From the NCBI GenBank assembly GCA_018434685.1, contig JAHDOV010000006.1:62001-126000 (forward strand): a stretch of 64,000 nucleotides of DNA. Reading direction: 5' to 3'. This document shows positions 1 to 64,000 of this stretch, piece by piece. The position numbers and the translations under genes are program-made. The DNA is from Deltaproteobacteria bacterium (GTDB taxonomy: Bacteria > Desulfobacterota > Desulfomonilia > UBA1062). Below the pieces are notes generated by a model. It did no database searches. It was not told where the DNA came from and saw only the letters and a program-made list of their open reading frames with translations. Position 1 is the first letter of the stretch. Every line of letters begins with the position of its first letter.

Positions 1-262
1 CCTGTCATGCCGGGTTGAGTATAGATCCAGCTGTTTAATGTAACAGATATCACGGCTTGTGATCAACGGTAAGTCCTTTGGAGGATAAAATTGAAAAAAT
101 GGCTCGGAAAAAAACCGGGGTCCGAGCAAGACAATTCTGGCGGGAATAGAAACAATCCTCGAGGCAGGACGAGCCTGGTGGCCCAGTATTCCAGGCAGGC
201 CAGGACATTGGGTTCAAGATCCAAGGCGAAAGGGAGGACGAAGAAAAGAAACAAAAGAGGAT

Positions 263-404
263 ATTCACTGCTGAAGGCGCGGGGGTCACAGAGGAAAGAC
301 ATATTATTTGTCGGGAGTCAGAGAAGAATAACAGGATCACCATGAGAAACATGCCCGTGGTCTCGCAAATGTAGGTGGGGGTGCGGCGAGCTCCCCGACA
401 CGTG
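263..404. repeat. Degenerate copy of intergenic repeat family 2
   Basis: This stretch carries a divergent copy of a composite repeat also found near 1781-1868 and 11088-11220. Shared landmarks, in order, are a phrase about a 'gaaggcgc' box, an imperfect palindrome around 'ttatttgtcggga', the phrase 'aacatgcccgtggtctc', and a final arm beginning 'gtaggt' and ending 'gagctccccgaca'. The arm is internally palindromic in the better copies. No gene with a credible ribosome site or protein-like composition overlaps it. Confidence 0.6.
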
Positions 405-449
405 GCGTAAAGAAACACCTTGTCAGGAACTATTCACAGGTTGCTTTTC

Positions 450-676
450 TGTAGGAGCGGCTTCAGCCGCAATCTGGCAGGGCCGTTGTTTTGGAGGGGG
501 TCGTGGTCGCCGCTGAACCGGCTCCTACAGGGGTATATAGCCGATAATGCTGTAGGAGCGGCTTCTAGCCGCGACCTGGCGGTGCCGTATTCAGGAGGAG
601 ATGTGGTCGCCGCTGAACCGGCTCCTACAGGGGGTGTAGCCGATAACGCTGTAGGAGCGGCTTCCAGCCGCGACCA
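450..676. repeat. Tandem REP/BIME-like array, about 100-bp unit (block 1)
   Basis: Elements of the form GTAGGAGCGGCTTC-AGCCGC start near 451, 552 and 650, each about 100 bp apart. Inverted partners (GGTCGCCGCTGAACCGGCTCCTACAG-like, given here only as a short family description: GGTCGCCGCTGAACC then GGCTCCTAC) lie at 505-530 and 605-630. Spacers between units also resemble each other ('gccgataatgctg', 'gccgataacgctg'). The alternation of head-on elements is typical of bacterial interspersed mosaic elements built from REP sequences. The same unit recurs at 1570-1696. Confidence 0.75.
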
Positions 677-1025
677 TTTTTTTGGCGCTGCCGCATTCTT
701 GGAGACCCTGCTTCAAACTCTTGAGAAATAGCCCCCCTGCTTGCCTGTCTTGACTTGCCCCGGGGCAAACGTATTATTCACCATTCGTTGGCGTATATTC
801 TTTTTTCCCACTGACATCGATGTGACGTGCATTGATTCATGTGTATTTATATTTACCAACTCCCTGGCCCGGGGTGTGCCGTGCAGGGGAGTGCCTGAAA
901 ATCCGGCATGAGGGGGTGATGTGCAGGAAGCGGTGCTGTCGAGAGAGAAAACCCGGCACGGTCTGCCGGGATAGTCGTGGTGAAGGAGTCGAGAGGAATA
1001 CTACGAAAAAGAAAAGGAGGGAACC

Positions 1026-1334
1026 ATGAGAAGGATTGTCGTCGGACTGGTGAGTGTCGTCCTTTTTGTCACAGCCATGGTGGGGATATCTTCGCAGGGA
1101 TATGGATTTGAGGCAAAAAGGCAGCTGGATATCAACACGGCAACCGTAGAGGAGATCAATGAGGTTCAGGGTATGGACATGGAACTGGCCCAGAATATCG
1201 TGGCGTACAGGCAGGTGAATGGCCCGTTTTCGACCGTGGATGACCTGTTGAAGGTAAAGGGTATGGATGAGACAAAGCTCGAGGAGGTGAGGATGTACCT
1301 GACCATCGGCCAGCAGGAACAGCTGGGATGGTAG
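1026..1334 (+). CDS. ComEA-like helix-hairpin-helix secreted protein
   Basis: The 102-residue product has a Sec-type signal peptide (about residues 1-28) followed by a single helix-hairpin-helix domain containing 'LDINTATVEEINEVQGM' and 'FSTVDDLLKVKGMD'. This is the hallmark of the ComEA/helix-hairpin-helix family, whose members bind DNA without strong sequence preference, some in competence uptake. Here the protein is only signal peptide plus HhH, so an exported DNA-binding role is inferred; competence itself is not supported by neighbours. The start is fixed by AAAGGAGGGAACC directly before ATG. A clean terminator follows. Confidence 0.85.
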   Translation: MRRIVVGLVSVVLFVTAMVGISSQGYGFEAKRQLDINTATVEEINEVQGMDMELAQNIVAYRQVNGPFSTVDDLLKVKGMDETKLEEVRMYLTIGQQEQLGW

Positions 1335-1405
1335 TGAAGGAGGCACCCTTTGTTTTCGACAAGGGTGTGCAACCGGTAAAGAATTAACCGGACAAAAGCG
1401 GGGGG

Positions 1406-1449
1406 CAGCGCCCTTTTTCTCCCTGTGGAGAAGAGGGCGCTGTTTTTTT
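1406..1449 (+). terminator. Rho-independent terminator of the ComEA-like gene
   Basis: A perfect 9-bp stem (CAGCGCCCT at 1406-1414 with AGGGCGCTG at 1434-1442) is followed by a run of seven T at 1443-1449. It lies about 70 bases after the stop codon at 1334, in the right orientation. Confidence 0.9.
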
Positions 1450-1569
1450 GTGTATGGGGGGGAGCAAGAATTGGGGGACATGATGTTTGAGGCGTTAGGC
1501 CCTGGGCGCTAGGCGCTGGGAGAAAAAATAAAAAACCTGGGCATGAGGTGTAGGGTTCAGGGTCCAAGG

Positions 1570-1696
1570 TGTAGGAGCGGCTTTCAGCCGCGACCGGGCA
1601 CAGGCCGGAGTTTATGAGGAGGTCAGGTCGCCGCTGAACCGGCTCCTACAGTGGCTATGGGTGATAATGCTGTAGGAGCGGCTTTCAGCCGCGACC
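1570..1696. repeat. REP/BIME-like array, block 2
   Basis: GTAGGAGCGGCTTTCAGCCG occurs at 1571 and again at 1672, with the inverted partner at 1626-1651. Unit spacing is again about 100 bp, and the spacer 'gtgataatgctg' matches block 1. The conserved period shows that the repeat amplifies or moves as a whole unit rather than as single palindromes. Confidence 0.75.
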
Positions 1697-1780
1697 TTCC
1701 GGACCGTGTGCTTGCCTCAGTGAAATGTCAAGCAGCTCTCCGCCGAGGCGGATCGCAGCATGACCTACAGTCTAAGAGAA

Positions 1781-1868
1781 TTCACCGCCGAGGCGCGGAT
1801 TTCCATGAGGAACATGCTCGTGGTCTGAAATGTAGGTCGGGTTGGGAGCGCAGCGAGCTACCCGACAC
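1781..1868. repeat. Intergenic repeat family 2, second copy
   Basis: The copy shows 'caccgccgaggcg', 'aacatgctcgtggtctg' and the terminal palindromic arm running from GTAGGTCGGG to GCTACCCGAC. The arm is nearly identical to that at 11180-11215. The middle palindrome seen at 11110-11145 is missing here, so this copy is a shortened version. Confidence 0.65.
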
Positions 1869-2054
1869 CAAAACATTGAAACCGAATCAGGGCTGGGAGT
1901 TGAGAAACATGATATAAGAGCCTCTGGGCATTAGGTAACGGGCGTTTTGGGAAAGAAAAAGTAGGTTCAAGGTGAAGGAGCGGTTGACCGTGATGAGGAT
2001 ATGCGAATTCGATAAGATGCTGATTTCAAAGGGCGCATCAGCGGGGCAAAAGGC

Positions 2055-2420
2055 ATGAGCGGTTGCGTGTTCTGCAACCGCAGCGATGCCGTTATGGCCA
2101 ACGACCTGGCCCAGGTCATCTATGACGGCAACCCGGTGAGCCGTGGCCACCTGCTGGTGATCCCACGGCGGCACTTCGCCTCGTTTTTCGAGGCGACACA
2201 ACAGGAGAGGGAGGCCCTCTTTGAGCTTGTGGGCCAGGGAAAGATCTTCCTGGATGAACACTACCGGCCCGACGGGTTCAACATCGGGATCAATGTGGGC
2301 AGGCACGCAGGGCAATCTGTTTTCCACCTGCACATACACCTCATCCCTCGCTATGAAGGCGACATTGAGAACCCCAAGGGCGGAGTCCGGGGAGTGATAC
2401 CTGACAAAAGGGTATATTGA
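2055..2420 (+). CDS. HIT family (histidine triad) nucleotide-binding protein
   Basis: The 121-residue protein has the full histidine triad signature HLHIHLI at residues 91-97, with 'GHLLVIPRRH' at 31-40 and 'GFNIGINVGRHAGQ' at 74-87. HIT proteins hydrolyse or transfer nucleotidyl groups, typically from AMP-linked small molecules. Length fits the Hint/Fhit-like branch. Two N-terminal cysteines (C4, C7) resemble the half zinc site seen in some members. No strong ribosome site precedes the ATG, so the exact start is a little uncertain. It stands alone between repeats and the amidohydrolase gene. Confidence 0.9.
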   Translation: MSGCVFCNRSDAVMANDLAQVIYDGNPVSRGHLLVIPRRHFASFFEATQQEREALFELVGQGKIFLDEHYRPDGFNIGINVGRHAGQSVFHLHIHLIPRYEGDIENPKGGVRGVIPDKRVY

Positions 2421-2666
2421 GGCGGGCCCGTTAGCCCGAGATCCCAGGCAGAAGTTCAGGGAAATGGCTGGTCCTTTTTATCAGGGGCTTGAAATATCGG
2501 TTGTGTGTCTTATTGTTTCTAACCACAATGTTTCATTCTGCAGGCTGTCATGCGATGTAATCTTATGAAATCTTAATAGTAAAAAACCTCTTTTCTGTGT
2601 GAAGCGCTCCGGCGAGGCCTTGGCAGTCTGCAGGGGATTGTACGATCAATGTGAAAGGAGGAGCAG

Positions 2667-4589
2667 ATGAGTACGGACAGGCACCTTCAGTATCAGGGCT
2701 GTTGCTGCGGTTCATTCCTGGAGGTCATGCTGGAGAACGCGGGGCTCAGGCTGAGCCGGCGGGACTTCATCAGGGGCGCTGCAGCAACTACGGCGTTGCT
2801 GGCAGCAGGCAATACCGTCTGGGCAGGCTCAGGCTCGGATAAGGCCTCAACGGGAAGTGTAATGGCCGAAACCATTTACCATGGGGGCCCCATTCTCACC
2901 ATGACCAAGGATGGAGACCGGGCCGAGGCTCTGGCAGTGGGCAACGGCACGATCCTGGCTGTCGGCACTGAAGCTCACGTGATGGCCTTTAGAGGCCCGG
3001 ATACCACAGTCGTGAATCTCCGGGGCCGCTGCCTGATGCCCGGGTTCATCGACCCGCACTCCCACGTGGTGCTGCAGTCGGCGAAATTTGCCACGGTGAA
3101 CCTCGATCCCAGGCCCATCGGCCAGGCCGGCTCCATTGCCGATATCCAGCGGCTCCTGCGCGAGCATATCGAACAGAAAAAACCCGGGCCGGGCAAGTGG
3201 GTTATCGGCTGGGGCTACGACGATACCGGCATCGCCGAGATGCGCCACCCCGTGCGCGAGGACCTCGATGCCGTTTCCACCGAGCACCCCATCCTCCTCA
3301 TTCACATCTCCAACCACCTGTGTACGGGCAACAGCCTGTTGTTGGAGGAAATCGGCGTCAGTGCGGACACGCCGGACCCGGAGGGGGGCAGGATCCATCG
3401 GAAAGAGGGCAGCCGTGAGCCAAGCGGGGTGCTGGAGGAACTCGCCATGGTCTCCGTGGTGAAGAAGCTCCCGTCGCCGACACCCGAACAGGCTATCGGG
3501 ATGATCGAGCAGGGGTTGCGCTATTACGCCGCCGCCGGCATTACCACGGCCCAGGACGGCAGTACCGGCCCCGGGGCCGCGAACCTGCTTGCGGCCATGG
3601 AGGCCCAGGGCAAGCTGCCGATCGATGTGGTTGCCTATACGCTGTACAGGGGGGTGGACGAGGCCATGCTGGATGTCATGGCGGCTGACAGGGGTGCCTC
3701 GGGCCGCTTCCGCCGCGGCGGCATAAAGCTGGTGCTCGACGGTTCGATCCAGGGCTATACGGCATTCCTTTCGAAACCTTACCATGTTCAGCCCGGCGAG
3801 ACGGAACCGAGGCAGGACAAGTGCGAAAGTGAAAACGCCGAGCACATCTTCGTCAGCGGCGATACGCCTGTTGCAGGAGCGGAAGGCATGGCCGGGATAA
3901 CGCAGGGATATCGAGGATATGCGAGCATGCGGCAGGAGGAGGTGACGGAGTGGATCCGGCGGTGCGACCAGCGGAATGTCCAGGTCCTGGCCCACACCAA
4001 CGGCGACGCGGCCACGGACATGCTCATCGAGGCGGTGGAGACCGTGCGGGGCAACAACCCGCGGCCGGAGTTGCGCACGACCATTATCCACGCCCAGACC
4101 ATCCGCGAAGACCAGCTCGACGCATCGACCAGGCACGGGCTGGTGCCATCGTTCTTCCCCATCCACGTCACATTCTGGGGCGACCGGCACCGTGACATTT
4201 TCCTGGGACCGGAGCGCGCCCGGCGCATCAGTCCGGCAAAATCCGCCCTCGACCGCGGCATGAAGTTCACGCTCCACCATGACGCACCCATTGCCGGCAT
4301 CGATATGCTGCCGGTAGCCTCCGCGTCGGTGAATCGCATAACCAGCGGCGGGAAGGAACTCGGTCCGGAGCAGCGCATCACACCCTTCGAGGCACTGAGA
4401 GCAATCACGGCGGATGCAGCCTGGCAGTACTTTGAGGAGGAACGCAAAGGCACGCTGGAAGCTGGCAAACTGGCAGACCTCGTGATCCTGTCGGATGACC
4501 CGCTTTCTGTCGATCCCGTGAAAATGGGCGATATCAGCGTGCTTGAGACGATCAAGGACGGAAAGACGATCTACCTCTCAGGGGCATGA
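2667..4589 (+). CDS. Tat-exported amidohydrolase, YtcJ-like (Amidohydro_3)
   Basis: The product has 640 residues. A twin-arginine signal 'LSRRDFIRGAAAT' lies near residues 28-40 and ends in a hydrophobic stretch with 'NTVWA', unusually preceded by a 27-residue N-terminal region containing three consecutive cysteines. The mature part is a metal-dependent amidohydrolase: 'PGFIDPHSHV' near residue 131 supplies the first two metal histidines, and 'HTNGDAATD' and 'HHDAPIAG' occur further on. YtcJ-like enzymes hydrolyse amide or related bonds; the substrate is unknown. AAAGGAGGAGCAG before ATG fixes the start. Export in a folded state with its metals is inferred from the Tat motif. Confidence 0.85.
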   Translation: MSTDRHLQYQGCCCGSFLEVMLENAGLRLSRRDFIRGAAATTALLAAGNTVWAGSGSDKASTGSVMAETIYHGGPILTMTKDGDRAEALAVGNGTILAVGTEAHVMAFRGPDTTVVNLRGRCLMPGFIDPHSHVVLQSAKFATVNLDPRPIGQAGSIADIQRLLREHIEQKKPGPGKWVIGWGYDDTGIAEMRHPVREDLDAVSTEHPILLIHISNHLCTGNSLLLEEIGVSADTPDPEGGRIHRKEGSREPSGVLEELAMVSVVKKLPSPTPEQAIGMIEQGLRYYAAAGITTAQDGSTGPGAANLLAAMEAQGKLPIDVVAYTLYRGVDEAMLDVMAADRGASGRFRRGGIKLVLDGSIQGYTAFLSKPYHVQPGETEPRQDKCESENAEHIFVSGDTPVAGAEGMAGITQGYRGYASMRQEEVTEWIRRCDQRNVQVLAHTNGDAATDMLIEAVETVRGNNPRPELRTTIIHAQTIREDQLDASTRHGLVPSFFPIHVTFWGDRHRDIFLGPERARRISPAKSALDRGMKFTLHHDAPIAGIDMLPVASASVNRITSGGKELGPEQRITPFEALRAITADAAWQYFEEERKGTLEAGKLADLVILSDDPLSVDPVKMGDISVLETIKDGKTIYLSGA

Positions 4590-4829
4590 ATGGAAACAGC
4601 GCCCTTTGTCGACCCGGTTCATTGACTGGGCGAGTATGTGCGTTAACTTATTGAGTATGCCGCACACAGGGTGTAGTTTCGCCAGGGATAACCCTTGCCA
4701 TGCAACGCACAGGGGCAATTGCCGGCAGCGGGTCTTGGATAATGAGTCCGGCTGTCGGCGGTGTTGTGCCGGGCTCAGGGGGTATGTCTCCGGATGTGCC
4801 CCCGGGTTCTCAGGAGTTGTGGATACAGC

Positions 4830-6533
4830 ATGAACCACATACGCTATCAGCGCACCTATCTCATCGTTCTGGCTACAGTAACCTCCATCATCATCCTGCT
4901 GGTCATATCGCTGTTTCAGATCCACTGGACCAACACCTTTGTGATCGATCAGGCAACCAGCCGCATCCGGCAGCACATCAACCTCGTGTGGCAGATCCTC
5001 GATGATCACCGGAGTCAGGCCGCCATGATCGCCGGATTCCTTGCGGAGAGCCGGGAGCTCGAACAGGTGAGCCGGGATGACCCGGAAGCGGCACGGCAGA
5101 TTCTCGAGCGATATCAAACCCGGTGGAGCCTCGACCTGGTAGACGTGCTGGAGGTGTCCGGCACTGAGGTGAAAGGCCTGACCCGGGCAGGAGAATCTCT
5201 TGCCCGGCGATTCTATACCCAGGGCCTCGAGGAGCCCGTATCCGGCTATGCCGGTATTCCTGCCGGGGTGATCGCTTCTGAGGGCGGCTTCTTCGAGAAG
5301 TGCTGCCAGGTCAGTGGCAAGATTGTGGACGGCATCTTCATTGTGGGGGCTCGTCCGCTGCAGTCATCCAGGGGTGGTCCCGCCCGGATCGTGCTCGTGC
5401 TTGAGCGCCTCAACAATGCCACCGACCTGGTAGAGGCGATCCAGGCGAGCCTCTTTAAGGATACATTCTACAAGGGCAGACCTGTCGGCACCTTCACTAT
5501 CTTCGCCGGTCCGCTGCGGGTTAGTACAAGCGTGCTGCTGGACGACGGAAGCAGGGCCGTGGGAACACCTGTTTCCGCCGTGGTGGAGGACCAGGTGCTG
5601 AAAAAGGGCATTGCCTGGACCGGGCGGGCGAAGGTGCTGGATTCGTGGTACCTGTCGAGATATGAACCGATCCGGGACCCCTCCGGTGCCATTATCGGCA
5701 TGCTCTATGTGGGGGAACTGGAGCAGATTTATCTCGACCAGAAATATGAATCGCTCCTGATCAGCACCGGTGCGGTCCTGATGGTGCTGGTACTTGCCTT
5801 TCTGATCGCGACCTACATAGTCCGTCAGACCGCCCGGCTGGATTTGGAAAAGAAGAAGGTGCGGTTCGATTTCATCCGCGTGCTCGGACATGAACTGAAG
5901 GCGCCGCTGAACGCTGTGGAGGGATATCTCGACCTCATGGTGAGCCCGACGGTCGGGGAACTCCCGGCGGAGTATCGTGAGATGGTGGAGAACTCACTGG
6001 TTCGCCTTGAATACATGCGCAAGCTCGTGAGTGACCTGCTCGATCTGACCCGTATCGAATCGGGCCAGAAACAGCGACAGCTCCAACAGCTCGATATCGG
6101 TGCCGTCGCCAGGGAATCCATCGATATGCTTATGCCGGCGGCCAGCCAGCGTCAGATCGACATCCGGCTGCTTACCCCGGAGCCGGTTACCATGGTGGCC
6201 GACCGCACCGAGATTGCCATGATCTGTAACAACCTGGTATCCAATGCCGTGAAATACAACCGCGACAAGGGGCAGATCGATGTGATGGTTCAGCGCTCGG
6301 ACAGGACCGTGACGATCTCTGTCACCGACAGCGGGATCGGCATGTCTGCAGAAGAGGTGACCAGGCTCTTCGGTGAATTCGTGCGCATCAAGAACGAGCG
6401 AACCCGGGGCATCCACGGCACCGGGCTGGGTCTGTCCATCGTGAAGAAAATCGCAGCCTTATACAGGGGCGAGGCGCGGGTGGAGAGCGAACCGAACGTG
6501 GGCAGCACCTTTACGGTGATCCTCAGGGAATAG
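4830..6533 (+). CDS. Sensor histidine kinase with periplasmic Cache-like domain
   Basis: The product has about 567 residues. From ATG 4830 the protein starts with a transmembrane helix (LIVLATVTSIIILLVISLF), continues with a roughly 290-residue periplasmic region with 'YAGIPAGVIAS' typical of Cache-like sensors, then a second membrane helix (about residues 308-330), and ends with HisKA and HATPase. The phospho-acceptor box is 'LGHELKAPLNAVEGY' with His near 354; N, G1 and G2 boxes are present ('NNLVSNAVKYN', 'DSGIGMS', 'GTGLGLSIV'). No HAMP is obvious and no response regulator is adjacent, so it is an orphan here. An upstream start at 4761 would add 23 residues but would place the signal anchor internally. 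Confidence 0.85.
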   Translation: MNHIRYQRTYLIVLATVTSIIILLVISLFQIHWTNTFVIDQATSRIRQHINLVWQILDDHRSQAAMIAGFLAESRELEQVSRDDPEAARQILERYQTRWSLDLVDVLEVSGTEVKGLTRAGESLARRFYTQGLEEPVSGYAGIPAGVIASEGGFFEKCCQVSGKIVDGIFIVGARPLQSSRGGPARIVLVLERLNNATDLVEAIQASLFKDTFYKGRPVGTFTIFAGPLRVSTSVLLDDGSRAVGTPVSAVVEDQVLKKGIAWTGRAKVLDSWYLSRYEPIRDPSGAIIGMLYVGELEQIYLDQKYESLLISTGAVLMVLVLAFLIATYIVRQTARLDLEKKKVRFDFIRVLGHELKAPLNAVEGYLDLMVSPTVGELPAEYREMVENSLVRLEYMRKLVSDLLDLTRIESGQKQRQLQQLDIGAVARESIDMLMPAASQRQIDIRLLTPEPVTMVADRTEIAMICNNLVSNAVKYNRDKGQIDVMVQRSDRTVTISVTDSGIGMSAEEVTRLFGEFVRIKNERTRGIHGTGLGLSIVKKIAALYRGEARVESEPNVGSTFTVILRE

Positions 6534-6548
6534 CAGGCAGGGCCACCT

Positions 6549-7421
6549 TCAATCGAGCAGTTCGTAGCTGCATATCTGAACGCTCGAACGCAGGTTATCC
6601 AGCACCCGTTCGAGCAGGATTCCCTCGTTCGCGTCGTACGAATAGCCGAAGGTTGCCCGCACCCCGAGCGAGATGAACTGTACGGCCCGGTCGAGGGCAA
6701 TGGGCAGGCTGTCTCCCTGCAGGAGGCTCCCCACAACGACGCTGGCAAAGGCGTCGCCCGTGCCGGGATAGTTCGCCGGCAGGTATTCACACACGACCTT
6801 CCAGAAGCGGTCGTCGTTTCTGTTGTAGGCAATGACCGAGGTCTTTCTGGGCTGCTCGAGCTCGGGTACGGATGTTACGATGACGATCTTGGGGCCCTGC
6901 TGGGCAAGTATGCCGATCCAGTCTTTCATCTCGCTGACCGTCACGCGCGGGTTGTAGGGTCTGTCAAGCAGAAGGGCTGCCTCGGTCAGGTTTGGGGTAA
7001 TGACGTCTGCGGTTTTGATCAGTGCCCTCATCTCAGCTATCATGTCCGGGGCAAGGGGACCGTACAGGGCGCCGTTATCCCCCAGTACGGGATCGACCAC
7101 CACCAGCAGGTCGTCATGCCTGAAATACTCGATAAAATCGCTCACGATCGCAATCTGGCGGTGAGAACCGAGGAACCCGCTGTAGATGGCATCGAATTTC
7201 AGCCCCAGGTCTTTCCAGTGCCGGATAATGCCCGGCATATGCTCGGTGAGATCCACGAAGTGGTAGTCGGGGAATTTGCTGTGGGTGGAGAGCACTGCCG
7301 TGGGGAGCGGACATACCTGGATTCCCATGGTGGAGAGGATGGGCATGACCACCGTCAGGGAGGCCCTGCCAAAACCCGACAGATCGTGAATCGCTGCAAC
7401 GCGTTTGACACAAGGTTTCAT
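6549..7421 (-). CDS. Pyridoxamine/pyridoxal kinase (ribokinase superfamily)
   Basis: The 290-residue protein begins 'RVAAIHDLSGFGRASL', has 'VDPVLGDNGALYG' in the middle and the anion-hole motif 'GTGDAFASVVVGSLL' near residue 225. These mark the ATP-dependent pyridoxal/pyridoxamine kinase branch, which phosphorylates vitamin B6 vitamers in salvage. Its start lies 10 bases after the stop of the large hybrid kinase upstream, so the two are probably cotranscribed, an unusual pairing. It converges with the preceding sensor kinase, leaving a 15-base gap. No complete PLP biosynthesis genes are visible nearby. Confidence 0.85.
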   Translation of the reverse strand: MKPCVKRVAAIHDLSGFGRASLTVVMPILSTMGIQVCPLPTAVLSTHSKFPDYHFVDLTEHMPGIIRHWKDLGLKFDAIYSGFLGSHRQIAIVSDFIEYFRHDDLLVVVDPVLGDNGALYGPLAPDMIAEMRALIKTADVITPNLTEAALLLDRPYNPRVTVSEMKDWIGILAQQGPKIVIVTSVPELEQPRKTSVIAYNRNDDRFWKVVCEYLPANYPGTGDAFASVVVGSLLQGDSLPIALDRAVQFISLGVRATFGYSYDANEGILLERVLDNLRSSVQICSYELLD

Positions 7422-7431
7422 GACACCATCA

Positions 7432-10400
7432 TTACACGGATCTCATGGCATTGTATACCGCCTCGGCAAGCTCGCTGGCGATCATGGGCTTCATCACCAT
7501 GGCCCGTATCCCGATGTCCCTGATCATTTCTGCCGTTACCCCCAGCTGCGAACCGGTGCACAGCACAATGGGGATATCGGGCCTGATCTTGAGCAGCTTT
7601 CTCGAGAGATCGATGCCCGTCATCCCGGGCATGGTCAAATCGGTCAGCACGAGGTCGAACTCAGCGGGCCTCGACGTGAAGATCTCGAGGGCTTCGGGTG
7701 CGCTGGTCGTTGCAACGACATCGTATCCGAGATGTTCAAGGATGCCCCGTCCTGAAACTATGACACCTTCCTCATCATCCACGAAGAGAATCCTTCCGCT
7801 GCCTGTGGTGACAATCTCATGCAGATGAATGGGCTCGAGTTGTTCTCCTTCGTACCTGGGCAGCAGGATCTGGAATGTGGATCCCATGCCTGGCTCACTG
7901 TATACCGTAATGGCACCTCCCAGGTCCTGAATGATGCCGTGGACAACAGCAAGGCCCATGCCCGTGCCCTCGCCGCGTTCCTTGGTGGTGAAAAACGGTT
8001 CGAAGATCCTCTCGATGATTTCAGAGGAGATGCCGCATCCGGTATCGGCAACGCTCAACCGCAGGTATCGGCCCGGTGGCAGGTCCTTGTACTGCAGTTC
8101 GATCCTGTCGTTCAACTCCACCTCGGACAGACGGATATCGAGCACGCCGCCGGTGGCCTTCATGGCGTAGGCGGCGTTGGTGCAGAGATTCATGAGCACC
8201 TGGTGGAGCTGGGTCGGGTCTGCCATTACCATGCTCCCGGTTGAGGGGAGATCCTGCCGTATCTCGATGATGGTGGGGAGAGAGGCCCTGAGGAACTTTA
8301 ACGTTTCCTTGATCAGTGGGGTGAGCTCTATGGGATTCTTCTGAATTCCGGACTTGCGGCTGAATGTCAGGATCTGTTTGATGAGGTCCCGTGCCCTTGC
8401 ACCGGCTTTGAGAACCTCGTCCAGTTCGTTATCGATGCTCTTGCCCTTCGAAAGCTTGATCTTGGCCAGTTCGGCAAAGCCGAGAACAGAAGAGAGGATG
8501 TTGTTGAAATCATGGGCAATGCCGCCTGCAAGGGTTCCTATTGCCTCCATCTTATAGGACTGCCGGAGACGCGTTTCGAGATGCCTCCGCTCCTCCTCGG
8601 CCTGCTTCAGCTCGGTAATGTCCAGCCCTGAACCGATGGTGGCGGTAACTTTGCCGGCTTCATCTGTCAGAAGCGTACTGTGCCATGCAATGAGTCTCTC
8701 TGTGCCGTCTCTCGTCAATACAGGATTCTCAAAGAACTCAAAGGCTTCACCTTCACCGGATACCAGTTTGTCGAAGGCATCCTTTACCCTGAGCCTGATT
8801 TCTGTTGGAATAAAGTTGTCGAACCAGTTCTTGCCGATAATCTCGTCTTCCCGGTATCCGAGAATTTCACAGCCCTTCCTGTTTATCTGGCTGATGGTAT
8901 GATCGTGGCTGATAACGAGGAGTATGACACCGGCAACATCGAAATATTTCTGAATCCTGTCCCGTTCTCTCTGCAGATCCTCCACCGCCTGTGTGCGTTC
9001 GGTTATGTCTTCCATACTGCCTTCATAGTACAGAATTGTTCCGTCATCATCCCGTACAACCCGACCGCTGTTGCGGATCCACCTGATCGATCCATCATAT
9101 TTTCTCACCCGGGTTTCAAAACCGCGCAGCGTGTCCCTGCCTTCCAATAACCTCAGGAACTCATCGCGATCCTCAGGGTGTTCATAAAGGTCTTTTGCAT
9201 TTGTGTTCAGGAGAGTGTTCCGGTCCGGATACCCGTACATTTCAATGAGCGCAGGGTTTGCATCCAGAATCTGCCCCTGTAGCGTGGTCCGGTAGATACC
9301 GACAGGCACACCGTTGAACAGGCTGCGATACCGTTCCTCGCTTTCACGCAGTGCCACCTCTGCAAGCTTGGTTTTCGTCACGTCGATGAGGGTTTCCACC
9401 ACCTCTGTGATGTTTCCGTCGGAGTCCCTGATGGCCGCGGCAGTAAAACTCAACCATCTTCCCTCGCCGCCAATCTCCGGGAAGAAGTCTATCACCTCGT
9501 AGGCATCTGGTATGAGGGGGGATACCCTGGCTTTGCCAGGGTACATGGCAAGAACCTCATCCGGGGACTTGCCCAGCAACAGGTCGGACAGGCATGGCCG
9601 TTCCTTGCTGTAGAAAGCCCGCCAGTGCCGGCTCGTATTGAGAACCTCTTCGGCCGTGATGCCGCTCAGCGCCTCCAGTGCCGTATTCCATTGTACCACC
9701 CGGTGGTTCCTGTCGATGACAAAGGTAGGGATTGGTGATCCCTGGACAATGCTGTGCAGCTTCTGTTCACTTCTCTGCCGTGCCTCTTCTGCCCGTTTGC
9801 GCTCCACCAGCTCCCGGGAGAGCTGGTCTGTAGCCATGCGCACATTTCTCTTGAGCGACCACGACCACAGGATCGTACCTGCCAGGATAATTAGCAGGGG
9901 CACTGCTATGATTGCGCTCCACTTGAGGATCATGCCCGGAGACAGGACCCTGTGCTGCAGTCCGCCGAGCCACTGGTTGAATATTTCCGTGTAGCGGCCG
10001 GTCGCCTTGATAATCCTGAGTCCCTCGTTCAGTTCGTCCAGCAAAGCCTTATCACCCTTCCGCACGGCGAAACAGTATTGATTCGGGGCGAAAGGCGGGC
10101 CGGTCGTTGTTATGTTCGTGAGCTTGAATTTACGCGCCAGGAACAGCCCCTGTCTCTCCAGCATCAGGGCACAGTGGTGTTTCCCCGAGGCAAGGAGACG
10201 AAGTGCTTCTTCTGCAGAACCTACCAGGATGAGGTTCTCGGCAAAGCCACGTTCCAGAGCGTAATCATGCATGATGTCGCCTCGCTGAATGATTATCTCT
10301 TTGCCCTTGAGGTCTTCGATGGATTGGATGGCAGTATAGTCTGCCCGGATAAAGATGGCATTGTGAACAATCATATGCGGCACCGAAAAATCGACGAGCT

Positions 10401-10824
10401 TGCGCCGCTCTTCCGAGTAGAACATGCCCTCAACCGCATCGATCTCACCCTTTTCGAGGGCGCTGCGTACCTCTGACCATGGGCCAAGACGGATTTCGAT
10501 CTCGAGGCCCATCACCTCGGCCACGGCCCTGATGAGATCTACATTGTAGCCTTGGGGTCTGCCCTTGGTATCGAGGAACTCATACGGAGGAAATGCGCGA
10601 TCACCACCCACGACGATCGGACCGGTTTTCCGTTTAAGCTCTGTCTCTGCGGCATGAGCAGGGAACACGATGCAGCACAGTGCGGTCATGGACAGAACGA
10701 GGGCCAGGCACAACAGGACCCTGCCGGCCATTGTCGAACCCCGGAGAAAATATGCTGCATCAGTCCTGAACCGGTTCATGGCGGTTGAGCGAGCTCCTTT
10801 CTCTGTGGCTTGTGATCTCGCCAT
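7432..10824 (-). CDS. Hybrid sensor kinase: SBP-PAS-PAS-PAS-HisKA-HATPase-REC
   Basis: The product has 1130 residues. A signal/anchor (about 30-58) leads to a periplasmic solute-binding (SBP_bac_3) domain at about 67-290, a membrane helix near 300-325, three PAS domains (about 350-740), HisKA with '[16 protein letters not shown]' (His near 770), HATPase with 'GMGLAVVHG', and a C-terminal receiver starting 'ILFVDDEEG' with '[14 protein letters not shown]'. It resembles amino-acid sensing BvgS-like hybrids but lacks an HPt domain, so phosphate must leave to a separate protein. Alternative starts exist at 10779, preceded by AAAGGAG, and this may be the true start. It sits directly upstream of the pyridoxamine kinase gene. 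Confidence 0.9.
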
Positions 10825-11476
10825 CGTTCTTTCAAGAAAAGATGGATCGGTATAGCATCATATTAATCCTGCATTCCGCAGGCGCAATAGACCGCTACAG
10901 GAATGTGAAAAGAGGCGCTGGGAGAAAATATAAAAAACCAGGCAGATCAAAGCTGGGCGAGCGAGATTGTTCGAGAATTCAGGCAGAAGGCAGTACAGGA
11001 CTTGGGGAGCATGATCTCAGGCAGGGCGAGCACGGCAGTCCGAGAACCGAGGCAGAAGGGGAAAAGCTCAGAAAAAAATACATCACCGCCGAAGGCGCAG
11101 AGGAAAAGACCTGTTATTTGTCGGGAGACGGCGACAAATAACAGGATCTCCGTTTGAAACATGCTCGTAGTCTCAAATGTAGGTCGGGGTGGGAGCGCAG
11201 CGAGCTACCCGACATCTGGCTTACCGGAGAGATCGTCAGGTAGCTCACCTGCCTTCGGCAGATTCGCAGCGAAGACCTACAATGTATATCGAGCAGGTGG
11301 GGGCGAGATTCAAGGCGACCGGGCAGGAATGCGCGGCCTTTGATTTGTACCTTTACGTGTCATGGGAATGATCTGATCCGGGGATATCGAGAGGGTGAGG
11401 TGACGGGGATAGAATCGAAACCGGAGGGGGAAGAAGGGGTCATTCCCATCTTCCCCCTCGTTCGTCATACGTTTTG
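10825..11476. other. Intergenic repeat block 3
   Basis: This 650-base gap contains no supported gene. It opens with the 'GGCGCTGGGAGAAAA' module (10915 onward) shared with 1510-1545, followed by a full-length family 2 repeat (11088-11220) with a 14-bp perfect hairpin, and a further inverted arm at 11238-11282. Open frames here have no ribosome site and follow repeat sequence. Confidence 0.6.
11088..11290. repeat. Intergenic repeat family 2, best-preserved copy
   Basis: The copy includes a perfect 14-bp inverted repeat CCTGTTATTTGTCG (11110-11123) / CGACAAATAACAGG (11132-11145), the phrase 'aacatgctcgtagtctc', the palindromic arm GTAGGTCGGGG to GCTACCCGAC (11180-11215), and a reversed arm ending 'gaagacctac' at 11282. 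The same order of parts is seen, degraded, at 263-404 and 1781-1868. Confidence 0.7.
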
Positions 11477-12847
11477 TTACTGGGGTGCGATGTTGCTCAC
11501 CAGGGTGTTGTTGTTTTCATTGCTCTCGTCCACCACGCCGGTGCTGTCGATGCTGGCGCTCACCTGCACGGGCTGCTGCAGGACATAGCCCGTGTTGTAC
11601 ACAGCCACACCACCTTTCCGGCTGAGATTCTTCTGGGGGTCAAGACCGGCCAGGGAGACTGTGGCCCAGCCGTTGCCGTTCATCTTCAGGTTCAGGTAGG
11701 GCTGGTTGCCGCCATTCCACAAAGACGGTGCCAGGCCGGCGATACCGGTGTTTTTCACCTCGATGAGCACCTTGCGCTGGCTGTCGAGCCGTATCGAGGT
11801 GACTGCCAGGTCGGGCTTGGCGGCGAGGGCCAGGGGTTTCATGGGTTGAATCTTTACCGGCTGCACGCCTGCTCCCAGGGTGCTGGTGAGGCTGTTATTC
11901 TGTTCGTTCTCCTCTATCACCTTGTCCCCGGCATCGATGGTGGCGCTTACCTGGGTGGCCTTGGCTATGGTGACCTTGTCGAACACATAGCTGACCGTGC
12001 CGCCCGATGGCCGGAGTTTGAAGTCGGGGTCGAGAAGGGGCAGGGTCACGCCATAGTTCCTGTTGTCTGCCTTCACGAGCAAAGTAACGGCCTCAGGACC
12101 TTTGTCGTGCCACTTGACGTAATTGACAGCTCCCTTGCCCCGGTTGGCCACGTTGACCACGACCTGCTTGTTCTGGTTCAGGGTGAGGCCTTCCACCATG
12201 AGGTCCGGGTGAACCTCGGCCTGCTGTTCGGCCTCTTTGTCAAGCTCCCAGTGTTTACCGGGATAGGTGATGAGAATCCTTCCGTCTGCCCTGAAATCGG
12301 CCATGTTGCGGAAGATGATCACGTACTGACCCCCGGTTTTCTGCAGCTCCGGCATGTCAACGGCATACTTGATGGACTCGCCCGTGCCTTCACTGCCGCA
12401 GGCGATCTGTCCATGGAAATACGCGGGTGGTTTCTCCTTCTTGCCGAAGAGCGACTTCATGCCCCTGACAAACGCCCGGATCTCGTCACCGGCGATTTTA
12501 TCCAGCGGATTGAACTTGTTGACCTTGTTGCACCACTGCTGCCATTCGCCCGGTTTGATGTCCTTGAAGGCGCGCGAGTCCACGATGATGAGCCGCAGCG
12601 GCTGGAAGTTGCTCGATTTCGGCTTGGGGTCCAGCCGGTCTACCCTGGCATAGACCCTGATCTCTCCCGGCCCGGTGAGCTCGAGGGGATACATGAGGGT
12701 GTAGGGGTCTCCCTTGTCGCCCTGGTACAGGGTGAAGACCTTCTGAATGATTGCATCATCGTTGTCCACCGCCCAGGCAGAGCCGGTGGGAATACAGAGC
12801 AGCACAAACACCATGATTGCAGCCATCAATAAACCTTTTTGTTGCAT
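11477..12847 (-). CDS. Secreted protein with CARDB-type repeats
   Basis: The 456-residue product has a Sec signal peptide (about 1-26) and at least two repeats of the bacterial CARDB type: 'PDLMVEGLTLNQNKQVVV' and 'PDLAVTSIRLDSQRKVLI', each followed by an Asn-Gly-rich strand pattern and ending in 'VDESNENNNTL' or 'IEENEQNNSLT'. CARDB repeats are Ig-like adhesion folds. The N-terminal half is not recognised. The start is ATG 12847, placed 6 bases after GGAGG; an in-frame TTG at 12853 lacks that spacing. A cell-surface or periplasmic adhesive or carbohydrate-binding role is inferred only from the fold. Confidence 0.8.
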   Translation of the reverse strand: MQQKGLLMAAIMVFVLLCIPTGSAWAVDNDDAIIQKVFTLYQGDKGDPYTLMYPLELTGPGEIRVYARVDRLDPKPKSSNFQPLRLIIVDSRAFKDIKPGEWQQWCNKVNKFNPLDKIAGDEIRAFVRGMKSLFGKKEKPPAYFHGQIACGSEGTGESIKYAVDMPELQKTGGQYVIIFRNMADFRADGRILITYPGKHWELDKEAEQQAEVHPDLMVEGLTLNQNKQVVVNVANRGKGAVNYVKWHDKGPEAVTLLVKADNRNYGVTLPLLDPDFKLRPSGGTVSYVFDKVTIAKATQVSATIDAGDKVIEENEQNNSLTSTLGAGVQPVKIQPMKPLALAAKPDLAVTSIRLDSQRKVLIEVKNTGIAGLAPSLWNGGNQPYLNLKMNGNGWATVSLAGLDPQKNLSRKGGVAVYNTGYVLQQPVQVSASIDSTGVVDESNENNNTLVSNIAPQ

Positions 12848-13089
12848 GGTCAACCTCCAGGTGGAAATAAGATTTTTTTGGGATCAGCAAATGATATAGT
12901 CATCATCCCAATACAGCCCAGTGTTTATGTAACTATATGAATATCGGCATAATATGTCAATTGATTAATTTCATTGGGTTGTTTGCCGGCACAGTGCGGG
13001 ATTGCCCGGAGGAACTGCCGGATGAATCATGGGGCATGCCTGCCGGGGTGACTGGGGAGGTGCTGAAAAGGGATTAAGCCCGGTTTGTC

Positions 13090-14502
13090 TCAGAAATATT
13101 CCTGGAGACCGGAGGGTATGCACTCATGCCTCAGGATCTCCTGCAGGTTCGGGCTGTGATTGCCCAGCAGCAGGTCATTGCGCCGGTTGATCGCCAGGTC
13201 TTCGAACAGCGGGATGTCATTGGAGATCAGCTCTGTCTCCTTCAACACCCGTGCTCTCTCCGCAATGACCTTCCGGTTCGGGTTCAGGGCGATCTCCACG
13301 AACTGGTTGCGGTAGGTGTGGGCGGGCAGGAGAATGGCATCGGAGTAGCTTACGGACAATGTCAGCCCGGTGAAGTCGATGCAGCCCCAGAGCTGTTCAC
13401 TGAAGTGTAGCGCAGGGCCGCTGCGCATTGACCACAGCGAATCGTCGAAACCACGCTGTCTGAACACCTCGATCTGTCTCTCAAGGTGAGAGGCCTCGCC
13501 CTTGAGTCCAAGCTGCCTGATATAGCCTGCTTCCGTGATGTCTTCGTGGGGTTTCTTTATCATGCCGGCGCTGCGCCTTCGCGCAGCTGCCCTCTGGAAC
13601 CTGTTCTTGTACACGAAGGAGCAGTAGTTGATGGGCAGGTCGATCTTGCTCTCGACTGCATGGCTGATCAGGTTCAGTGCGGCGAGCTCGGACTCGAGGA
13701 CCGTGACCTTTTCACCATGCAGGTAGGTATAGTTCCTCTGGACGAGGTTAGTGAAGTTGTGGGGGGTGAGGCGCAGCTGGTGCAGGTTCAGGTAGTGTAT
13801 GCCCTCCTCATGGATCTCGTGTATCTTGTGCTGCATGAGCTCGAGATCTTCAGGCACTGCAGGGATCTCGACGGTCACATGCCTGATGTGCCCCACGGCG
13901 AGCCTGGCCTTTTCCAGCTGGTAGTGGGTGGCGCCGATGTCGAAGCGGATCTCGTCGAGCCCTGCCTGTTCGAGCTTCAGGACGATATCTTCGGTCAGGA
14001 GGGTACCGTTGGTGTACATCCACAGGTAGACCCTCTCTCCGAATCTCTTCTTCACCCTGGTGATATACTCCAGGGTGAGCTCCGGGGTGAGCAGGGGTTC
14101 GCCGCCGCTGATGCTGACACCCTTGAAAGAGAACCGGTCTATATAATCGAGATAATCAGCTGCCTTGGGGAAGGGCAGGGTATTCGTGGTGGGGACGTCG
14201 ACGTCGTTCTGCTCTGAGGGACAGTAAAAACACCGGCAGTTGCACAGCCCGTTGATGAACAGGCACGACCAGGAGCCTTCGCCGCAGATCTCGCAGCCCG
14301 GAGAAAGCCTGGTGCAGTCGATCTTTGTTCCCTTGTAGCCGAGGCTGGTGGCTGCAGCCAGGGATTTCAGGAGCTCTTCACGCACACCGGTAGCCCGGCG
14401 AGCCTCTGAGAGGGAAATCCATCTCAGCCTGTGGTAATTCTCGCCGTATTCCTTAGTGTTGTATGCTTCCAGTTGCCCTCTGTATTCACCGGATAGCTGC
14501 AT
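13090..14502 (-). CDS. Radical SAM protein with extra cysteines
   Basis: The product has 470 residues. The canonical CX3CX2C cluster is CNCRCFYC near residue 92, followed by 'SGGEPLLTPELTLEYI', the typical SAM-binding glycine/glutamate motif. Before the cluster lie additional cysteines (CTRLSPGCEICGEGSWSC), which could bind a zinc or a second iron-sulfur centre. The C-terminal half shows no SPASM-type cysteine array. It resembles 4Fe-4S activases and HmdB-like enzymes in general layout only, so the substrate is unknown. The gene is isolated from its neighbours by gaps of over 200 bases. The start follows GGGGAGG closely spaced to ATG. Confidence 0.8.
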   Translation of the reverse strand: MQLSGEYRGQLEAYNTKEYGENYHRLRWISLSEARRATGVREELLKSLAAATSLGYKGTKIDCTRLSPGCEICGEGSWSCLFINGLCNCRCFYCPSEQNDVDVPTTNTLPFPKAADYLDYIDRFSFKGVSISGGEPLLTPELTLEYITRVKKRFGERVYLWMYTNGTLLTEDIVLKLEQAGLDEIRFDIGATHYQLEKARLAVGHIRHVTVEIPAVPEDLELMQHKIHEIHEEGIHYLNLHQLRLTPHNFTNLVQRNYTYLHGEKVTVLESELAALNLISHAVESKIDLPINYCSFVYKNRFQRAAARRRSAGMIKKPHEDITEAGYIRQLGLKGEASHLERQIEVFRQRGFDDSLWSMRSGPALHFSEQLWGCIDFTGLTLSVSYSDAILLPAHTYRNQFVEIALNPNRKVIAERARVLKETELISNDIPLFEDLAINRRNDLLLGNHSPNLQEILRHECIPSGLQEYF

Positions 14503-14915
14503 AGCCTCCCCTTTCTCACGATTTGGTTGATCAGAACGCCAGGGATTAAGGCCGGCTAGTAAAAGGGCTTGTCAGTGCTCAGAGAGGTTCTCTCGGAAGA
14601 TGGAACCAGATCGGAAGATATCAGGAAGCGGCTATGAACCTGTTCCATAGGAAATGAGGGTGAAGGTAACGTATTGTACGAACTTCTGCGAATTCGTGAT
14701 CTCCTGCAAGACACCTGTTCATCCGGTTCCACAATCCCGAAGCACAATTGTTCGGGATTGCCGGTGGGGTAAATGTCTGTGCTGTCACTACCGGGCCTCA
14801 TTCATGGACAAACCGTAGCACAACAGAGGTCCGGCCATCAAGAGGTACAATGGGATGAAAGAGTAGAAAAGCCGGTAACCCGAAAAGGATATTGTAAGTT
14901 GAGGAGATACAGATT
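14503..14915. other. Intergenic gap with a perfect hairpin
   Basis: This 413-base gap between divergent genes contains a perfect 10-bp inverted repeat CAATCCCGAA (14732-14741) / TTCGGGATTG (14751-14760) with a 9-base loop and no T-run, so it is more likely an operator or RNA hairpin than a terminator. An open frame on the minus strand (14556-14801) lacks a ribosome site and looks spurious. Confidence 0.5.
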
Positions 14916-15224
14916 ATGAGAATACCAGTGGCCGGTTACCGGGACTGGGGGTCTGTTCCGACCAGAAAATATTTTGCAAAGGTGTGTGTGATGACATCCT
15001 GCAGGCATATGAACCTTGTTCTCCTACCCAATGAAAAAAACAGGCTTAGGTGTCGGCACTGCCATCTGACCATCTCGGCCGATGAACTGCAGGGGAGTTA
15101 TTGCCCTGAATGTTATGAGGCGAGCGGCAGGAAGCTCTATGACTTCGAAGAGATCGAGGCAGGAGAGCAGGAAAAGACCCGGTACCGGTGCGAACAGTGC
15201 GGCGTTGTTATTGAAACCGAATGA
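14916..15224 (+). CDS. Small zinc-ribbon protein
   Basis: The 102-residue protein carries three metal-binding cysteine pairs: CRHCH near residue 45, CPEC near 65 and CEQC near 92. This is a zinc-ribbon arrangement typical of small nucleic-acid-binding or assembly proteins, and no further domain is visible. The start ATG follows GAGGAGATACAGATT at acceptable spacing; an internal ATG (MTSCRHMNL) at 14991 is an alternative that would shorten it by 25 residues and remove the less conserved leader. Function is unknown. Confidence 0.7.
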   Translation: MRIPVAGYRDWGSVPTRKYFAKVCVMTSCRHMNLVLLPNEKNRLRCRHCHLTISADELQGSYCPECYEASGRKLYDFEEIEAGEQEKTRYRCEQCGVVIETE

Positions 15225-15332
15225 TCGAGGGTTGTTGGCAGAGTGGAAAGCCATAATGCTCACGAACAGGTGCCACCGGTGATCCTGGTGATTATTATAT
15301 GGATTAACAGTGAGCATATGAGGAGATGATTC

Positions 15333-15707
15333 ATGGAAAAGGAATACGAGAACAGAGAACGCAACTGGGCCATGCTCTGCCACCTGAGTGCCCTGGTTGT
15401 GCTCCTGGGCATTCCCCTGGGGAATATCCTGGGGCCGTTCGTTGTGTGGCTGTTCAAGAAGAACAGTTTTCCTGTAGTGGATGAGATGGGCAAGGAGTCC
15501 ATGAACTTTCAGATAGCCATGTCTCTCTATGCCATCGTTGCGCTTATCCTGGCCTTCGGGTTCACACCGGTCCTGATCGGGTTTTTGTTCTACCCGGTGG
15601 CCGCTGTTATTGTGGCGGCCGATATCATCCTGACGATCGTTGCCACCATCAAGGCAAGCAACAACGAGCCCTACCGGTATCCCTTTATCTTCAGGCTGAT
15701 CAGTTGA
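15333..15707 (+). CDS. DUF4870 family membrane protein
   Basis: The 124-residue protein has the 'NWAMLCHLSALVVLLGIPLGNI' opening (shown here shortened: NWAMLCHLSAL, then GIPLGNILGP) and about three to four membrane helices, with 'DEMGKESMNFQ' between the first and second. This matches the DUF4870/Tic20-like family of small inner-membrane proteins. The ribosome site AGGAGATGATTC precedes ATG. Its role is not established. Confidence 0.85.
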   Translation: MEKEYENRERNWAMLCHLSALVVLLGIPLGNILGPFVVWLFKKNSFPVVDEMGKESMNFQIAMSLYAIVALILAFGFTPVLIGFLFYPVAAVIVAADIILTIVATIKASNNEPYRYPFIFRLIS

Positions 15708-15794
15708 ATACAATTCGGTGAAGGCTCCGTGCAGGAACAGATGGGGTTATACCCCTGTCAGCGGAAAAGCTCATCACCATGAGAGGAGCGATTA

Positions 15795-16286
15795 ATGGGC
15801 AAGGTCTTTTCAAAGAAAAGCATCGTATTCGGGTTTCTGCTGGTGGCATTCATCATTGTCTCCGAGATCATTCTGGCACGATTGCATCTGCCGGCCTGGC
15901 CGGCCTTCATGGTGATGATCTTCTTCTTCGTGGTGCACGAGGACACTAGGCAGGCACCGAATATCCTCATCGGGGGACTGGCGGGGATTCTCTGTGCCAT
16001 ACTCATCAAGGATTTCATGGCAATGCTCGAGCCGGCCATCGGGGCTGAGGCTGCCAAGCTCCTGTTCATAGGTCTCTTCGTGTATTCCATCGTCCTGTTC
16101 AAAGATGCCATTCCCTGGGTCTTCAACAGCTATGCCTTCATGTTCTTCCTGGTTGCTGCCCTGGGAGGCCAGGCCCCGCAGCCTCAGCCGTATGTCTGGA
16201 TGGGGGTGGAGCTGGTCGCAGGGACGATTTTCATTGCAGGCATTGTCGGGATCAACAAGGTGGTGGATGCGGTGCTCAAGGGGTGA
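15795..16286 (+). CDS. Small polytopic membrane protein, possibly DUF1097-like
   Basis: The 163-residue product has about five hydrophobic helices (from FGFLLVAFIIVSEIILA to VAGTIFIAGIVGI) and short charged loops. The layout resembles DUF1097 inner-membrane proteins, but no diagnostic motif is clear, so that link is tentative. AGGAGCGATTA precedes the ATG. It sits in a run of + strand membrane genes with the DUF4870 gene and the MscS channel, without overlaps, so an operon is possible but not certain. Confidence 0.65.
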   Translation: MGKVFSKKSIVFGFLLVAFIIVSEIILARLHLPAWPAFMVMIFFFVVHEDTRQAPNILIGGLAGILCAILIKDFMAMLEPAIGAEAAKLLFIGLFVYSIVLFKDAIPWVFNSYAFMFFLVAALGGQAPQPQPYVWMGVELVAGTIFIAGIVGINKVVDAVLKG

Positions 16287-16453
16287 GAATGCACTCGGGG
16301 CTGTTGTTGGTTTCGCAAAGGATACCGTGACCGGGGGCGCCGGCAGAAGGCTGCTCCTGGTCAGCAACCGGTCTTGTCCTGCATGAAGGTGCCGGATTAT
16401 GGGCAGGGTTGATTCAGGTGGCCGGGTGCGATATGGTTGTATGCACAGGGGGC

Positions 16454-17383
16454 ATGGAAGATATGATCGTCGATTATCTCAAAGGGTTCAACTGGCAGGT
16501 CCTGGTGGTGGGCGCGGTGCGTGTGGTCGTTATCCTGCTGCTGGCATGGCTGATCTCGGCACTCCTGAAGAAGCTGATCGAAAAATTCAGGGACAGACTG
16601 CTCGCTGCGAGCATCTCAGCCGGGGAGCCGAGCTCCGAGTCTTCCAAGCGCATAGAGACCATCACCCGGCTTGTCCGGGAGGCGGTATTCATCTCGGTGT
16701 GGGTCATCGTGGCGCTGGTGCTCCTCAAGGAATTCGGCATCGAGATCGCCCCGATCCTGGCCGGTGCCGGTGTTCTCGGCCTGGCTGTGGGGTTCGGTGC
16801 ACAGAACCTTGTCCGTGATATCATATCCGGGTTCTTCTTCATCCTGGAGAACCAGGTCCGGGTGGGTGATGTCGCCGTGGTCAACGGTACCGGCGGCCTG
16901 GTGGAGGAGATGAATTTCCGCACCATCGTGCTGCGCGACCTCGCCGGCGTTGTCCATGTCTTTCCCAACGGCACGGTCAGTACGCTGAGCAACATGACCA
17001 AGGACTGGTCGGCCTATGTATTCGATATCGGGGTGGCCTACAAGGAGGACACGGATACCGTGGTGAAGCTCATTGCCGAGGTGGGCCGGGAGATGAAGAA
17101 CGACGACCGCTTCGGCCCGCTGATGATCGAGGTCCCCGAGATCTTCGGCGTGGACAAGTTCGATGATTCTGCCGTGGTGATCAAGGGCCGCATCAAGACC
17201 AGGCCCATCCAGCAGTGGGCAGTGGGCCGGGAGTTTCTGCGCAGGATCAAATATGCCTTCGATGCCAATGACATCGAGATCCCGTTCCCGCACCGCACGG
17301 TCTACTTCGGGGAGATCAGCAAGCCTTTCGAACTGAAGATGATCGAAGCGGCGCAGAACTCCGGGCAGCCGGTCAAAAAATAG
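16454..17383 (+). CDS. MscS-type mechanosensitive channel
   Basis: The product has about 309 residues from ATG 16454. One or two N-terminal helices (LVVGAVRVVVILLLAWLISAL) precede the pore helix and the conserved beta domain 'VRVGDVAVVNGTGGLVEEM' (here cut: VRVGDVAVVNG), 'RTIVLRDLAGVVHVFPNG' and 'VSTLSNMTKDWS'. These are MscS family signatures; such channels release small osmolytes under hypo-osmotic stress. The ATG is preceded by ACAGGGGGC; TTG 16409 and ATG 16433 are in-frame alternatives upstream with weaker ribosome sites. Confidence 0.9.
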   Translation: MEDMIVDYLKGFNWQVLVVGAVRVVVILLLAWLISALLKKLIEKFRDRLLAASISAGEPSSESSKRIETITRLVREAVFISVWVIVALVLLKEFGIEIAPILAGAGVLGLAVGFGAQNLVRDIISGFFFILENQVRVGDVAVVNGTGGLVEEMNFRTIVLRDLAGVVHVFPNGTVSTLSNMTKDWSAYVFDIGVAYKEDTDTVVKLIAEVGREMKNDDRFGPLMIEVPEIFGVDKFDDSAVVIKGRIKTRPIQQWAVGREFLRRIKYAFDANDIEIPFPHRTVYFGEISKPFELKMIEAAQNSGQPVKK

Positions 17384-17436
17384 CTCCAGGGCTTTCCTCT
17401 TCGGACAGGCCGCTTGTTTGGCGAGACCGGGGCCTG

Positions 17437-18687
17437 CTACCCGGCGTTATCCCTGCGTGTGCGTGCGAGGACCTCTTCAAGGGCCTGTATGAAGTCTGCT
17501 TCACGGCCCTGCTCTATGAGCGATGCTGCTGTGAACCGGTGACACCCGTCGGCTGTTCCCTGAACCAGGAGTGAAGCCTGTGGGATCAGCGTCATGAAAT
17601 CGGGCAGGTTTCCCTGCTGTATCGTGTTCCTCAGCTCCGGATGCACCCGGGCCGAGATCTTTGTCAACGATCTGCCGAGCGTGCCGATGCCGGGCATCTC
17701 GACGGGCAGGTGCTGGAACCCGATGAGGTATTTGTCGCGGCAGATAAGGTCCTCTTCGATGAGATGTTCGAGGAAGAGGCCGATTGCCTTTACCCCCATG
17801 GGAACGAACCGGTCCTTCACGTCCACCCACTGGAAGTGGTCCGACTCTGCAAGTCCTTGCAAGCGGACAGTCTCTGCCTCGATCTCGAAACAGGCAGTCT
17901 TCAGGCCGCGGAGCCTGCCGGATTCTTCAAGCGCCTCGCCCGTGTCCGTTCCCAGGAGGAATCGTACCGCGATACCGGCGCTGCCGGAATAGAACCCCAC
18001 AGAACCGAGGAGGTTCAGTATTTCCACCACCTCCTGGAGGGTCCTGTTCCCGAGCCGGGGCACGATATATCCCCGGGCGGATGTCTCGATCGCTTCGCCA
18101 CTCAGGGCCGCTTCCAGGAGCATTGCGTTGATGCCGGTGAGCACCCCTTCGTGGTGCTGGCCGTCTCCGATCGCTCCCACCACACCGAGCGCTGCCAGCC
18201 ATGCCTCCTCCCGGGCCGAGGAGAGGGAGGCCTTTCTGAGCAGTTCCCGGGCAAAGAGCGCACAGACAGCGGCACCTGATGCATCGTTGTCGCCGCTGAT
18301 GCCGTGGAGTTCGGCATTGAGGTTGCTGACATTACCGGGAACCGCGCCGCCGGGCAGATGGTGATCCAGTATGATCACCTGAGAGCTTTTGCGGGCGTAG
18401 CGGCCTATCAGGCCCGATGACTGCCCCCCCAGGTCTGCATAGAAGATGAGGTCCCGGGCGTCTTTGTGAATCCTGCCGATGATGATCTCATGGATCTTCT
18501 CGACCGGGAGCAGACCGGGCTGCAGGCCGAGCCTGCCGAGCGCATGCGAGAGCACGGCTGCGGCCGCGATCCCGTCGGCATCATTGTGGTAGACAATCGT
18601 TATGGGCACAGGCCCGGAGCGCACCAGTTCAAGAAAAAGTGCTGCAGCCGTGCGGTGTTCCTCTATAAATTTCTCTATCGGGCTCAT
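17437..18687 (-). CDS. DHH/DHHA1 family phosphoesterase
   Basis: The 416-residue protein contains 'VYHNDADGIAAAAVL' (motif I, metal aspartates), 'LIFYADLGGQ' and 'VIILDHHLPGG' (the DHH motif near residue 107), plus a C-terminal region that fits DHHA1. DHH proteins are metal-dependent phosphodiesterases including RecJ nucleases and nanoRNases. Absence of a RecJ OB domain and the modest length favour a small-substrate or archaeal RecJ-like enzyme over bacterial RecJ. The gene lies only 16 bases downstream of the ABC ATPase gene, so it may be the last gene of that transcript. Confidence 0.85.
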   Translation of the reverse strand: MSPIEKFIEEHRTAAALFLELVRSGPVPITIVYHNDADGIAAAAVLSHALGRLGLQPGLLPVEKIHEIIIGRIHKDARDLIFYADLGGQSSGLIGRYARKSSQVIILDHHLPGGAVPGNVSNLNAELHGISGDNDASGAAVCALFARELLRKASLSSAREEAWLAALGVVGAIGDGQHHEGVLTGINAMLLEAALSGEAIETSARGYIVPRLGNRTLQEVVEILNLLGSVGFYSGSAGIAVRFLLGTDTGEALEESGRLRGLKTACFEIEAETVRLQGLAESDHFQWVDVKDRFVPMGVKAIGLFLEHLIEEDLICRDKYLIGFQHLPVEMPGIGTLGRSLTKISARVHPELRNTIQQGNLPDFMTLIPQASLLVQGTADGCHRFTAASLIEQGREADFIQALEEVLARTRRDNAG

Positions 18688-18703
18688 ACTTCACCAGGTA
18701 TAA

Positions 18704-19810
18704 TCACAGCGGCAGAAGATTGCCGGTTTGTTTGTCGAACACGAGAATGTTTTCCGCAGGCAGATACAGGTGGATCTTCTGCCCGGGACTGAGGTTTACC
18801 TCCTGGGTGAGAAGGAGGCTGAATACCAGGTTTGCGTGGCGCACCCGGAGCACGGTCTCCGGTCCCGACGGAAGGATCGTCCTGACCTCGCCGGGTATGG
18901 TGTTGGCGCTCTCCTCCTTGACGATCGAGATGCTCTCCGGCCGAATGGCAGCCACCACCTCCCGGCCGGGCTGAATATTTCTGTAGGCCGTTACAAGGGT
19001 AAACTCCCCGGTCTTGAAACAGACCCTGCCATCATCGCCTTCCGAGCTCGTTCTGCCCTCCATCAGGTTGATGGCGGGGCTGCCGATGAAATCGGCCACA
19101 AAGAGGTTTGCCGGCCTGTTGTAGATGGTCTTGGGAGGTGCCAGCTGTTCTATGATGCCCTTGTTTATCACGGCGATATTGCTGGCCATGGTCTGTCCTT
19201 CCACCTGGTCGTGCGTTACATATACGGTCGTGGCACCGATCTGGGAGTGAATGTTCTTGATCTCGGCCCGCATCTCGAGCCTGAGCTTCGCGTCGAGGTT
19301 CGACAGGGGTTCGTCCATGAGCAGTATGTCGGGATGGCTCACCAGCATTCGTGCCAGGGCGACGCGCTGCTGCTGCCCGCCGCTCATCTCCTGGGGGTAC
19401 CGGTCTTTCATCCCTTCGAGCTGCATATAGGCAAGGATATCGTCTACCTTTTTCCTGATCACCTCGGAGCCCTCGCGCTTCACCTTGAGGCCGAAGGCGA
19501 TGTTCTCAAACACCGTCATGTGCGGCCACAGGGCATAGCTCTGGAACACGAGGCCCACCTCTCGCTGACGGGCCGGAACAAAAACCCCTTTGCTGCTCGA
19601 GAAGACGAGCCGGTCCTTGAGATAGATTTCACCTTGTGTGGGAATCTCCAGGCCTGCAATCATCCTGAGTATCGTGGTTTTGCCGCAACCGGAAGGACCG
19701 AGAAGAATGAGGAAGTCCTTTTCCGCTATGGAAAAGGTCACATTGTCCACGGCCACCACGTTCCCGAAAACCTTTGTCAGATTTTTAACTTCGATGATGT
19801 CAGCTGCCAT
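18704..19810 (-). CDS. ABC transporter ATPase, FbpC/PotA type
   Basis: From ATG 19810 the product has about 368 residues: Walker A 'GPSGCGKTT', Q-loop 'VFQSYALWPHMTVFEN', signature 'MSGGQQQRVALARM', Walker B 'LLMDEPLSNLDA', H-loop 'VYVTHDQVE', and a C-terminal TOBE-like half. This is the carbohydrate/iron/polyamine (CUT1-like) importer class. AGGAAAAAGGC precedes the ATG; a GTG at 19849 would add 13 residues. It follows the fused permease by 78 bases and completes a three-gene import system with the binding protein gene. Confidence 0.9.
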   Translation of the reverse strand: MAADIIEVKNLTKVFGNVVAVDNVTFSIAEKDFLILLGPSGCGKTTILRMIAGLEIPTQGEIYLKDRLVFSSSKGVFVPARQREVGLVFQSYALWPHMTVFENIAFGLKVKREGSEVIRKKVDDILAYMQLEGMKDRYPQEMSGGQQQRVALARMLVSHPDILLMDEPLSNLDAKLRLEMRAEIKNIHSQIGATTVYVTHDQVEGQTMASNIAVINKGIIEQLAPPKTIYNRPANLFVADFIGSPAINLMEGRTSSEGDDGRVCFKTGEFTLVTAYRNIQPGREVVAAIRPESISIVKEESANTIPGEVRTILPSGPETVLRVRHANLVFSLLLTQEVNLSPGQKIHLYLPAENILVFDKQTGNLLPL

Positions 19811-19888
19811 GCCTTTTTCCTGTATGGTTGAAATCAGATGCGCGGACACCGCGTTTGGGCGCCGCGTGACGCACCGTGCGCCAATGGC

Positions 19889-21676
19889 TCATATTGAGCC
19901 CTTCTTGCCCAGTTTCTTCGAGAACAGTTCGCCGAATATGACGATCACGATGATCATCACGCTTATGGCACTGGAAAACTGTGTATAGCCCTGTTCCTGA
20001 TAGCGGAAGGTCATCGTGGTGAGGGTGCGCGTCTGGGGTGTCACGAGCAGGATAATGAGGGAGAGCTCGCGCATGACCGTGATGAAGACGAGGACAAAAC
20101 CGGAGATCGCCCCCTGGATGGACAGGGGCAGGATGATCTTCCTGAAACGCATGGACCACCGTGCGCCGAGCGTCTCCGATGCCTCTTCCAGTTCGCTCCC
20201 GATCTGCAGCATGGAGGTGATCACGGCCCTGCCGGTAAAGGGAAGGTTCTTGGCGACACACACGAGCGCCACGAGAAAGAATGTTCCGTACAGCGCCGGA
20301 ATCGGCCCGAAGCTGTGGGAGAACAGGGCGAGGTACAGTGCCCCGAAGGCAATTCCGGGCACCAGGTACGGGAGAAACGACATCTGTTCGACCATAGAGG
20401 CGAGCTTCGTGTTTCGTCCCTTCACCACGGCATACCCGATGAAGATTCCCAGGAATCCTGCCAGGGCAGAGGCGCTCAGCGCCAGTTTGATGCTGTTCCA
20501 GGCGGCACCGAGTATGGCCGGGTTCCGCAGCACGCCTGCCTCCCCTTCGGCGAAGGCCGTGTTCGCTTCACCGATCCAGAACAGCAGAGTCAGGTGCCTG
20601 AGCGAATAGTCGCCGGGATAGAGTGCCAGCGTCTGCCAGACGATGAGCACGAGGGGGAGGACCACCGAGGCGAGAAACAGCAGGACAATCAGAGCCAGCA
20701 GCGGGTATTGCATCCTTCCCAGCGGGGTATCGGTGACGCGGAATCCCTTGCCCCCGATGGTGACGTAGCTCTTGCTCTTTCCGATCATCTTCTGGTTGAT
20801 GTAGATAACCGCCGAAGAGATGGCGATGAGCACAAAGGCCAGGATATATCCCACCGAGGGAATGCGGTTCGTGATGTTCGAGTAAATCTGGGTGGACAGG
20901 GTGAAATAGCGCACCGGGGTGCCGAGAAAATAGGGTGTCCCGAAGGTGCCCAGCACCCTGGAAAACGTCAGGATGAAACTCGAAAGGAGTGCCGGCAGAA
21001 CCAGCGGAAAGGTGATGCGCCGCAGGATGTGGGTGCGCGAGGCACCCAGGATCTCCCCGGACTCTTCCAGGCGGGAGTCGATACTCGTAAGCGCCGCCGA
21101 CACCAGGAGAAAGGTAAAGGGAAAATAGTGGATCGAGAGCGTCACGACAATGGGAAGATACCCATAGGACAGCCAGTCCGGGGGGACGATGCCCGTCAGG
21201 TACTGGAAGACCCCGGCGGCCCCTCCGATCCGGTCGTTCTTGAAGAGATTGATCCAGGCAAGGGCATGAATGTAGGAAGGGATCACATAGGGGAGCACCG
21301 CCACGGTCGCTATGGTCTTTCTGAAGGGGATGTCTGTCCGGGCGACCAGCCATGCCAGCATCGACCCGATAAACATGGCACATGCGGACACGCTCAGTGA
21401 GGTGGTGAGCGAATTAAACAGCGGCCGGACAAGGATGTTCTGTGTCAGTGCGCTGGAGAACACCCGTTTCCAGTGGAAGAGGGTGAATTCACCGGGGAGG
21501 GCGTTTCTCGACAGGCGTGTATCGGCAAACTGCCAGATGAACGAATCTCGTATCATCCTGGCGAAGGGGACCAGTACAATGAACAACAGGATTGCCAGCA
21601 GGATGAGCGAGATGACGATATGGGGCCTGCGGATATAGTTCTTGAAGCGGCTGAAACTCGGATGTGTTCTTTTCAT
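19889..21676 (-). CDS. ABC importer permease, two fused BPD domains (FbpB type)
   Basis: From ATG 21676 the product has about 595 residues and about 12 membrane helices in two halves. The EAA loops are visible as 'EESGEILGASRTHILRRI' and 'EEASETLGARWSMRFRKI', one per half, showing two fused BPD_transp_1 domains. Fused permeases of this kind occur in ferric iron (FbpB/SfuB) and 2-aminoethylphosphonate importers. An in-frame TTG at 21709 could extend the N-terminus by 11 residues, and neither start has a strong ribosome site. The gene follows the binding-protein gene on the same strand. Confidence 0.9.
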   Translation of the reverse strand: MKRTHPSFSRFKNYIRRPHIVISLILLAILLFIVLVPFARMIRDSFIWQFADTRLSRNALPGEFTLFHWKRVFSSALTQNILVRPLFNSLTTSLSVSACAMFIGSMLAWLVARTDIPFRKTIATVAVLPYVIPSYIHALAWINLFKNDRIGGAAGVFQYLTGIVPPDWLSYGYLPIVVTLSIHYFPFTFLLVSAALTSIDSRLEESGEILGASRTHILRRITFPLVLPALLSSFILTFSRVLGTFGTPYFLGTPVRYFTLSTQIYSNITNRIPSVGYILAFVLIAISSAVIYINQKMIGKSKSYVTIGGKGFRVTDTPLGRMQYPLLALIVLLFLASVVLPLVLIVWQTLALYPGDYSLRHLTLLFWIGEANTAFAEGEAGVLRNPAILGAAWNSIKLALSASALAGFLGIFIGYAVVKGRNTKLASMVEQMSFLPYLVPGIAFGALYLALFSHSFGPIPALYGTFFLVALVCVAKNLPFTGRAVITSMLQIGSELEEASETLGARWSMRFRKIILPLSIQGAISGFVLVFITVMRELSLIILLVTPQTRTLTTMTFRYQEQGYTQFSSAISVMIIVIVIFGELFSKKLGKKGSI

Positions 21677-21769
21677 AGCAGCACCGGTACCGGATCTGAA
21701 ATAAGCCAACTTCCGCGTGCGGGTTTCCGGGGGACGAACAGGGCCCGCCCCCCGGCGACCATGAATGTT

Positions 21770-22885
21770 CTATTTGAGATGTGCAACCCAGAAGTCCAGC
21801 ACCTGCTGACCGGAGTTCCAGACATAGTCGGGATCTGCCTTCCAGAGCTTGAGCTCGGAGAGGTTCTTTGAGCCCTCGGGCGCCGGCACATCTGTCCTCA
21901 CGGGGAAATTGCCCATGACAAAATACGGCTCGTACCCGTTTCCACCCTTTTCGTCTCCCATCATCCAGCGGGTCAGGAGTTTGGCCGCATTGGGATGCTT
22001 TGCCTCGTTCACCTGCGCAATGATCACCTCGGTGGCAACGCCTATCACCGGGGAGACATCGAGCATGACATCGAATTTGAGCTTCGGATTCTTCTCCTTG
22101 TCTCTCAGCCGCGAGTAGGCCGTAAACCCGACGGGGGGATTCGCCTGGTCCGAGAGCCCCACTGCCTCGGCCACGCTGTTGGTGGAGCCCAGGATGATCG
22201 CATCGTTGTTCAGAAGTCTGAAGATCCATTCGTAGCCGGCGTTTTCAATGCCGGAACTGAGCTCGATATCCTTGCCGAACACCTTCTTGTAATCCGCGGC
22301 CATCTCGTCGGAGTGCTGTACGATGGTCGCCAGGACCTCGACATATTCCGACATCTTCTGGGGGTCGGGGAAGATGACCCGGCCCTTCCACTCGGGTGTT
22401 GTCAGCTCCCACAGCGATTTTATCGGGGGTGCGCTCATCTTTTCGTTGTTGTAGATGATTGCATCCACGCTCGCGTGATGAACGAGGAGGGGTTCCCGGT
22501 ACTCGGCAGGGATGAGAGCTTCCAGGTCTGCGGGGACATAGTTGGAGACGAGCTTCTTGTTATAGAGCTCGTTGACGACCGTGGAGGGGTCCTTCAGGAA
22601 GATGACATCGGCGACATAGTTCTTCGCCGACTGTTCCGCCAGCACCTTTGTCACGATCTCCGGGGAGTCCATGTCGAACCCGTTGACCTTTATTCCGGGA
22701 TATTTCGCCTCGAATGTCTTCCCGAACTTGAAGACGCGGGATGAATAGGAATAGATATTGACTTCACCCTCCTTCTTCGCAGCCTGATAGAGCTCCTCTT
22801 CGTTAAATGATCCTGCTGCTGCATTGCTGAAGGAAAAGCACAGAACCAAAGACAAAAGACTAAGGACCGATACTACCTTTCTCAT
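21770..22885 (-). CDS. Periplasmic solute-binding protein of Fbp-type importer
   Basis: The 371-residue product starts with a Sec signal (MRKVVSVLSLLSLVLCFSF to NAAAG) and continues 'ELYQAAKKEGEVNIYSYSSR', typical of the cluster D/Fbp binding proteins for Fe(III), phosphonates or similar ligands. 'RWMMGDEKGGNGYEPYF' appears near the C-terminus. The ligand cannot be read from the sequence. The ATG is 6 bases after AAAGGAGGG, an ideal site. Upstream lie direct repeats (22902-22970) that may bind a regulator. It is the first gene of the importer operon. Confidence 0.9.
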   Translation of the reverse strand: MRKVVSVLSLLSLVLCFSFSNAAAGSFNEEELYQAAKKEGEVNIYSYSSRVFKFGKTFEAKYPGIKVNGFDMDSPEIVTKVLAEQSAKNYVADVIFLKDPSTVVNELYNKKLVSNYVPADLEALIPAEYREPLLVHHASVDAIIYNNEKMSAPPIKSLWELTTPEWKGRVIFPDPQKMSEYVEVLATIVQHSDEMAADYKKVFGKDIELSSGIENAGYEWIFRLLNNDAIILGSTNSVAEAVGLSDQANPPVGFTAYSRLRDKEKNPKLKFDVMLDVSPVIGVATEVIIAQVNEAKHPNAAKLLTRWMMGDEKGGNGYEPYFVMGNFPVRTDVPAPEGSKNLSELKLWKADPDYVWNSGQQVLDFWVAHLK

Positions 22886-22901
22886 GGTTACCCTCCTTTC
22901 G

Positions 22902-22970
22902 TTACACATTCTTTGAAGTCTGTATGCACAAAAGTTACACGGTATGCCGAAAAAGGCACATCTCTTACAC
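22902..22970 (-). promoter_or_regulatory. Direct repeats, candidate operator of the ABC importer
   Basis: On the + strand the motif GCACA-N4-TTACAC occurs twice, at 22926-22940 and 22956-22970, exactly 30 bp apart (three helical turns). A third TTACAC lies at 22902-22907, inside the leader just before the ribosome site. Eleven of fifteen positions are identical between the two full copies. The position 40-90 bases upstream of the binding-protein start suits an operator or activator site; the regulator is unknown. Confidence 0.45.
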
Positions 22971-23087
22971 TGGATGCTGAACAATATGGTAATATATGAA
23001 AAGTATCGGAAAACATATCAGGAGTCAATCCGCAATCCGAAAGTTTTTGTGGTCCGCACGCCCGGTTTCAAGCGATGCATGAGCCGC

Positions 23088-23657
23088 TCAGTCGTGTGGT
23101 ACCGGACCGAGATTCACTAGCCTGCAGTGAATCAGAAGCTTGTTTGTCTGCGGGAAATAGTTGTAGGTTGCACCCTCGCCATATTTGTAGGGGACGAGTA
23201 TGATCCTGCCTTCAAAGACCCTGCCCGGCCGGGATGCACGATAGAGCTCTGCCAGGGCATCCCCGGTGAGATCATCCTCGGAGATGCCCACGAGGCGGTT
23301 CTGCAGCGTATAAAACCTGAATACGACCTCAGGCAGCCGTTCACCCTCGTTGAGGGATACCTTCAGGGTTTCCGAGGGATAACAGGTGAGGGTAAGCTCG
23401 TTGTCATCACCGGCACCGGCTTTCACCAGTCGGCAGAAGTCGTCGCTTTCGAGTGCCTGCCCGGGGATAAACGCGTCGCTCAATATCCTATAAGCCTTTT
23501 TCCGCTCCTGCTCCGCACAGAGCGAACAGGGATCCGCCGCTGAGCTGGCCAGCAGCAGGAGGGCCTCATCGGGAAGCTCGAGGGCTTGGGCGCACGGCAG
23601 GGCCGGCATCAGGGTCACTGCACACACCATTGCCAGGGTCAACACGTTGCGGTTCAC
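23088..23657 (-). CDS. Secreted protein of unknown function
   Basis: The 189-residue protein has a clear signal peptide ending at 'CAQA', then 'DPCSLCAEQERKKAY' with a CxxC pair, and 'DDFCRLVKAG' and 'LTLTCYP' supplying two further cysteines that could form disulfides in the periplasm. I do not recognise the family. Its start overlaps the stop of the hydrolase gene by 4 bases (ATGA), so translation is coupled and a shared envelope role with the lipoprotein hydrolase and the DUF4105 protein is inferred. Confidence 0.65.
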   Translation of the reverse strand: MNRNVLTLAMVCAVTLMPALPCAQALELPDEALLLLASSAADPCSLCAEQERKKAYRILSDAFIPGQALESDDFCRLVKAGAGDDNELTLTCYPSETLKVSLNEGERLPEVVFRFYTLQNRLVGISEDDLTGDALAELYRASRPGRVFEGRIILVPYKYGEGATYNYFPQTNKLLIHCRLVNLGPVPHD

Positions 23658-24481
23658 TCTGGAATGACCTCCTTTTCCCTGAAGTAGACCTTGATGAAAT
23701 CATTGATCGACGAGGCATACACTGTCAGTGAGTCGATGAACCCACGGTTGTGAGAGCCGTGTATTTCAACAAAGGCCTTGGGCCCTTTGATCGAACCGTA
23801 GAGCTCTTTGCCGTGCCGGAAAGGGACGATCTCATCATCGGGGCTGTGGATAACGAGCACGGGAGCGCTGATGTTCTCCAGGTAGTAGAGTGTGTCATAC
23901 GCGTAGTCTGAGAGAATCCAGGAGGGAACCCAGCCGATGTGGTCGTGGACCAGTGCCTCTAAGGACGTGAAGCCAGACTCGACAATGACGAGCCCGGCAG
24001 GATACTCTGCGGCAGTCCTGGCAGCGACAGCCCCGCCGAGGGATCGACCCCAGACAATGATCTGCCCGGGTGCGATCTTCTTTTGCCTCACCAGGTAATT
24101 CCATGCGGCCTCTGCATCCAGATACGTACCCTGCTCGGTTGGCGAGCCATCGCTGGAGCCGTACCCCCGGTAGTCGAAGATGAGCACATCGAGCCCGAGG
24201 GAATTGATTATGAGGAGCGTGTCCAGGCGATCGCCGATATTTCCCGCGTTGCCGTGACAGAACAGCACGGCGCCCCGTGGCGTTGCTGCCGGAACCCACC
24301 AGGCCGAGAGCCTCACCGCATCGGATGTTTCGAGGGTGACATCCTCATATGCCAGTCCGGCATGTGCTGGGATATGCCGGATTTCGTGCGTCGGGTGATA
24401 GATTGCCTCTGAGACGCACCCTGAGGTGAGGATCAGGATGCCGATAAGCATGATGGCTGTCGATTTGCCTGGTCCGTACAT
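23654..24481 (-). CDS. Alpha/beta hydrolase lipoprotein, BEM46/FrsA-like
   Basis: The 275-residue product opens with a lipoprotein signal (ILILTSGC, lipid-modified Cys at residue 22). The catalytic parts are 'VLFCHGNAGN' (oxyanion HG), 'GRSLGGAVA' (nucleophile elbow, Ser), 'HSPDDEIVPF' (Asp) and 'HGSHNRGF' (His). This is a serine hydrolase of the Abhd13/BEM46 type, membrane-anchored on the periplasmic side. The substrate is unknown. It lies 9 bases after the DUF4105 gene and overlaps the next gene by 4 bases. Confidence 0.85.
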   Translation of the reverse strand: MYGPGKSTAIMLIGILILTSGCVSEAIYHPTHEIRHIPAHAGLAYEDVTLETSDAVRLSAWWVPAATPRGAVLFCHGNAGNIGDRLDTLLIINSLGLDVLIFDYRGYGSSDGSPTEQGTYLDAEAAWNYLVRQKKIAPGQIIVWGRSLGGAVAARTAAEYPAGLVIVESGFTSLEALVHDHIGWVPSWILSDYAYDTLYYLENISAPVLVIHSPDDEIVPFRHGKELYGSIKGPKAFVEIHGSHNRGFIDSLTVYASSINDFIKVYFREKEVIPE

Positions 24482-24490
24482 ACGTTCCCT

Positions 24491-26419
24491 TCAGAAAAAA
24501 AGATTCCAGAGGACCTTCGCCTCGGTCTGATAGAACCCGCGTGTTTTCCGCCGGGAGACATCGAGCGATATCGCCTGGTCTGCAGTGAGGGTGAAATTCT
24601 GCTGTAGTGTCGCTTCCAAGGTGTTGAAATGGTCCTCGAGACCATAATACAGGTTTTTTGCAAAGACGTGAACCTTCCAGAAGTCTGCAGGGCATCTGAT
24701 GATGCCGAGCGAACCGCCGATACCGGCGCTGTAATTATCCTGAAGTGCCCCGCCCAGGAGGAGGTCGGTCTCCAGCATCAGGTAGAGCAATCCGAAAAGA
24801 TCGTTTCTGGAGGCAATCCCGCCGCCCGGATTGACCTGATAAACGAGATGATCACAATCATCATCTCCCACGACCCTGGTCAGCCCGGTCTTTATTTTCC
24901 ACGATATGGCATGAAAGAATCTGTCCCTGGGGGTGAGGGAGAAGATATCGATGAGATCGAGGCTGTCGAGCTTGAGGCTGTTGTCCGAGGCATAGTACCG
25001 CAGGGCCACATCGGCGAAGATGAGCTGTGCCCCCTCGACATAGCCGCTGTCGTTGTCCATCAGGTGATGGTATGCGGGCCGCAGCCTGATTTCCTCGAAG
25101 ACCTTGTCTCTCCTGATGCCCGCTCCGATGGCGAGACGGTTGGAGCGGTGCCCCTTGTCCGGCTGCACGGGTGCAGGGATCCGGTCCCGGGGTTCATCCT
25201 TGGAGACGCCCAGGGTGCTCCGTTCCTGCAGGATCTTCAGAAAACGCTCCTGGTACGTTTCCCCGGGCACATCACCCCTGGTATAGCGATACTGCAGATA
25301 TTCGCTGGCAAGCTCGCAGGTCTTCATCTTCTCCTCGTCCGGGAGGACGACCCCTGCCAGGCTCTCTCCACTGACCTGCCCATCTGCCATCGCCAGGGCC
25401 CTGTCCTGAGCCTCTGCAGGAAGGTGCGAGGCAAGGTGTCTGATCTTTGTGGTCCGCGAGGGCCGGTAGTGTGCACCGGTTATCAGGCCCTGTTCCTCGA
25501 TCATCCGTATCGAGTCCAGCGGTATCATCCACCCATGAACGCTCTGAGTCAGCTTAAGCGTTGGGCGTGCCGCCTCGAGGAGGGAAAACAGGACATACGA
25601 ACAATTCTCGTCGAAGAAGTAATAGTCGGAGGCAATGGAATCCAGTTCACGGATATGGAGCAGCATTCTCCTGATCTCCGGCTCTGTCAGGTTGAGGGGA
25701 TATTCCCAGATATCCCGGTGGTCGACATCGCTGTACTGCTGCAGTTTTGCGTAATAGGGCAGCACAGCGAAATACCCCGGATACAGACCGAACAGCCCCT
25801 TGACGGCAAACAGGGGTCCGATGGTTTCGTCGGTAACTGCCGAGTAACTCACGGAATATGCCAGCAGCTTGCTTTTGTTGGCTGTCTCGATCACCAAGAG
25901 GGTGTGGCCGAACATGGATGCCGGGCTGTTCAGATGGGCCATGGGAAAGACCAGGGTGAGCGATTCGGGTTTCACTGCATCCAAGAAATCCATGAATGAG
26001 GGGCAGCCACCGGCAGGAAGAAGGCCGGGATCGGGCCGCAGTTGATCCCTGATCCACTCGTAGCGGGCCGGGAACCGGCACGCTGCTGAGTCTCTCCCGT
26101 CAGCTGCCGGATCGAAGAAGGCACGGATCGTGGCATTCAGCTCGGCCAGGGGGTCGGTCTTGCCGTCTTCCGCCAGGAAGAAGGCCGGATCGTCCACAAG
26201 GCTCTCCATGCCCGATGCACTCTCTTTGTAGTGCACCAGGATATGCCAGTAGGGGTCTTCGTGAAGCCTCTGCCGATACGCTGATGCCAGCAGTTCTGCC
26301 AGAGGGGGCGAGTCCCGGGCAGGTGCAGGGGAACTGAAGAAACAATACACTATAACAAGGAGAACGAAGGAGATGCGACCCCGGCTCCGCGTGTATCTCC
26401 TTTCGGATCCTGTACCCAC
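24491..26419 (-). CDS. DUF4105 (Lnb N-terminal) periplasmic protein
   Basis: The 642-residue product has an N-terminal signal/anchor (ISFVLLVIVYCFFSSPAPA). Its middle carries the DUF4105 landmarks 'NSPASMFGHTLLVIET' and 'DENCSYVLFSLLEAARP' with conserved His and Cys resembling a papain-like NlpC/P60-related arrangement. The C-terminal third is rich in alternating strands such as 'ADVALRYYASDN' and ends in 'WNLFF', suggesting an outer-membrane-like barrel. Function is unknown. It sits 9 bases after the DUF3015 gene in a four-gene envelope operon. Confidence 0.8.
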   Translation of the reverse strand: MGTGSERRYTRSRGRISFVLLVIVYCFFSSPAPARDSPPLAELLASAYRQRLHEDPYWHILVHYKESASGMESLVDDPAFFLAEDGKTDPLAELNATIRAFFDPAADGRDSAACRFPARYEWIRDQLRPDPGLLPAGGCPSFMDFLDAVKPESLTLVFPMAHLNSPASMFGHTLLVIETANKSKLLAYSVSYSAVTDETIGPLFAVKGLFGLYPGYFAVLPYYAKLQQYSDVDHRDIWEYPLNLTEPEIRRMLLHIRELDSIASDYYFFDENCSYVLFSLLEAARPTLKLTQSVHGWMIPLDSIRMIEEQGLITGAHYRPSRTTKIRHLASHLPAEAQDRALAMADGQVSGESLAGVVLPDEEKMKTCELASEYLQYRYTRGDVPGETYQERFLKILQERSTLGVSKDEPRDRIPAPVQPDKGHRSNRLAIGAGIRRDKVFEEIRLRPAYHHLMDNDSGYVEGAQLIFADVALRYYASDNSLKLDSLDLIDIFSLTPRDRFFHAISWKIKTGLTRVVGDDDCDHLVYQVNPGGGIASRNDLFGLLYLMLETDLLLGGALQDNYSAGIGGSLGIIRCPADFWKVHVFAKNLYYGLEDHFNTLEATLQQNFTLTADQAISLDVSRRKTRGFYQTEAKVLWNLFF

Positions 26420-26428
26420 CAGCGCGGA

Positions 26429-26890
26429 CTACATCAGTCCTTCGATGTTCGTGAGCACATCAGAGCTGCTGACGTCCGTCGATGGATAGATCCGGGAAAA
26501 GTTGTTCTGCAGCGTTGAATAGAAGTCGGACCGTGAACCTTCCGGCACCTCCATGAGGACGGCCAGGGTATTGAGGTATTCTCCCTGCCCCCTGGCAATG
26601 TCATTGGCCAGGTTGTCCATGTTGTCTGCTATGTAGGTATCGAGTTTTTCACGTGAAGCGAATTTGCTCGGCTTTTCACATTCCAGGGTGCCCGAGGATA
26701 TGCCGAAGGTCTGGTTTCCGAAGGTGCCGTTGGTTGTGACGGCCAGCACCTGGAAGAGCAGGCCGTCATTTCCCTTCATGATGAGCGTTCCGAGTCCGCA
26801 ACCGGTATTCTCCTTGTTGGCAGCAAGGCAGACGCTCAGGGGTATTGCGATAAAGCCGACGAGAACTAGAGCCAACACTAACCTTTTCAT
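26429..26890 (-). CDS. DUF3015 secreted protein
   Basis: From ATG 26890 the product has 153 residues with a short signal peptide (LVLALVLVGFIAIPLSVCLA) and the DUF3015 landmarks 'NTGCGLGTLIMKG' and 'QVLAVTTNGTFGNQTFGIS', ending in a region with 'ARGQGEYLNTLAVLM'. DUF3015 proteins are small periplasmic proteins of unknown role. AAGGAGGAAAAAGG precedes the ATG, which decides against the upstream in-frame start at 26923. It heads the operon with DUF4105, hydrolase and a secreted protein. Confidence 0.85.
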   Translation of the reverse strand: MKRLVLALVLVGFIAIPLSVCLAANKENTGCGLGTLIMKGNDGLLFQVLAVTTNGTFGNQTFGISSGTLECEKPSKFASREKLDTYIADNMDNLANDIARGQGEYLNTLAVLMEVPEGSRSDFYSTLQNNFSRIYPSTDVSSSDVLTNIEGLM

Positions 26891-26978
26891 CCTTTTTCCT
26901 CCTTTAATTCGTTTGTTGAACAAGTGACTGCACTGGAAGTCATGGTAAGGCGAGCTGCCCGACAGATTCAGCAGCAGT

Positions 26979-27536
26979 TCATGGCACCTCTTTCAGCCAG
27001 TCCTTTTTCCAGTAATAGAGACAGCACCGGTCGCACCGTATGCTGGTTCCATCGCAGTACAGATCCTCGAGGATCACGAGATCCCTGCACTTGTGGATCT
27101 TCTCTCCTCCCTGGTCCAGCACATACAGGGGTTCTTTGAGAACCCTGCCGGTGGTGTTGCTGTATGTCTTCATGCCCTCCATAAAGCTCAGGCCCTTGCA
27201 TTTCCCGTTCTTGTTCAGGGTGGTCCTGATCTGCTGGTAGGGCAGAACCGTTACCAGATCGCCGGTCGTGAGATCCTTGTGCAGGATCTGCCGGTCCTGG
27301 ATGGTAGCGGCGGTATCATGGGAAGGATCCGCTCCGGGCAGCAGCCTGCCCAAGACCCTGGCATATCTCACAATCCTGCGTCTGAGAGCCGGCAGTATCC
27401 GCAGCATAAAGTGCCAGCAGATCTCTGCCGTGTTGAAGTCGCGCCCCATCCGGTCGAGGCAGGTATACTGGCATACACAGGCGTCTTTGCTGCCCTCGGC
27501 GGGTACCTGATCAGATCTGTTCCGATATAAGCTCAT
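26979..27536 (-). CDS. Cys-rich protein, paralogue of the next gene (long form)
   Basis: The 185-residue product has an N-terminal extension with a CVCQYTC motif and an Arg-rich amphipathic stretch, followed by a domain of about 100 residues: 'TGDLVTVLPYQQIRTTL', 'GLSFMEGMKTY', 'HKCRDLVILEDLYCDG' and 'CDRCCLYYWKKDWLK'. The same pattern occurs in the neighbouring 27602-27970 gene. Conserved CRD, CDG and CDRCC cysteines suggest metal binding. I do not recognise a named family with known function. The start ATG 27536 follows AGGAG by 9 bases. Confidence 0.7.
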   Translation of the reverse strand: MSLYRNRSDQVPAEGSKDACVCQYTCLDRMGRDFNTAEICWHFMLRILPALRRRIVRYARVLGRLLPGADPSHDTAATIQDRQILHKDLTTGDLVTVLPYQQIRTTLNKNGKCKGLSFMEGMKTYSNTTGRVLKEPLYVLDQGGEKIHKCRDLVILEDLYCDGTSIRCDRCCLYYWKKDWLKEVP

Positions 27537-27601
27537 ACACCGCAACTCCTGTTATCCTGACGGGGCAATCAGTCTCCACCAGGTGGGCATAACAGAGCAC
27601 C

Positions 27602-27970
27602 TCAGCTGTTTTTGAGCCAGGAGGTTTTCCACAGCAGGGTGCAGCAGCGGTCGCAATCTTTACCGCTGAGCATGCCTTTTCCATCACAGACAGGACCACT
27701 CAGCACGACAACATCCCTGCAGGATAACATCTTTCTATACTTCTCGTCGTAGACCCATTTTACTTTCTTCAATACCTTGTAATCCCGGCCGCAGTATCGC
27801 CTCATGTTCTCCATGAAGAGGAGGCCGTCACAGCAGTTGTCTGTGTCGAGCGTCCGGAGGATCTCATCATACGGCAGTATCGTGACGGTATCTCCGGGCC
27901 TGACATTCGCCGAGCCATACCTTTTTGGTAAGGCACAACCACTGCTCAAGAGTTTGTCCCAGAAATTCAT
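27602..27970 (-). CDS. Cys-rich protein, paralogue of the previous gene (short form)
   Basis: The 122-residue product is essentially the single domain: 'PGDTVTILPYDEILRTL', 'GLLFMENMRRYCG', 'YKVLKKVKWVYD', 'LSCRDVVVLSGPVCDG' and 'DCDRCCTLLWKTSWLK'. It aligns over about 98 residues with the C-terminal part of the gene just downstream on the same strand, with only one short gap. Shared order of cysteines, GLxFME and terminal WLK identifies a tandem duplication. AGGGGGCTCAG precedes the ATG. The domain may be a small SH3-like or metal-binding fold, which is inference. Confidence 0.7.
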   Translation of the reverse strand: MNFWDKLLSSGCALPKRYGSANVRPGDTVTILPYDEILRTLDTDNCCDGLLFMENMRRYCGRDYKVLKKVKWVYDEKYRKMLSCRDVVVLSGPVCDGKGMLSGKDCDRCCTLLWKTSWLKNS

Positions 27971-28193
27971 CTGAGCCCCCTGGTGTTACCAACTGCCCGG
28001 AACTGAATGGTCGGTCCGTATCCCTGCAGCCAATTTTCCCCTGATTTCTCCGCTGCGTCTCTGGTTCCTGAACGGAGTCACCCTCGTCAGTGAATAAGTT
28101 AACTTCGAACCGGGTGATATTCAAGTCATGGGGATCGAGATTCAAATTGAAAGGCAGCAGAGCCGTTCTTCCTGCAGGGTCTGTGACTGGATG

Positions 28194-28496
28194 CTAGCGG
28201 CGTCCGCGCGGGTTTCTCTGCATGAACATCTCCATCATCATGTACAGATATGCTCTCTCCCTCTCGTCATCAGGGGGGCGAGCCTCTGCAGAGGCAGAGA
28301 AATAGGCAGCCTGCCTGTGTGGATCGCACAGGGCCTCGTAGGCATGCACGATCTCCTTGAACCGCTCGTTCGCCAACGGGTCATGTGCGTTCACGTCGGG
28401 GTGGAATTTCTTTGCAAGTCTCTTATAGGCCCTTTTGATTTCCTCTATGGAGGCGTTTTCCTGGATGCCGAGAATCTCATAGTAGTTTGTACGCAT
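28194..28496 (-). CDS. J-domain (DnaJ-like) protein
   Basis: The 100-residue product is little more than a J domain: 'NYYEILGIQENASIEEIKRAY' is given here as NYYEILGI, followed by 'KRLAKKFHPDVN' with the HPD tripeptide, and 'ERFKEIVHAYEALCDPHRQ'. J domains stimulate the ATPase of Hsp70 (DnaK). There is no Gly/Phe or zinc-finger region, so it is a specialised co-chaperone. The tail 'YLYMMMEMFMQRNPRGRR' is unusually Met-rich. No client is evident from neighbours. Confidence 0.9.
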   Translation of the reverse strand: MRTNYYEILGIQENASIEEIKRAYKRLAKKFHPDVNAHDPLANERFKEIVHAYEALCDPHRQAAYFSASAEARPPDDERERAYLYMMMEMFMQRNPRGRR

Positions 28497-28580
28497 GGGG
28501 AGGAAAATACCACCAATTCCCGGTTCGATAAAGAGCGAAATTTTTAACCATTGTGAAATCTGACGCGCAAAAGATTCCGG

Positions 28581-29231
28581 CTAAACCCTGTGCGCCTTCA
28601 GGGTCTGGGAAACCACAAGACTGAAGATGCGCTCCATGGGTGCATAGTCCCTGGTCAATCCCGACCGGACTGCCGAAAAGTATGCATCCTTTGTCTTTTC
28701 CCGTATCGGGCTGAAGTCCAGTAAGGGCAGGCCGGCCTGCAGGGCCATGAGGACAGCCAGGAGCCTTGCCAGCCTCCCGTTTCCATCTCTGAAGGGGTGG
28801 ATCAATATCAGTTCGGTATGGACGATGGCCAATGCGCTGATGATCCGGGCCTGATCCGTAAAGGTGCAGGGCGTATATCTTCTCAGGATGTCCTTTTCAA
28901 AAGATCCCATCAGTCTGGGTACCTGCGCTGGTGCGGCAAAGGTGAAAGCATTGTCGCCGATGAGGACCTGGCGATATTTTCCGGCCCATTCGTATATCGA
29001 GACAAGCCATTCCTTATGCAGCCGGCAGAGATCATCCGCGGTAAAGCGATGGCCGCGATCAAGGGCCTGAACGGCATGATCCGTGGTGCGGGCGAGTTCG
29101 CTGGTCTCGAGGCGTTCCATCTCATGCATGTTTATGATTCCACGGAGATTTCTCAGAACACCTGATCGCGAACCCGGTTCATACTGTTCTTCGATCATGC
29201 CCGATGTTTCATGTCGACCGGCTTTTACCAT
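28581..29231 (-). CDS. Fic family protein (AMP transferase fold)
   Basis: The 216-residue product carries the canonical Fic motif HPFRDGNGRLAR near residue 144 and the preceding flap 'AFTFAAPAQVPRLM'. The N-terminal part 'YEPGSRSGVLRNLRGIIN' belongs to the common bacterial Fic cell-filamentation branch. Fic proteins transfer AMP or other groups to target hydroxyls. I do not see a clear inhibitory [ST]xxxE[GN] helix or an adjacent antitoxin gene; 'SGMIEE' near the N-terminus is only partially like it. Intact motif suggests an active enzyme. Confidence 0.9.
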   Translation of the reverse strand: MVKAGRHETSGMIEEQYEPGSRSGVLRNLRGIINMHEMERLETSELARTTDHAVQALDRGHRFTADDLCRLHKEWLVSIYEWAGKYRQVLIGDNAFTFAAPAQVPRLMGSFEKDILRRYTPCTFTDQARIISALAIVHTELILIHPFRDGNGRLARLLAVLMALQAGLPLLDFSPIREKTKDAYFSAVRSGLTRDYAPMERIFSLVVSQTLKAHRV

Positions 29232-29438
29232 GGCGCTCTAACTCCTGTGCTTCAGGATTGATGAGACTTCCTCATGATGTTTGACAGACAGAACTATAAT
29301 AATGGCCGTTGCCGTAAGAGATGCAAGCCTCCTGCAGCATTTTTTCTGGACAAGGGGTTGCAGGAGAGATCCTGATCCATGCATTGCCGGCATTGGTACC
29401 ATGCTGAATTTCCGGCAGGCATGGATTGTGCCGGGGGG

Positions 29439-31214
29439 TCACTGCCGATTGGTTTTATGATCGGGTGGCAGATGCGGGCCTTTCTTTTTTGTCGAGTGGT
29501 GAGGCTGCGGATCTTCATCGAGATCGAGGACTCTCCTGGAGCCGGGTGTGTCGGTCACCTTCGCGTGTATTCCTGCGGCCTCATTCCCGGGTTCGATCCC
29601 GGGCAGATAAATATCGAAGCTGGTCCCTTCTCCTGGTGAACTCCTGCAGGTGATCGTGCCCCCATGGCTCTTCACTATCCCGTGAACGACCGATAATCCC
29701 AGGCCGGACCCGAAGTCCTTCCCCCTGGTGGTAAAATACGGGTCATAGATGCGGCTGGTGACTTCCGGGGACATGCCTTTGCCGGTGTCGCTGACAGTCA
29801 GTCTGACATAGGGGCCGGGCGGCAGGTCCAGGAGGAGGGCAGCGGCATTGCGATCTACATCCACGGTCTCGAGCCGCACCTCGAGATCCCCGCCGGTTTC
29901 ACCCATGGCAGTGACCGCGTTGGTGCAAAGATTCGTGATCATCTGGCTGATCTGACCAGGGTCGCCGAGCACCATGCCGGGATCGTCAATGTGCTCGCTG
30001 ACTCTGATCCGCTCAGGCAAGGTCGGTCGTATGGTCTTGAGTGCCTCCCCAATGATGGAGTTCATGGATACCGGTGCGAAGGTCCTTTGGGTATGATGGC
30101 TGAAGGTAAGGAGCTGATGTACGAGCCTTTTCGCCTGGAAGGCCGCCATGGTCACCTCTTTGAGGTTGTCTCTTACCGCACCCGTGTCTTCATGAGCGCT
30201 TATCAATGTGGAGGCAGCCATCTTTGTATAGCCGATGATAACCTGGAGAATGTTGTTGAAATCATGGGCAATGCCTTCGGCAAGGGTTCGTATGGACTCT
30301 CGCTTCTGGAACTGTGCAAGATCGGTATCGATCCTCTTTTTTTCCTGTTCGCTCCGTCTGAAAGGAGTCAGGTCGGTCATGACAACGACCAGACACTCCT
30401 GTCCGTCATAGTGTATCGGCCTGGCAGACAGGAGGGTCTGAAGGATGGACCGGTTCTTCCGGTAGCACAGGTGTTCTTCGCTGGAGACCGGTTGAGAGTA
30501 TTTCATGGCCTTGATGAGCATGTCATAATCCGTATATCTCACCGGCAGGTTCAGGTCATAGACCGTTTTTCCGATGATCTCTGCAACTGAATAACCGGTC
30601 ATTCTGCAGAAGCAATTGTTTGCATAGAGATACTGCGCATCTGCCATGCGGACGACACTCACGGCATTAGGCAGGTTCTGGAGTGTTGTGCGGCACCTGA
30701 GTTCACTCTCCCTGAGTGACTTTTCCATCTCGACATGCCGGGTAATGTCCTTGGCCATGGAGACCATTGCCACGACACTGCCCTCGCGAGTGACGGGGAA
30801 ACCCTCCACCTCAGCCAGCCTGGCTTTCCCATCCTTGGTTATGAAACGGTAAATGTTCGCATAGACTCGACTCCCGGAGATGTTCTGCTGGGCATTTTCC
30901 ATGATCTCGTCAACGTCTTCGGGGTGAACAATCGCCCGGAGATCGTGAAAGCTCCTGCCGATGAGGTCTTCGGGCCTGTACCCGGTTATTCTCTCCACGT
31001 TCGGTGACACGTACAGAACCTGCAGCTGGTTACTGTAGGAGAACATGATGTCGTTGCTGAACTCGAAATATATTTTGTACTTCTCGTCGCTTATGCGCAA
31101 CGCCTCGGCTGCCAGCCTGAGCTCTGATTCCGATCGTTCGAGTTCCGAGATCCGGCGGCGCGCCTGGTTCAACTCCTCTATGAGCTGCCCTGCCGTCTTG
31201 TTCTCATGATCCAT
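29439..31214 (-). CDS. Cytoplasmic PAS-PAS sensor histidine kinase
   Basis: From ATG 31214 the product has about 591 residues, with a short coiled start (AGQLIEELNQARRRISELE), two PAS domains (about 45-165 and 175-290), HisKA with '[19 protein letters not shown]' and HATPase with 'GKGMSPEV' and 'GSGLGLSVVHG'. No membrane helix is visible, so it is cytosolic. After the ATPase domain a 45-residue tail begins 'RVLDLDEDPQ', which looks like the first strand of a receiver that then breaks off. GGGGAGGACAGCCGGC precedes the ATG. No partner regulator is adjacent. Confidence 0.85.
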   Translation of the reverse strand: MDHENKTAGQLIEELNQARRRISELERSESELRLAAEALRISDEKYKIYFEFSNDIMFSYSNQLQVLYVSPNVERITGYRPEDLIGRSFHDLRAIVHPEDVDEIMENAQQNISGSRVYANIYRFITKDGKARLAEVEGFPVTREGSVVAMVSMAKDITRHVEMEKSLRESELRCRTTLQNLPNAVSVVRMADAQYLYANNCFCRMTGYSVAEIIGKTVYDLNLPVRYTDYDMLIKAMKYSQPVSSEEHLCYRKNRSILQTLLSARPIHYDGQECLVVVMTDLTPFRRSEQEKKRIDTDLAQFQKRESIRTLAEGIAHDFNNILQVIIGYTKMAASTLISAHEDTGAVRDNLKEVTMAAFQAKRLVHQLLTFSHHTQRTFAPVSMNSIIGEALKTIRPTLPERIRVSEHIDDPGMVLGDPGQISQMITNLCTNAVTAMGETGGDLEVRLETVDVDRNAAALLLDLPPGPYVRLTVSDTGKGMSPEVTSRIYDPYFTTRGKDFGSGLGLSVVHGIVKSHGGTITCRSSPGEGTSFDIYLPGIEPGNEAAGIHAKVTDTPGSRRVLDLDEDPQPHHSTKKKGPHLPPDHKTNRQ

Positions 31215-31537
31215 GCCGGCTGTCCTCCCCGGGAAATGAAACAAGAGGATATCGTCTCCCTGTCTCGTGAAGATGTAATCCTCCGAATAGGTGACTGATT
31301 GAAGCCCTAACGCAACTATTACAGATTATAATATAATATTAACCCGGTTCATTGTCAAAGCAACAACGAGGGGGATCAGGGGTTTTCGAGCCGGCATGGA
31401 GACGTCATCCCCCCTGATCCGGACACCCTGGTGTCTCTCCCGAGGATGCTCAATTTACTGCAGGGTCAATTTGTGGTAGAGACCGTGAGGTTCTGACAGT
31501 TCCGGGTTTCTTCAGAAAGAGTGAAGGTACGTATGGT
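31215..31537. other. Divergent intergenic region with hairpin
   Basis: The gap separates the PAS kinase and recQ, transcribed away from each other. It has a short AT-rich core (31320-31345) that could host promoters, and a perfect 10-bp inverted repeat GGATCAGGGG (31373-31382) / CCCCTGATCC (31411-31420) enclosing 28 bases. No T-run follows in either direction. No further feature is recognised. Confidence 0.45.
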
Positions 31538-33352
31538 ATGAAGGGCAGCCCCCTTGCGACACTGGGATCGATCTTCGGGTACGAAGCATTTCGTCCGCAT
31601 CAGCAGGAGATCATCGAGCGACTCATCCGCGGCGAGGACGCCTTTGTTCTCATGCCCACCGGCGGGGGCAAGTCGTTGTGTTACCAGATCCCGGCACTGC
31701 ACCGGCCGGGGGTGGGCATCGTGGTTTCTCCCCTGATTTCCCTGATGAAAGACCAGGTCGACGCATTGCGGGCCTGCGGCGTGAAGGCGGCCTTCTACAA
31801 TTCATCGCTGCAGAGTGCAGAGGCCAGAAAGGTACTGGCCATGCTGCACGGCCAGGAGCTCGACCTCCTGTACATCGCCCCGGAACGGCTGATGAGCGAG
31901 GGGTTTGTGGAGCGGCTTCACGATATCCCCATCGCCCTGTTCGCCATCGATGAAGCCCACTGCATTTCCCAGTGGGGGCATGATTTCCGTCCGGAATACC
32001 GGAAACTGGGCAGGCTGCGCGGTCTGTTCCCCGGCATCCCCCTGATCGCCCTGACCGCTACGGCCGAGCCGCACACCCGCCAGGACATCCTGGATCGACT
32101 GGCCCTGCAGCATTCACCGTGCTATATCTCGGGATTCGACCGTCCCAATATCAGCTATACGGTGATGGAGAAGCAGAAACCTTTTTCGCAGCTCACCGCT
32201 TTTCTGAGGTCACGGTCTGCCGGGGCCGGTATCGTGTACTGCCTGAGCCGCAAGCGGGTGGACAGTGTGGCAGAAAAACTCGTTGAAGCCGGTTTCAGCG
32301 CCGCATCCTACCATGCCGGCTTGTCTGCCCAGCAGCGCAAAGAGGTGCAGGACGCCTTCCTGCGGGACGATATCCGGATCATCGTGGCCACAGTAGCCTT
32401 TGGCATGGGTATAGACAAATCCAATATCCGCTATGTCGTGCACTACGATATCCCGAAGAACATCGAGAGCTACTACCAGGAGACCGGCCGGGCCGGCCGA
32501 GACGGCCTGGCGGCAGAAGCCCTGCTGCTGTTCGGCTATGGCGATATCGCCGTGGCCAGAAGTCTCATCGAGAAGACGCACAATCCCGAACGGATGCGCA
32601 TCGAGCTTCACAAGCTCAATGCCATGGTGGGCTTTGCCGAGGCACTGAGCTGCCGGCGGCGTATCCTGCTGGGCTATTTCGGCGAACGCCTGGAGAGGGA
32701 TTGCGGCAATTGCGACATCTGTCTGCACCCGCCTGAGCTGTTCGACGTGACGGAAGATGCCCGCAAGGCCCTGTCCTGTGTCTACCGGGTGGGGCAGCGG
32801 TTCGGCATGGCACACGTGATCGATGTGCTTCGCGGTTCCAAGAAAGAACGGGTGCTTCAGCTCGGCCACGACAGTCTTTCCACCTACGGCATCGGTGCGG
32901 ACAAGGGCCAGGAATACTGGGCCGGCCTCCTGCGTCACCTGGTGCATCGCGGGTTTCTGGAGCAGGACGTGGGCAATTATTCGGTGCTCAAGCTGAACCC
33001 ATCCGCCGGTGGGCTCCTGCGTGGCGAAGAGACCCTTGCCATGGCCCAGCCGCGCGTGAAGGAGGCTGTCACCTCAAGGTCCCCCCGCCTGAAGGCAGGG
33101 GACATCGAGTATAATCCCGCGCTCTTTGAACGACTGCGGCTGCTACGGAAGAGACTGGCCGACTCGGCCGGGGTACCGCCCTTCGTGATCTTCAGCGATA
33201 CCTCCCTGGCAGAGATGGCTGCCTTTCTGCCCACGAGCAGCGAGGCTTTTCAGTGCATCCACGGGGTCGGCACCCACAAGCTCAAACGCTTCGGACCTGA
33301 TTTCATCGGGGAGATCCGGCGGTTTGTCGAGGGCATGCAGGAGGAAAAGTGA
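31538..33352 (+). CDS. recQ: ATP-dependent DNA helicase RecQ
   Basis: The 604-residue protein has every RecQ landmark: motif 0 'FRPHQQEIIERLIRGED', Walker A 'PTGGGKSLCYQ', 'DEAHCISQWGHDFRPEYR' (motif II plus aromatic loop), 'GMGIDKSNIRYVVHYDIPK', 'QETGRAGRDG' (motif VI), RQC zinc cysteines 'CRRRILLGYFGE' and 'CGNCDIC', and a C-terminal HRDC domain with 'ALF ERLRLLRKRLAD' in a typical position. RecQ unwinds recombination intermediates and stalled forks with 3'-5' polarity. Length matches the family. It is followed after 320 bases by a HerA-like ATPase. Confidence 0.95.
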   Translation: MKGSPLATLGSIFGYEAFRPHQQEIIERLIRGEDAFVLMPTGGGKSLCYQIPALHRPGVGIVVSPLISLMKDQVDALRACGVKAAFYNSSLQSAEARKVLAMLHGQELDLLYIAPERLMSEGFVERLHDIPIALFAIDEAHCISQWGHDFRPEYRKLGRLRGLFPGIPLIALTATAEPHTRQDILDRLALQHSPCYISGFDRPNISYTVMEKQKPFSQLTAFLRSRSAGAGIVYCLSRKRVDSVAEKLVEAGFSAASYHAGLSAQQRKEVQDAFLRDDIRIIVATVAFGMGIDKSNIRYVVHYDIPKNIESYYQETGRAGRDGLAAEALLLFGYGDIAVARSLIEKTHNPERMRIELHKLNAMVGFAEALSCRRRILLGYFGERLERDCGNCDICLHPPELFDVTEDARKALSCVYRVGQRFGMAHVIDVLRGSKKERVLQLGHDSLSTYGIGADKGQEYWAGLLRHLVHRGFLEQDVGNYSVLKLNPSAGGLLRGEETLAMAQPRVKEAVTSRSPRLKAGDIEYNPALFERLRLLRKRLADSAGVPPFVIFSDTSLAEMAAFLPTSSEAFQCIHGVGTHKLKRFGPDFIGEIRRFVEGMQEEK

Positions 33353-33674
33353 AGCGGGGCAGGCCAGACACATGCATTCGGGAATCCCGGCAGGACAGGG
33401 CCCGTGAACAGTATCCCCGGCAGAAGTCTGTGTGGACGCAGGAATGAGGATCCACAATCCAGGATAGATATCTTTGCCCGGGTGCGGCTGAAAGGCCATG
33501 CCGTGCCCTCTGCCGGGCTGCCTTGACTTGCAGCAGTGCTGTCTTATCTTGTTGTTACCGGCATCATCGTGCAATCATGACCATACTTCAGCTTCGGACG
33601 CCCGGTGTTTTCGGGCATCTTCAACCTTGATCACCCTCAACAGGCACCGGTAATACTCCCTGGGAGGTATGAGG
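33353..33674. other. Intergenic gap without recognisable content
   Basis: No gene, tRNA, terminator with T-run, or repeat was found in these 322 bases between recQ and the HerA-like gene. A short imperfect palindrome ('cccggtgttttcgggc') lies near 33601 but is too weak to call. Confidence 0.4.
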
Positions 33675-36116
33675 ATGAAAGAATACGAAAAACTGGGGGC
33701 CTTTTATCTCGGTAAAGAATATGATCTCGCCAGGAAAAGCCGCAGGCAGGAACCGCTCCTGTACGATTCGAAGGATCTCAATACCCATGCCGTCATCATC
33801 GGTATGACCGGGAGTGGAAAGACCGGTCTCGGCCTCGGTATCATCGAAGAGGCCCTGATCGACAATATCCCGGTGATCGCCATCGACCCGAAGGGGGATC
33901 TGCCGAACCTCCTGCTGACCTTTCCCGGACTCGGTGACGATGATTTTCGACCATGGATCAATGAGGCCGAAGCCCTGAACAGGGGACTGACACCAGCGCA
34001 GTATGCAGCCGACCAGGCCGGATTGTGGCGCAAGGGCCTGGCGGAGTGGGACCAGGATCCGCAGCGCATCGCCCGACTGAAATCAGCGGCAGACTTTGCC
34101 GTCTATACGCCCGGGAGCAGCAGTGGCCTGCCGGTGAATATTCTGCGTTCCTTCTCGCCTCCGCCGCCAGCCATTCGAGCAGACCCGGATCTGCTGCGCG
34201 AACGGATCCAGACCACAGCCACGACCCTGCTGGCCCTGGTGTCTATCGATGCCGACCCCATCACCAGCCGGGAACATATCCTGATTTCCACTATCTTCGA
34301 TATCTGCTGGGGGGAGGGCAGGGGGCTCGATCTTGCCGGCCTGATTCATGCCGTCCAGACTCCCCCCTTTGGGCGCATCGGCGTGATGGACCTGGAGAGC
34401 TTCTATCCCGAAAAAGACCGCTTTGCCCTGGCCGTCCGGCTCAACAATCTCCTGGCCACCCCGGGTTTCGAGGCCTGGCTCGAAGGCGAGCCCCTGGATG
34501 TGGGCAGGATGTTCTACACCGACTCGGGCAGGCCGCGGGCCTCGATCTTCACTATAAGCCACCTTTCCGATCCGGAGCGCATGTTTTTCGTCACCCTGCT
34601 GCTCAACGAAGTGCTGGGATGGATGCGCACCCAGACCGGCACCACGAGCCTGAGGGCCATTGTGTACATGGACGAAATATCGGGGTATTTCCCGCCGGTC
34701 AAGACTCCTCCCTCCAAGGCTCCCCTGCTCACCCTCCTGAAACAGGCCAGGGCCTTCGGGCTCGGCGTGGTTCTCTCCACCCAGAACCCCGTTGACCTCG
34801 ATTACAAGGGCCTGTCCAATGCGGGAACCTGGTTCCTCGGCCGTCTCCAGACCGAACGTGACAAGGAGCGCGTCCTGTCCGGCCTCGAGGGGGCAGCAGC
34901 CGGTTCCGGGTTCGATCGCGGCACCATGGAACAGACACTCTCAGCACTGGGGCAGCGGGTGTTTCTGCTTCACAATGTGCATGAATCGCAACCGATCGTC
35001 TTCGAGACGCGCTGGCTCCTGTCGTACCTGGCAGGACCCATGTCCCGGGAACAGATCAGGGGCCTCATGGCAGTCAGAAGGGAGGGTGCGACACTTCCGG
35101 GAGGCGAGGGGATGGCCGCGCAGGAGGTGCCGGGCCGGGCAGCCCGGCCTGCAGGAGAGGCCCAGGTTTCCAGTGAGCCGCCCGTGATGCCGCCGGGGAT
35201 CACAGCCTATTATGTGCCCTCCTCGGGAGCCGGCCAGGGGGTGATGTATCAACCGGCGATAGTGGGCTGTGTGAATGTAAGGTATACCAGTTCGAAGTAT
35301 AAGGTGGATACCACCAGGACGATAACTGTTGCAGCCGAGCTCCAGGATGGTCCTGTGGCCCTGGAATGGGATAATGCCGTAGAGATCGATCTCGGTGCTG
35401 CCCAACTGTCTGTGGCGCCCGTGAGCGGTGCCGTGTTTGCAGAAATGCCTGCTGCTGCCGGACGGGTCGGCTCCTATGAGAAGTGGAGCAGGGATCTCTC
35501 CCGCTGGATCAGCCTGAACCGTCCGCTTGTTCTCTACGGTTCACCGCGGTTCGGCATGACAAGCCTCATGGATGAAGCCCAGGGGGCTTTCCGTGCCCGT
35601 CTGGCGCAGGCCGCACGGGAGAAGAGAGACCTCGAGGTAGAGAAACTGCGCAAAAAGTACAACACCAGGTTCACCTCCCTGAAAAATCGCCGGCTCGCGG
35701 CTGAACAGGCCATTGCCCGCGAGCAGGACCAGGCAGGATCGAGAAAGATTGAGACGGTGATTTCCTTCGGCACGGCAATCCTGAGTGCATTTCTCGGACG
35801 CAAGGCCATCAGTGCGACATCTGCTTCAAGGATGGGAACAGCCATGAAGTCGGCAAGCCGTGTGGGCAAAGAGGGGATGGATGTGGCCCGGGCACAGGAG
35901 CGGGCCCTCTCTATTCAGGCCGAACTCGAAGAACTGGAACGACAACTCGAGGACGACATCCGGAACCTGGAGACGTCCTTCGACCCGGCAGGGGAAGAAT
36001 TGGAGGAGATCCGGGTGTACCCGAAGAAGACAGACATGAACATCAAGGTCTATGGCCTGGCGTGGATGCCCTACCGGAAAGGCGCCGGAGGGGGACTGAA
36101 TCCCGACTGGGTTTAA
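33675..36116 (+). CDS. HerA/DUF87-like ATPase (FtsK-HerA superfamily)
   Basis: From ATG 33675 the product has 813 residues. Walker A 'GMTGSGKTGLGL' lies near residue 45, then 'IDPKGDLPNLLLTFP', Walker B 'AIVYMDEISGYFPP' near 330 and 'LSTQNPVDLDYKGLSNAGTW' further on, as in HerA-type bacterial ATPases. The C-terminal quarter has a long coiled region (about 635-780) interrupted by a Gly/Ala stretch 'TAILSAFLGRKAISATSAS'. HerA ATPases translocate DNA or act in defence and secretion; here no NurA nuclease is next to it. GGGAGG 7 bases before the ATG sets the start. Confidence 0.8.
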   Translation: MKEYEKLGAFYLGKEYDLARKSRRQEPLLYDSKDLNTHAVIIGMTGSGKTGLGLGIIEEALIDNIPVIAIDPKGDLPNLLLTFPGLGDDDFRPWINEAEALNRGLTPAQYAADQAGLWRKGLAEWDQDPQRIARLKSAADFAVYTPGSSSGLPVNILRSFSPPPPAIRADPDLLRERIQTTATTLLALVSIDADPITSREHILISTIFDICWGEGRGLDLAGLIHAVQTPPFGRIGVMDLESFYPEKDRFALAVRLNNLLATPGFEAWLEGEPLDVGRMFYTDSGRPRASIFTISHLSDPERMFFVTLLLNEVLGWMRTQTGTTSLRAIVYMDEISGYFPPVKTPPSKAPLLTLLKQARAFGLGVVLSTQNPVDLDYKGLSNAGTWFLGRLQTERDKERVLSGLEGAAAGSGFDRGTMEQTLSALGQRVFLLHNVHESQPIVFETRWLLSYLAGPMSREQIRGLMAVRREGATLPGGEGMAAQEVPGRAARPAGEAQVSSEPPVMPPGITAYYVPSSGAGQGVMYQPAIVGCVNVRYTSSKYKVDTTRTITVAAELQDGPVALEWDNAVEIDLGAAQLSVAPVSGAVFAEMPAAAGRVGSYEKWSRDLSRWISLNRPLVLYGSPRFGMTSLMDEAQGAFRARLAQAAREKRDLEVEKLRKKYNTRFTSLKNRRLAAEQAIAREQDQAGSRKIETVISFGTAILSAFLGRKAISATSASRMGTAMKSASRVGKEGMDVARAQERALSIQAELEELERQLEDDIRNLETSFDPAGEELEEIRVYPKKTDMNIKVYGLAWMPYRKGAGGGLNPDWV

Positions 36117-36332
36117 GGCCGAATGACAACAGACTTCAGTCGCCGGTATTCTGCAGGGGGTCACTCGAACCGCAACAGGCATGAATGATGAGGCGCGGAG
36201 GGACAATCAGGCCGGGATGTGGTGCGGCTGCCCCAGGGAGGGCTGGCAGGTTCATCTTCCTGGCTTTTGAGCATATTTACTTCGTGGTGTGCCTGATGTA
36301 TCCTCACACCATGAGTACAGGGGGTTGAGCCG

Positions 36333-36764
36333 ATGACAAACTACCGTGAACTGACTGCACCGTGCGGGCTGGATTGTTTCAACTGTTTCGTGTTTGTGGA
36401 CAATATCACCGAAAAGGCCGTGGAGAAGATAGCCGGGCTGTTGCACCTCGACCCGGCCGACGTTCCCTGCTGGGGCTGCAGGGCGGAAAAGGGGTGCCGT
36501 CTGAATTTCACCGGGTGTGCCACGCTCGAGTGTGCGACAGGCCGGGGTGTCTGGTTCTGCTTCGAGTGCCCGGATTTTCCCTGCAGCAGACTTCAGCCCG
36601 CTGCCGACTGCGCCGAGCGTTACCCGCATAATCTCAAGCTCTATAACCTGTGCCGCATAGAGAAGATCGGCATCGAAAAATGGGCACAGGAAGAAGCAGC
36701 TCAGATCAGGACCAGGTATTTCAAGGGGAAGTTTGTCGTGGGATCCGGACCGGTCGTTGATTAG
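36333..36764 (+). CDS. DUF3795 cysteine-rich protein
   Basis: The 143-residue protein begins 'APCGLDCFNCF', the N-terminal CGLDCxxC hallmark of DUF3795, followed by 'CWGCRAEKGC', 'GCATLECA' and 'WFCFECPDFPCSRL'. At least a dozen cysteines in pairs suggest bound metal or iron-sulfur centres. DUF3795 proteins are common in strict anaerobes; no activity is established. The ATG has no strong ribosome site ('GGGGTTGAGCCG'). Confidence 0.85.
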   Translation: MTNYRELTAPCGLDCFNCFVFVDNITEKAVEKIAGLLHLDPADVPCWGCRAEKGCRLNFTGCATLECATGRGVWFCFECPDFPCSRLQPAADCAERYPHNLKLYNLCRIEKIGIEKWAQEEAAQIRTRYFKGKFVVGSGPVVD

Positions 36765-36852
36765 AGCCGCGGGCAGCGGGCCAGGGCAGCTATGTGGAAC
36801 CGGCCGGCAGGGGTATGCCCCTTTCCGGGACATACCTGGGGGATCGAGGGAC

Positions 36853-37146
36853 TTACCAGTCGCTCCCCTTGTAGAACTTGTCGGTATCGGGATGCTGCGG
36901 ATTTCCCTTGTCGTCGAAACAGGCAGGTGAAAGCCGGGCACTGCCCCCGTAGGCTTTCAGGTAGACGTTCAGGTTCCTGACAGCCTCTTCCAGGGAGCTG
37001 TACGGTCCGCATTTTGTCTGGCACTTCTCTTCGAAGCTCTCAGGGCAGAGCTTGTGGCCGTACCAGTATTCTCCGTCGACCTTGATCAGCCGCATTCCAA
37101 AGGTGCTGCCGGTGAGTTCGAGCACGTCGGGTTTTGCCGTATACAT
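36853..37146 (-). CDS. Hypothetical 97-residue protein
   Basis: The product is 'MYTAKPDVLELTGSTFGMRL' at its start and ends 'DTDKFYKGSDW'. It is soluble and contains five cysteines (LCPES, CQTKC, CFDD). AGGAG lies 10 bases before ATG, supporting translation. I do not recognise a family. Confidence 0.55.
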   Translation of the reverse strand: MYTAKPDVLELTGSTFGMRLIKVDGEYWYGHKLCPESFEEKCQTKCGPYSSLEEAVRNLNVYLKAYGGSARLSPACFDDKGNPQHPDTDKFYKGSDW

Positions 37147-37410
37147 TCAGATGCCGCTCCTGTTCGTTTGTCCTGAAGATAGCCAAAGAGAGCCGAAACA
37201 GCAAGTATGAATCTCGCGGTTTTCAAATTGCAGGGTGAAGGGGACCATGTCTCGCTTTTCCCTTTCACGGGAGGCCTCAAATCTGATATAAGGCCGCGAA
37301 CATGACCGGGAGCAGAGGGCAGAATCATGGGGTATCGGCCCTGCACCGGGGGCGGAGCTGCCGGACAGCCGGCACTGCGCCACTACAGAGAGAGCAAAAG
37401 GAGACAGTAT

Positions 37411-37785
37411 ATGGACAGGCCCGACGTTACAAAATTGGGTGAACTCAGAGTTGATCTCAAAAATCTCTATCGCGAGGAGATGTTTACAGACCTCAGTTTC
37501 GCGACTATCCGCCAGCTCACCCCGGTTCTGCCGGACGGACAGCGCGACGAAAGACGCAAGATGATTTTTGTAGGCCAGACCCAGATAGGGACACCTGCGG
37601 GCGCCATTCCCCTCCAGTTCGAGATCGATGCAAAAGGACTCAAGCAGGCGCTGGAAAAGTTCCCCGAATCTGTCGAAAAGGCAGTGGAAGAATTTATCGA
37701 GAATGCCAAGGAGGCCCAGCGCCAGGCAGAATCGCGTATCGTCGTACCCGGGGGCGACCCGGGGGGCAGAATCAGCCTGAAGTGA
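37411..37785 (+). CDS. Conserved cytoplasmic protein of unknown function
   Basis: The 124-residue product, from ATG 37411, contains 'LGELRVDLKNLYREEMFTDL', 'QLTPVLPDGQRD', 'FVGQTQIGTPAGAIPLQFEI' and the helical tail 'KAVEEFIENAKEAQRQAESR' ending 'IVVPGG'. I recall similar short cytoplasmic proteins in sulfate reducers, also without function. AAAAGGAGACAGTAT precedes the ATG, so the upstream in-frame start at 37327 is not used. The N-terminal part is charged and lacks a signal, fitting a cytosolic location. Confidence 0.7.
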   Translation: MDRPDVTKLGELRVDLKNLYREEMFTDLSFATIRQLTPVLPDGQRDERRKMIFVGQTQIGTPAGAIPLQFEIDAKGLKQALEKFPESVEKAVEEFIENAKEAQRQAESRIVVPGGDPGGRISLK

Positions 37786-38244
37786 TCTGTCGGGCGGCAA
37801 GCTCGATAGTACAGACGGAACGAGGCACAGGGTTCGATATATGCGGATTACGCCCCGTGTACAGCTGGCCTGCAACGTAATTGGCTGTAATGTTTTCGGT
37901 TGCGGGATTCGAACTGTGTGGTTTGTTGTGACAGCATAGTGTGAATGTATCCATAAGCCTGCCATGGAAGGTCTTGTGGCATGCGTCGCGTCCCTAAGCT
38001 TATCGGATCACAGAATCAGCTGCAGGCCATATGGAAGGACCCTCCGGCTAGTGGCAGTCAACGGGTACGGAATACAACAGACCTGTTTTCTATGATTTAC
38101 CTGTCAGAAAAACCCCGCACTCGCTCATGGAAGATCTTACCGGACTCTTACGCTATTGCCTGCAAAAAGATCATAGGTTGTCCGATATGCCAATGTTTCG
38201 AGCTGGAGTATGAGATGATTCGTCCGGAAGGAGGGGGTGTATAT
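37786..38244. other. Intergenic gap
   Basis: No gene is supported in this 459-base gap before the small membrane protein. A T-arm-like phrase (gggattcgaac near 37904) does not fold into a tRNA. An upstream extension of the small membrane protein frame from 37981 translates to non-protein-like sequence. Confidence 0.45.
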
Positions 38245-38406
38245 ATGATCGGATTCTTCAGCGGTGTTGGTTTCATACTCATTCTATCCCTGGCTGCCCT
38301 GATTATCAGCGCCAGAAGACCCAATGAGATCATCGATAACGGTCCGGAGATGTTCGAGATGATCAGACAGGGCGTGATCAAGAGGCACAGAAAGAAATTA
38401 TACTAG
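38245..38406 (+). CDS. Small single-helix membrane protein
   Basis: The 53-residue product starts at ATG 38245, 10 bases after AAGGAGGGG, and has one N-terminal helix (FFSGVGFILILSLAALIIS) followed by a charged tail ending 'RQGVIKRHRKKLY'. The strong ribosome site and the classical helix plus positive tail argue for a real gene inside a longer open frame that has no other coding signs. Function is unknown. Confidence 0.6.
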   Translation: MIGFFSGVGFILILSLAALIISARRPNEIIDNGPEMFEMIRQGVIKRHRKKLY

Positions 38407-38461
38407 CCACGGCTGGCTGGTAGATATAGACGTAAAAGGGGGGCACTGTGGTGCCGCCTGT

Positions 38462-38516
38462 ATCCTTAAAATAGGGTAAACGGGTTGTTCAGAGCAATCC
38501 GTTTACCCTACAGGAT
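38462..38516. other. Long perfect hairpin after small membrane protein
   Basis: TAGGGTAAACGGGTTG (38472-38487) pairs with CAATCCGTTTACCCTA (38495-38510), 16 pairs with one G-U, and an outer ATCCT/AGGAT pair adds five. The stem has no T-run on the + strand; on the minus strand it is followed only by 'TTTTAAGG'. It may end transcripts from either side weakly or protect the upstream mRNA. Confidence 0.55.
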
Positions 38517-38676
38517 GCGATCCACACGGTGCAGCAGCGTGCCGGCAGAATTCTCCTGCGGCCTGTTTTCAGTTCTTGTTCCCGGTTTCTGGATGTTCGG
38601 CGAGTGCAGGGTGTTGTCCCGGTTATTACCATGTCATGACTTGTATGAGGTCGTGGCGTTTTCAATTGAGACCTGC

Positions 38677-39147
38677 TCAGTCTTCTTTTCCGTAACCGGA
38701 CTGTTTCCCGGTCATGCCCTCTACGGTGACCCTGATCACCGCTGTTCTCTCGAGATCCGCATCGGGCAGGGCAAGACTCCGGTCAGAATAGTGGTTCATG
38801 ATAATTTCCAGTGCCTCGCGCTTTTCATCATGGTCTTCAACGAGCTCTGCCGTACCGAACCCGATAACGCTGCGGTATCTCATGCCCCAGCCGCATGCCC
38901 TCTCCGCCGGGACAATCCCGGTATCTGTATCGAGCTCGAGACACACCCGGGGATTCTTTCTCAAGCTGTCGATCTTATGGCCTTGCCCTGCGCTGTGGAA
39001 ATAGAATGTCCGGTCTCTGTAGCCGAAGCACAACGGCACAATATAGGGCCGATCTCCATCCGAGACGGCAAGCCTGCAGACGTCGCATGCCAGGATGATC
39101 TGCTCGATAGCGGATTCGCCGGTAATTTCCCTGTCGCTTCTCCTCAT
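38677..39147 (-). CDS. Pyridoxamine 5'-phosphate oxidase-like flavoprotein (NimA-like)
   Basis: From ATG 39147 the product has 156 residues with the split-barrel landmarks 'CDVCRLAVSDGDRPYIVPL', 'DRTFYFHSAGQGHKIDSL' and 'NPRVCLELDTDTG', plus 'YRSVIGFGTAELVED'. This is the PNPOx-like family that includes nitroimidazole-resistance (Nim) reductases; such proteins bind FMN and reduce nitro compounds or act as general flavoproteins. GGAGAGACCC precedes the ATG and overrules the longer frame from 39240. Confidence 0.85.
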   Translation of the reverse strand: MRRSDREITGESAIEQIILACDVCRLAVSDGDRPYIVPLCFGYRDRTFYFHSAGQGHKIDSLRKNPRVCLELDTDTGIVPAERACGWGMRYRSVIGFGTAELVEDHDEKREALEIIMNHYSDRSLALPDADLERTAVIRVTVEGMTGKQSGYGKED

Positions 39148-39264
39148 GGGTCTCTCCAGTTCAGTTTCTGTCTCTGCAGAATTCAGAAAGCATAGACGCC
39201 TGCCAGCAGACAGTAAATAAGTATATTCTGTGTAAGGCACACGATAATCCGGATACGTGGTGTG

Positions 39265-39591
39265 TTAGAGCTCCCGGACAGTCACCTGGGCACCGCTGAT
39301 TGTGATGTCCCTGGCAAGGAGGAATCGCTCCAGCCCGATCCTGACGACCCCGCCTGGTTTGTCGGGCACCACATCCTTCGATGCCCAGATGGTGATGTCG
39401 TCAACAGGGTACTCTCTGTAGAACCCGGGAGTATTCTCGTAAGGCTTCCCCATGCGGACCGCAGGGGTGCGGCTCATGATCTGCCGCGAGGCGCATCACC
39501 CACCGCTCGAGTGGTGGCTCTCCATGTAGATGGTCATCACGCCGCCCTTTTTCAGAATGTATGCTCTCGCTTCGGCGCTGATCGTAAACAT
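39265..39591 (-). CDS. Candidate selenoprotein, CC/Se motif type (in-frame UGA)
   Basis: The frame runs from ATG 39591 to a stop at 39265 with one in-frame TGA at 39498-39496 (codon 32). Read through as selenocysteine the product has 108 residues: 'MFTISAEARAYILKKGGVMT', then 'HHSSGG-U-CASRQ', then 'PYENTPGFYREYPVDDITIW' and 'GGVVRIGLERFLL'. AGGAGG lies 9 bases before ATG. The U-C pair replaces the CC/CU pair that I recall in a family of small (seleno)proteins of anaerobes. Eight bases after UGA begins a 5-bp hairpin (GCGGC/GCCGC, 39487-39483 with 39473-39469), a possible SECIS. A nonsense-truncated pseudogene is the alternative. No selA/B/C/D genes are visible here. Confidence 0.65.
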
Positions 39592-39885
39592 ATGGCTAAT
39601 CCTCCTGTGACAAACCGGTTCTCTTCCGGGACGCTGCCTGCAACCCCTTCTTTCGTTGCAGGGACGGAATGCCGGTTGGCACCCTGCACCGACCTGTCCG
39701 CCATTACTGTAGGGGAAGGATAGATATTTCTCAAGACCTGATCCGGAATATTCTTAGTGCCCATACCCTCTCTCCTGTGAGCAGGGCACCAACCTCGAGG
39801 CAGCTGAGGGAACAATGACCGGCCGGCACCGGCGGTGAAGAGATCTTCCCAAGGCCTGTTGTGGCGACAGCACCGTGTACCAGGG
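39592..39885. other. Gap between NiSOD and selenoprotein genes
   Basis: An 8-bp perfect inverted repeat CCTGCAAC (39637-39644) / GTTGCAGG (39655-39662) lies about 46 bases upstream of the selenoprotein start, in its leader. No T-run follows, so a regulatory hairpin is more likely than a terminator. Open frames on this strand and the opposite one are spurious. Confidence 0.4.
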
Positions 39886-40332
39886 CTATTTTCTGGGGAA
39901 ATACAGCAGCTTGAATTCTTCGACAAGCTCTCTGAGTTTAGCCGTATTGGTCAGGTCCGTGGACTGCTTGCACCTCATGCTGTAGATCAGCATCTGGTGG
40001 AGGACCGAGATCGTCCTGCAATATTCCCCGGTGTCAGGCTTGATCCGCTGGGTCATGAAATACTGTGCCACGACTTCCTGGATCAGGCCGGCGTGATGTT
40101 CCTTGTTCTCCACCCACCTGACGAGCTGGTTATAGTTCACCGGGGTGCTCTTCCCAAGCTCGGTGATCTGGTTCATGGATTTCTCGATCGTGGTGATGTT
40201 TTCGAGCAGCATGCCTACGCGGAGTTCATCGTCATAAATCCCGCAGGGGATCTCGCAGTGTGCAGCGGCAGAAGATGTCAGTCCCAAAAACAGCAAAAGG
40301 CCTGTAAAAGCCTGGACGGATCGCTTTTTCAT
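39886..40332 (-). CDS. sodN: Nickel superoxide dismutase with signal peptide
   Basis: The 148-residue precursor begins with a Sec signal (MKKRSVQAFTGLLLFLGLTS) ending 'SAAA' before His25. The mature protein starts HCEIPCGIYDD, the nickel hook of NiSOD (His1, Cys2, Cys6), and has the four-helix-bundle pattern 'NKEHHAGLIQEVVAQYFMTQ'. The mature length (124) matches the family. NiSOD dismutates superoxide; classical forms need a SodX protease to free the N-terminal His. Here an AxA signal peptidase site does so directly, and no sodX gene is visible. AAAGGAGGAAGCCC precedes the ATG. The enzyme would be periplasmic. Confidence 0.9.
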   Translation of the reverse strand: MKKRSVQAFTGLLLFLGLTSSAAAHCEIPCGIYDDELRVGMLLENITTIEKSMNQITELGKSTPVNYNQLVRWVENKEHHAGLIQEVVAQYFMTQRIKPDTGEYCRTISVLHQMLIYSMRCKQSTDLTNTAKLRELVEEFKLLYFPRK

Positions 40333-40371
40333 GGGCTTCCTCCTTTGTGTGACCAGAATGGTTTGCGGTTA

Positions 40372-40399
40372 ATAATAGAATGCAGCCAGGCCAAAACAA
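40372..40399 (-). promoter_or_regulatory. Candidate sigma-70-like promoter of sodN
   Basis: On the minus strand TTGTTT (40399-40394) and TATTAT (40377-40372) are separated by 16 bases, about 40 bases upstream of the sodN ATG. The match to -10 is five of six and to -35 four of six. It is the only plausible pair in the divergent spacer; no experiment supports it. Confidence 0.4.
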
Positions 40400-40569
40400 G
40401 ATTCTCACGAGATCAGGCTTCAGCCGGACCACCTGTATGGTTCGCAGTGGAAGTGCGGGTCTTGCTCCTGCCCGGAACATGATGACCTGGATATTCCATT
40501 AAAGGTTTAGCCGGAACCTGCCGTTAAAATACAGTGTATTGACTTGTGTAATGATAAGGAGGAAATGGC

Positions 40570-40803
40570 ATGGGCGAGGTGATTCATAAGATAGCGGAGC
40601 TCGAGCAGAGCAAGGCATTCCTGGAAGATGCCGAGAGGGCCCTCAACGCCACCCTTGCAGTCTTGCGCGAACAGGGAAAGCAGAGTACACAGGGATACCG
40701 GAAACAGCAGAAGCTCTACCTCAAGACAATAAAGACCCTGCTGGATATCAAGCGGTTCCTGGACAGATGGGACAGGCTCCGCCTCAAGCATGCATCCATG
40801 TGA
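40570..40803 (+). CDS. Small coiled-coil protein
   Basis: The 77-residue product is almost entirely helical and charged, with 'KIAELEQSKAFLEDAERALN' and 'KQQKLYLKTIKTLLDIKRFL'. The heptad pattern suggests a two-stranded coiled coil. AAGGAGGAAATGGC precedes the ATG. It is divergent from sodN. I do not recognise the family. Confidence 0.65.
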   Translation: MGEVIHKIAELEQSKAFLEDAERALNATLAVLREQGKQSTQGYRKQQKLYLKTIKTLLDIKRFLDRWDRLRLKHASM

Positions 40804-40920
40804 AAACGGCGGTAGTTTTCGGGTAACCAGCTTCCCGAGGCGCTGTTTTCAGATTCGATGCAGGCCGACAGAGCCTTAAATACAGGCTCGCACCTTCGAT
40901 ATTCAGTCTCGCCCGGGGGC

Positions 40921-42258
40921 CTACAACGACCCGGAGGCCTGTTTCAGTTTCAATTCTACGTTGTCGCCTACCCAGTGGGCATCCCACCATTCGATGGGAT
41001 TCACGAATATCCCCTGTACCATGATGCTGTAATGGAGATGATCGCCCCCGGCAAACCCGGTTTGGCCTGATCTTGCGATAACATCGCCCCTGACGACGTC
41101 CTGACCCTCGGTAACGCTCATGGAATTCAGGTGGGCATAGAGACTGGAAAGGCCCTGGCCGTGGTCGATAATGACCGTGTTGCCGTAGATTCCCAGCTCT
41201 CCGGCCCACAGGATCTTGCCGCTGTTGGCGGCCTGTATGGGGGCATTACGGATCGAGGCGAGATCGATCCCCTGGTGAATGCTCTTGCCCACCTCGGCAC
41301 CTTGAAACAGATAGGTTCTCTTGTCACCGAATCGTGCCATGGATGCGGCGTTCTTCATCCTGAGGAAAGCCCCCTGCCACAATTGACGCCCCTCGCTCTT
41401 CTGGCACAGAGAATATATCTTCTGGTTGTCTGTTTCACGCAGCTTTTCGTTGACATGGCAGAAGAGCTCCAGGGGAGTTTTCCCTGAAAGGGAGGTATCC
41501 TTGCCTTGAAATTTCGATGCCGTGTTTGAGAGGAAGGAGGTGCTCACGTTCACCTTGTCCTGCCGGAACTTGCTGGTTTTACGCACGAAGAAGTGAACAG
41601 GGGCCAGAGTCTCATTGCCTGCCTTGTCCTGTGCAACGACAAACACAGGGGTGTCTTTCTCCACGTCCATGGGAACGGCAAAGTAGCTGATATAGCAGGT
41701 TTTGCCTCCTATCTCAGCCGGGTATCCGGGGAAGAGCACATCTGCGCACCTCACGCCGCTGGTCACGGCATCGGCCGAAGCCGTGTATATCGCCAGGCAG
41801 GTTCCCCCTGGATTGACATAATGAGAGGTGCTGATCAGGGAGACTGAGGGCGGAGAGGAGTCGATGATCAATTCCTTCCGGAGGGCGGTTGAATTCTTCA
41901 GGGGCGAGAAATCCACTGCCTCGACCTGGAGTGTGGCAGCACCATCCTTGACCCCGATATTAGCCGGGATGATTTCAAGGTCGACCTTTTTTTCGAACGT
42001 GCCCCTCAGCGGGATATCCTCACGGGTGATGATGTGCTCCTCATCACCCTGGACAAGCGAGACCCGGTAGGACCGTATCCCGCTCTTCATGTCAGTGAAG
42101 GTGATGGCAAGCTCCCTGCTCTGACCGATCATTGCAAGGTCGTCAAGGCCCCTGATCTGGGGCTTTTCCCATTCCAGATAGTAGAATATCACCCCTGTAA
42201 CCAGGAGGACAAGAACGGCCATCAGCAGAACTACCAGTGTTGATCTCGATTTTCCCAT
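40921..42258 (-). CDS. M23 family metallopeptidase, membrane-anchored
   Basis: The 445-residue product has one N-terminal membrane helix (STLVVLLMAVLVLLVTGVIFY) and a long middle region of likely Ig-like strands ('DIPLRGTFEKKVDLEIIPAN'). The C-terminal M23 domain shows 'GIDLASIRNAPIQAA', 'GNTVIIDHGQGLSSLYAHLN' and 'GDHLHYSIMVQG', giving the HxH zinc motif and the preceding metal His and Asp. M23 enzymes cut peptidoglycan cross-bridges; the domain lies on the periplasmic side. GGGAG lies 8 bases before ATG 42258. Confidence 0.9.
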   Translation of the reverse strand: MGKSRSTLVVLLMAVLVLLVTGVIFYYLEWEKPQIRGLDDLAMIGQSRELAITFTDMKSGIRSYRVSLVQGDEEHIITREDIPLRGTFEKKVDLEIIPANIGVKDGAATLQVEAVDFSPLKNSTALRKELIIDSSPPSVSLISTSHYVNPGGTCLAIYTASADAVTSGVRCADVLFPGYPAEIGGKTCYISYFAVPMDVEKDTPVFVVAQDKAGNETLAPVHFFVRKTSKFRQDKVNVSTSFLSNTASKFQGKDTSLSGKTPLELFCHVNEKLRETDNQKIYSLCQKSEGRQLWQGAFLRMKNAASMARFGDKRTYLFQGAEVGKSIHQGIDLASIRNAPIQAANSGKILWAGELGIYGNTVIIDHGQGLSSLYAHLNSMSVTEGQDVVRGDVIARSGQTGFAGGDHLHYSIMVQGIFVNPIEWWDAHWVGDNVELKLKQASGSL

Positions 42259-42512
42259 GTGATTCACTCCCTGTTCATGTATATCCGTGTTTGGCTATAG
42301 CATGGATCATTCCATGACCTTTTTCAACCCCCGGATTGTCCGCCCGGATGCGATGCCACTATAAGCGCTCTCTTTCATTGATGTTATGTATTTTTAAGGA
42401 GGTGCAGGTGACCATTGACCTGCGTTTGTGCAACCGGCCCCGGCTCATGGGTGAACGGAATCATGGTGCATGGTGTCTGCCTCTATCCGGCTGTTTGACC
42501 GTTTGCCGGGAC

Positions 42513-42992
42513 CTAGGTGCTCAGGGGAGGGATTGACGGTCTCAGCGGGGTTTCCGTGAAGAACCTGCTTGCCATCCGGACAAACGAGTTCGGGGTAGGC
42601 GGGTGGCTCCCTTCCAGGTAGATGCCCAGTTTCTTGAGCTTTTCGATGTGTCCGTAGACATCGTCCGTTCTGCACCCTCCCTGTTTGTGCTGAAACACGG
42701 TCTTGATCACCATGGTATCGGTCAGGATTCTCCTGATGAGGGTATCGTCCTTGAGGGCCATGATTTCCCGGGCAATCTGGTTGTCGTTCTGCTCGATAAA
42801 CAGCTGCGAGGACTCGTCCTTGCTCGGGTGAGAAAACAGGGCCCTGGTTACGGCCAGGGCAAGGATCGATGCGTATCCCTCGGCATGCTTCGCGATATAC
42901 CGTGCAAAGAGACGTCCGTAGATGCCGGCAAAAACTTGTTTTTCAGCTCGAAGATACGTGTCTTGCGGCAGGGTGGTTTTCTTGTACTCCAT
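42513..42992 (-). CDS. Hypothetical helical protein
   Basis: The product has 159 residues from ATG 42992; an upstream in-frame ATG at 43013 would add seven residues and is close to GAGGA. It is helical and charged: 'KQVFAGIYGRLFARYIAKHA', 'LALAVTRALFSHPSKDE', 'AREIMALKDDTLIRRILTD' and 'IEKLKKLGIYLEG'. No motif that names a family was seen. It is convergent with nothing on the left and divergent from marC on the right. Confidence 0.55.
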   Translation of the reverse strand: MEYKKTTLPQDTYLRAEKQVFAGIYGRLFARYIAKHAEGYASILALAVTRALFSHPSKDESSQLFIEQNDNQIAREIMALKDDTLIRRILTDTMVIKTVFQHKQGGCRTDDVYGHIEKLKKLGIYLEGSHPPTPNSFVRMASRFFTETPLRPSIPPLST

Positions 42993-43222
42993 ATGCAAAT
43001 GGCCTTTCTGCATTCCTCGGATGCTGATTTTCTTTAGATAGTTTAGTCAAGCCGGCGAAGAAAGACAACAATTTATTTGGAAGATTCCGAAATGGAGGTG
43101 AAGGGGTCGGGATGCTGTGCATGTTCTGCACCGAAGCCCCGAACCTGCAGGGAAAATAGGGGTTGGAAAAAATATGGTTTTGCAATAGAACACAAAATCT
43201 CTGCACAGAGGCAATTCAGTAC

Positions 43223-43837
43223 ATGGAGAATGGTCACACGCACATGATCTCACTATTCATCAATTCTTACCTCAAGATACTCTTTATCCTCACGCCTTTC
43301 TTTGTCCTGTCTGCGTTTCTCGTCATGACAAAGGATTTGGCGGACGATGAGAAAAAACGCACGGCCCGCAGGGTGACCTGGGCCGTCATGATCAGTTCGT
43401 TTGTCTTCTACCTGTTCGGCAGGTACATCTTCGAGCTCTTCGGCATCACCCTGGATGCCTTCCGCATCGGTGCCGGTGCGGTACTCTTCCTGTCTTCCCT
43501 TACCATGATCCATGGCAAGGAGTCTGTGAATGCCGAGACCTCATACAACGATATAGCGGTTGTACCGCTGGCAATGCCGATCACGGTCGGGCCCGGTGTC
43601 ATCGGCGTCATGATGGTGTTCGGTGCGGAGGCCGCAGGAGTGACGGAAGAACTGGTGATCAGCCTTTCGCTCTTTCTCGCTGTCATGACCGTGGGGATGC
43701 TCCTGTACATCTCAGGGAAGGTGAAAAACCTGCTGGGCAAACAGGGTCTCAATGTCCTCACCAAGGTAACCGGACTGTTTGTCGCTGCCATTGCCGCCCA
43801 GATAATCTTCACCGGCATCAGGAATTTCTTCGCGTAG
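43223..43837 (+). CDS. MarC family inner-membrane protein
   Basis: The product has about 204 residues from ATG 43223, with six membrane helices, the N-terminal 'FFVLSAFLVMTKDL', the conserved 'FRIGAGAVLFLSSLTMIHGK' and 'VVPLAMPITVGPGVIG', all diagnostic of MarC/UPF0056. The family is not an antibiotic efflux system despite its name; its substrate is unknown. GAGGCAATTCAGTAC precedes ATG 43223, and ATG 43244 remains possible. It converges on putA with a 26-base gap. Confidence 0.9.
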   Translation: MENGHTHMISLFINSYLKILFILTPFFVLSAFLVMTKDLADDEKKRTARRVTWAVMISSFVFYLFGRYIFELFGITLDAFRIGAGAVLFLSSLTMIHGKESVNAETSYNDIAVVPLAMPITVGPGVIGVMMVFGAEAAGVTEELVISLSLFLAVMTVGMLLYISGKVKNLLGKQGLNVLTKVTGLFVAAIAAQIIFTGIRNFFA

Positions 43838-43863
43838 CCCCGAGCTCCCCTCGTTTCCGCTCG

Positions 43864-46851
43864 TCAGAAATCAAGGTCCGGTGCAAATCCGCGTCGCATG
43901 GTGTTCTCCACGGACGTGACCGGGTCCACGAACTGGAGCAGGTAGTCAGGGCCGCCTGCCTTGGAGCCCACCCCTGAAAGCTTGTAGCCGCCAAACGGGT
44001 GGCGCGCGACGATGGCGCCGGTGATGCCTCTGTTGATGTAAATGTTGCCCACCTGGAGGTTTTCTTTCAGGTACTCTATGGTGTAGGGTCTCCGGCTGTA
44101 TGCGCCCCCGGTCAGGGCATAGGGGACCGAATTGGCCAGCGCCACTGCCTCTTCGATGTTTTTCACCTTGAACGCCACCACCACCGGGCCGAAAAGCTCG
44201 GTGAAGGCAATGGCGGCATCCCCGGGAACCCCTTCGAAAACCGTTGGTGCGATGTAATAGCCCTTGGGGTCAATGCCCGGGGAGAGACTGCCCTCTGTTA
44301 CCCGTGCGGCTATCGGCCTGGTCTCTTCGATAACCTTGTTGATCCGGTCATACGATGTCTTGTCTATTACTGCGGAAAGGTCGCAGCGGGGATCGGTGGC
44401 GTCACAGACAGTGAGGTCGCCGATTGCCTCACGGAACCTTTCCATGAACCTCTCATAAATTGCCTGGTGAACAATGAGCCGGCTCAGGGCACTGCACTTC
44501 TGTCCCTGGTATCCGAAGGCGGATTTGATCGCCCCGGCCACTGCCTCGTCGACATCGGCGTCCTCGTCGATGATCAGGGCATTCTTCCCCCCCATCTCCG
44601 CCACGACACGTTTTGGAGAGATCATCGCCGGGGAAGGCCTTGCTGCAGCTTCTATGATCTGCGTCCCCACGTCTTTCGATCCGGTAAATATGATGAAAGA
44701 CGTGGTGGGTGACTCGACCAGGGCAGGGCCGACCTCGGACCCGGGTCCGGTGACGAACTGGAGCACGTCTTTGGGACAGCCTGCCTCCATGAATAGCTCA
44801 TAGATGCGCTCCCCGAGCCTGGCTGACTGGCTGGCCGGCTTGAACACGACCGGATTGCCCGTAACCAGTGCAGCGCTCACCATCCCTACCGGTATGGCCA
44901 TGGGGAAGTTCCACGGGGCAATGACAACGCCGACGCCCTTGGGGCGGTAGAAATACCGGTTGTCCTCGCCTGCGACATGGAGCAGGTTCCTTCCTGAAAA
45001 CAGCTCGAGTGCCATGCGGGCATAGTATTCGCAGAAATCCACGGCCTCCGCAATGTCGCCATCTGCCTCCCGCCAGGGCTTTGCCACCTCGATCGATTCC
45101 AGGGCACAGAGTTCGAACCAGTTCTTCCTGAACAGCTCCGCAGCACGAAGGAGCATGATCGACCGTTCCTCTACAGGCACCTTTGCCCAGGTCTCCCTGG
45201 CCGCCGCGGCAGACTCGAGCGCTTTTGCGACATCCTCCTTTGTTGCGCAGCATACCTGCGCAACGACTTCATCCGGACGGCAGGGATTCACCGACGCAAC
45301 CTTTGCGTCTCTCCTGATGCGTTTTCCATTGATGTGAGGCGTTATCTCGCTGCCCAGATGTGACTGCACGTCCTTGAGGGCCTCGGCGTATGCCCTCCGG
45401 GGTTCTTCGCGAATGAAATCAGAGCAGGGGGCGTTGGCAAAGGAACGATCAAGGGCCTGGCTGCCGGGAGGGAGAAAGGTCGTGCCGATCATCTCATCCG
45501 TGGCCGGTATCTCGCCTGGTGCCTTGAGCAGGACGTTTGCCGGGGTGTCTGTCGTAAACTTCAGCCGCAGGAACGACTCGTTCGATGTGTTCTCCAAGAG
45601 CCTTCTCACCAGGTAGCCCATACCCGGGATCATCTGCCCCACGGGCGCATAGTCGCGGCACCGGTAGCCCATGTTAGTCACTGCCTTCTTGATGGGTTCC
45701 GCCATGCCATAGAGCATCTGTATCTCGAGGGCCCCGCTCGGGATAGCGAGCTTCTCGGCCAGGACCAGGGCGTTGGCAATGCTGCGTATGTTGTGACTCG
45801 CGATGGCCAGGCCGAACAGGTCATGCCGCTCGAGGATACGCCGGGTGATGGCCTCGAAATTGGCATCGGAGTTGGATTTGGTGGTGAACACGGGCACAGG
45901 CCACCCCTGCTGGTTTGCCGTGATGACCTCGTAGTCCCAGTAGGCCCCCTTGACCAGGCGGATCGTGACCGGGGGCCGGTCCTGCTTGCTGCACCACTGA
46001 ATAAGGTAGTCGATGTCATCATTGGCAGACTTGAGATAGGTTTGAATGACAATGCCCACATGGGCCTGTTTTCTGAACTCGTCCTCCTCGAGAAGCGAGG
46101 TGAATGCCCTGAGTGTAAGGTCCTTGAGCCCGTAGCTCTCCATGTCGATGTTCACGAAACTTTCCGTGTCCTTTGCAGCCAGAAAGATCGGGCGGAGCGC
46201 ATCTCTGAGCACCTTGACCGAATGATTGAAGTCGGGTGAATACATCCTTGAGCTCAGGCTCGATGGCTTCACCGATACATTCACCTTCGGTATCGGGCCG
46301 GCATGGTCGGTATCGAGGAGGGGATCATCCTGCCACTTCACGGATTCGGCCTTGAGGCTGTGAAACAGGTCCATGTAGCGGCGCTGGTACTCCCGGGCCT
46401 CTTTCTCGCAGACGACCTTCTCGCCGAGGATGTCGACGGTGAAGCACAACCGTTGCCTGCGCAGCTGTGCGTAGATGGGAAAGGCTTCCTGGACGGTGGT
46501 CCCGGCAATGAACATCCTGGCCATCGAGGTTACGTTCTTTCTGATGCTGTTGGCGATGATCCAGGCCGTGATCCCCGTGGCCCCTGCCGTACTGATCCCC
46601 CATTTGAGCACCGAGGGGATATCTTCTTCTTCGCTGCAGAAATACTCCTGAAGGTGGTCGGCAATCTGTCTGGAACTCTGCAGCACGGGAAGCACATCAA
46701 CGAAGCGGAACATGTTCAGCTTGAAGTCCGGGCTTTTCATGCACCAGTCAATCATCTTGCCGTTCCAGTAATCCCGCCGGAAAATGCTGGCGGTTTCACC
46801 CTTTATGGCATCAAAGAGTTCCTGGCCGACCTTGAGAATAGCTTCTTCCAT
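43864..46851 (-). CDS. putA: Bifunctional proline dehydrogenase/P5C dehydrogenase
   Basis: From ATG 46851 the product has 995 residues. The N-terminal half (about 1-470) is the FAD-dependent proline dehydrogenase barrel ('[10 protein letters not shown]', 'ATHNIRS'-like '[15 protein letters not shown]', 'QMLYGMAEP'). The C-terminal half is an aldehyde dehydrogenase with '[20 protein letters not shown]', 'FTGSKDVGT', catalytic 'GQKCSALSR' and '[12 protein letters not shown]'. Together they oxidise proline to glutamate in two channelled steps. There is no N-terminal DNA-binding RHH domain, so autoregulation as in enteric PutA is unlikely. The ATG lies 10 bases after GGGAGG. Confidence 0.95.
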
Positions 46852-46917
46852 AGAGATCATACCTCCCTGCCGGATTTGCTGACTATTCAATATAATAACC
46901 GCCTGGTGAACACTTTC

Positions 46918-46946
46918 TACCCCCGGAAGGCTTCTTGCCGGGGGTA
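46918..46946. other. Inverted repeat upstream of putA
   Basis: TACCCCCGG (46918-46926) pairs perfectly with CCGGGGGTA (46938-46946). It lies about 70 bases upstream of the putA start in the divergent spacer and has no T-run, so an operator for a proline-responsive regulator is possible. The regulator is not identified. Confidence 0.4.
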
Positions 46947-47141
46947 TTGTCCTGAAGTTCTTGGTGCATAGGGATGTTTTCGCCGTTTTTTCCGATGGGC
47001 TCGGCCTTGTACCCGGGATGCATGGGGATTATATCTAGAACGTAAGAGTACTGTCAGATCATGGTTGCATCTCGAAGCTTAACAGGCCTTTGTCAGCTGA
47101 TATCGACAGTGCGGGCAAGGATGAAAAGGGAGGGGTCGTTC

Positions 47142-47843
47142 ATGAAGTACACGTCGGTTGGTGCAGTGGTGGTCTTCGTGGTCTTTTTATTGACAGGATG
47201 TGCGGAGCTCAAGCAGTTGCGGATAGAAACCGCGGACCAGAAGGGCAGGATCGAACAGCTCGAAAGGGAAAACCAGACCTGCCGGGACGAACTGAACCAG
47301 GCCCAGGTACAGCTGAGCCAGACACAGATCGACCTGAGCACCCTGGAGATCGATCTGAAGAAGAAGGATATTGCGGTCCAGCAGCAGAGCGAGGCGTTCA
47401 ACAGGATGCAGGAGGCCATGAAGGCCGAGCTGGACTCCAAACAGGTCGCTCTCAAGGAACTGGAGGGCAAGCTCACCCTGACCATGGTGGAATCGATCCT
47501 GTTCGATTCCGGCAAGGCCGATGTCAAGGAGGAAGGCAGGCAGGCCCTCAAGAAGGTTGCTGACGTGCTCAAGAACATCCAGGACCAGGAAATCATCATT
47601 GCCGGGCATACCGACAACGTACAGATCGGGGGCAGGCTGGCCCAGATCTATCCGAGCAACTGGGAGCTCTCGACCGCCCGTGCCATATCCGTGGTGAAGA
47701 TCCTGGTGGACGACGGCGTCGATCCCAGATTCCTGAGCGGTTCCGGATACAGCGAATACCGCCCGGTAGCCGACAACGAGACCCTCGAGGGACGGGCGCA
47801 GAACCGGCGCATGGAGATCATCCTCATGCCGAAACTCCGGTAG
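47142..47843 (+). CDS. OmpA-like peptidoglycan-binding lipoprotein
   Basis: The 233-residue product has a lipoprotein signal ending 'FLLTGC', a coiled coil of about 90 residues (ADQKGRIEQLERENQTCRD and following), and a C-terminal OmpA domain with 'ESILFDSGKADVKEEGRQAL', 'IAGHTDNVQIG' and 'NWELSTARAISVVKIL', ending 'GRAQNRRMEIILMP'. OmpA domains bind the meso-DAP in peptidoglycan, so the protein tethers the outer or inner membrane to the wall. The ATG follows GGGAGGGGTCGTTC; an upstream in-frame start at 47061 is rejected. Confidence 0.9.
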   Translation: MKYTSVGAVVVFVVFLLTGCAELKQLRIETADQKGRIEQLERENQTCRDELNQAQVQLSQTQIDLSTLEIDLKKKDIAVQQQSEAFNRMQEAMKAELDSKQVALKELEGKLTLTMVESILFDSGKADVKEEGRQALKKVADVLKNIQDQEIIIAGHTDNVQIGGRLAQIYPSNWELSTARAISVVKILVDDGVDPRFLSGSGYSEYRPVADNETLEGRAQNRRMEIILMPKLR

Positions 47844-48097
47844 GAATCGCCTGCACGAGGGTGCATATGACCCAGTTGCCCCGGATTCTCCCCGGGGGCA
47901 GTAGTTTGGTTGTTACCCGGTACGGTGTGTCCTTTCACTGGCGATGCCGGCGCTGATGGTTCTCCCGGAATAGAAAAGGTGTTTGACGCTGAGGAGAAAC
48001 ATGCATAGAATACACGATAAGGATGCATACAGAAGATGTATTCACCCCGGGAAACGACCAGGCCAGGGATGGCGCAAGTTTATTGGGGAGGTTGGCC

Positions 48098-48925
48098 ATG
48101 AAGAAAACAGTGATAGTTGCCGCGATCGTTCTTGTTGTGCTCTTAGTCTTTTTTCTGGTGGATAAGTTTGTGCTCCAGAAGAAGGACGTGCCGGTCGCTC
48201 CTGAAACGACATTGAATTCCACCGAAGTACAACAGCCGCCGGTTTCTCCAGAAGGGCAACAGCCATCCCCGGTCATCTCGAAAAGGATCATCGAAGATGT
48301 GGAGAAGGAGAAGGGATTCGAGGGTGCACGCCAGGAACTGATGGCGATATGCCGCGAGCTCGATGAAAAGGAGTACGTGAAGGCATACAAACTGAACGAG
48401 GGAACCTACCCCAAGTTTGTCTCGGCCCTGGAAAAACTCGCATACAATCCCCCCGTGATATCGGGTGAGACAAAGGACCTCTACACCCTGCTGAGCAATG
48501 CCGCACACTTCTGCCGGGTTGCGGGCAAAGAGGACATCAGGCTCGTCAAGGACATCCTCGAGCATGAGAACAGCCGTATCGAGGCCCTCATGGCGGTCAT
48601 GTACGAATATCTCATCACGGGCAGCCAGGAAGGGAAACTGATGATCAACATCGGTCAGCTCTATGAATACGCGGGCTTCTTTCTGAACACCCTCGGTGGA
48701 AAGGGCTATCTCTACCGCCGTGATTCCACCACGAGGACGCTCACCCTGTACTATTCCGTGCTCATCCTGGACAAGGCGAACAAAGAGAAGATGAACCCCT
48801 ACGGGATCGACATCATGCCCCACCTGAAACTGGTAAAGATGGATCTGATGGCTCACAAAGGGCTTGCGGGCACCGAACAGTATCTTGCCGAACTGCAGAA
48901 CATAGAGAAGACAACAATCCGTTGA
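48098..48925 (+). CDS. Membrane-anchored protein of unknown function
   Basis: The 275-residue product has one N-terminal helix (VIVAAIVLVVLLVFFLVDKF), a Pro/Gln-rich linker (PEGQQPSPV) and a soluble domain with 'ELDEKEYVKAYKLNEGTYPK' and 'LGGKGYLYRRDSTTRTLTLY'. No family was recognised. The ATG follows GGGGAGGTTGGCC. It sits between the OmpA-like gene and the AEC transporter without overlaps, so cotranscription is possible but weakly supported. Confidence 0.65.
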   Translation: MKKTVIVAAIVLVVLLVFFLVDKFVLQKKDVPVAPETTLNSTEVQQPPVSPEGQQPSPVISKRIIEDVEKEKGFEGARQELMAICRELDEKEYVKAYKLNEGTYPKFVSALEKLAYNPPVISGETKDLYTLLSNAAHFCRVAGKEDIRLVKDILEHENSRIEALMAVMYEYLITGSQEGKLMINIGQLYEYAGFFLNTLGGKGYLYRRDSTTRTLTLYYSVLILDKANKEKMNPYGIDIMPHLKLVKMDLMAHKGLAGTEQYLAELQNIEKTTIR

Positions 48926-48962
48926 TGCGGGGCAGGACGACCGTTTCAAGAGCTGATCCGCT

Positions 48963-49916
48963 GTGAGCTCTATCCTGCGATTCTGCCTGTTCCAGATCAT
49001 GATCGTCGTGCCGTTTGTCTGTGGTGCGCTCCTGCAGAGAAGAACCGCTCAGGATCCTGTCTTTACCAGGAAGCTTATCCGGATCAACCTGATCCTCATA
49101 GAACCCCTGATCGCGCTGTGGAGCATATGGGGGCTGAGTCTGTCCCGGAGCATCGTCGTGCTTCCCCTGTCCGGACTGGCGCTGGTTCTCCTCGGTCTGG
49201 CCGCCGGCTGGGTCTTTATCCCTGTCCTGGGCCTGAAGGGGAGGTCCCGGGCGACGTTTCTCATCAGTTCCTCGCTCCACAACCATGGATTCACCATGGG
49301 TGCATTCCTGTGCTACCTGCTGCTCGGGGAGGAGGGGCTGGGCCTTGCCTTCATCTTCCTGGCCTACTTCATGCTCTATGTGTTCATCGTGATCTTTCCG
49401 TATGCCCAGATGGTTTCCACCTCGCGGCGCTACAGCCTCTCATTCCTGAAAGACTTTCTCCTGAACCTTCAGAACATGCCGCTTGCAGCCATAGTCGTGG
49501 CGCTTGCGCTCCATGGCCTCGGTATCGAGCGGCCATCGATATATTTCCCAACGGACCTCCTGATCCTGGCATCCATTGCCATGTATTACTTTACCCTGGG
49601 CACCAATTTCAGCACCTCGGATGTCCTCGCCTCTGCACGGGAAAATCTCGCGTTGTGCATGGTCAAATTCGTCATGGTTCCTGCTGCGGCGGTTGTCTTT
49701 CTCTCACTGGTGAGCCTCGAGCGCCAGGTGGAGGCAGTGATACTCATCGAGTCATTCATGCCTGCAGCCATCTATTCGGTGGTGGCCTCCGTCCTGTTTG
49801 ACCTCGACAGGAGACTCGCATCGAATCTGTTCGTGCTCAACACGATCTTCTTTCTCGTGGTTGTCCTGCCTTTGATTTTTGTTTTCAGGGGGTATATGGT
49901 GCCGGGAGGGATGTGA
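48963..49916 (+). CDS. AEC family transporter
   Basis: The 317-residue product is very hydrophobic with about nine or ten helices, and 'FLISSSLHNHGFTMGAFLCY' in the middle is the central signature of the auxin efflux carrier/AEC permease family, with 'YFTLGTNFSTSDVL' in the second repeat. AEC proteins export or import carboxylates and other small metabolites. The start is GTG with no clear ribosome site, so the exact N-terminus is uncertain. Confidence 0.8.
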   Translation: MSSILRFCLFQIMIVVPFVCGALLQRRTAQDPVFTRKLIRINLILIEPLIALWSIWGLSLSRSIVVLPLSGLALVLLGLAAGWVFIPVLGLKGRSRATFLISSSLHNHGFTMGAFLCYLLLGEEGLGLAFIFLAYFMLYVFIVIFPYAQMVSTSRRYSLSFLKDFLLNLQNMPLAAIVVALALHGLGIERPSIYFPTDLLILASIAMYYFTLGTNFSTSDVLASARENLALCMVKFVMVPAAAVVFLSLVSLERQVEAVILIESFMPAAIYSVVASVLFDLDRRLASNLFVLNTIFFLVVVLPLIFVFRGYMVPGGM

Positions 49917-49935
49917 GACAAACGAGGAGACCCAT

Positions 49936-50577
49936 ATGAAACCATGCAGGGTAGAGGCCGCGCTGTTCGACTTCGGCGGGGTGCTGGCAGACGAGGGGTT
50001 CAAGAACGGGCTCCATGCCATAGCCAGGGCCAACAAGAAAGATCCGGAAACATTTGCCGCCCAGGCACGGGAGCTCATTCACGATACCGGATACCTGACC
50101 GGCCACGCCGCCGAGCCGGCCTACTGGGAAGCGCTGCGCGTACACGCCGGCATTTCCGGTGAGGACAGCGAACTCAGAAACACCATTCTCCGGGGATTCA
50201 CGCTCAGGCCGTGGATGATCGAGGTGGTAGAAAGGCTCAGGGACCTGGGCGTCAGGCTCGCCATCCTCAGTGACCAGACGAACTGGCTCGATGAACTGGA
50301 AGAGAAACTCCACTTCTTTCATCTCTTCGAGAGGGTGTTCAACAGTTACCACATGGGAAAATGCAAGAGGGATCAGTCGCTCTTCACCGAGGTGACCGGC
50401 ATCATGGGGCTCGAGCCCTCGGCGGTGCTGTTCGTCGATGATACCTGTGGCCATGTCGAACGGGCCCGCGCCGCAGGATTGAAGGCGATATGGTTCCAGG
50501 GCAGGGAAGACTTCCTCGAGGAGATAGCTCTTGTGTGTCCCGCAGTGGCGGACCTGCCCGGATCGCAGGCTAGGTAA
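49936..50577 (+). CDS. HAD superfamily hydrolase
   Basis: The 213-residue product has HAD motif I 'ALFDFGGVLADE' near residue 11 (the second Asp is replaced by Gly, as in epoxide-hydrolase-like HAD subfamily members), motif II 'LAILSDQTN', motif III Lys in 'GKCKRD' and motif IV 'VLFVDDTCGHVERAR'. These proteins act on phosphorylated or halogenated metabolites; the DFGGV variant is common among the HAD_2 branch and does not show activity. AGGAGACCCAT precedes the ATG. Its 3' end overlaps the end of the regulator gene on the other strand by 8 bases. Confidence 0.85.
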   Translation: MKPCRVEAALFDFGGVLADEGFKNGLHAIARANKKDPETFAAQARELIHDTGYLTGHAAEPAYWEALRVHAGISGEDSELRNTILRGFTLRPWMIEVVERLRDLGVRLAILSDQTNWLDELEEKLHFFHLFERVFNSYHMGKCKRDQSLFTEVTGIMGLEPSAVLFVDDTCGHVERARAAGLKAIWFQGREDFLEEIALVCPAVADLPGSQAR

Positions 50578-51925
50578 CGCCGTATCGTCGGAGCTTCTTG
50601 TGAAGGGTCACGCGGGTGATGCCGAGCCGCCTGGCCGCCTCGCTCTTGTTTCCCCTGGCCGCCTCAAGGGTCTTGAGGATGGTGGTCTTCTCGACCTCGT
50701 CGAGGGGCAGTTCCGGGGTGATCAGGTGGACAGGCTGCCCTGGTTCGCCCTCCGGGGAGATAATGGGGAGATCCTGCTCCGCGAGGTAGGGCGAGTTCGA
50801 GAGGACCACGGCAGACTCGATGGTGTTCATGAGCTGCCGCACATTGCCGGGCCAGTCGTATTTGATGATCCTGTCCATGGCCTGGGGGGTGAATCCCTTG
50901 ATGTCCTTGTGGTTTTTCTGGGAAAACATCGTGAGAAAATGCTCTGAGAGAAGCGGGATATCTTCCCTGCGGCTGCGCAGGGGAGGGACCTTGAGGGTTA
51001 TGACATTGAGGCGGTAATAGAGATCCTCTCTGAAATTGCCGTTTTTCACCTCGGAGAGGAGGTCTTTGTTTGTTGCAGCGATGATCCTGACGTCGACGAA
51101 GATCACCTCCTCGCCGCCAACCCGGGTAAATTCTTTTTCCTGGATCACCCGCAGCAGCTTGGCCTGCATGGCCAGGGACATCTCGCTGATCTCGTCGAGA
51201 AAGAGGCTGCCCTGGTGTGCCTGACGGAACCGGCCTTCTCTGCGCCTGATCGCGCCGGTGAAAGAGCCCTTCTCATGGCCGAACAGCTCTGATTCGAGCA
51301 GTCCTTCGGAGATGGCCGCACAGTTGAGCTTGATGAAGGGGTGGTCTTTTCTGGGGCTGTTGAAGTGTATGGCGCCTGCTATCATCTCTTTTCCCGTTCC
51401 GCTCTCCCCGGTGATGAGCACCGTTGCCTCCGATGCCGCGGCCTTGGATGTGGTCTCCAGAAGATTGATCATGACAGGACTGCTGCCGATGATATTCCTG
51501 CTGTCGAACTGCTCGCCGATGATCTCTTTGAGGATACGGTTCTCTTCCTTGAGCTTGCTGTGATCCATGGCCTTTTCCATTTTCATGCGCATCTCTTCGA
51601 AGTCAAGCGGCTTGGTGAGGTACTCGTAGGCCCCCTTCTTCATGGCCTCGATCGCGGATTCCACAGATGAATACGCAGTCATGATGATGACCGGGATGGC
51701 GGGGTTTATCCCCTTGATCGTTTCCAGTGCCTCCAGCCCGGATACCTTTACCATCCGTATGTCCATGAGGATCAGGTCGAACGGCATCTTCTGCACCGTT
51801 GCAATGGCTGTTGAACCGTCGTCTGCCTCGAAGACCCGGTAGCCCCAGCCACCCAGGAGCGTCTTCAGCATGGTCCGATGGCCCGTGTCATCATCCACAA
51901 CCAGGATATCCCTTCTCTGATCCAT
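50570..51925 (-). CDS. zraR: NtrC-type sigma-54 response regulator (ZraR-like)
   Basis: The 451-residue product contains a receiver (phosphorylation Asp55 in 'LILMDIRM'), an AAA+ domain with Walker A 'GESGTGKE', the sigma-54 contact loop 'GSFTGA' and Walker B 'SLFLDEI', and a C-terminal Fis-type HTH 'AARRLGITRVTLHKKL'. It drives sigma-54 open complexes at distant sites. The start overlaps the stop of the kinase gene by one base, so they are coupled. The pair lies divergent to zraP-like 53960-54412 with a perfect sigma-54 promoter. The symbol is assigned by synteny. Confidence 0.85.
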   Translation of the reverse strand: MDQRRDILVVDDDTGHRTMLKTLLGGWGYRVFEADDGSTAIATVQKMPFDLILMDIRMVKVSGLEALETIKGINPAIPVIIMTAYSSVESAIEAMKKGAYEYLTKPLDFEEMRMKMEKAMDHSKLKEENRILKEIIGEQFDSRNIIGSSPVMINLLETTSKAAASEATVLITGESGTGKEMIAGAIHFNSPRKDHPFIKLNCAAISEGLLESELFGHEKGSFTGAIRRREGRFRQAHQGSLFLDEISEMSLAMQAKLLRVIQEKEFTRVGGEEVIFVDVRIIAATNKDLLSEVKNGNFREDLYYRLNVITLKVPPLRSRREDIPLLSEHFLTMFSQKNHKDIKGFTPQAMDRIIKYDWPGNVRQLMNTIESAVVLSNSPYLAEQDLPIISPEGEPGQPVHLITPELPLDEVEKTTILKTLEAARGNKSEAARRLGITRVTLHKKLRRYGVT

Positions 51926-53697
51926 CAGTCCCGATCCTTTCTGTCTGCAGGCAGGGTGACAATAACGACGGTCCCCTGGCCCGGAGTGCTCTGCACCTTG
52001 ACTTTGCCGGCATGCGCCTCGATGATCTTGTGAACGATTGCCAGGCCGAGCCCGGTGCCCGATTGCTTCGTGGTATAGTACGGGTCGAAGATCCTGCCGA
52101 TATCGTCGGTGGGGATGCCGTGACCGGTATCCGAGATGCGTATCGACACGGTGTGGTTGACCCGGTCCTCATCCACACCTACCGACAGGGTGCCGCCCTC
52201 GGTCATGGCCTCGATGGCGTTGAGGTAGATATTGAGCAGGACCTGCCCGATCCTGTCCGGGTCAAGGTACGCATGCACGGTATCCTGAGGAATATGCCCG
52301 CGATCGATACTGACAGTGCCTTCCTGTGCCTGGGCACCGATCATGTCGAGCGATTGGTTGACCACCTCGACGATATCCACATCCCGTTTCCCCACATTCA
52401 TGGGACGGGCGAATTCCAGGAGCTGGCCGATCACCCGGTTGAGCCGTTCCACTTCCCTGATCATGATGTCCGCGGTTTTCTGATCCTCGGGAACATCCCG
52501 GTAGCGTTCCTTGAAATAGGTTGCAAAGCCCTTGATGGAGCTCAATGGATTCCGGATCTCATGGGCGATCCCGGCGGCAAGGCTGCCCAGCGAGGCGAGC
52601 CGCTCCCTGCGCTGCACCTCCTTTTTCAGATGATCGATTTCGGAGATGTCGCGAAGCAGGATGATGTGGCCGAGAAAGTGGTCTTCATCATCCCTGAGGA
52701 TGCCTGCGCTCGCCTCCAGCAGGGTGGTTTTCCCGTGTATCGAGCACTGGATCTCCTTGAAGACGATATCGTTATCCCCGTGTATCTCCTCCAGGAGGTC
52801 GGTGATCTGGCAAGGGACGATATCTTGTGCCGCTGTTCCGATGGATGTACCTGGCGAGATCATGAGCATCTTTTCCGAGGCATCGTTTATGGTTATGATC
52901 TTTCCATGGTCGCCGATGAAGAGCAGTCCCACCGGCATGTTCTCGACGATGTTGTCCGAGAAGGCCTTGATCCTCGAGAGGCTCGCCCGGGCAGAGCGGT
53001 AGTTCTGAGCGATGATGATGGAGACGATACCGGAAAATCCGAGCAGGAGCATGATGATTGCTATGACGATATTCTGGTGCTCCTTTTCCTTGTTCGTCGC
53101 GACAATGGGCCCCATGTCCAGGCCGACAAAGATGGTGAGCTTCTGCTGGTTCTGACTTTCCGGGAACATGTGGGAATAGAACCAGTCATGAGACATCATC
53201 CCTCCACGCCCCATCATTTTGCCGCCCGAGGGCGTGAATCTCCTGTACACCTCGAATACGGGTTTGCCGTCCGACCGGTGGAGCTCCCGTGCCTGTATGG
53301 ATTCTCCCGCGAGTTCAAGATCAGGATCGGCGGCAATGAATTTGCCGATGTGAAGCGGCTGGTTGTGGGCAACGACCTTGCCGGTCTGGTCGGTGATGAG
53401 TATGTACACGATGTCGGGCTGCTGAGCGGTCTCCATGATGAGCCGTTGAACCTGTACGCCGCTCCAGTTCAGGCCGAGCATGCCGGTTCTCGTTCCTGCC
53501 TCGATGGAGCGTATCAGGGCCGCCCCTTTTTCCGTGAGCAGCATGATCATGTTGGCCTGCTGGGTGCGGATATCCTTGATAGTCATGAAGGCAAGGATCG
53601 GCACCATGATGATCAGCGATCCCACGATCACCCAGGGGGATATCTGTATCCAGCTCTGATCTAAGCGCTTTTTCTTCATATCCATATATTTGGCCAT
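51925..53697 (-). CDS. zraS: Sensor histidine kinase with Met/His-rich periplasmic loop (ZraS-like)
   Basis: The 590-residue product has membrane helix 1 (about 21-41), a periplasmic domain (about 42-205), helix 2 (about 207-229), a PAS domain, HisKA with 'GIAHEIRNPLSSIKGFATY' and HATPase 'GTGLGLAIVHKI'. Layout equals ZraS. The periplasmic part has 'TPSGGKMMGRGGMM' and 'SHMFPESQNQ', Met and His residues that may bind metal. The coded start is ATG 53697 without a clear ribosome site; other in-frame ATG codons follow at 53685 and 53679. The partner regulator follows directly. Confidence 0.85.
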   Translation of the reverse strand: MAKYMDMKKKRLDQSWIQISPWVIVGSLIIMVPILAFMTIKDIRTQQANMIMLLTEKGAALIRSIEAGTRTGMLGLNWSGVQVQRLIMETAQQPDIVYILITDQTGKVVAHNQPLHIGKFIAADPDLELAGESIQARELHRSDGKPVFEVYRRFTPSGGKMMGRGGMMSHDWFYSHMFPESQNQQKLTIFVGLDMGPIVATNKEKEHQNIVIAIIMLLLGFSGIVSIIIAQNYRSARASLSRIKAFSDNIVENMPVGLLFIGDHGKIITINDASEKMLMISPGTSIGTAAQDIVPCQITDLLEEIHGDNDIVFKEIQCSIHGKTTLLEASAGILRDDEDHFLGHIILLRDISEIDHLKKEVQRRERLASLGSLAAGIAHEIRNPLSSIKGFATYFKERYRDVPEDQKTADIMIREVERLNRVIGQLLEFARPMNVGKRDVDIVEVVNQSLDMIGAQAQEGTVSIDRGHIPQDTVHAYLDPDRIGQVLLNIYLNAIEAMTEGGTLSVGVDEDRVNHTVSIRISDTGHGIPTDDIGRIFDPYYTTKQSGTGLGLAIVHKIIEAHAGKVKVQSTPGQGTVVIVTLPADRKDRD

Positions 53698-53790
53698 CTC
53701 ACTGTATTACAAGTACTGTGCCAACTGCAGGAGCAGGCTGTGCCAGCTGTTTCGCCCCCGATATCTTTCCGATCTGTATAGTTTATATAC

Positions 53791-53826
53791 AGGTGTATAG
53801 GACATATGTATATAAAATATACACCT
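53791..53826. promoter_or_regulatory. Inverted repeat, candidate activator site between zraS and zraP
   Basis: AGGTGTATA (53791-53799) pairs perfectly with TATACACCT (53818-53826) across an 18-base AT-rich spacer. It lies about 85 bases upstream of the sigma-54 -24 element of zraP, the normal distance for an NtrC-type enhancer, and the adjacent GTATA/TATAC palindrome (53776-53790) may be a second half. ZraR binding is inferred from position only. Confidence 0.5.
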
Positions 53827-53908
53827 TTGTCCACGGTCCTCTCGGTGCAGCAGCCCTTGTGGCGGATAATATCATTAGAATCAAGCATATATGATTTATC
53901 CGGGCTGT

Positions 53909-53924
53909 TGGCACGCCTGTTGCT
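53909..53924 (+). promoter_or_regulatory. Sigma-54 promoter of zraP-like gene
   Basis: TGGCACGCCTGTTGCT matches the sigma-54 consensus TGGCACG-N4-TTGCW at every defined base, with GG at 53910-53911 and GC at 53922-53923. It lies 36 bases before the ATG at 53960 and points at it. The divergent NtrC-type regulator gene next door makes functional use very likely. Confidence 0.9.
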
Positions 53925-53959
53925 CACCGGTATGGTACCTGAAAGAAAGGAGAGCCAAG

Positions 53960-54412
53960 ATGAAAAAGATCGCGATGTTTGTGACAGGGACAGTGCTTAT
54001 GGCCTTTGTAGCCCTCCCGCTGTTCGCTCGGGGAGATGGGTGCGGCAGTGGATGGAGAGATTCCGACTGCCCCCGGTATGAAAGAGCTGCAGGATATCAG
54101 GACTGCCCGTACTATGGCACGCAGGGCAGTAATCTCACCCAGGAGCAGCGTACCCAGTTGGATGCACTGCGGGATGAATACCGGACAAATACCGAGAAGC
54201 TCAGGGATCAGCTGCGGGACAAGCGGTATGAGCTGATGACCCAGCTGCGTTCCTCCACCCCTGACGAGGCCAGTGTCAGAGAGCTCCAGGCCGAGATCAG
54301 CACGCTCAGGGCAGAGATGGACAAGGCATGGATCGATCATTCCCTGAAGGTGAAGAAGGTGAACCCTGATGCGCAGCCCGGATATGGAAAGGGACACGGA
54401 CGCATGATGTGA
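53960..54412 (+). CDS. zraP: ZraP-like periplasmic metal-binding chaperone
   Basis: The 150-residue product has a signal peptide (about 1-23), a Cys-rich N-terminus (DGCGSGWRDSDCP, DCPYYG), a long helical region with 'TQEQRTQLDALRDEYRTNTE' and 'RDQLRDKRYELMTQLRSSTP', and a basic His-containing tail 'GYGKGHGRMM'. This is the Spy/CpxP/ZraP family; ZraP is a zinc-loaded chaperone and sensor brake. The context (consensus sigma-54 promoter, adjacent ZraS/ZraR-like genes) supports the call. AAAGGAGAGCCAAG precedes the ATG. Confidence 0.85.
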   Translation: MKKIAMFVTGTVLMAFVALPLFARGDGCGSGWRDSDCPRYERAAGYQDCPYYGTQGSNLTQEQRTQLDALRDEYRTNTEKLRDQLRDKRYELMTQLRSSTPDEASVRELQAEISTLRAEMDKAWIDHSLKVKKVNPDAQPGYGKGHGRMM

Positions 54413-54512
54413 GCAGTCCGTACCGGTTCAGGGAACAATTTGTGAGAACTCTAGACAGATGCTGAAACGTTGAGAAGATACAGAACCACTTTATAGCTAA
54501 TACCTCCTCATA

Positions 54513-54549
54513 GGGATGGCGTTTTGCCCAGACGCCATCCCATTTTTTT
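54513..54549 (+). terminator. Rho-independent terminator of zraP-like gene
   Basis: GGGATGGCG (54513-54521) pairs perfectly with CGCCATCCC (54533-54541), followed by seven T at 54543-54549. It is oriented for the zraP-like transcript and lies about 100 bases after the stop. Confidence 0.9.
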
Positions 54550-54562
54550 ATTATACAATTCT

Positions 54563-55372
54563 CTAGAGGTAACTGTGGAGGCCGGGGAGATAGTTCACGC
54601 CGAAATAGGTGAACAGGACGCTTGCAAGACCTATGAGAACCAGGATGGCAAAGCGTTTTCCCGACCAGCTGTGGATGAGCCTGGCATGCAGGGCCGAGGC
54701 GTAGATGAGCCAGGTGATCAGTGCCCAGGTCTCCTTCGGGTCCCATCCCCAGTATCTCCCCCATGCCGAGTTTGCCCAGACAGAACCCGTCATGATGCCG
54801 ATGGTAAAGAATATGAACCCGATGACCAGGATCTGGTAGATGCGCTCTTCGATGCCGTTGGCGGATGCAGCGTGCCCGGATGCCCTGAGCCTGTAGAGAT
54901 AGAAGGCACTGTAGACCGAGGCGATGACAAAGGCCGCATAACCCAAAAAGCAGGTGATGACATGGCTGATCAGCCAGTTGCTTTTGAGTGCAGGGATGAG
55001 CGGCTGTATCTGTGATGAAATCCCCGGGGAGAACGATGCGTACGCCATAAAGATGAAGGAGATCGGCAGGCAGAACACCCCGATAGTACTTGCGGCCTTT
55101 CTGCTCTCGACAAACAGGTAAAACAGCACGATTGTCCAGGAAAAGAATACGAGAGACTCGTAGAAATTCGAAAGCGGGGCATGGCCGTAGCCCAGGTGGT
55201 AGGATTCGACCCATCTGAACACGAGGCCCGCGGTATGGGCGACAAAACCGGCTGCCGTCAGGATATTGCCCGCGATTCCGAAATATCTCCGGCCGAGTAC
55301 GATCCTGAGGATAAAGAAGGCAAATGCGGCAAGGTAGATAAAGGTCACCCAGCCCAAGATTGTGGTATTCAT
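54563..55372 (-). CDS. ccsA: Cytochrome c biogenesis protein CcsA/ResC type
   Basis: The 269-residue product has about eight membrane helices and the tryptophan-rich haem motif 'WGRYWGWDPKETWALITWL' (WWD domain), with flanking histidines ('HTAGLVFRWVESYH', 'ALHARLIHSW'). It delivers haem across the membrane in System II c-type cytochrome maturation; it is also named CcsB in some databases. It overlaps the stop of the ResB-like gene by 4 bases, so translation is coupled. Confidence 0.95.
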   Translation of the reverse strand: MNTTILGWVTFIYLAAFAFFILRIVLGRRYFGIAGNILTAAGFVAHTAGLVFRWVESYHLGYGHAPLSNFYESLVFFSWTIVLFYLFVESRKAASTIGVFCLPISFIFMAYASFSPGISSQIQPLIPALKSNWLISHVITCFLGYAAFVIASVYSAFYLYRLRASGHAASANGIEERIYQILVIGFIFFTIGIMTGSVWANSAWGRYWGWDPKETWALITWLIYASALHARLIHSWSGKRFAILVLIGLASVLFTYFGVNYLPGLHSYL

Positions 55373-56739
55373 CTCAACTCTCCGTTAACTTCCTTGAGGA
55401 TATGAAGGATCTCCTCGTCCGGGGTACCCGGCGATATGCCCGGCTGCACGGTGATGCTGATCTTTCCGTCCCTGCATTCCGCCCAGATACGTTTGCGCGG
55501 GATGAGCAGTGCTGTAAAGATGCCGAGGAAGAATGCCAGACTGCCTGCCGCCACGATGACTCCGCCGGGATCTCGATTGACTGAGAGGCCGGTTATGTAG
55601 TGGTGGGTGAGGCCGTCGAGCGAGAAGACAAAGGGTGCGAAGCGCCCGGGGTTGAACTGGGGCGCCCTCGTGAAGAGATCGGGTATGGCCGAGCTGATCT
55701 CCTGGATGTATTTGAATACCCAAACTTGCCCGTGGCTGTCGGGGCCGGAGACATCGAGCTGCACCGCAGGCCCCATCTTCATGAAGTCGTCTTCGATGCG
55801 GAGTATCCTGATCCTTGTCACCTGGTCATCTAGCATGTATTCCTTGCCGGCAGAGGCGGTGATGGACTCATTATCACTGCCCTGTACCACGTTGAGCCGC
55901 GCATCATAGCCAACCCGGTAATTGGACTGGTAAAAGCGGATTCCCCTGAATGAGACGGGATGATTCACCATGAGGCTTCCCTGCTGCACGGTACGGCCGT
56001 CTTCGAGAAAACTCAGTTCCGAGAGAAATTCCTTTGGCATGCCGTTGTCGTAGAAGTCGGCCTTGAAGGCATCGCATCGCACTGTAAACCCCAGGTCGAC
56101 TACGCCCGGGTTGCTGTTCAGGTATGCCCTGTCTGTGGATGTGCCTTCAGCGAGCTCCACATATGCATCGAACCCGGTGAACCTCCCCGCTATCATCCCG
56201 AAGATGATGACCAGGATGCTCAGGTGGGCGAGGGAGAGGATGAGCCTCTTGTGTCTGCCCCGCTGGGCAGACAGGGTGACCCCGCCACTCGACTCTTCGC
56301 GGGAGACCTTTCCATACCGGTACCGGATGATGCCCTCGAGCTTCAACATGGTCGATCCAGTATCTTCGCCTGCCACGTTTATCTCTGTCCGGTGTGCATT
56401 GGCGGGTATGCCGCCGGATGATGCGTTCCTTACAGAGCGTACCAGGGACGGCAATCTCCTGGTTGTGCAAACGAGCAGGTTCAGCCCGAGCAGGCCTGCA
56501 AGCGAGAGAAACAGGAAGGAATGGTAAAAATCAGAGAGCTGTAACGCGTTGAATACCTTGAGCAGGCCTGGAGAAAGATGGAGATGGACCCCGGGTCCTT
56601 CCTGCGGGATGAGGGTCCCCACGATGGAAGACAATGCCAGGATGAGCAGGAGCCAGATGGCGAGTTTCATCGAAGAAAAGAATGATACTATCGGGTGTGT
56701 CTTTTTTGCAGATACTGTTTTCTGTGAGGTAGTTTTCAA
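55369..56739 (-). CDS. resB: ResB-like cytochrome c biogenesis protein
   Basis: The 456-residue product has three N-terminal helices and one C-terminal helix with a large periplasmic part between. Landmarks are 'SMKLAIWLLLILALSSIVGT', 'DFYHSFLFLSLAGLLGLNLL', 'HPVSFRGIRFYQSNYRVGYD' and 'VAAGSLAFFLGIFTALLIP', the standard ResB pattern. ResB and CcsA form the cytochrome c synthase of System II. The pair implies that periplasmic c-type cytochromes are made; no cytochrome gene is in the window. The upstream divergent gene is the DUF401 permease. Confidence 0.95.
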   Translation of the reverse strand: MKTTSQKTVSAKKTHPIVSFFSSMKLAIWLLLILALSSIVGTLIPQEGPGVHLHLSPGLLKVFNALQLSDFYHSFLFLSLAGLLGLNLLVCTTRRLPSLVRSVRNASSGGIPANAHRTEINVAGEDTGSTMLKLEGIIRYRYGKVSREESSGGVTLSAQRGRHKRLILSLAHLSILVIIFGMIAGRFTGFDAYVELAEGTSTDRAYLNSNPGVVDLGFTVRCDAFKADFYDNGMPKEFLSELSFLEDGRTVQQGSLMVNHPVSFRGIRFYQSNYRVGYDARLNVVQGSDNESITASAGKEYMLDDQVTRIRILRIEDDFMKMGPAVQLDVSGPDSHGQVWVFKYIQEISSAIPDLFTRAPQFNPGRFAPFVFSLDGLTHHYITGLSVNRDPGGVIVAAGSLAFFLGIFTALLIPRKRIWAECRDGKISITVQPGISPGTPDEEILHILKEVNGELR

Positions 56740-56899
56740 GATTCAGCTCGTTTTTATGACGTGGGATAGGGTAAAAATAATTCATCCGTCAGCAATTATC
56801 AACAGGGATTTGCGTTTGGCCGTGGATAACATAAGCTTGTCTTGGCATGATCACTTTGCTATGAGGCTTTTCTTGCTACGCATGATATAGGGAAACACT

Positions 56900-58195
56900 A
56901 TGCTGATGATTCCGGATGTGCCTGCTATCGTGAAGCTCCTCCTGGCCTTTGTCCTTGTGCTGATCGCCATCAGGGGGAGACTCTCGCTCGGCAATGCATT
57001 TCTCCTCGGGGCCGTGGCCCTGGGAATCCTGTTCGGCCTGCGCCCTGCTGCCATGATTTCATCGATGGTCTCCTCGGTTACCTATCCCAAGACCCTGATG
57101 CTCTCGTTCATTGTTTCCCTCATCCTTATCCTGAGCAGTTCCATGGAATCATCGGGACACATGAGAAAGCTCCTCGAGAGATTCCGGGGTCTGGTCAGCA
57201 ATCCCCGGCTCAACCTGGTGATCTTCCCGGCGCTCATAGGACTCCTGCCCATGCCCGGCGGTGCGGTCTTTTCGGCACCAATGGTCAAGGAACTCGGTGC
57301 TGCAACCGGGCTCAAGCCCGATCACCTCAGCTATGTGAACTACTGGTTCCGCCATATCTGGGAATACTGGTGGCCCTTGTACCCCGGGGTTCTCCTGGCA
57401 ATCACCATGGCCGATGTCCACCTGGGGGCCTTCGTGCTGTTTTTCTGCCCCATGACCTTTGTTGCCCTTAGCATCGGGTATCAGCCCATTAAGAAATATC
57501 ATGACTTTTCCTCACAGGCCAGGACATCCCCGCGCCCCCCGGTGTGGCCCTTCATCCGGGCGCTCTCTCCGATCCTGATCGTTATCCTGTTGGGCCTTGG
57601 TATCGGAGAAGTGCTCTGTGTGTTGCGGCCCGCATCCGTTATCTCAAAGGAGGCCGGTCTGGTTGTGGCATTATGCATGGCTATCGGGTGGGTCTGGCAT
57701 GACAATGCCATGAGCCTGTCACAGATCCGGGCCGTGGTGGGAGATCGCAGACTGTTGGGTATGGTATATATGGTCTTTACCATTCTGATCTTCAAAGGTA
57801 TCCTCGAAGACTCTCACGCCGTTGAGGCCATCAGCAGAGAACTGGCGGTTCTAAAGGTGCCTCTGTGGCTGATCACCATCGTGCTCCCGTTCCTGGTGGG
57901 CGGGGTCGTGGGGATCACCATCGCCTTTGTCGGGAGCACCTTTCCCATCCTCATTTCACTCATTACCGCGTTTGACCAGACACAGTTGCTCCTGCCCTAC
58001 CTCATGCTTGCCCTGGTCAGCGGGTTTGTCGGGGTGCTCCTCTCCCCCCTGCACCTGTGTCTTCTGCTCTCAAATAAATATTTTAATGCCGGCTTCTTTC
58101 AGGTATACAGGCACCTCTGGCTACCCAGTGCCGTGGTTCTTGCCGCAGGGATCGTCTATTTTTGGATAGCCAGGATGGTGATACTTGGGATATAG
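56900..58195 (+). CDS. DUF401 family membrane protein
   Basis: The 431-residue product has ten or more helices and the DUF401 landmarks 'SSSMESSGHMRKLLERF', 'PALIGLLPMPGGAVFSAPMV' and 'NYWFRHIWEYWWPLYPGVLL'. The family belongs to the broad ion transporter superfamily; substrates are unknown. The ATG follows 'AGGGAAACACT', a moderate ribosome site. It is divergent from resB and upstream of the purine operon, 153 bases away. Confidence 0.85.
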   Translation: MLMIPDVPAIVKLLLAFVLVLIAIRGRLSLGNAFLLGAVALGILFGLRPAAMISSMVSSVTYPKTLMLSFIVSLILILSSSMESSGHMRKLLERFRGLVSNPRLNLVIFPALIGLLPMPGGAVFSAPMVKELGAATGLKPDHLSYVNYWFRHIWEYWWPLYPGVLLAITMADVHLGAFVLFFCPMTFVALSIGYQPIKKYHDFSSQARTSPRPPVWPFIRALSPILIVILLGLGIGEVLCVLRPASVISKEAGLVVALCMAIGWVWHDNAMSLSQIRAVVGDRRLLGMVYMVFTILIFKGILEDSHAVEAISRELAVLKVPLWLITIVLPFLVGGVVGITIAFVGSTFPILISLITAFDQTQLLLPYLMLALVSGFVGVLLSPLHLCLLLSNKYFNAGFFQVYRHLWLPSAVVLAAGIVYFWIARMVILGI

Positions 58196-58348
58196 AGCGG
58201 GCAGTCTGCCAGGAGATGATGGAATGCGGTGCAGAAGGATCATGACGCAAGGTCCTCTGCGCAGATAACGAACCGTGCGTGTTTGGATAAAGTGCAATTG
58301 ACTAATGGAAGGATCATATAGTAGGAAAAAACTCTGAGGGGGTTGTAT

Positions 58349-59389
58349 ATGTCGTTGACGTACAAAGAAGCCGGTGTTGACATCGATAAACAGAATCTCT
58401 TGATCAAGAATATCAAGCAGGTTATCAAATCAACCTACGGACCGGAGGTCATCGGTGGTATCGGAGGTTTTGCCGGCCTGTTCAAGCTCGATATCGGCAA
58501 TTTTAAAGACCCTGTTCTCGTCTCTTCCACCGACGGGGTCGGGACGAAGATCAAGATCGCACTCATGGCGAATATCCACAAATATATCGGTATAGACCTG
58601 GTGGCAATGGTGGTGAACGACCTGATCGTCGACGGTGCCCATCCTCTGTTTTTCCTCGACTATTTTGCCACCGGCAAACTGAACGTGGAACGGGGCAAGA
58701 CGATCATATCGGGCATTGCAGAAGGGTGCAAAGAGGCCGGCTGCGCCCTGATCGGCGGAGAGACTGCCGAGATGCCGGGTATCTATAACGAGGATGATTA
58801 CGATCTCGCCGGGTTCGGCGTGGGCGTGGTGGACAGCGACAAGATCATCGACGGCTCCCGGATATCTGAAAAAGACGTTCTCATCGGCCTGCACTCCTCG
58901 GGCGTCCACAGCAACGGTTTCTCCCTGGTGAGAAAGGTGCTCTTCGACCGGGCCAAGATGAATATCGGCGACTATGTCGAGGATCTCGGGAAGACCCTTG
59001 GTGAAGAGCTCATCACACCGACCAGGATCTATGTCAAGAGCATCCTGAATCTCATGCGCACGTTCGAGATCAAGGGTATCGTGCATATCACCGGCGGTGG
59101 ATTTATCGACAACATCCCGAGGATTCTGCCTTCACGTTCCAATGTCGTGATCCAGAGGAAGAACTGGGAAGTCCCTCCCGTGTTCTCGTTTATCCAGGGT
59201 CTGGGCAAGATCGATGACGTGGAGATGTACCGGACCTTCAACATGGGTATCGGCATGATCCTGATCGTTTCCGAAAAAGACGCCGATGATGTGATGCTCA
59301 GGCTTAAGGGGCTCAAGGAACCGGCAGCTGTCATCGGATACGTAAAATCCCATAAAAAAGGCGAGGACCAGGTTCTCTTCGAAGAATAG
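58349..59389 (+). CDS. purM: Phosphoribosylaminoimidazole synthetase PurM
   Basis: The 346-residue product starts 'MSLTYKEAGVDIDKQNLLI', shows the PurM signatures 'VSSTDGVGTKIKIA', 'ALIGGETAEMPGIY' and 'GLHSSGVHSNGFSLVRK', and ends with the C-terminal 'ADDVMLRLKGLKEPAAVIG'. It converts FGAM to AIR in step five of purine synthesis. GAGGGGG lies 8-10 bases before the ATG. It is followed after 8 bases by purN, and both begin a tight operon extending to 62654. Confidence 0.95.
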   Translation: MSLTYKEAGVDIDKQNLLIKNIKQVIKSTYGPEVIGGIGGFAGLFKLDIGNFKDPVLVSSTDGVGTKIKIALMANIHKYIGIDLVAMVVNDLIVDGAHPLFFLDYFATGKLNVERGKTIISGIAEGCKEAGCALIGGETAEMPGIYNEDDYDLAGFGVGVVDSDKIIDGSRISEKDVLIGLHSSGVHSNGFSLVRKVLFDRAKMNIGDYVEDLGKTLGEELITPTRIYVKSILNLMRTFEIKGIVHITGGGFIDNIPRILPSRSNVVIQRKNWEVPPVFSFIQGLGKIDDVEMYRTFNMGIGMILIVSEKDADDVMLRLKGLKEPAAVIGYVKSHKKGEDQVLFEE

Positions 59390-59397
59390 GAGCACAG

Positions 59398-60051
59398 GTG
59401 ATACGAATAGGGGTGCTGGTTTCCGGCAGCGGATCCAATCTGCAGTCCATTATGGATGCATGCGATCGCGGTGACATAGACGGCGAGGTAGCGGTCGTCA
59501 TCAGCAATGTCGCCGGTGCCTATGCGCTCAAACGTGCAGAGAACAACTCCATCCCGACAAAAATCTTCCTGCACCAGGAGTATCCCGACAGGCAAAGCTT
59601 CGACAGCCGGATCGCACAGACCCTGGAGGAGTACAAGGTGGACCTGGTGGCGCTCGCGGGTTTCATGCGGGTGCTCACGCCCGAGTTTCTGGACCGGTTT
59701 CCCCACAGGGTGATCAATATCCATCCCGCCCTTCTCCCGGCATTTCCGGGTCTCGGAGTACGGCAGAAGGCCATCGATCACGGCGTGCGCTTTTCAGGAT
59801 GTACGGTTCACTTCGTGGATTCGGGCGTGGATACCGGGCCTATCATTATCCAGGCAGTAGTGCCCGTGTATCCGGATGATACGGAAGAAGAATTGAAGGA
59901 CAGGATCATCGCGTTGGAACATCAGATTTATCCCAGGGCAATCCAGTTATTCGCACAAGGAGCCCTGGAGATCGCCGGAAGAAAGGTGTTTGTCCGTAAT
60001 CTGGTAAAGGATGCTTCGCTGTGCCTCGTAAATCCGCCGTTGGACAGCTGA
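59398..60051 (+). CDS. purN: Phosphoribosylglycinamide formyltransferase PurN
   Basis: The 217-residue product has 'VLVSGSGSNLQSIMDAC' at the start, 'LAGFMRVLTPEFLDRFPHRV', 'NIHPALLPAFPG' and 'HFVDSGVDTGPIIIQAVVPV', with the catalytic Asn/His/Asp set. It formylates GAR with N10-formyl-THF, step three of purine synthesis. The start is GTG at 59398 after AGGAGCACAG. Its 3' end overlaps the DUF523 gene by 31 bases. Confidence 0.95.
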   Translation: MIRIGVLVSGSGSNLQSIMDACDRGDIDGEVAVVISNVAGAYALKRAENNSIPTKIFLHQEYPDRQSFDSRIAQTLEEYKVDLVALAGFMRVLTPEFLDRFPHRVINIHPALLPAFPGLGVRQKAIDHGVRFSGCTVHFVDSGVDTGPIIIQAVVPVYPDDTEEELKDRIIALEHQIYPRAIQLFAQGALEIAGRKVFVRNLVKDASLCLVNPPLDS

Positions 60052-60491
60052 AAGGCCCAGTTCTCGTCAGTGCCTGCCTGCTGGGGATCCCCTGCAGATA
60101 CAACGGAAAATCAAAAGTTCAGCCGGCTATCCTGGAAAATCACGATATCATCCCTGTTCCCGTGTGCCCCGAACAGCTTGGGGGACTCCCGACCCCGCGA
60201 CCTCCTGCGTACTTCGTGGGGGGGGACGGACAGGCGGTGCTCGATGGCCGCGCAGTGCTGCTGAACCGGGATGGCCGTGACGTAACGAAGTACTTTATCG
60301 ATGGTGCCCGTCACACGTGCGAGATAGCCAGGCTCCTCAAGGTGGAATGGGCCATACTCCAGGAGAGGAGCCCCTCGTGCGGAATACACCAGGTCTGGCT
60401 GGAAGACCGGTTGATCCATGGACTGGGCGTCACGGCAGCCATGCTCAAGCAGATGGGGATATCCCTCATGAACGAGGATAGTGAACCATGA
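60021..60491 (+). CDS. DUF523 protein
   Basis: The 156-residue product begins 'VSACLLGIPCRYNGKSK' and contains 'VPVCPEQLGGLPTPRPPA' and 'LQERSPSCGIHQVW', the DUF523 signatures with conserved Cys pairs. These small proteins are suspected to bind metal or sulfur and are found beside tRNA and sulfur genes; no function is proved. The start is GTG 60021 inside the purN 3' end, so it is coupled. The stop overlaps the next start by 4 bases. Confidence 0.85.
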   Translation: MPRKSAVGQLKGPVLVSACLLGIPCRYNGKSKVQPAILENHDIIPVPVCPEQLGGLPTPRPPAYFVGGDGQAVLDGRAVLLNRDGRDVTKYFIDGARHTCEIARLLKVEWAILQERSPSCGIHQVWLEDRLIHGLGVTAAMLKQMGISLMNEDSEP

Positions 60492-61717
60492 ACAACACCT
60501 ATGACGTGATAGGGGCAGGTGAGGGGATGGCCGGACTCGTGGCCAGTGTGCTGCTTGCCGGCAAGGGGTTCTCATGCCTGTGGGCAGATACCTCGGAACA
60601 GGAGGAGGGCCTGCCGGTCCAGTACAACATTCCGTCATTGATCACCCGGGGATTCTGGGAGCAGGGCCTCAAACCGATACTCGGTTCACTGGACACCTCG
60701 ATCATCGAAACCCTGCGGCCGAGAAAGATCCGGCACATGCAGAGTATCGTGGCCGGGAAAAGGGTCGATATCCCCAGCGGAGAGCTGCTCAAAAACAGTT
60801 CCTTTCACAGGAAGATGCAGAAGAGATACCTTTCGCTTCTCGCCAGGTCCATGGCAAATCCGACGACCATCATGAACGCCCCGATAGGCATGATCCCCCG
60901 CATGGAACCCTGGGAGAAGGAATTCATCTCGGGCCTGAGCCGCACCACGACCATGGAGTATGTCTCGTACCTCCGGTACCTGACAGCGCTGATCGGGATG
61001 TATTCGATCGACTACGGGGAGATGAAGCACGTTCTCGGTTCGTTTCTGGCAGAGACCAGGGGAACCTATGTCTGTGACCGTGATGTGGACTACCTCTCTG
61101 GTGGCAAGGACATAGACGGGGTCAGGGTGGGCGGAACTACGCTCAAGGCTCGGTATTATCTCACCGAGGACCTGCTCGCGAGCGACGCTGCCGACGGGTT
61201 TGTCTTTTACGGCAAGTGCGAGCTCGCCGAAGAGGTGATCCCGGTAGGCATGGGAGATCTCCTGGTGGTGTCTCCTCCCGACGATATGGACTATCCCCTC
61301 ATACTCAGTGTCAATCGCACTTCTCCCACTGCCATGGTAACGGTGGTCACCAGGGTCAGGGTCGACAATACACTCACGTCGCTGGTGGAGGTCTTTTCCT
61401 GGGCCTCCGGAATGATCCTCAAGAGGCTCAGGCAGATCATACCGTTTATGGATGAGTTCCTGGTGAGTCTCGATGGCGTCGATCCCTTCAGTAACAATAC
61501 GATACGTCCGTGGTTTTCCTACAGAGATCATGCAAGACCCCCTTGGTTTTCTGCGAACAGACGTTATATTAAACCAGTAGGAAGAATATTTGCATGCGAT
61601 CGGATGAAGGTTGCATGGTTTGATGTCGAGGGGGAAATCCTTTGGGGCATATGCGTGGCGAATGCCATATTGAAGGAATTGAACAGGTCGGATCTCATTA
61701 TCAAGACCATGGTATGA
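60488..61717 (+). CDS. FAD/NAD(P)-binding oxidoreductase-like protein
   Basis: The 409-residue product opens 'DVIGAGEGMAGLVASVLLAG', a GxGxxG dinucleotide-binding fold in the position expected for FAD (glutamate at 28-34 is replaced by Asp). The remainder ('RKIRHMQSIVAGKRVDIPSG', 'YLSGGKDIDGVRVGGTTLK', 'GRIFACDRMKVAWFDVEGE') resembles the Rab-GDI/phytoene-desaturase-type oxidoreductases in general order, including the C-terminal FAD-binding 'RIFACD' end. The substrate is unknown. Four-base overlaps link it to DUF523 and to the pseudopilin. Confidence 0.7.
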   Translation: MNNTYDVIGAGEGMAGLVASVLLAGKGFSCLWADTSEQEEGLPVQYNIPSLITRGFWEQGLKPILGSLDTSIIETLRPRKIRHMQSIVAGKRVDIPSGELLKNSSFHRKMQKRYLSLLARSMANPTTIMNAPIGMIPRMEPWEKEFISGLSRTTTMEYVSYLRYLTALIGMYSIDYGEMKHVLGSFLAETRGTYVCDRDVDYLSGGKDIDGVRVGGTTLKARYYLTEDLLASDAADGFVFYGKCELAEEVIPVGMGDLLVVSPPDDMDYPLILSVNRTSPTAMVTVVTRVRVDNTLTSLVEVFSWASGMILKRLRQIIPFMDEFLVSLDGVDPFSNNTIRPWFSYRDHARPPWFSANRRYIKPVGRIFACDRMKVAWFDVEGEILWGICVANAILKELNRSDLIIKTMV

Positions 61718-62241
61718 AATCGAAGGGGCTCACCCTTCTTGAGCTGCTGGTGGTCCTGGCCCTCATGTCCATAATGGCTGCCCTTGCCCTGCCCGATCTG
61801 ACAGGGTTTGCCTCCAGGAAGACCCTGCGCAGGCAGGGCGACGAGATCGTTGCCCTGTTCCAGGCCACCCGTGAGAAGGCAATGGAACAGGGAATTCCCT
61901 GGCAGGCCCGATTCTGGCCCGAGGAAGGAAAATGCCTGGGCTTTGGAGACACAAACGGGAGTTTCCAGGCAGATGCGACAGAGGAGCAGATCGGCCCGGT
62001 CTACCTGGAAGACGGCATATGCTTCGGCAGCCATGCCTCTGCAGGTCCGAACAAAACGAGCATCCCCGCAGACGGCGTGAGCTTCGTGAATAATCGTGTG
62101 AGCTTTTCACTCATGGGGTGCTGCAACGCGGGAACCCTCTATCTCAAATCGAAGGACCGTTCCCTGGCCATCAGGCTGCTGCCCGCTTCGGGGACGGCGA
62201 GGATGTGGGAGTATACGGATTCCTGGCAGGTGTTGAAATGA
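61714..62241 (+). CDS. Type II secretion/type IV pseudopilin (GspH/FimT-like)
   Basis: From ATG 61714 the 175-residue product has the class III signal 'KSKG|LTLLELLVVLALMSIM' with Glu at +5, the hydrophobic helix and 'FASRKTLRRQGDEIVALFQA', as in GspH/FimT. Such proteins are minor pseudopilins that prime pilus or T2SS pseudopilus assembly after PilD cleavage. ATGA overlap with the previous stop shows coupling. No major pilin or ATPase gene is in the window. Confidence 0.85.
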   Translation: MKSKGLTLLELLVVLALMSIMAALALPDLTGFASRKTLRRQGDEIVALFQATREKAMEQGIPWQARFWPEEGKCLGFGDTNGSFQADATEEQIGPVYLEDGICFGSHASAGPNKTSIPADGVSFVNNRVSFSLMGCCNAGTLYLKSKDRSLAIRLLPASGTARMWEYTDSWQVLK

Positions 62242-62654
62242 AAGGTTTTTCTCTCATCGAGGTATTGGTGGCCCTTGTTGTGATCATGGTTTTCTTTCTG
62301 GGTGTCTCCAAGACTGCCCTGCTCTCCACCCGATCGTGCACGTACTCCCAAGACCTTACCTGTGCCAGCATGCTCGGGCATTCCAAACTCCTTGCCCTGA
62401 AAGGACTGCCGTTCGATTCGGCTGACCTGAGCCCTGCCTGGCACCAGGACCCGGACAATCCGATCATCCGGGAGAACAGGGGGTTCTATTGCTTCTGGCA
62501 GGTCAGCGATGTGTCATTGGGAAGGAGGGTCGAGCTCTTTGTGGCATGGACAGACAGCCAGAGGGAGGCACCGGTTAATTTTTCATCACTGGCGGACTTG
62601 CAGCGATCCGGATGTCCGAGAATAGATTTCGCCGATGTGTTCCAGGCCCCTTAG
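62238..62654 (+). CDS. Prepilin-type protein (PilV/GspI-like)
   Basis: The 138-residue product begins 'MKG|FSLIEVLVALVVIMVF', with a six-residue or shorter leader (here only MKG), Glu at +5 and a hydrophobic helix, then 'SKTALLSTRSCTYSQDLT' with cysteines probably bonded in the periplasm. It is a minor pilin of the GspI/PilV kind. The ATGA overlap with the preceding stop couples it to the GspH-like gene. It ends the run of + strand genes started by purM. Confidence 0.8.
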   Translation: MKGFSLIEVLVALVVIMVFFLGVSKTALLSTRSCTYSQDLTCASMLGHSKLLALKGLPFDSADLSPAWHQDPDNPIIRENRGFYCFWQVSDVSLGRRVELFVAWTDSQREAPVNFSSLADLQRSGCPRIDFADVFQAP

Positions 62655-62691
62655 TGCGGGGTACGATTCCCGCCGGCAGGGGAAGCGGGTC

Positions 62692-63093
62692 TTACAGTGC
62701 CACCTGTTTGTGCTTTTCGGTTATTTCGCCCGGCTGCCCTGTCTCCTGTTGCGGCATAAGGCAGTTGCCCTCGAAGACCACCCCCTCGTCGACAATGAGG
62801 CGTGGGGTGGAGATATCTCCGTAGAGTCTGCCGTTGCCCCTGATCTCGATGGCGCTGGCTGCACACAGGTTGCCGTGCATCTCTCCCCGTATGATGATGG
62901 TATCTGCTTCAACCTGGGCACGAACGACTGCCCCGTCACCGATGACGAGCAGGCCCCCGGTGCAGACCTCGCCGGAGAAAAAACCGTCTATTCGCACGGT
63001 ACCTTCGAAGAACATCTTGCCGTCAAACGAGGTTCCCTTTCCCAGGAGCCCCACGATATCTTTTGCCGTTGATTTGCCTTTGCCGGTGAACAT
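62692..63093 (-). CDS. Bactofilin family cytoskeletal protein
   Basis: From ATG 63093 the 133-residue product begins 'MFTGKGKSTAKDIVGLLGKG' and contains the right-handed beta-helix repeats of bactofilins: 'GKMFFEGTVRIDGFFSGEVC', 'GDGAVVRAQVEADTIIIRGE', 'NLCAASAIEIRGNGRLYGDI'. Bactofilins polymerise without nucleotide into filaments that place cell-wall enzymes and polar structures. AGGAGGATAAGG precedes the ATG. The M23-type peptidase at 40921-42258 is not adjacent. Confidence 0.9.
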   Translation of the reverse strand: MFTGKGKSTAKDIVGLLGKGTSFDGKMFFEGTVRIDGFFSGEVCTGGLLVIGDGAVVRAQVEADTIIIRGEMHGNLCAASAIEIRGNGRLYGDISTPRLIVDEGVVFEGNCLMPQQETGQPGEITEKHKQVAL

Positions 63094-63540
63094 CCTTATC
63101 CTCCTGCATGAAGCACACGTTCCGTGCGATCGTGGCAGCCCATAGCGCAGTTTCGTTCCTTGATCTGCCAAACATGGGCTCGTTCACACTGGTGCACTTG
63201 TCTGTCCTGCTTTTTCGTTTATTATGCGCGGCGGAAACACAGATAAACGGAGACCGCCACAAAAAAGATGAAAGAGATGAAATGAGGTACATCATTAAAG
63301 ATATATTGAATGTCCTGAACTATCTCCATGCGGTTTTGAAAGCAATATTCAAGCCAGGTATTAACTATAGGATATTATGGGCAAAATAGAATTTAATTGT
63401 TTCAGGAGAACAAAATATTTGTAATCCCGGTTACCTTTTTGTACTGCCGGGCCGGCATGGATTGCTGCGCCGGCCCGGGCCTGAGGCAAAAATATTATGT
63501 GGACTTCAAGGCGGTTCAAGGTGTTCGGGCCTGAGAACCG
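63094..63540. other. Intergenic gap with GC-rich hairpin
   Basis: A perfect 10-bp stem CCGGGCCGGC (63447-63456) / GCCGGCCCGG (63469-63478) encloses 12 bases. No T-run follows on either strand in the expected position, so it is not a classical terminator of the M24 peptidase gene. The rest is AT-rich sequence, probably a promoter region for bactofilin, with a 35-codon frame at 63282 that I do not support. Confidence 0.45.
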
Positions 63541-64000
63541 TTATCCGTCGAGAACGGTCAATTCCAGGGGGGTGGAGGTCAGCATTTCGCCTCCTGAAGC
63601 CGTTACCCTCACCGGACATTCGAGCCGCATTCCACCGACGCCCGGTACATTCATGACGAGCGCGGCAATCTCGACGACATTTTCTTCCAGGACGACATCG
63701 CGGAACTCATCGTTGTCAAGGATCGGCGGGTACCATTCATGGCCGATGACCCCGATCCCGTGGCCGAAGGCAGGAAGCGTGTACTGGGCGTATCCCGAGG
63801 CGGTTACGACCTCGTTCACGGTTTTCCAGACATCGCCGATCCTGACACCGGCCTTGAGGGAGGAGATCAGCGTCTCGGATGTCTTCAGGTACGCATCCGC
63901 CAGTTTCAACTGCTCGGCAGACGGCTCTCCCAGTATGTAATTGTGTGACAGGTCCGAGTAGTAGTGTTTATAGGTCGGGTGCATATCCACCAGGAGGCTT
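63541..64000 (-). CDS. M24 family Xaa-Pro peptidase (C-terminal part, cut by window end)
   Basis: About 150 residues of the C-terminal end are visible, and the frame continues past the window edge without a start. Landmarks of the pita-bread M24 metallopeptidase fold are 'FGHGIGVIGHEWYPP' (metal His) and 'ENVVEIAALVMNVPGVGGMR' with metal Glu residues. The likely role is peptide bond cleavage at the amino side of proline (prolidase/aminopeptidase P) or a creatinase-like relative. 'LVDMHPTYKHYYSDLS' at the edge belongs to the first metal Asp region. Confidence 0.85.
   Translation of the reverse strand, partial: SLLVDMHPTYKHYYSDLSHNYILGEPSAEQLKLADAYLKTSETLISSLKAGVRIGDVWKTVNEVVTASGYAQYTLPAFGHGIGVIGHEWYPPILDNDEFRDVVLEENVVEIAALVMNVPGVGGMRLECPVRVTASGGEMLTSTPLELTVLDG

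Follow-up and report, generated by a model that had tools for sequence, protein, structure and literature searches.

A UGA codon very probably read as selenocysteine beside a cysteine in a CC/Se motif family gene with a predicted HesB-type fold

Does the single TGA interrupting an otherwise open frame in the genome of a Deltaproteobacteria bacterium end a short gene, or is it translated as selenocysteine (Sec)? Ordinary annotation would cut the protein at residue 31 or call its second half alone. The frame lies on the reverse strand of the window, i.e., the whole stretch of 64,000 nucleotides analyzed here. The initial annotation interpreted its product as a selenoprotein of the CC/Se family and pointed out a GCGGC/GCCGC hairpin after the UGA.

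Re-reading of the sequence bore out the frame, the coordinates and the ribosome-binding site as first described (Table 1). The frame opens with the ATG at 39591-39589 (-), separated from AGGAGG by a spacer of 9 nt (ATTAGCCAT), and closes with the TAA at 39267-39265; its only in-frame TGA is followed directly by UGC (Cys33), resulting in the motif G-G-U-C, which continues as U-C-A-S. Cys33 represents the sole cysteine of the window protein, the C-terminus of which reads VTVREL. Likewise, no ribosome-binding site was observed upstream of the ATG at 39477, and the hairpin does exist, with GCGGC starting 8 nt past the UGA and pairing with GCCGC.

By itself, such a frame is weak evidence and within chance, since a mechanical scan of the 64-kb window yielded 23 frames that are led by an SD sequence, span 100 codons or more and contain a single TGA. 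Local stability of the RNA after the UGA was not unusual in comparison to shuffled sequences (z of -0.3 and -0.9). Ten other TGA-interrupted frames of the window were tested, and none of them (0/10) featured a domain spanning the TGA. The locus gains its significance from the family match, from the retention of the UGA among homologues, from covariation within the stem and from the presence of the Sec machinery, and not from the frame alone. As judged from these features of the sequence, UGA codon 32 is almost certainly decoded as Sec.

Table 1. Features of the putative selenoprotein gene and their positions in the window
Feature	Position	Strand	Remarks
CC/Se motif family gene, very probably encoding a selenoprotein	39265..39591	(-)	108 residues, predicted Sec at 32, Cys at 33
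UGA codon 32, very probably read as selenocysteine	39496..39498	(-)	relatives: TGA in same column, others C
AGGAGG ribosome-binding site	39601..39606	(-)	
SECIS candidate CCCCUGCG-GUC-CGCA(U)GGGG	39447..39467	(-)	loop GGU, 36 nt UGA to loop; encodes TPAVRMG
Hairpin GCGGC/GCCGC of the initial annotation	39469..39487	(-)	between UGA and SECIS candidate

Family membership and predicted fold

Within the NCBIfam scan, the read-through protein matched NF041239, "CC/Se motif family (seleno)protein", at 51 bits (curated cut-off, 40 bits), which bears out the family assignment of the initial annotation. The match covers profile positions 3-90 of 91 and protein residues 2-100. No Pfam model matched the read-through protein, a PDB sequence search with the window protein gave nothing significant, and querying genome contigs as well as viral and plasmid sequences with the single protein returned no match. 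Relatives surfaced when a two-row alignment was used as query instead of the window protein alone. Family and alignment searches through genomes of the phylum provided relatives sharing 14 to 58% identity, and all 28 aligned relatives match NF041239. Homologues carry Sec or Cys at the column in question and are conserved on both flanks, which had been named beforehand as support for the Sec reading. In comparison to the nearest relative (58% identical; L035, from a Syntrophaceae genome of UBA1062), changes are in excess at third codon positions on both sides of the UGA (17/29 before and 36/75 after it). The closeness of this relative suggests that the window originates from the same group.

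Accordingly, the window gene adds a member to an already catalogued family. A 2026 review lists the CC/Se family with one Sec and a CxxU motif, first predicted in Moorella (PMC13188914, Table 1). The window protein has in common with that entry the family profile above cut-off, the small size and Sec or Cys at the motif, but differs from it in the adjacent U-C pair and in the existence of a UU sister group.

In order to obtain a structural prediction, an AlphaFold2 model was built from the 28-row alignment, showing a mean pLDDT of 90 and an average of 66 for the motif loop (residues 31-40). The top nine Foldseek matches were mostly IscA, SufA and HesB-like chains, the best of them with a modest E-value of 0.013. 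VIA-align placed IscA (1r94) at Z 8.3 over 83 residues, and nearly all matches listed at Z of at least 4.6 were named members of the IscA/HesB fold. Furthermore, profile comparison with HesB-like selenoproteins resulted in an E-value of 1.4e-5 and a probability of 80%, with Sec32 aligning to their Sec. In the joint alignment, Sec32 corresponds to Cys35 of IscA and is located in the loop between two strands; in the translated protein, Sec32 would thus take the Cys35 position of a HesB-type fold. The window protein is predicted to adopt the IscA/SufA (HesB-type) fold, the match being good, not overwhelming. This prediction connects the CC/Se family, so far uncharacterised, with the IscA/HesB fold.

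The HesB-like selenoproteins proper (TIGR01911, motif UxGP) have the same predicted fold and Sec at the same place. In contrast to them, the window protein features neither GP after Sec nor a C-terminal cysteine cluster of the kind in which they end, e.g., CGGCTSC, and TIGR01911 was not reported for it at E-values up to 1 in the NCBIfam scan. As a side observation, L094:1423-1758, from a related genome, encodes a HesB-like paralogue with Trp (TGG) in place of the Sec codon TGA of its relatives.

These similarities raise the possibility that the protein functions as an A-type Fe-S cluster carrier, Sec taking the place of the first of the cluster cysteines; such a reading concerns the function of the protein and not the decoding of the UGA. 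IscA and SufA feature three conserved cluster cysteines, one central and two C-terminal. Compared to E. coli IscA and SufA, the predicted fold and the position of Sec32 in the Cys35 loop are in common, at an identity of 6-9%; the window protein lacks the C-terminal cluster cysteines, and Cys33 is the only cysteine available. A function as Fe-S carrier is unlikely on these grounds, and the protein was not filed as such because the defining C-terminal cysteines are missing.

Since the protein has no other cysteine, its active site is probably formed by the vicinal Sec-Cys pair. This pair may work as a selenenylsulfide redox centre or as a soft-metal ligand, and we regard the chances for and against such a redox or soft-metal role, deduced from sequence, as evenly balanced.

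The motif pair across relatives

Among relatives, the motif pair occurs as UC, UU, CU or CC at the same two positions. Besides the window gene, UC was found in L003/L035, L055-L058 and L038. UU, encoded by tandem TGATGA, is present in at least eight Desulfobulbia genes (L042, L043, L048, L049, L050, L051, L052 and L053). CU (TGC TGA, Cys-Sec) was detected on a metagenome-assembled contig (L054:348-653) in a gene with an apparently frameshifted N-terminus, and CC, with no TGA, in L008. Another branch (family f17; L002, L005, L006, L007, L010, L030, L031, L032 and L034) mostly carries one U without a neighbouring cysteine, a cysteine being located close to the C-terminus instead, and has a different stem-loop. 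Moreover, the motif of one remote NF041239 match (L009) reads GSIG, with Sec and Cys both absent, and SelA is encoded in the genome of this match.

In the phylogenetic tree, which has long branches and a UU clade without internal resolution, the UU and CU genes nest inside a UC grade. This placement suggests that a single substitution (TGC/TGT to TGA) probably converted Sec-Cys into Sec-Sec. The TGATGA genes, each with one stem-loop, would imply adjacent Sec-Sec. It is likely that these genes form a HesB-fold subfamily that uses a vicinal chalcogen pair as active site, in which single-base changes convert Sec-Cys, Sec-Sec and Cys-Sec into one another, and that in Desulfobulbia both consecutive UGAs, served by one short stem-loop, are decoded as Sec to give an adjacent Sec-Sec pair. 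Since the same small protein occurs naturally with UC, UU, CU and CC, the chemistry of these pairs can be compared.

SelL is a thioredoxin-fold protein. SelL-type diselenide proteins (Shchedrina 2007, cited in PMC2398784) carry the motif UxxU; likeness to them is limited to the UU sister group, where two selenols are likewise predicted and may form a diselenide, but in that group the two U are adjacent and a HesB-like fold is predicted. UU does not occur as a motif among the 119 families and subfamilies of the 2026 inventory (PMC13188914), an earlier mention elsewhere being possible, and a literature search on consecutive UGA codons or Sec residues retrieved nothing relevant. The UU sister group is possibly the part of these findings that is new.

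The probable insertion signal and the selenocysteine machinery

A 7-bp stem downstream of the UGA (39467-39447) was identified as SECIS candidate: in 15/15 distinct sequences, none of the seven pairs tested was disrupted, and compensatory changes were observed at one pair (U-A/G-C/G-U) and at another (G-C/A-U/G-U). Its covariation exceeded that of 500/500 shuffles and of every slid control. With the protein sequence and the local codon usage kept as they are, 0.08-1.3% of the synonymous versions of a gene would form the stem, a chance of 0.0008-0.013 per gene. The loop, GGU, does not vary and starts with G, as expected for a SECIS element, and the putative SECIS loop of SelD of the same genome likewise contains AGGU. 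In bacteria, the distance between UGA and loop usually ranges from 16 to 37 nt. Searches against Rfam gave chance-level matches only.

The stem underlies TPAVRMGKP, the best-conserved peptide of the window subfamily, which is missing in the other CC/Se branch; as it overlies the RNA signal, its conservation may be partly RNA-driven.

The GCGGC/GCCGC hairpin was rejected as main SECIS, since 80% of its cells are paired in six long-spacer UC relatives, no compensatory change was observed, and a deletion of 12 nt removes it from the UU relatives. In members with a long spacer, it may serve as an accessory stem. Insertion is probably directed by the stem-loop at 39467-39447, the next one downstream, which is conserved in all 15 distinct relatives, and in this respect the initial annotation was probably wrong.

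The genome from which the window originates encodes SelA (440 bits), SelB (345 bits), SelD, the gene of which likewise contains an in-frame TGA, and a tRNA-Sec (SelC) with the anticodon TCA; all four components that were called for in support of the Sec reading are thus present. The same genome contains three further HesB-like matches, each of them interrupted by one TGA in frame. Among genomes carrying the CC/Se family, SelA was detected in 18 of the 20 checked. A SelA match was absent in G644 (90% complete) and G541 (single contig), both with a tRNA-Sec above cut-off. The UC gene of G541 (L055) has an intact stem, but no SelA match accompanies it, which weighs against the Sec reading.

In the proposed mechanism, SelB with Sec-tRNA-Sec would bind the stem-loop within the coding region at its GGU loop, UGA codon 32 would be decoded as Sec beside Cys33, and the 108-residue CC/Se protein would result. 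The wider subfamily suggests that a single bacterial SECIS element can act on two UGA codons in a row, a point of interest for the way in which SelB deals with back-to-back recoding.

Reading of the UGA as another amino acid, i.e., as Trp or by near-cognate suppression, is very improbable: the HesB-like paralogue with Trp at the equivalent Sec position speaks for it, but within the CC/Se family the alternative at the pair is Cys (L008, L054), apart from the remote L009, and the genome has the full Sec system together with a covarying stem after the UGA. Slightly less probable still, and refuted in practice, is a pseudogene or a short gene ending at the TGA with a leftover frame downstream, since, common as TGA-interrupted frames are in the mechanical scan, different families of the phylum, distant genomes included, conserve the sequence after the TGA and retain the TGA itself, changes are mostly at third positions and the RNA stem covaries. 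Insertion of Sec, as initially proposed, is supported by the family match, the exchange of Sec and Cys in homologues and the presence of SelA, SelB, SelC and SelD.

Gene neighbourhood

No conserved operon was found among 23 neighbourhoods, and the context provided no functional hint. UC genes have no adjacent gene in common with the window, and the UU genes of Desulfobulbia have a divergent kinase-like gene in common. Directly downstream of the window gene (38677-39207, (-)), a pyridoxamine 5'-phosphate oxidase-like protein (PF12900) is encoded, which distantly matches models of the Nim nitroimidazole reductase, well below their cut-offs. Directly upstream (39886-40332, (-)), a gene for nickel superoxide dismutase (PF09055) is located, encoding a signal peptide followed by HCEIPCGIY.
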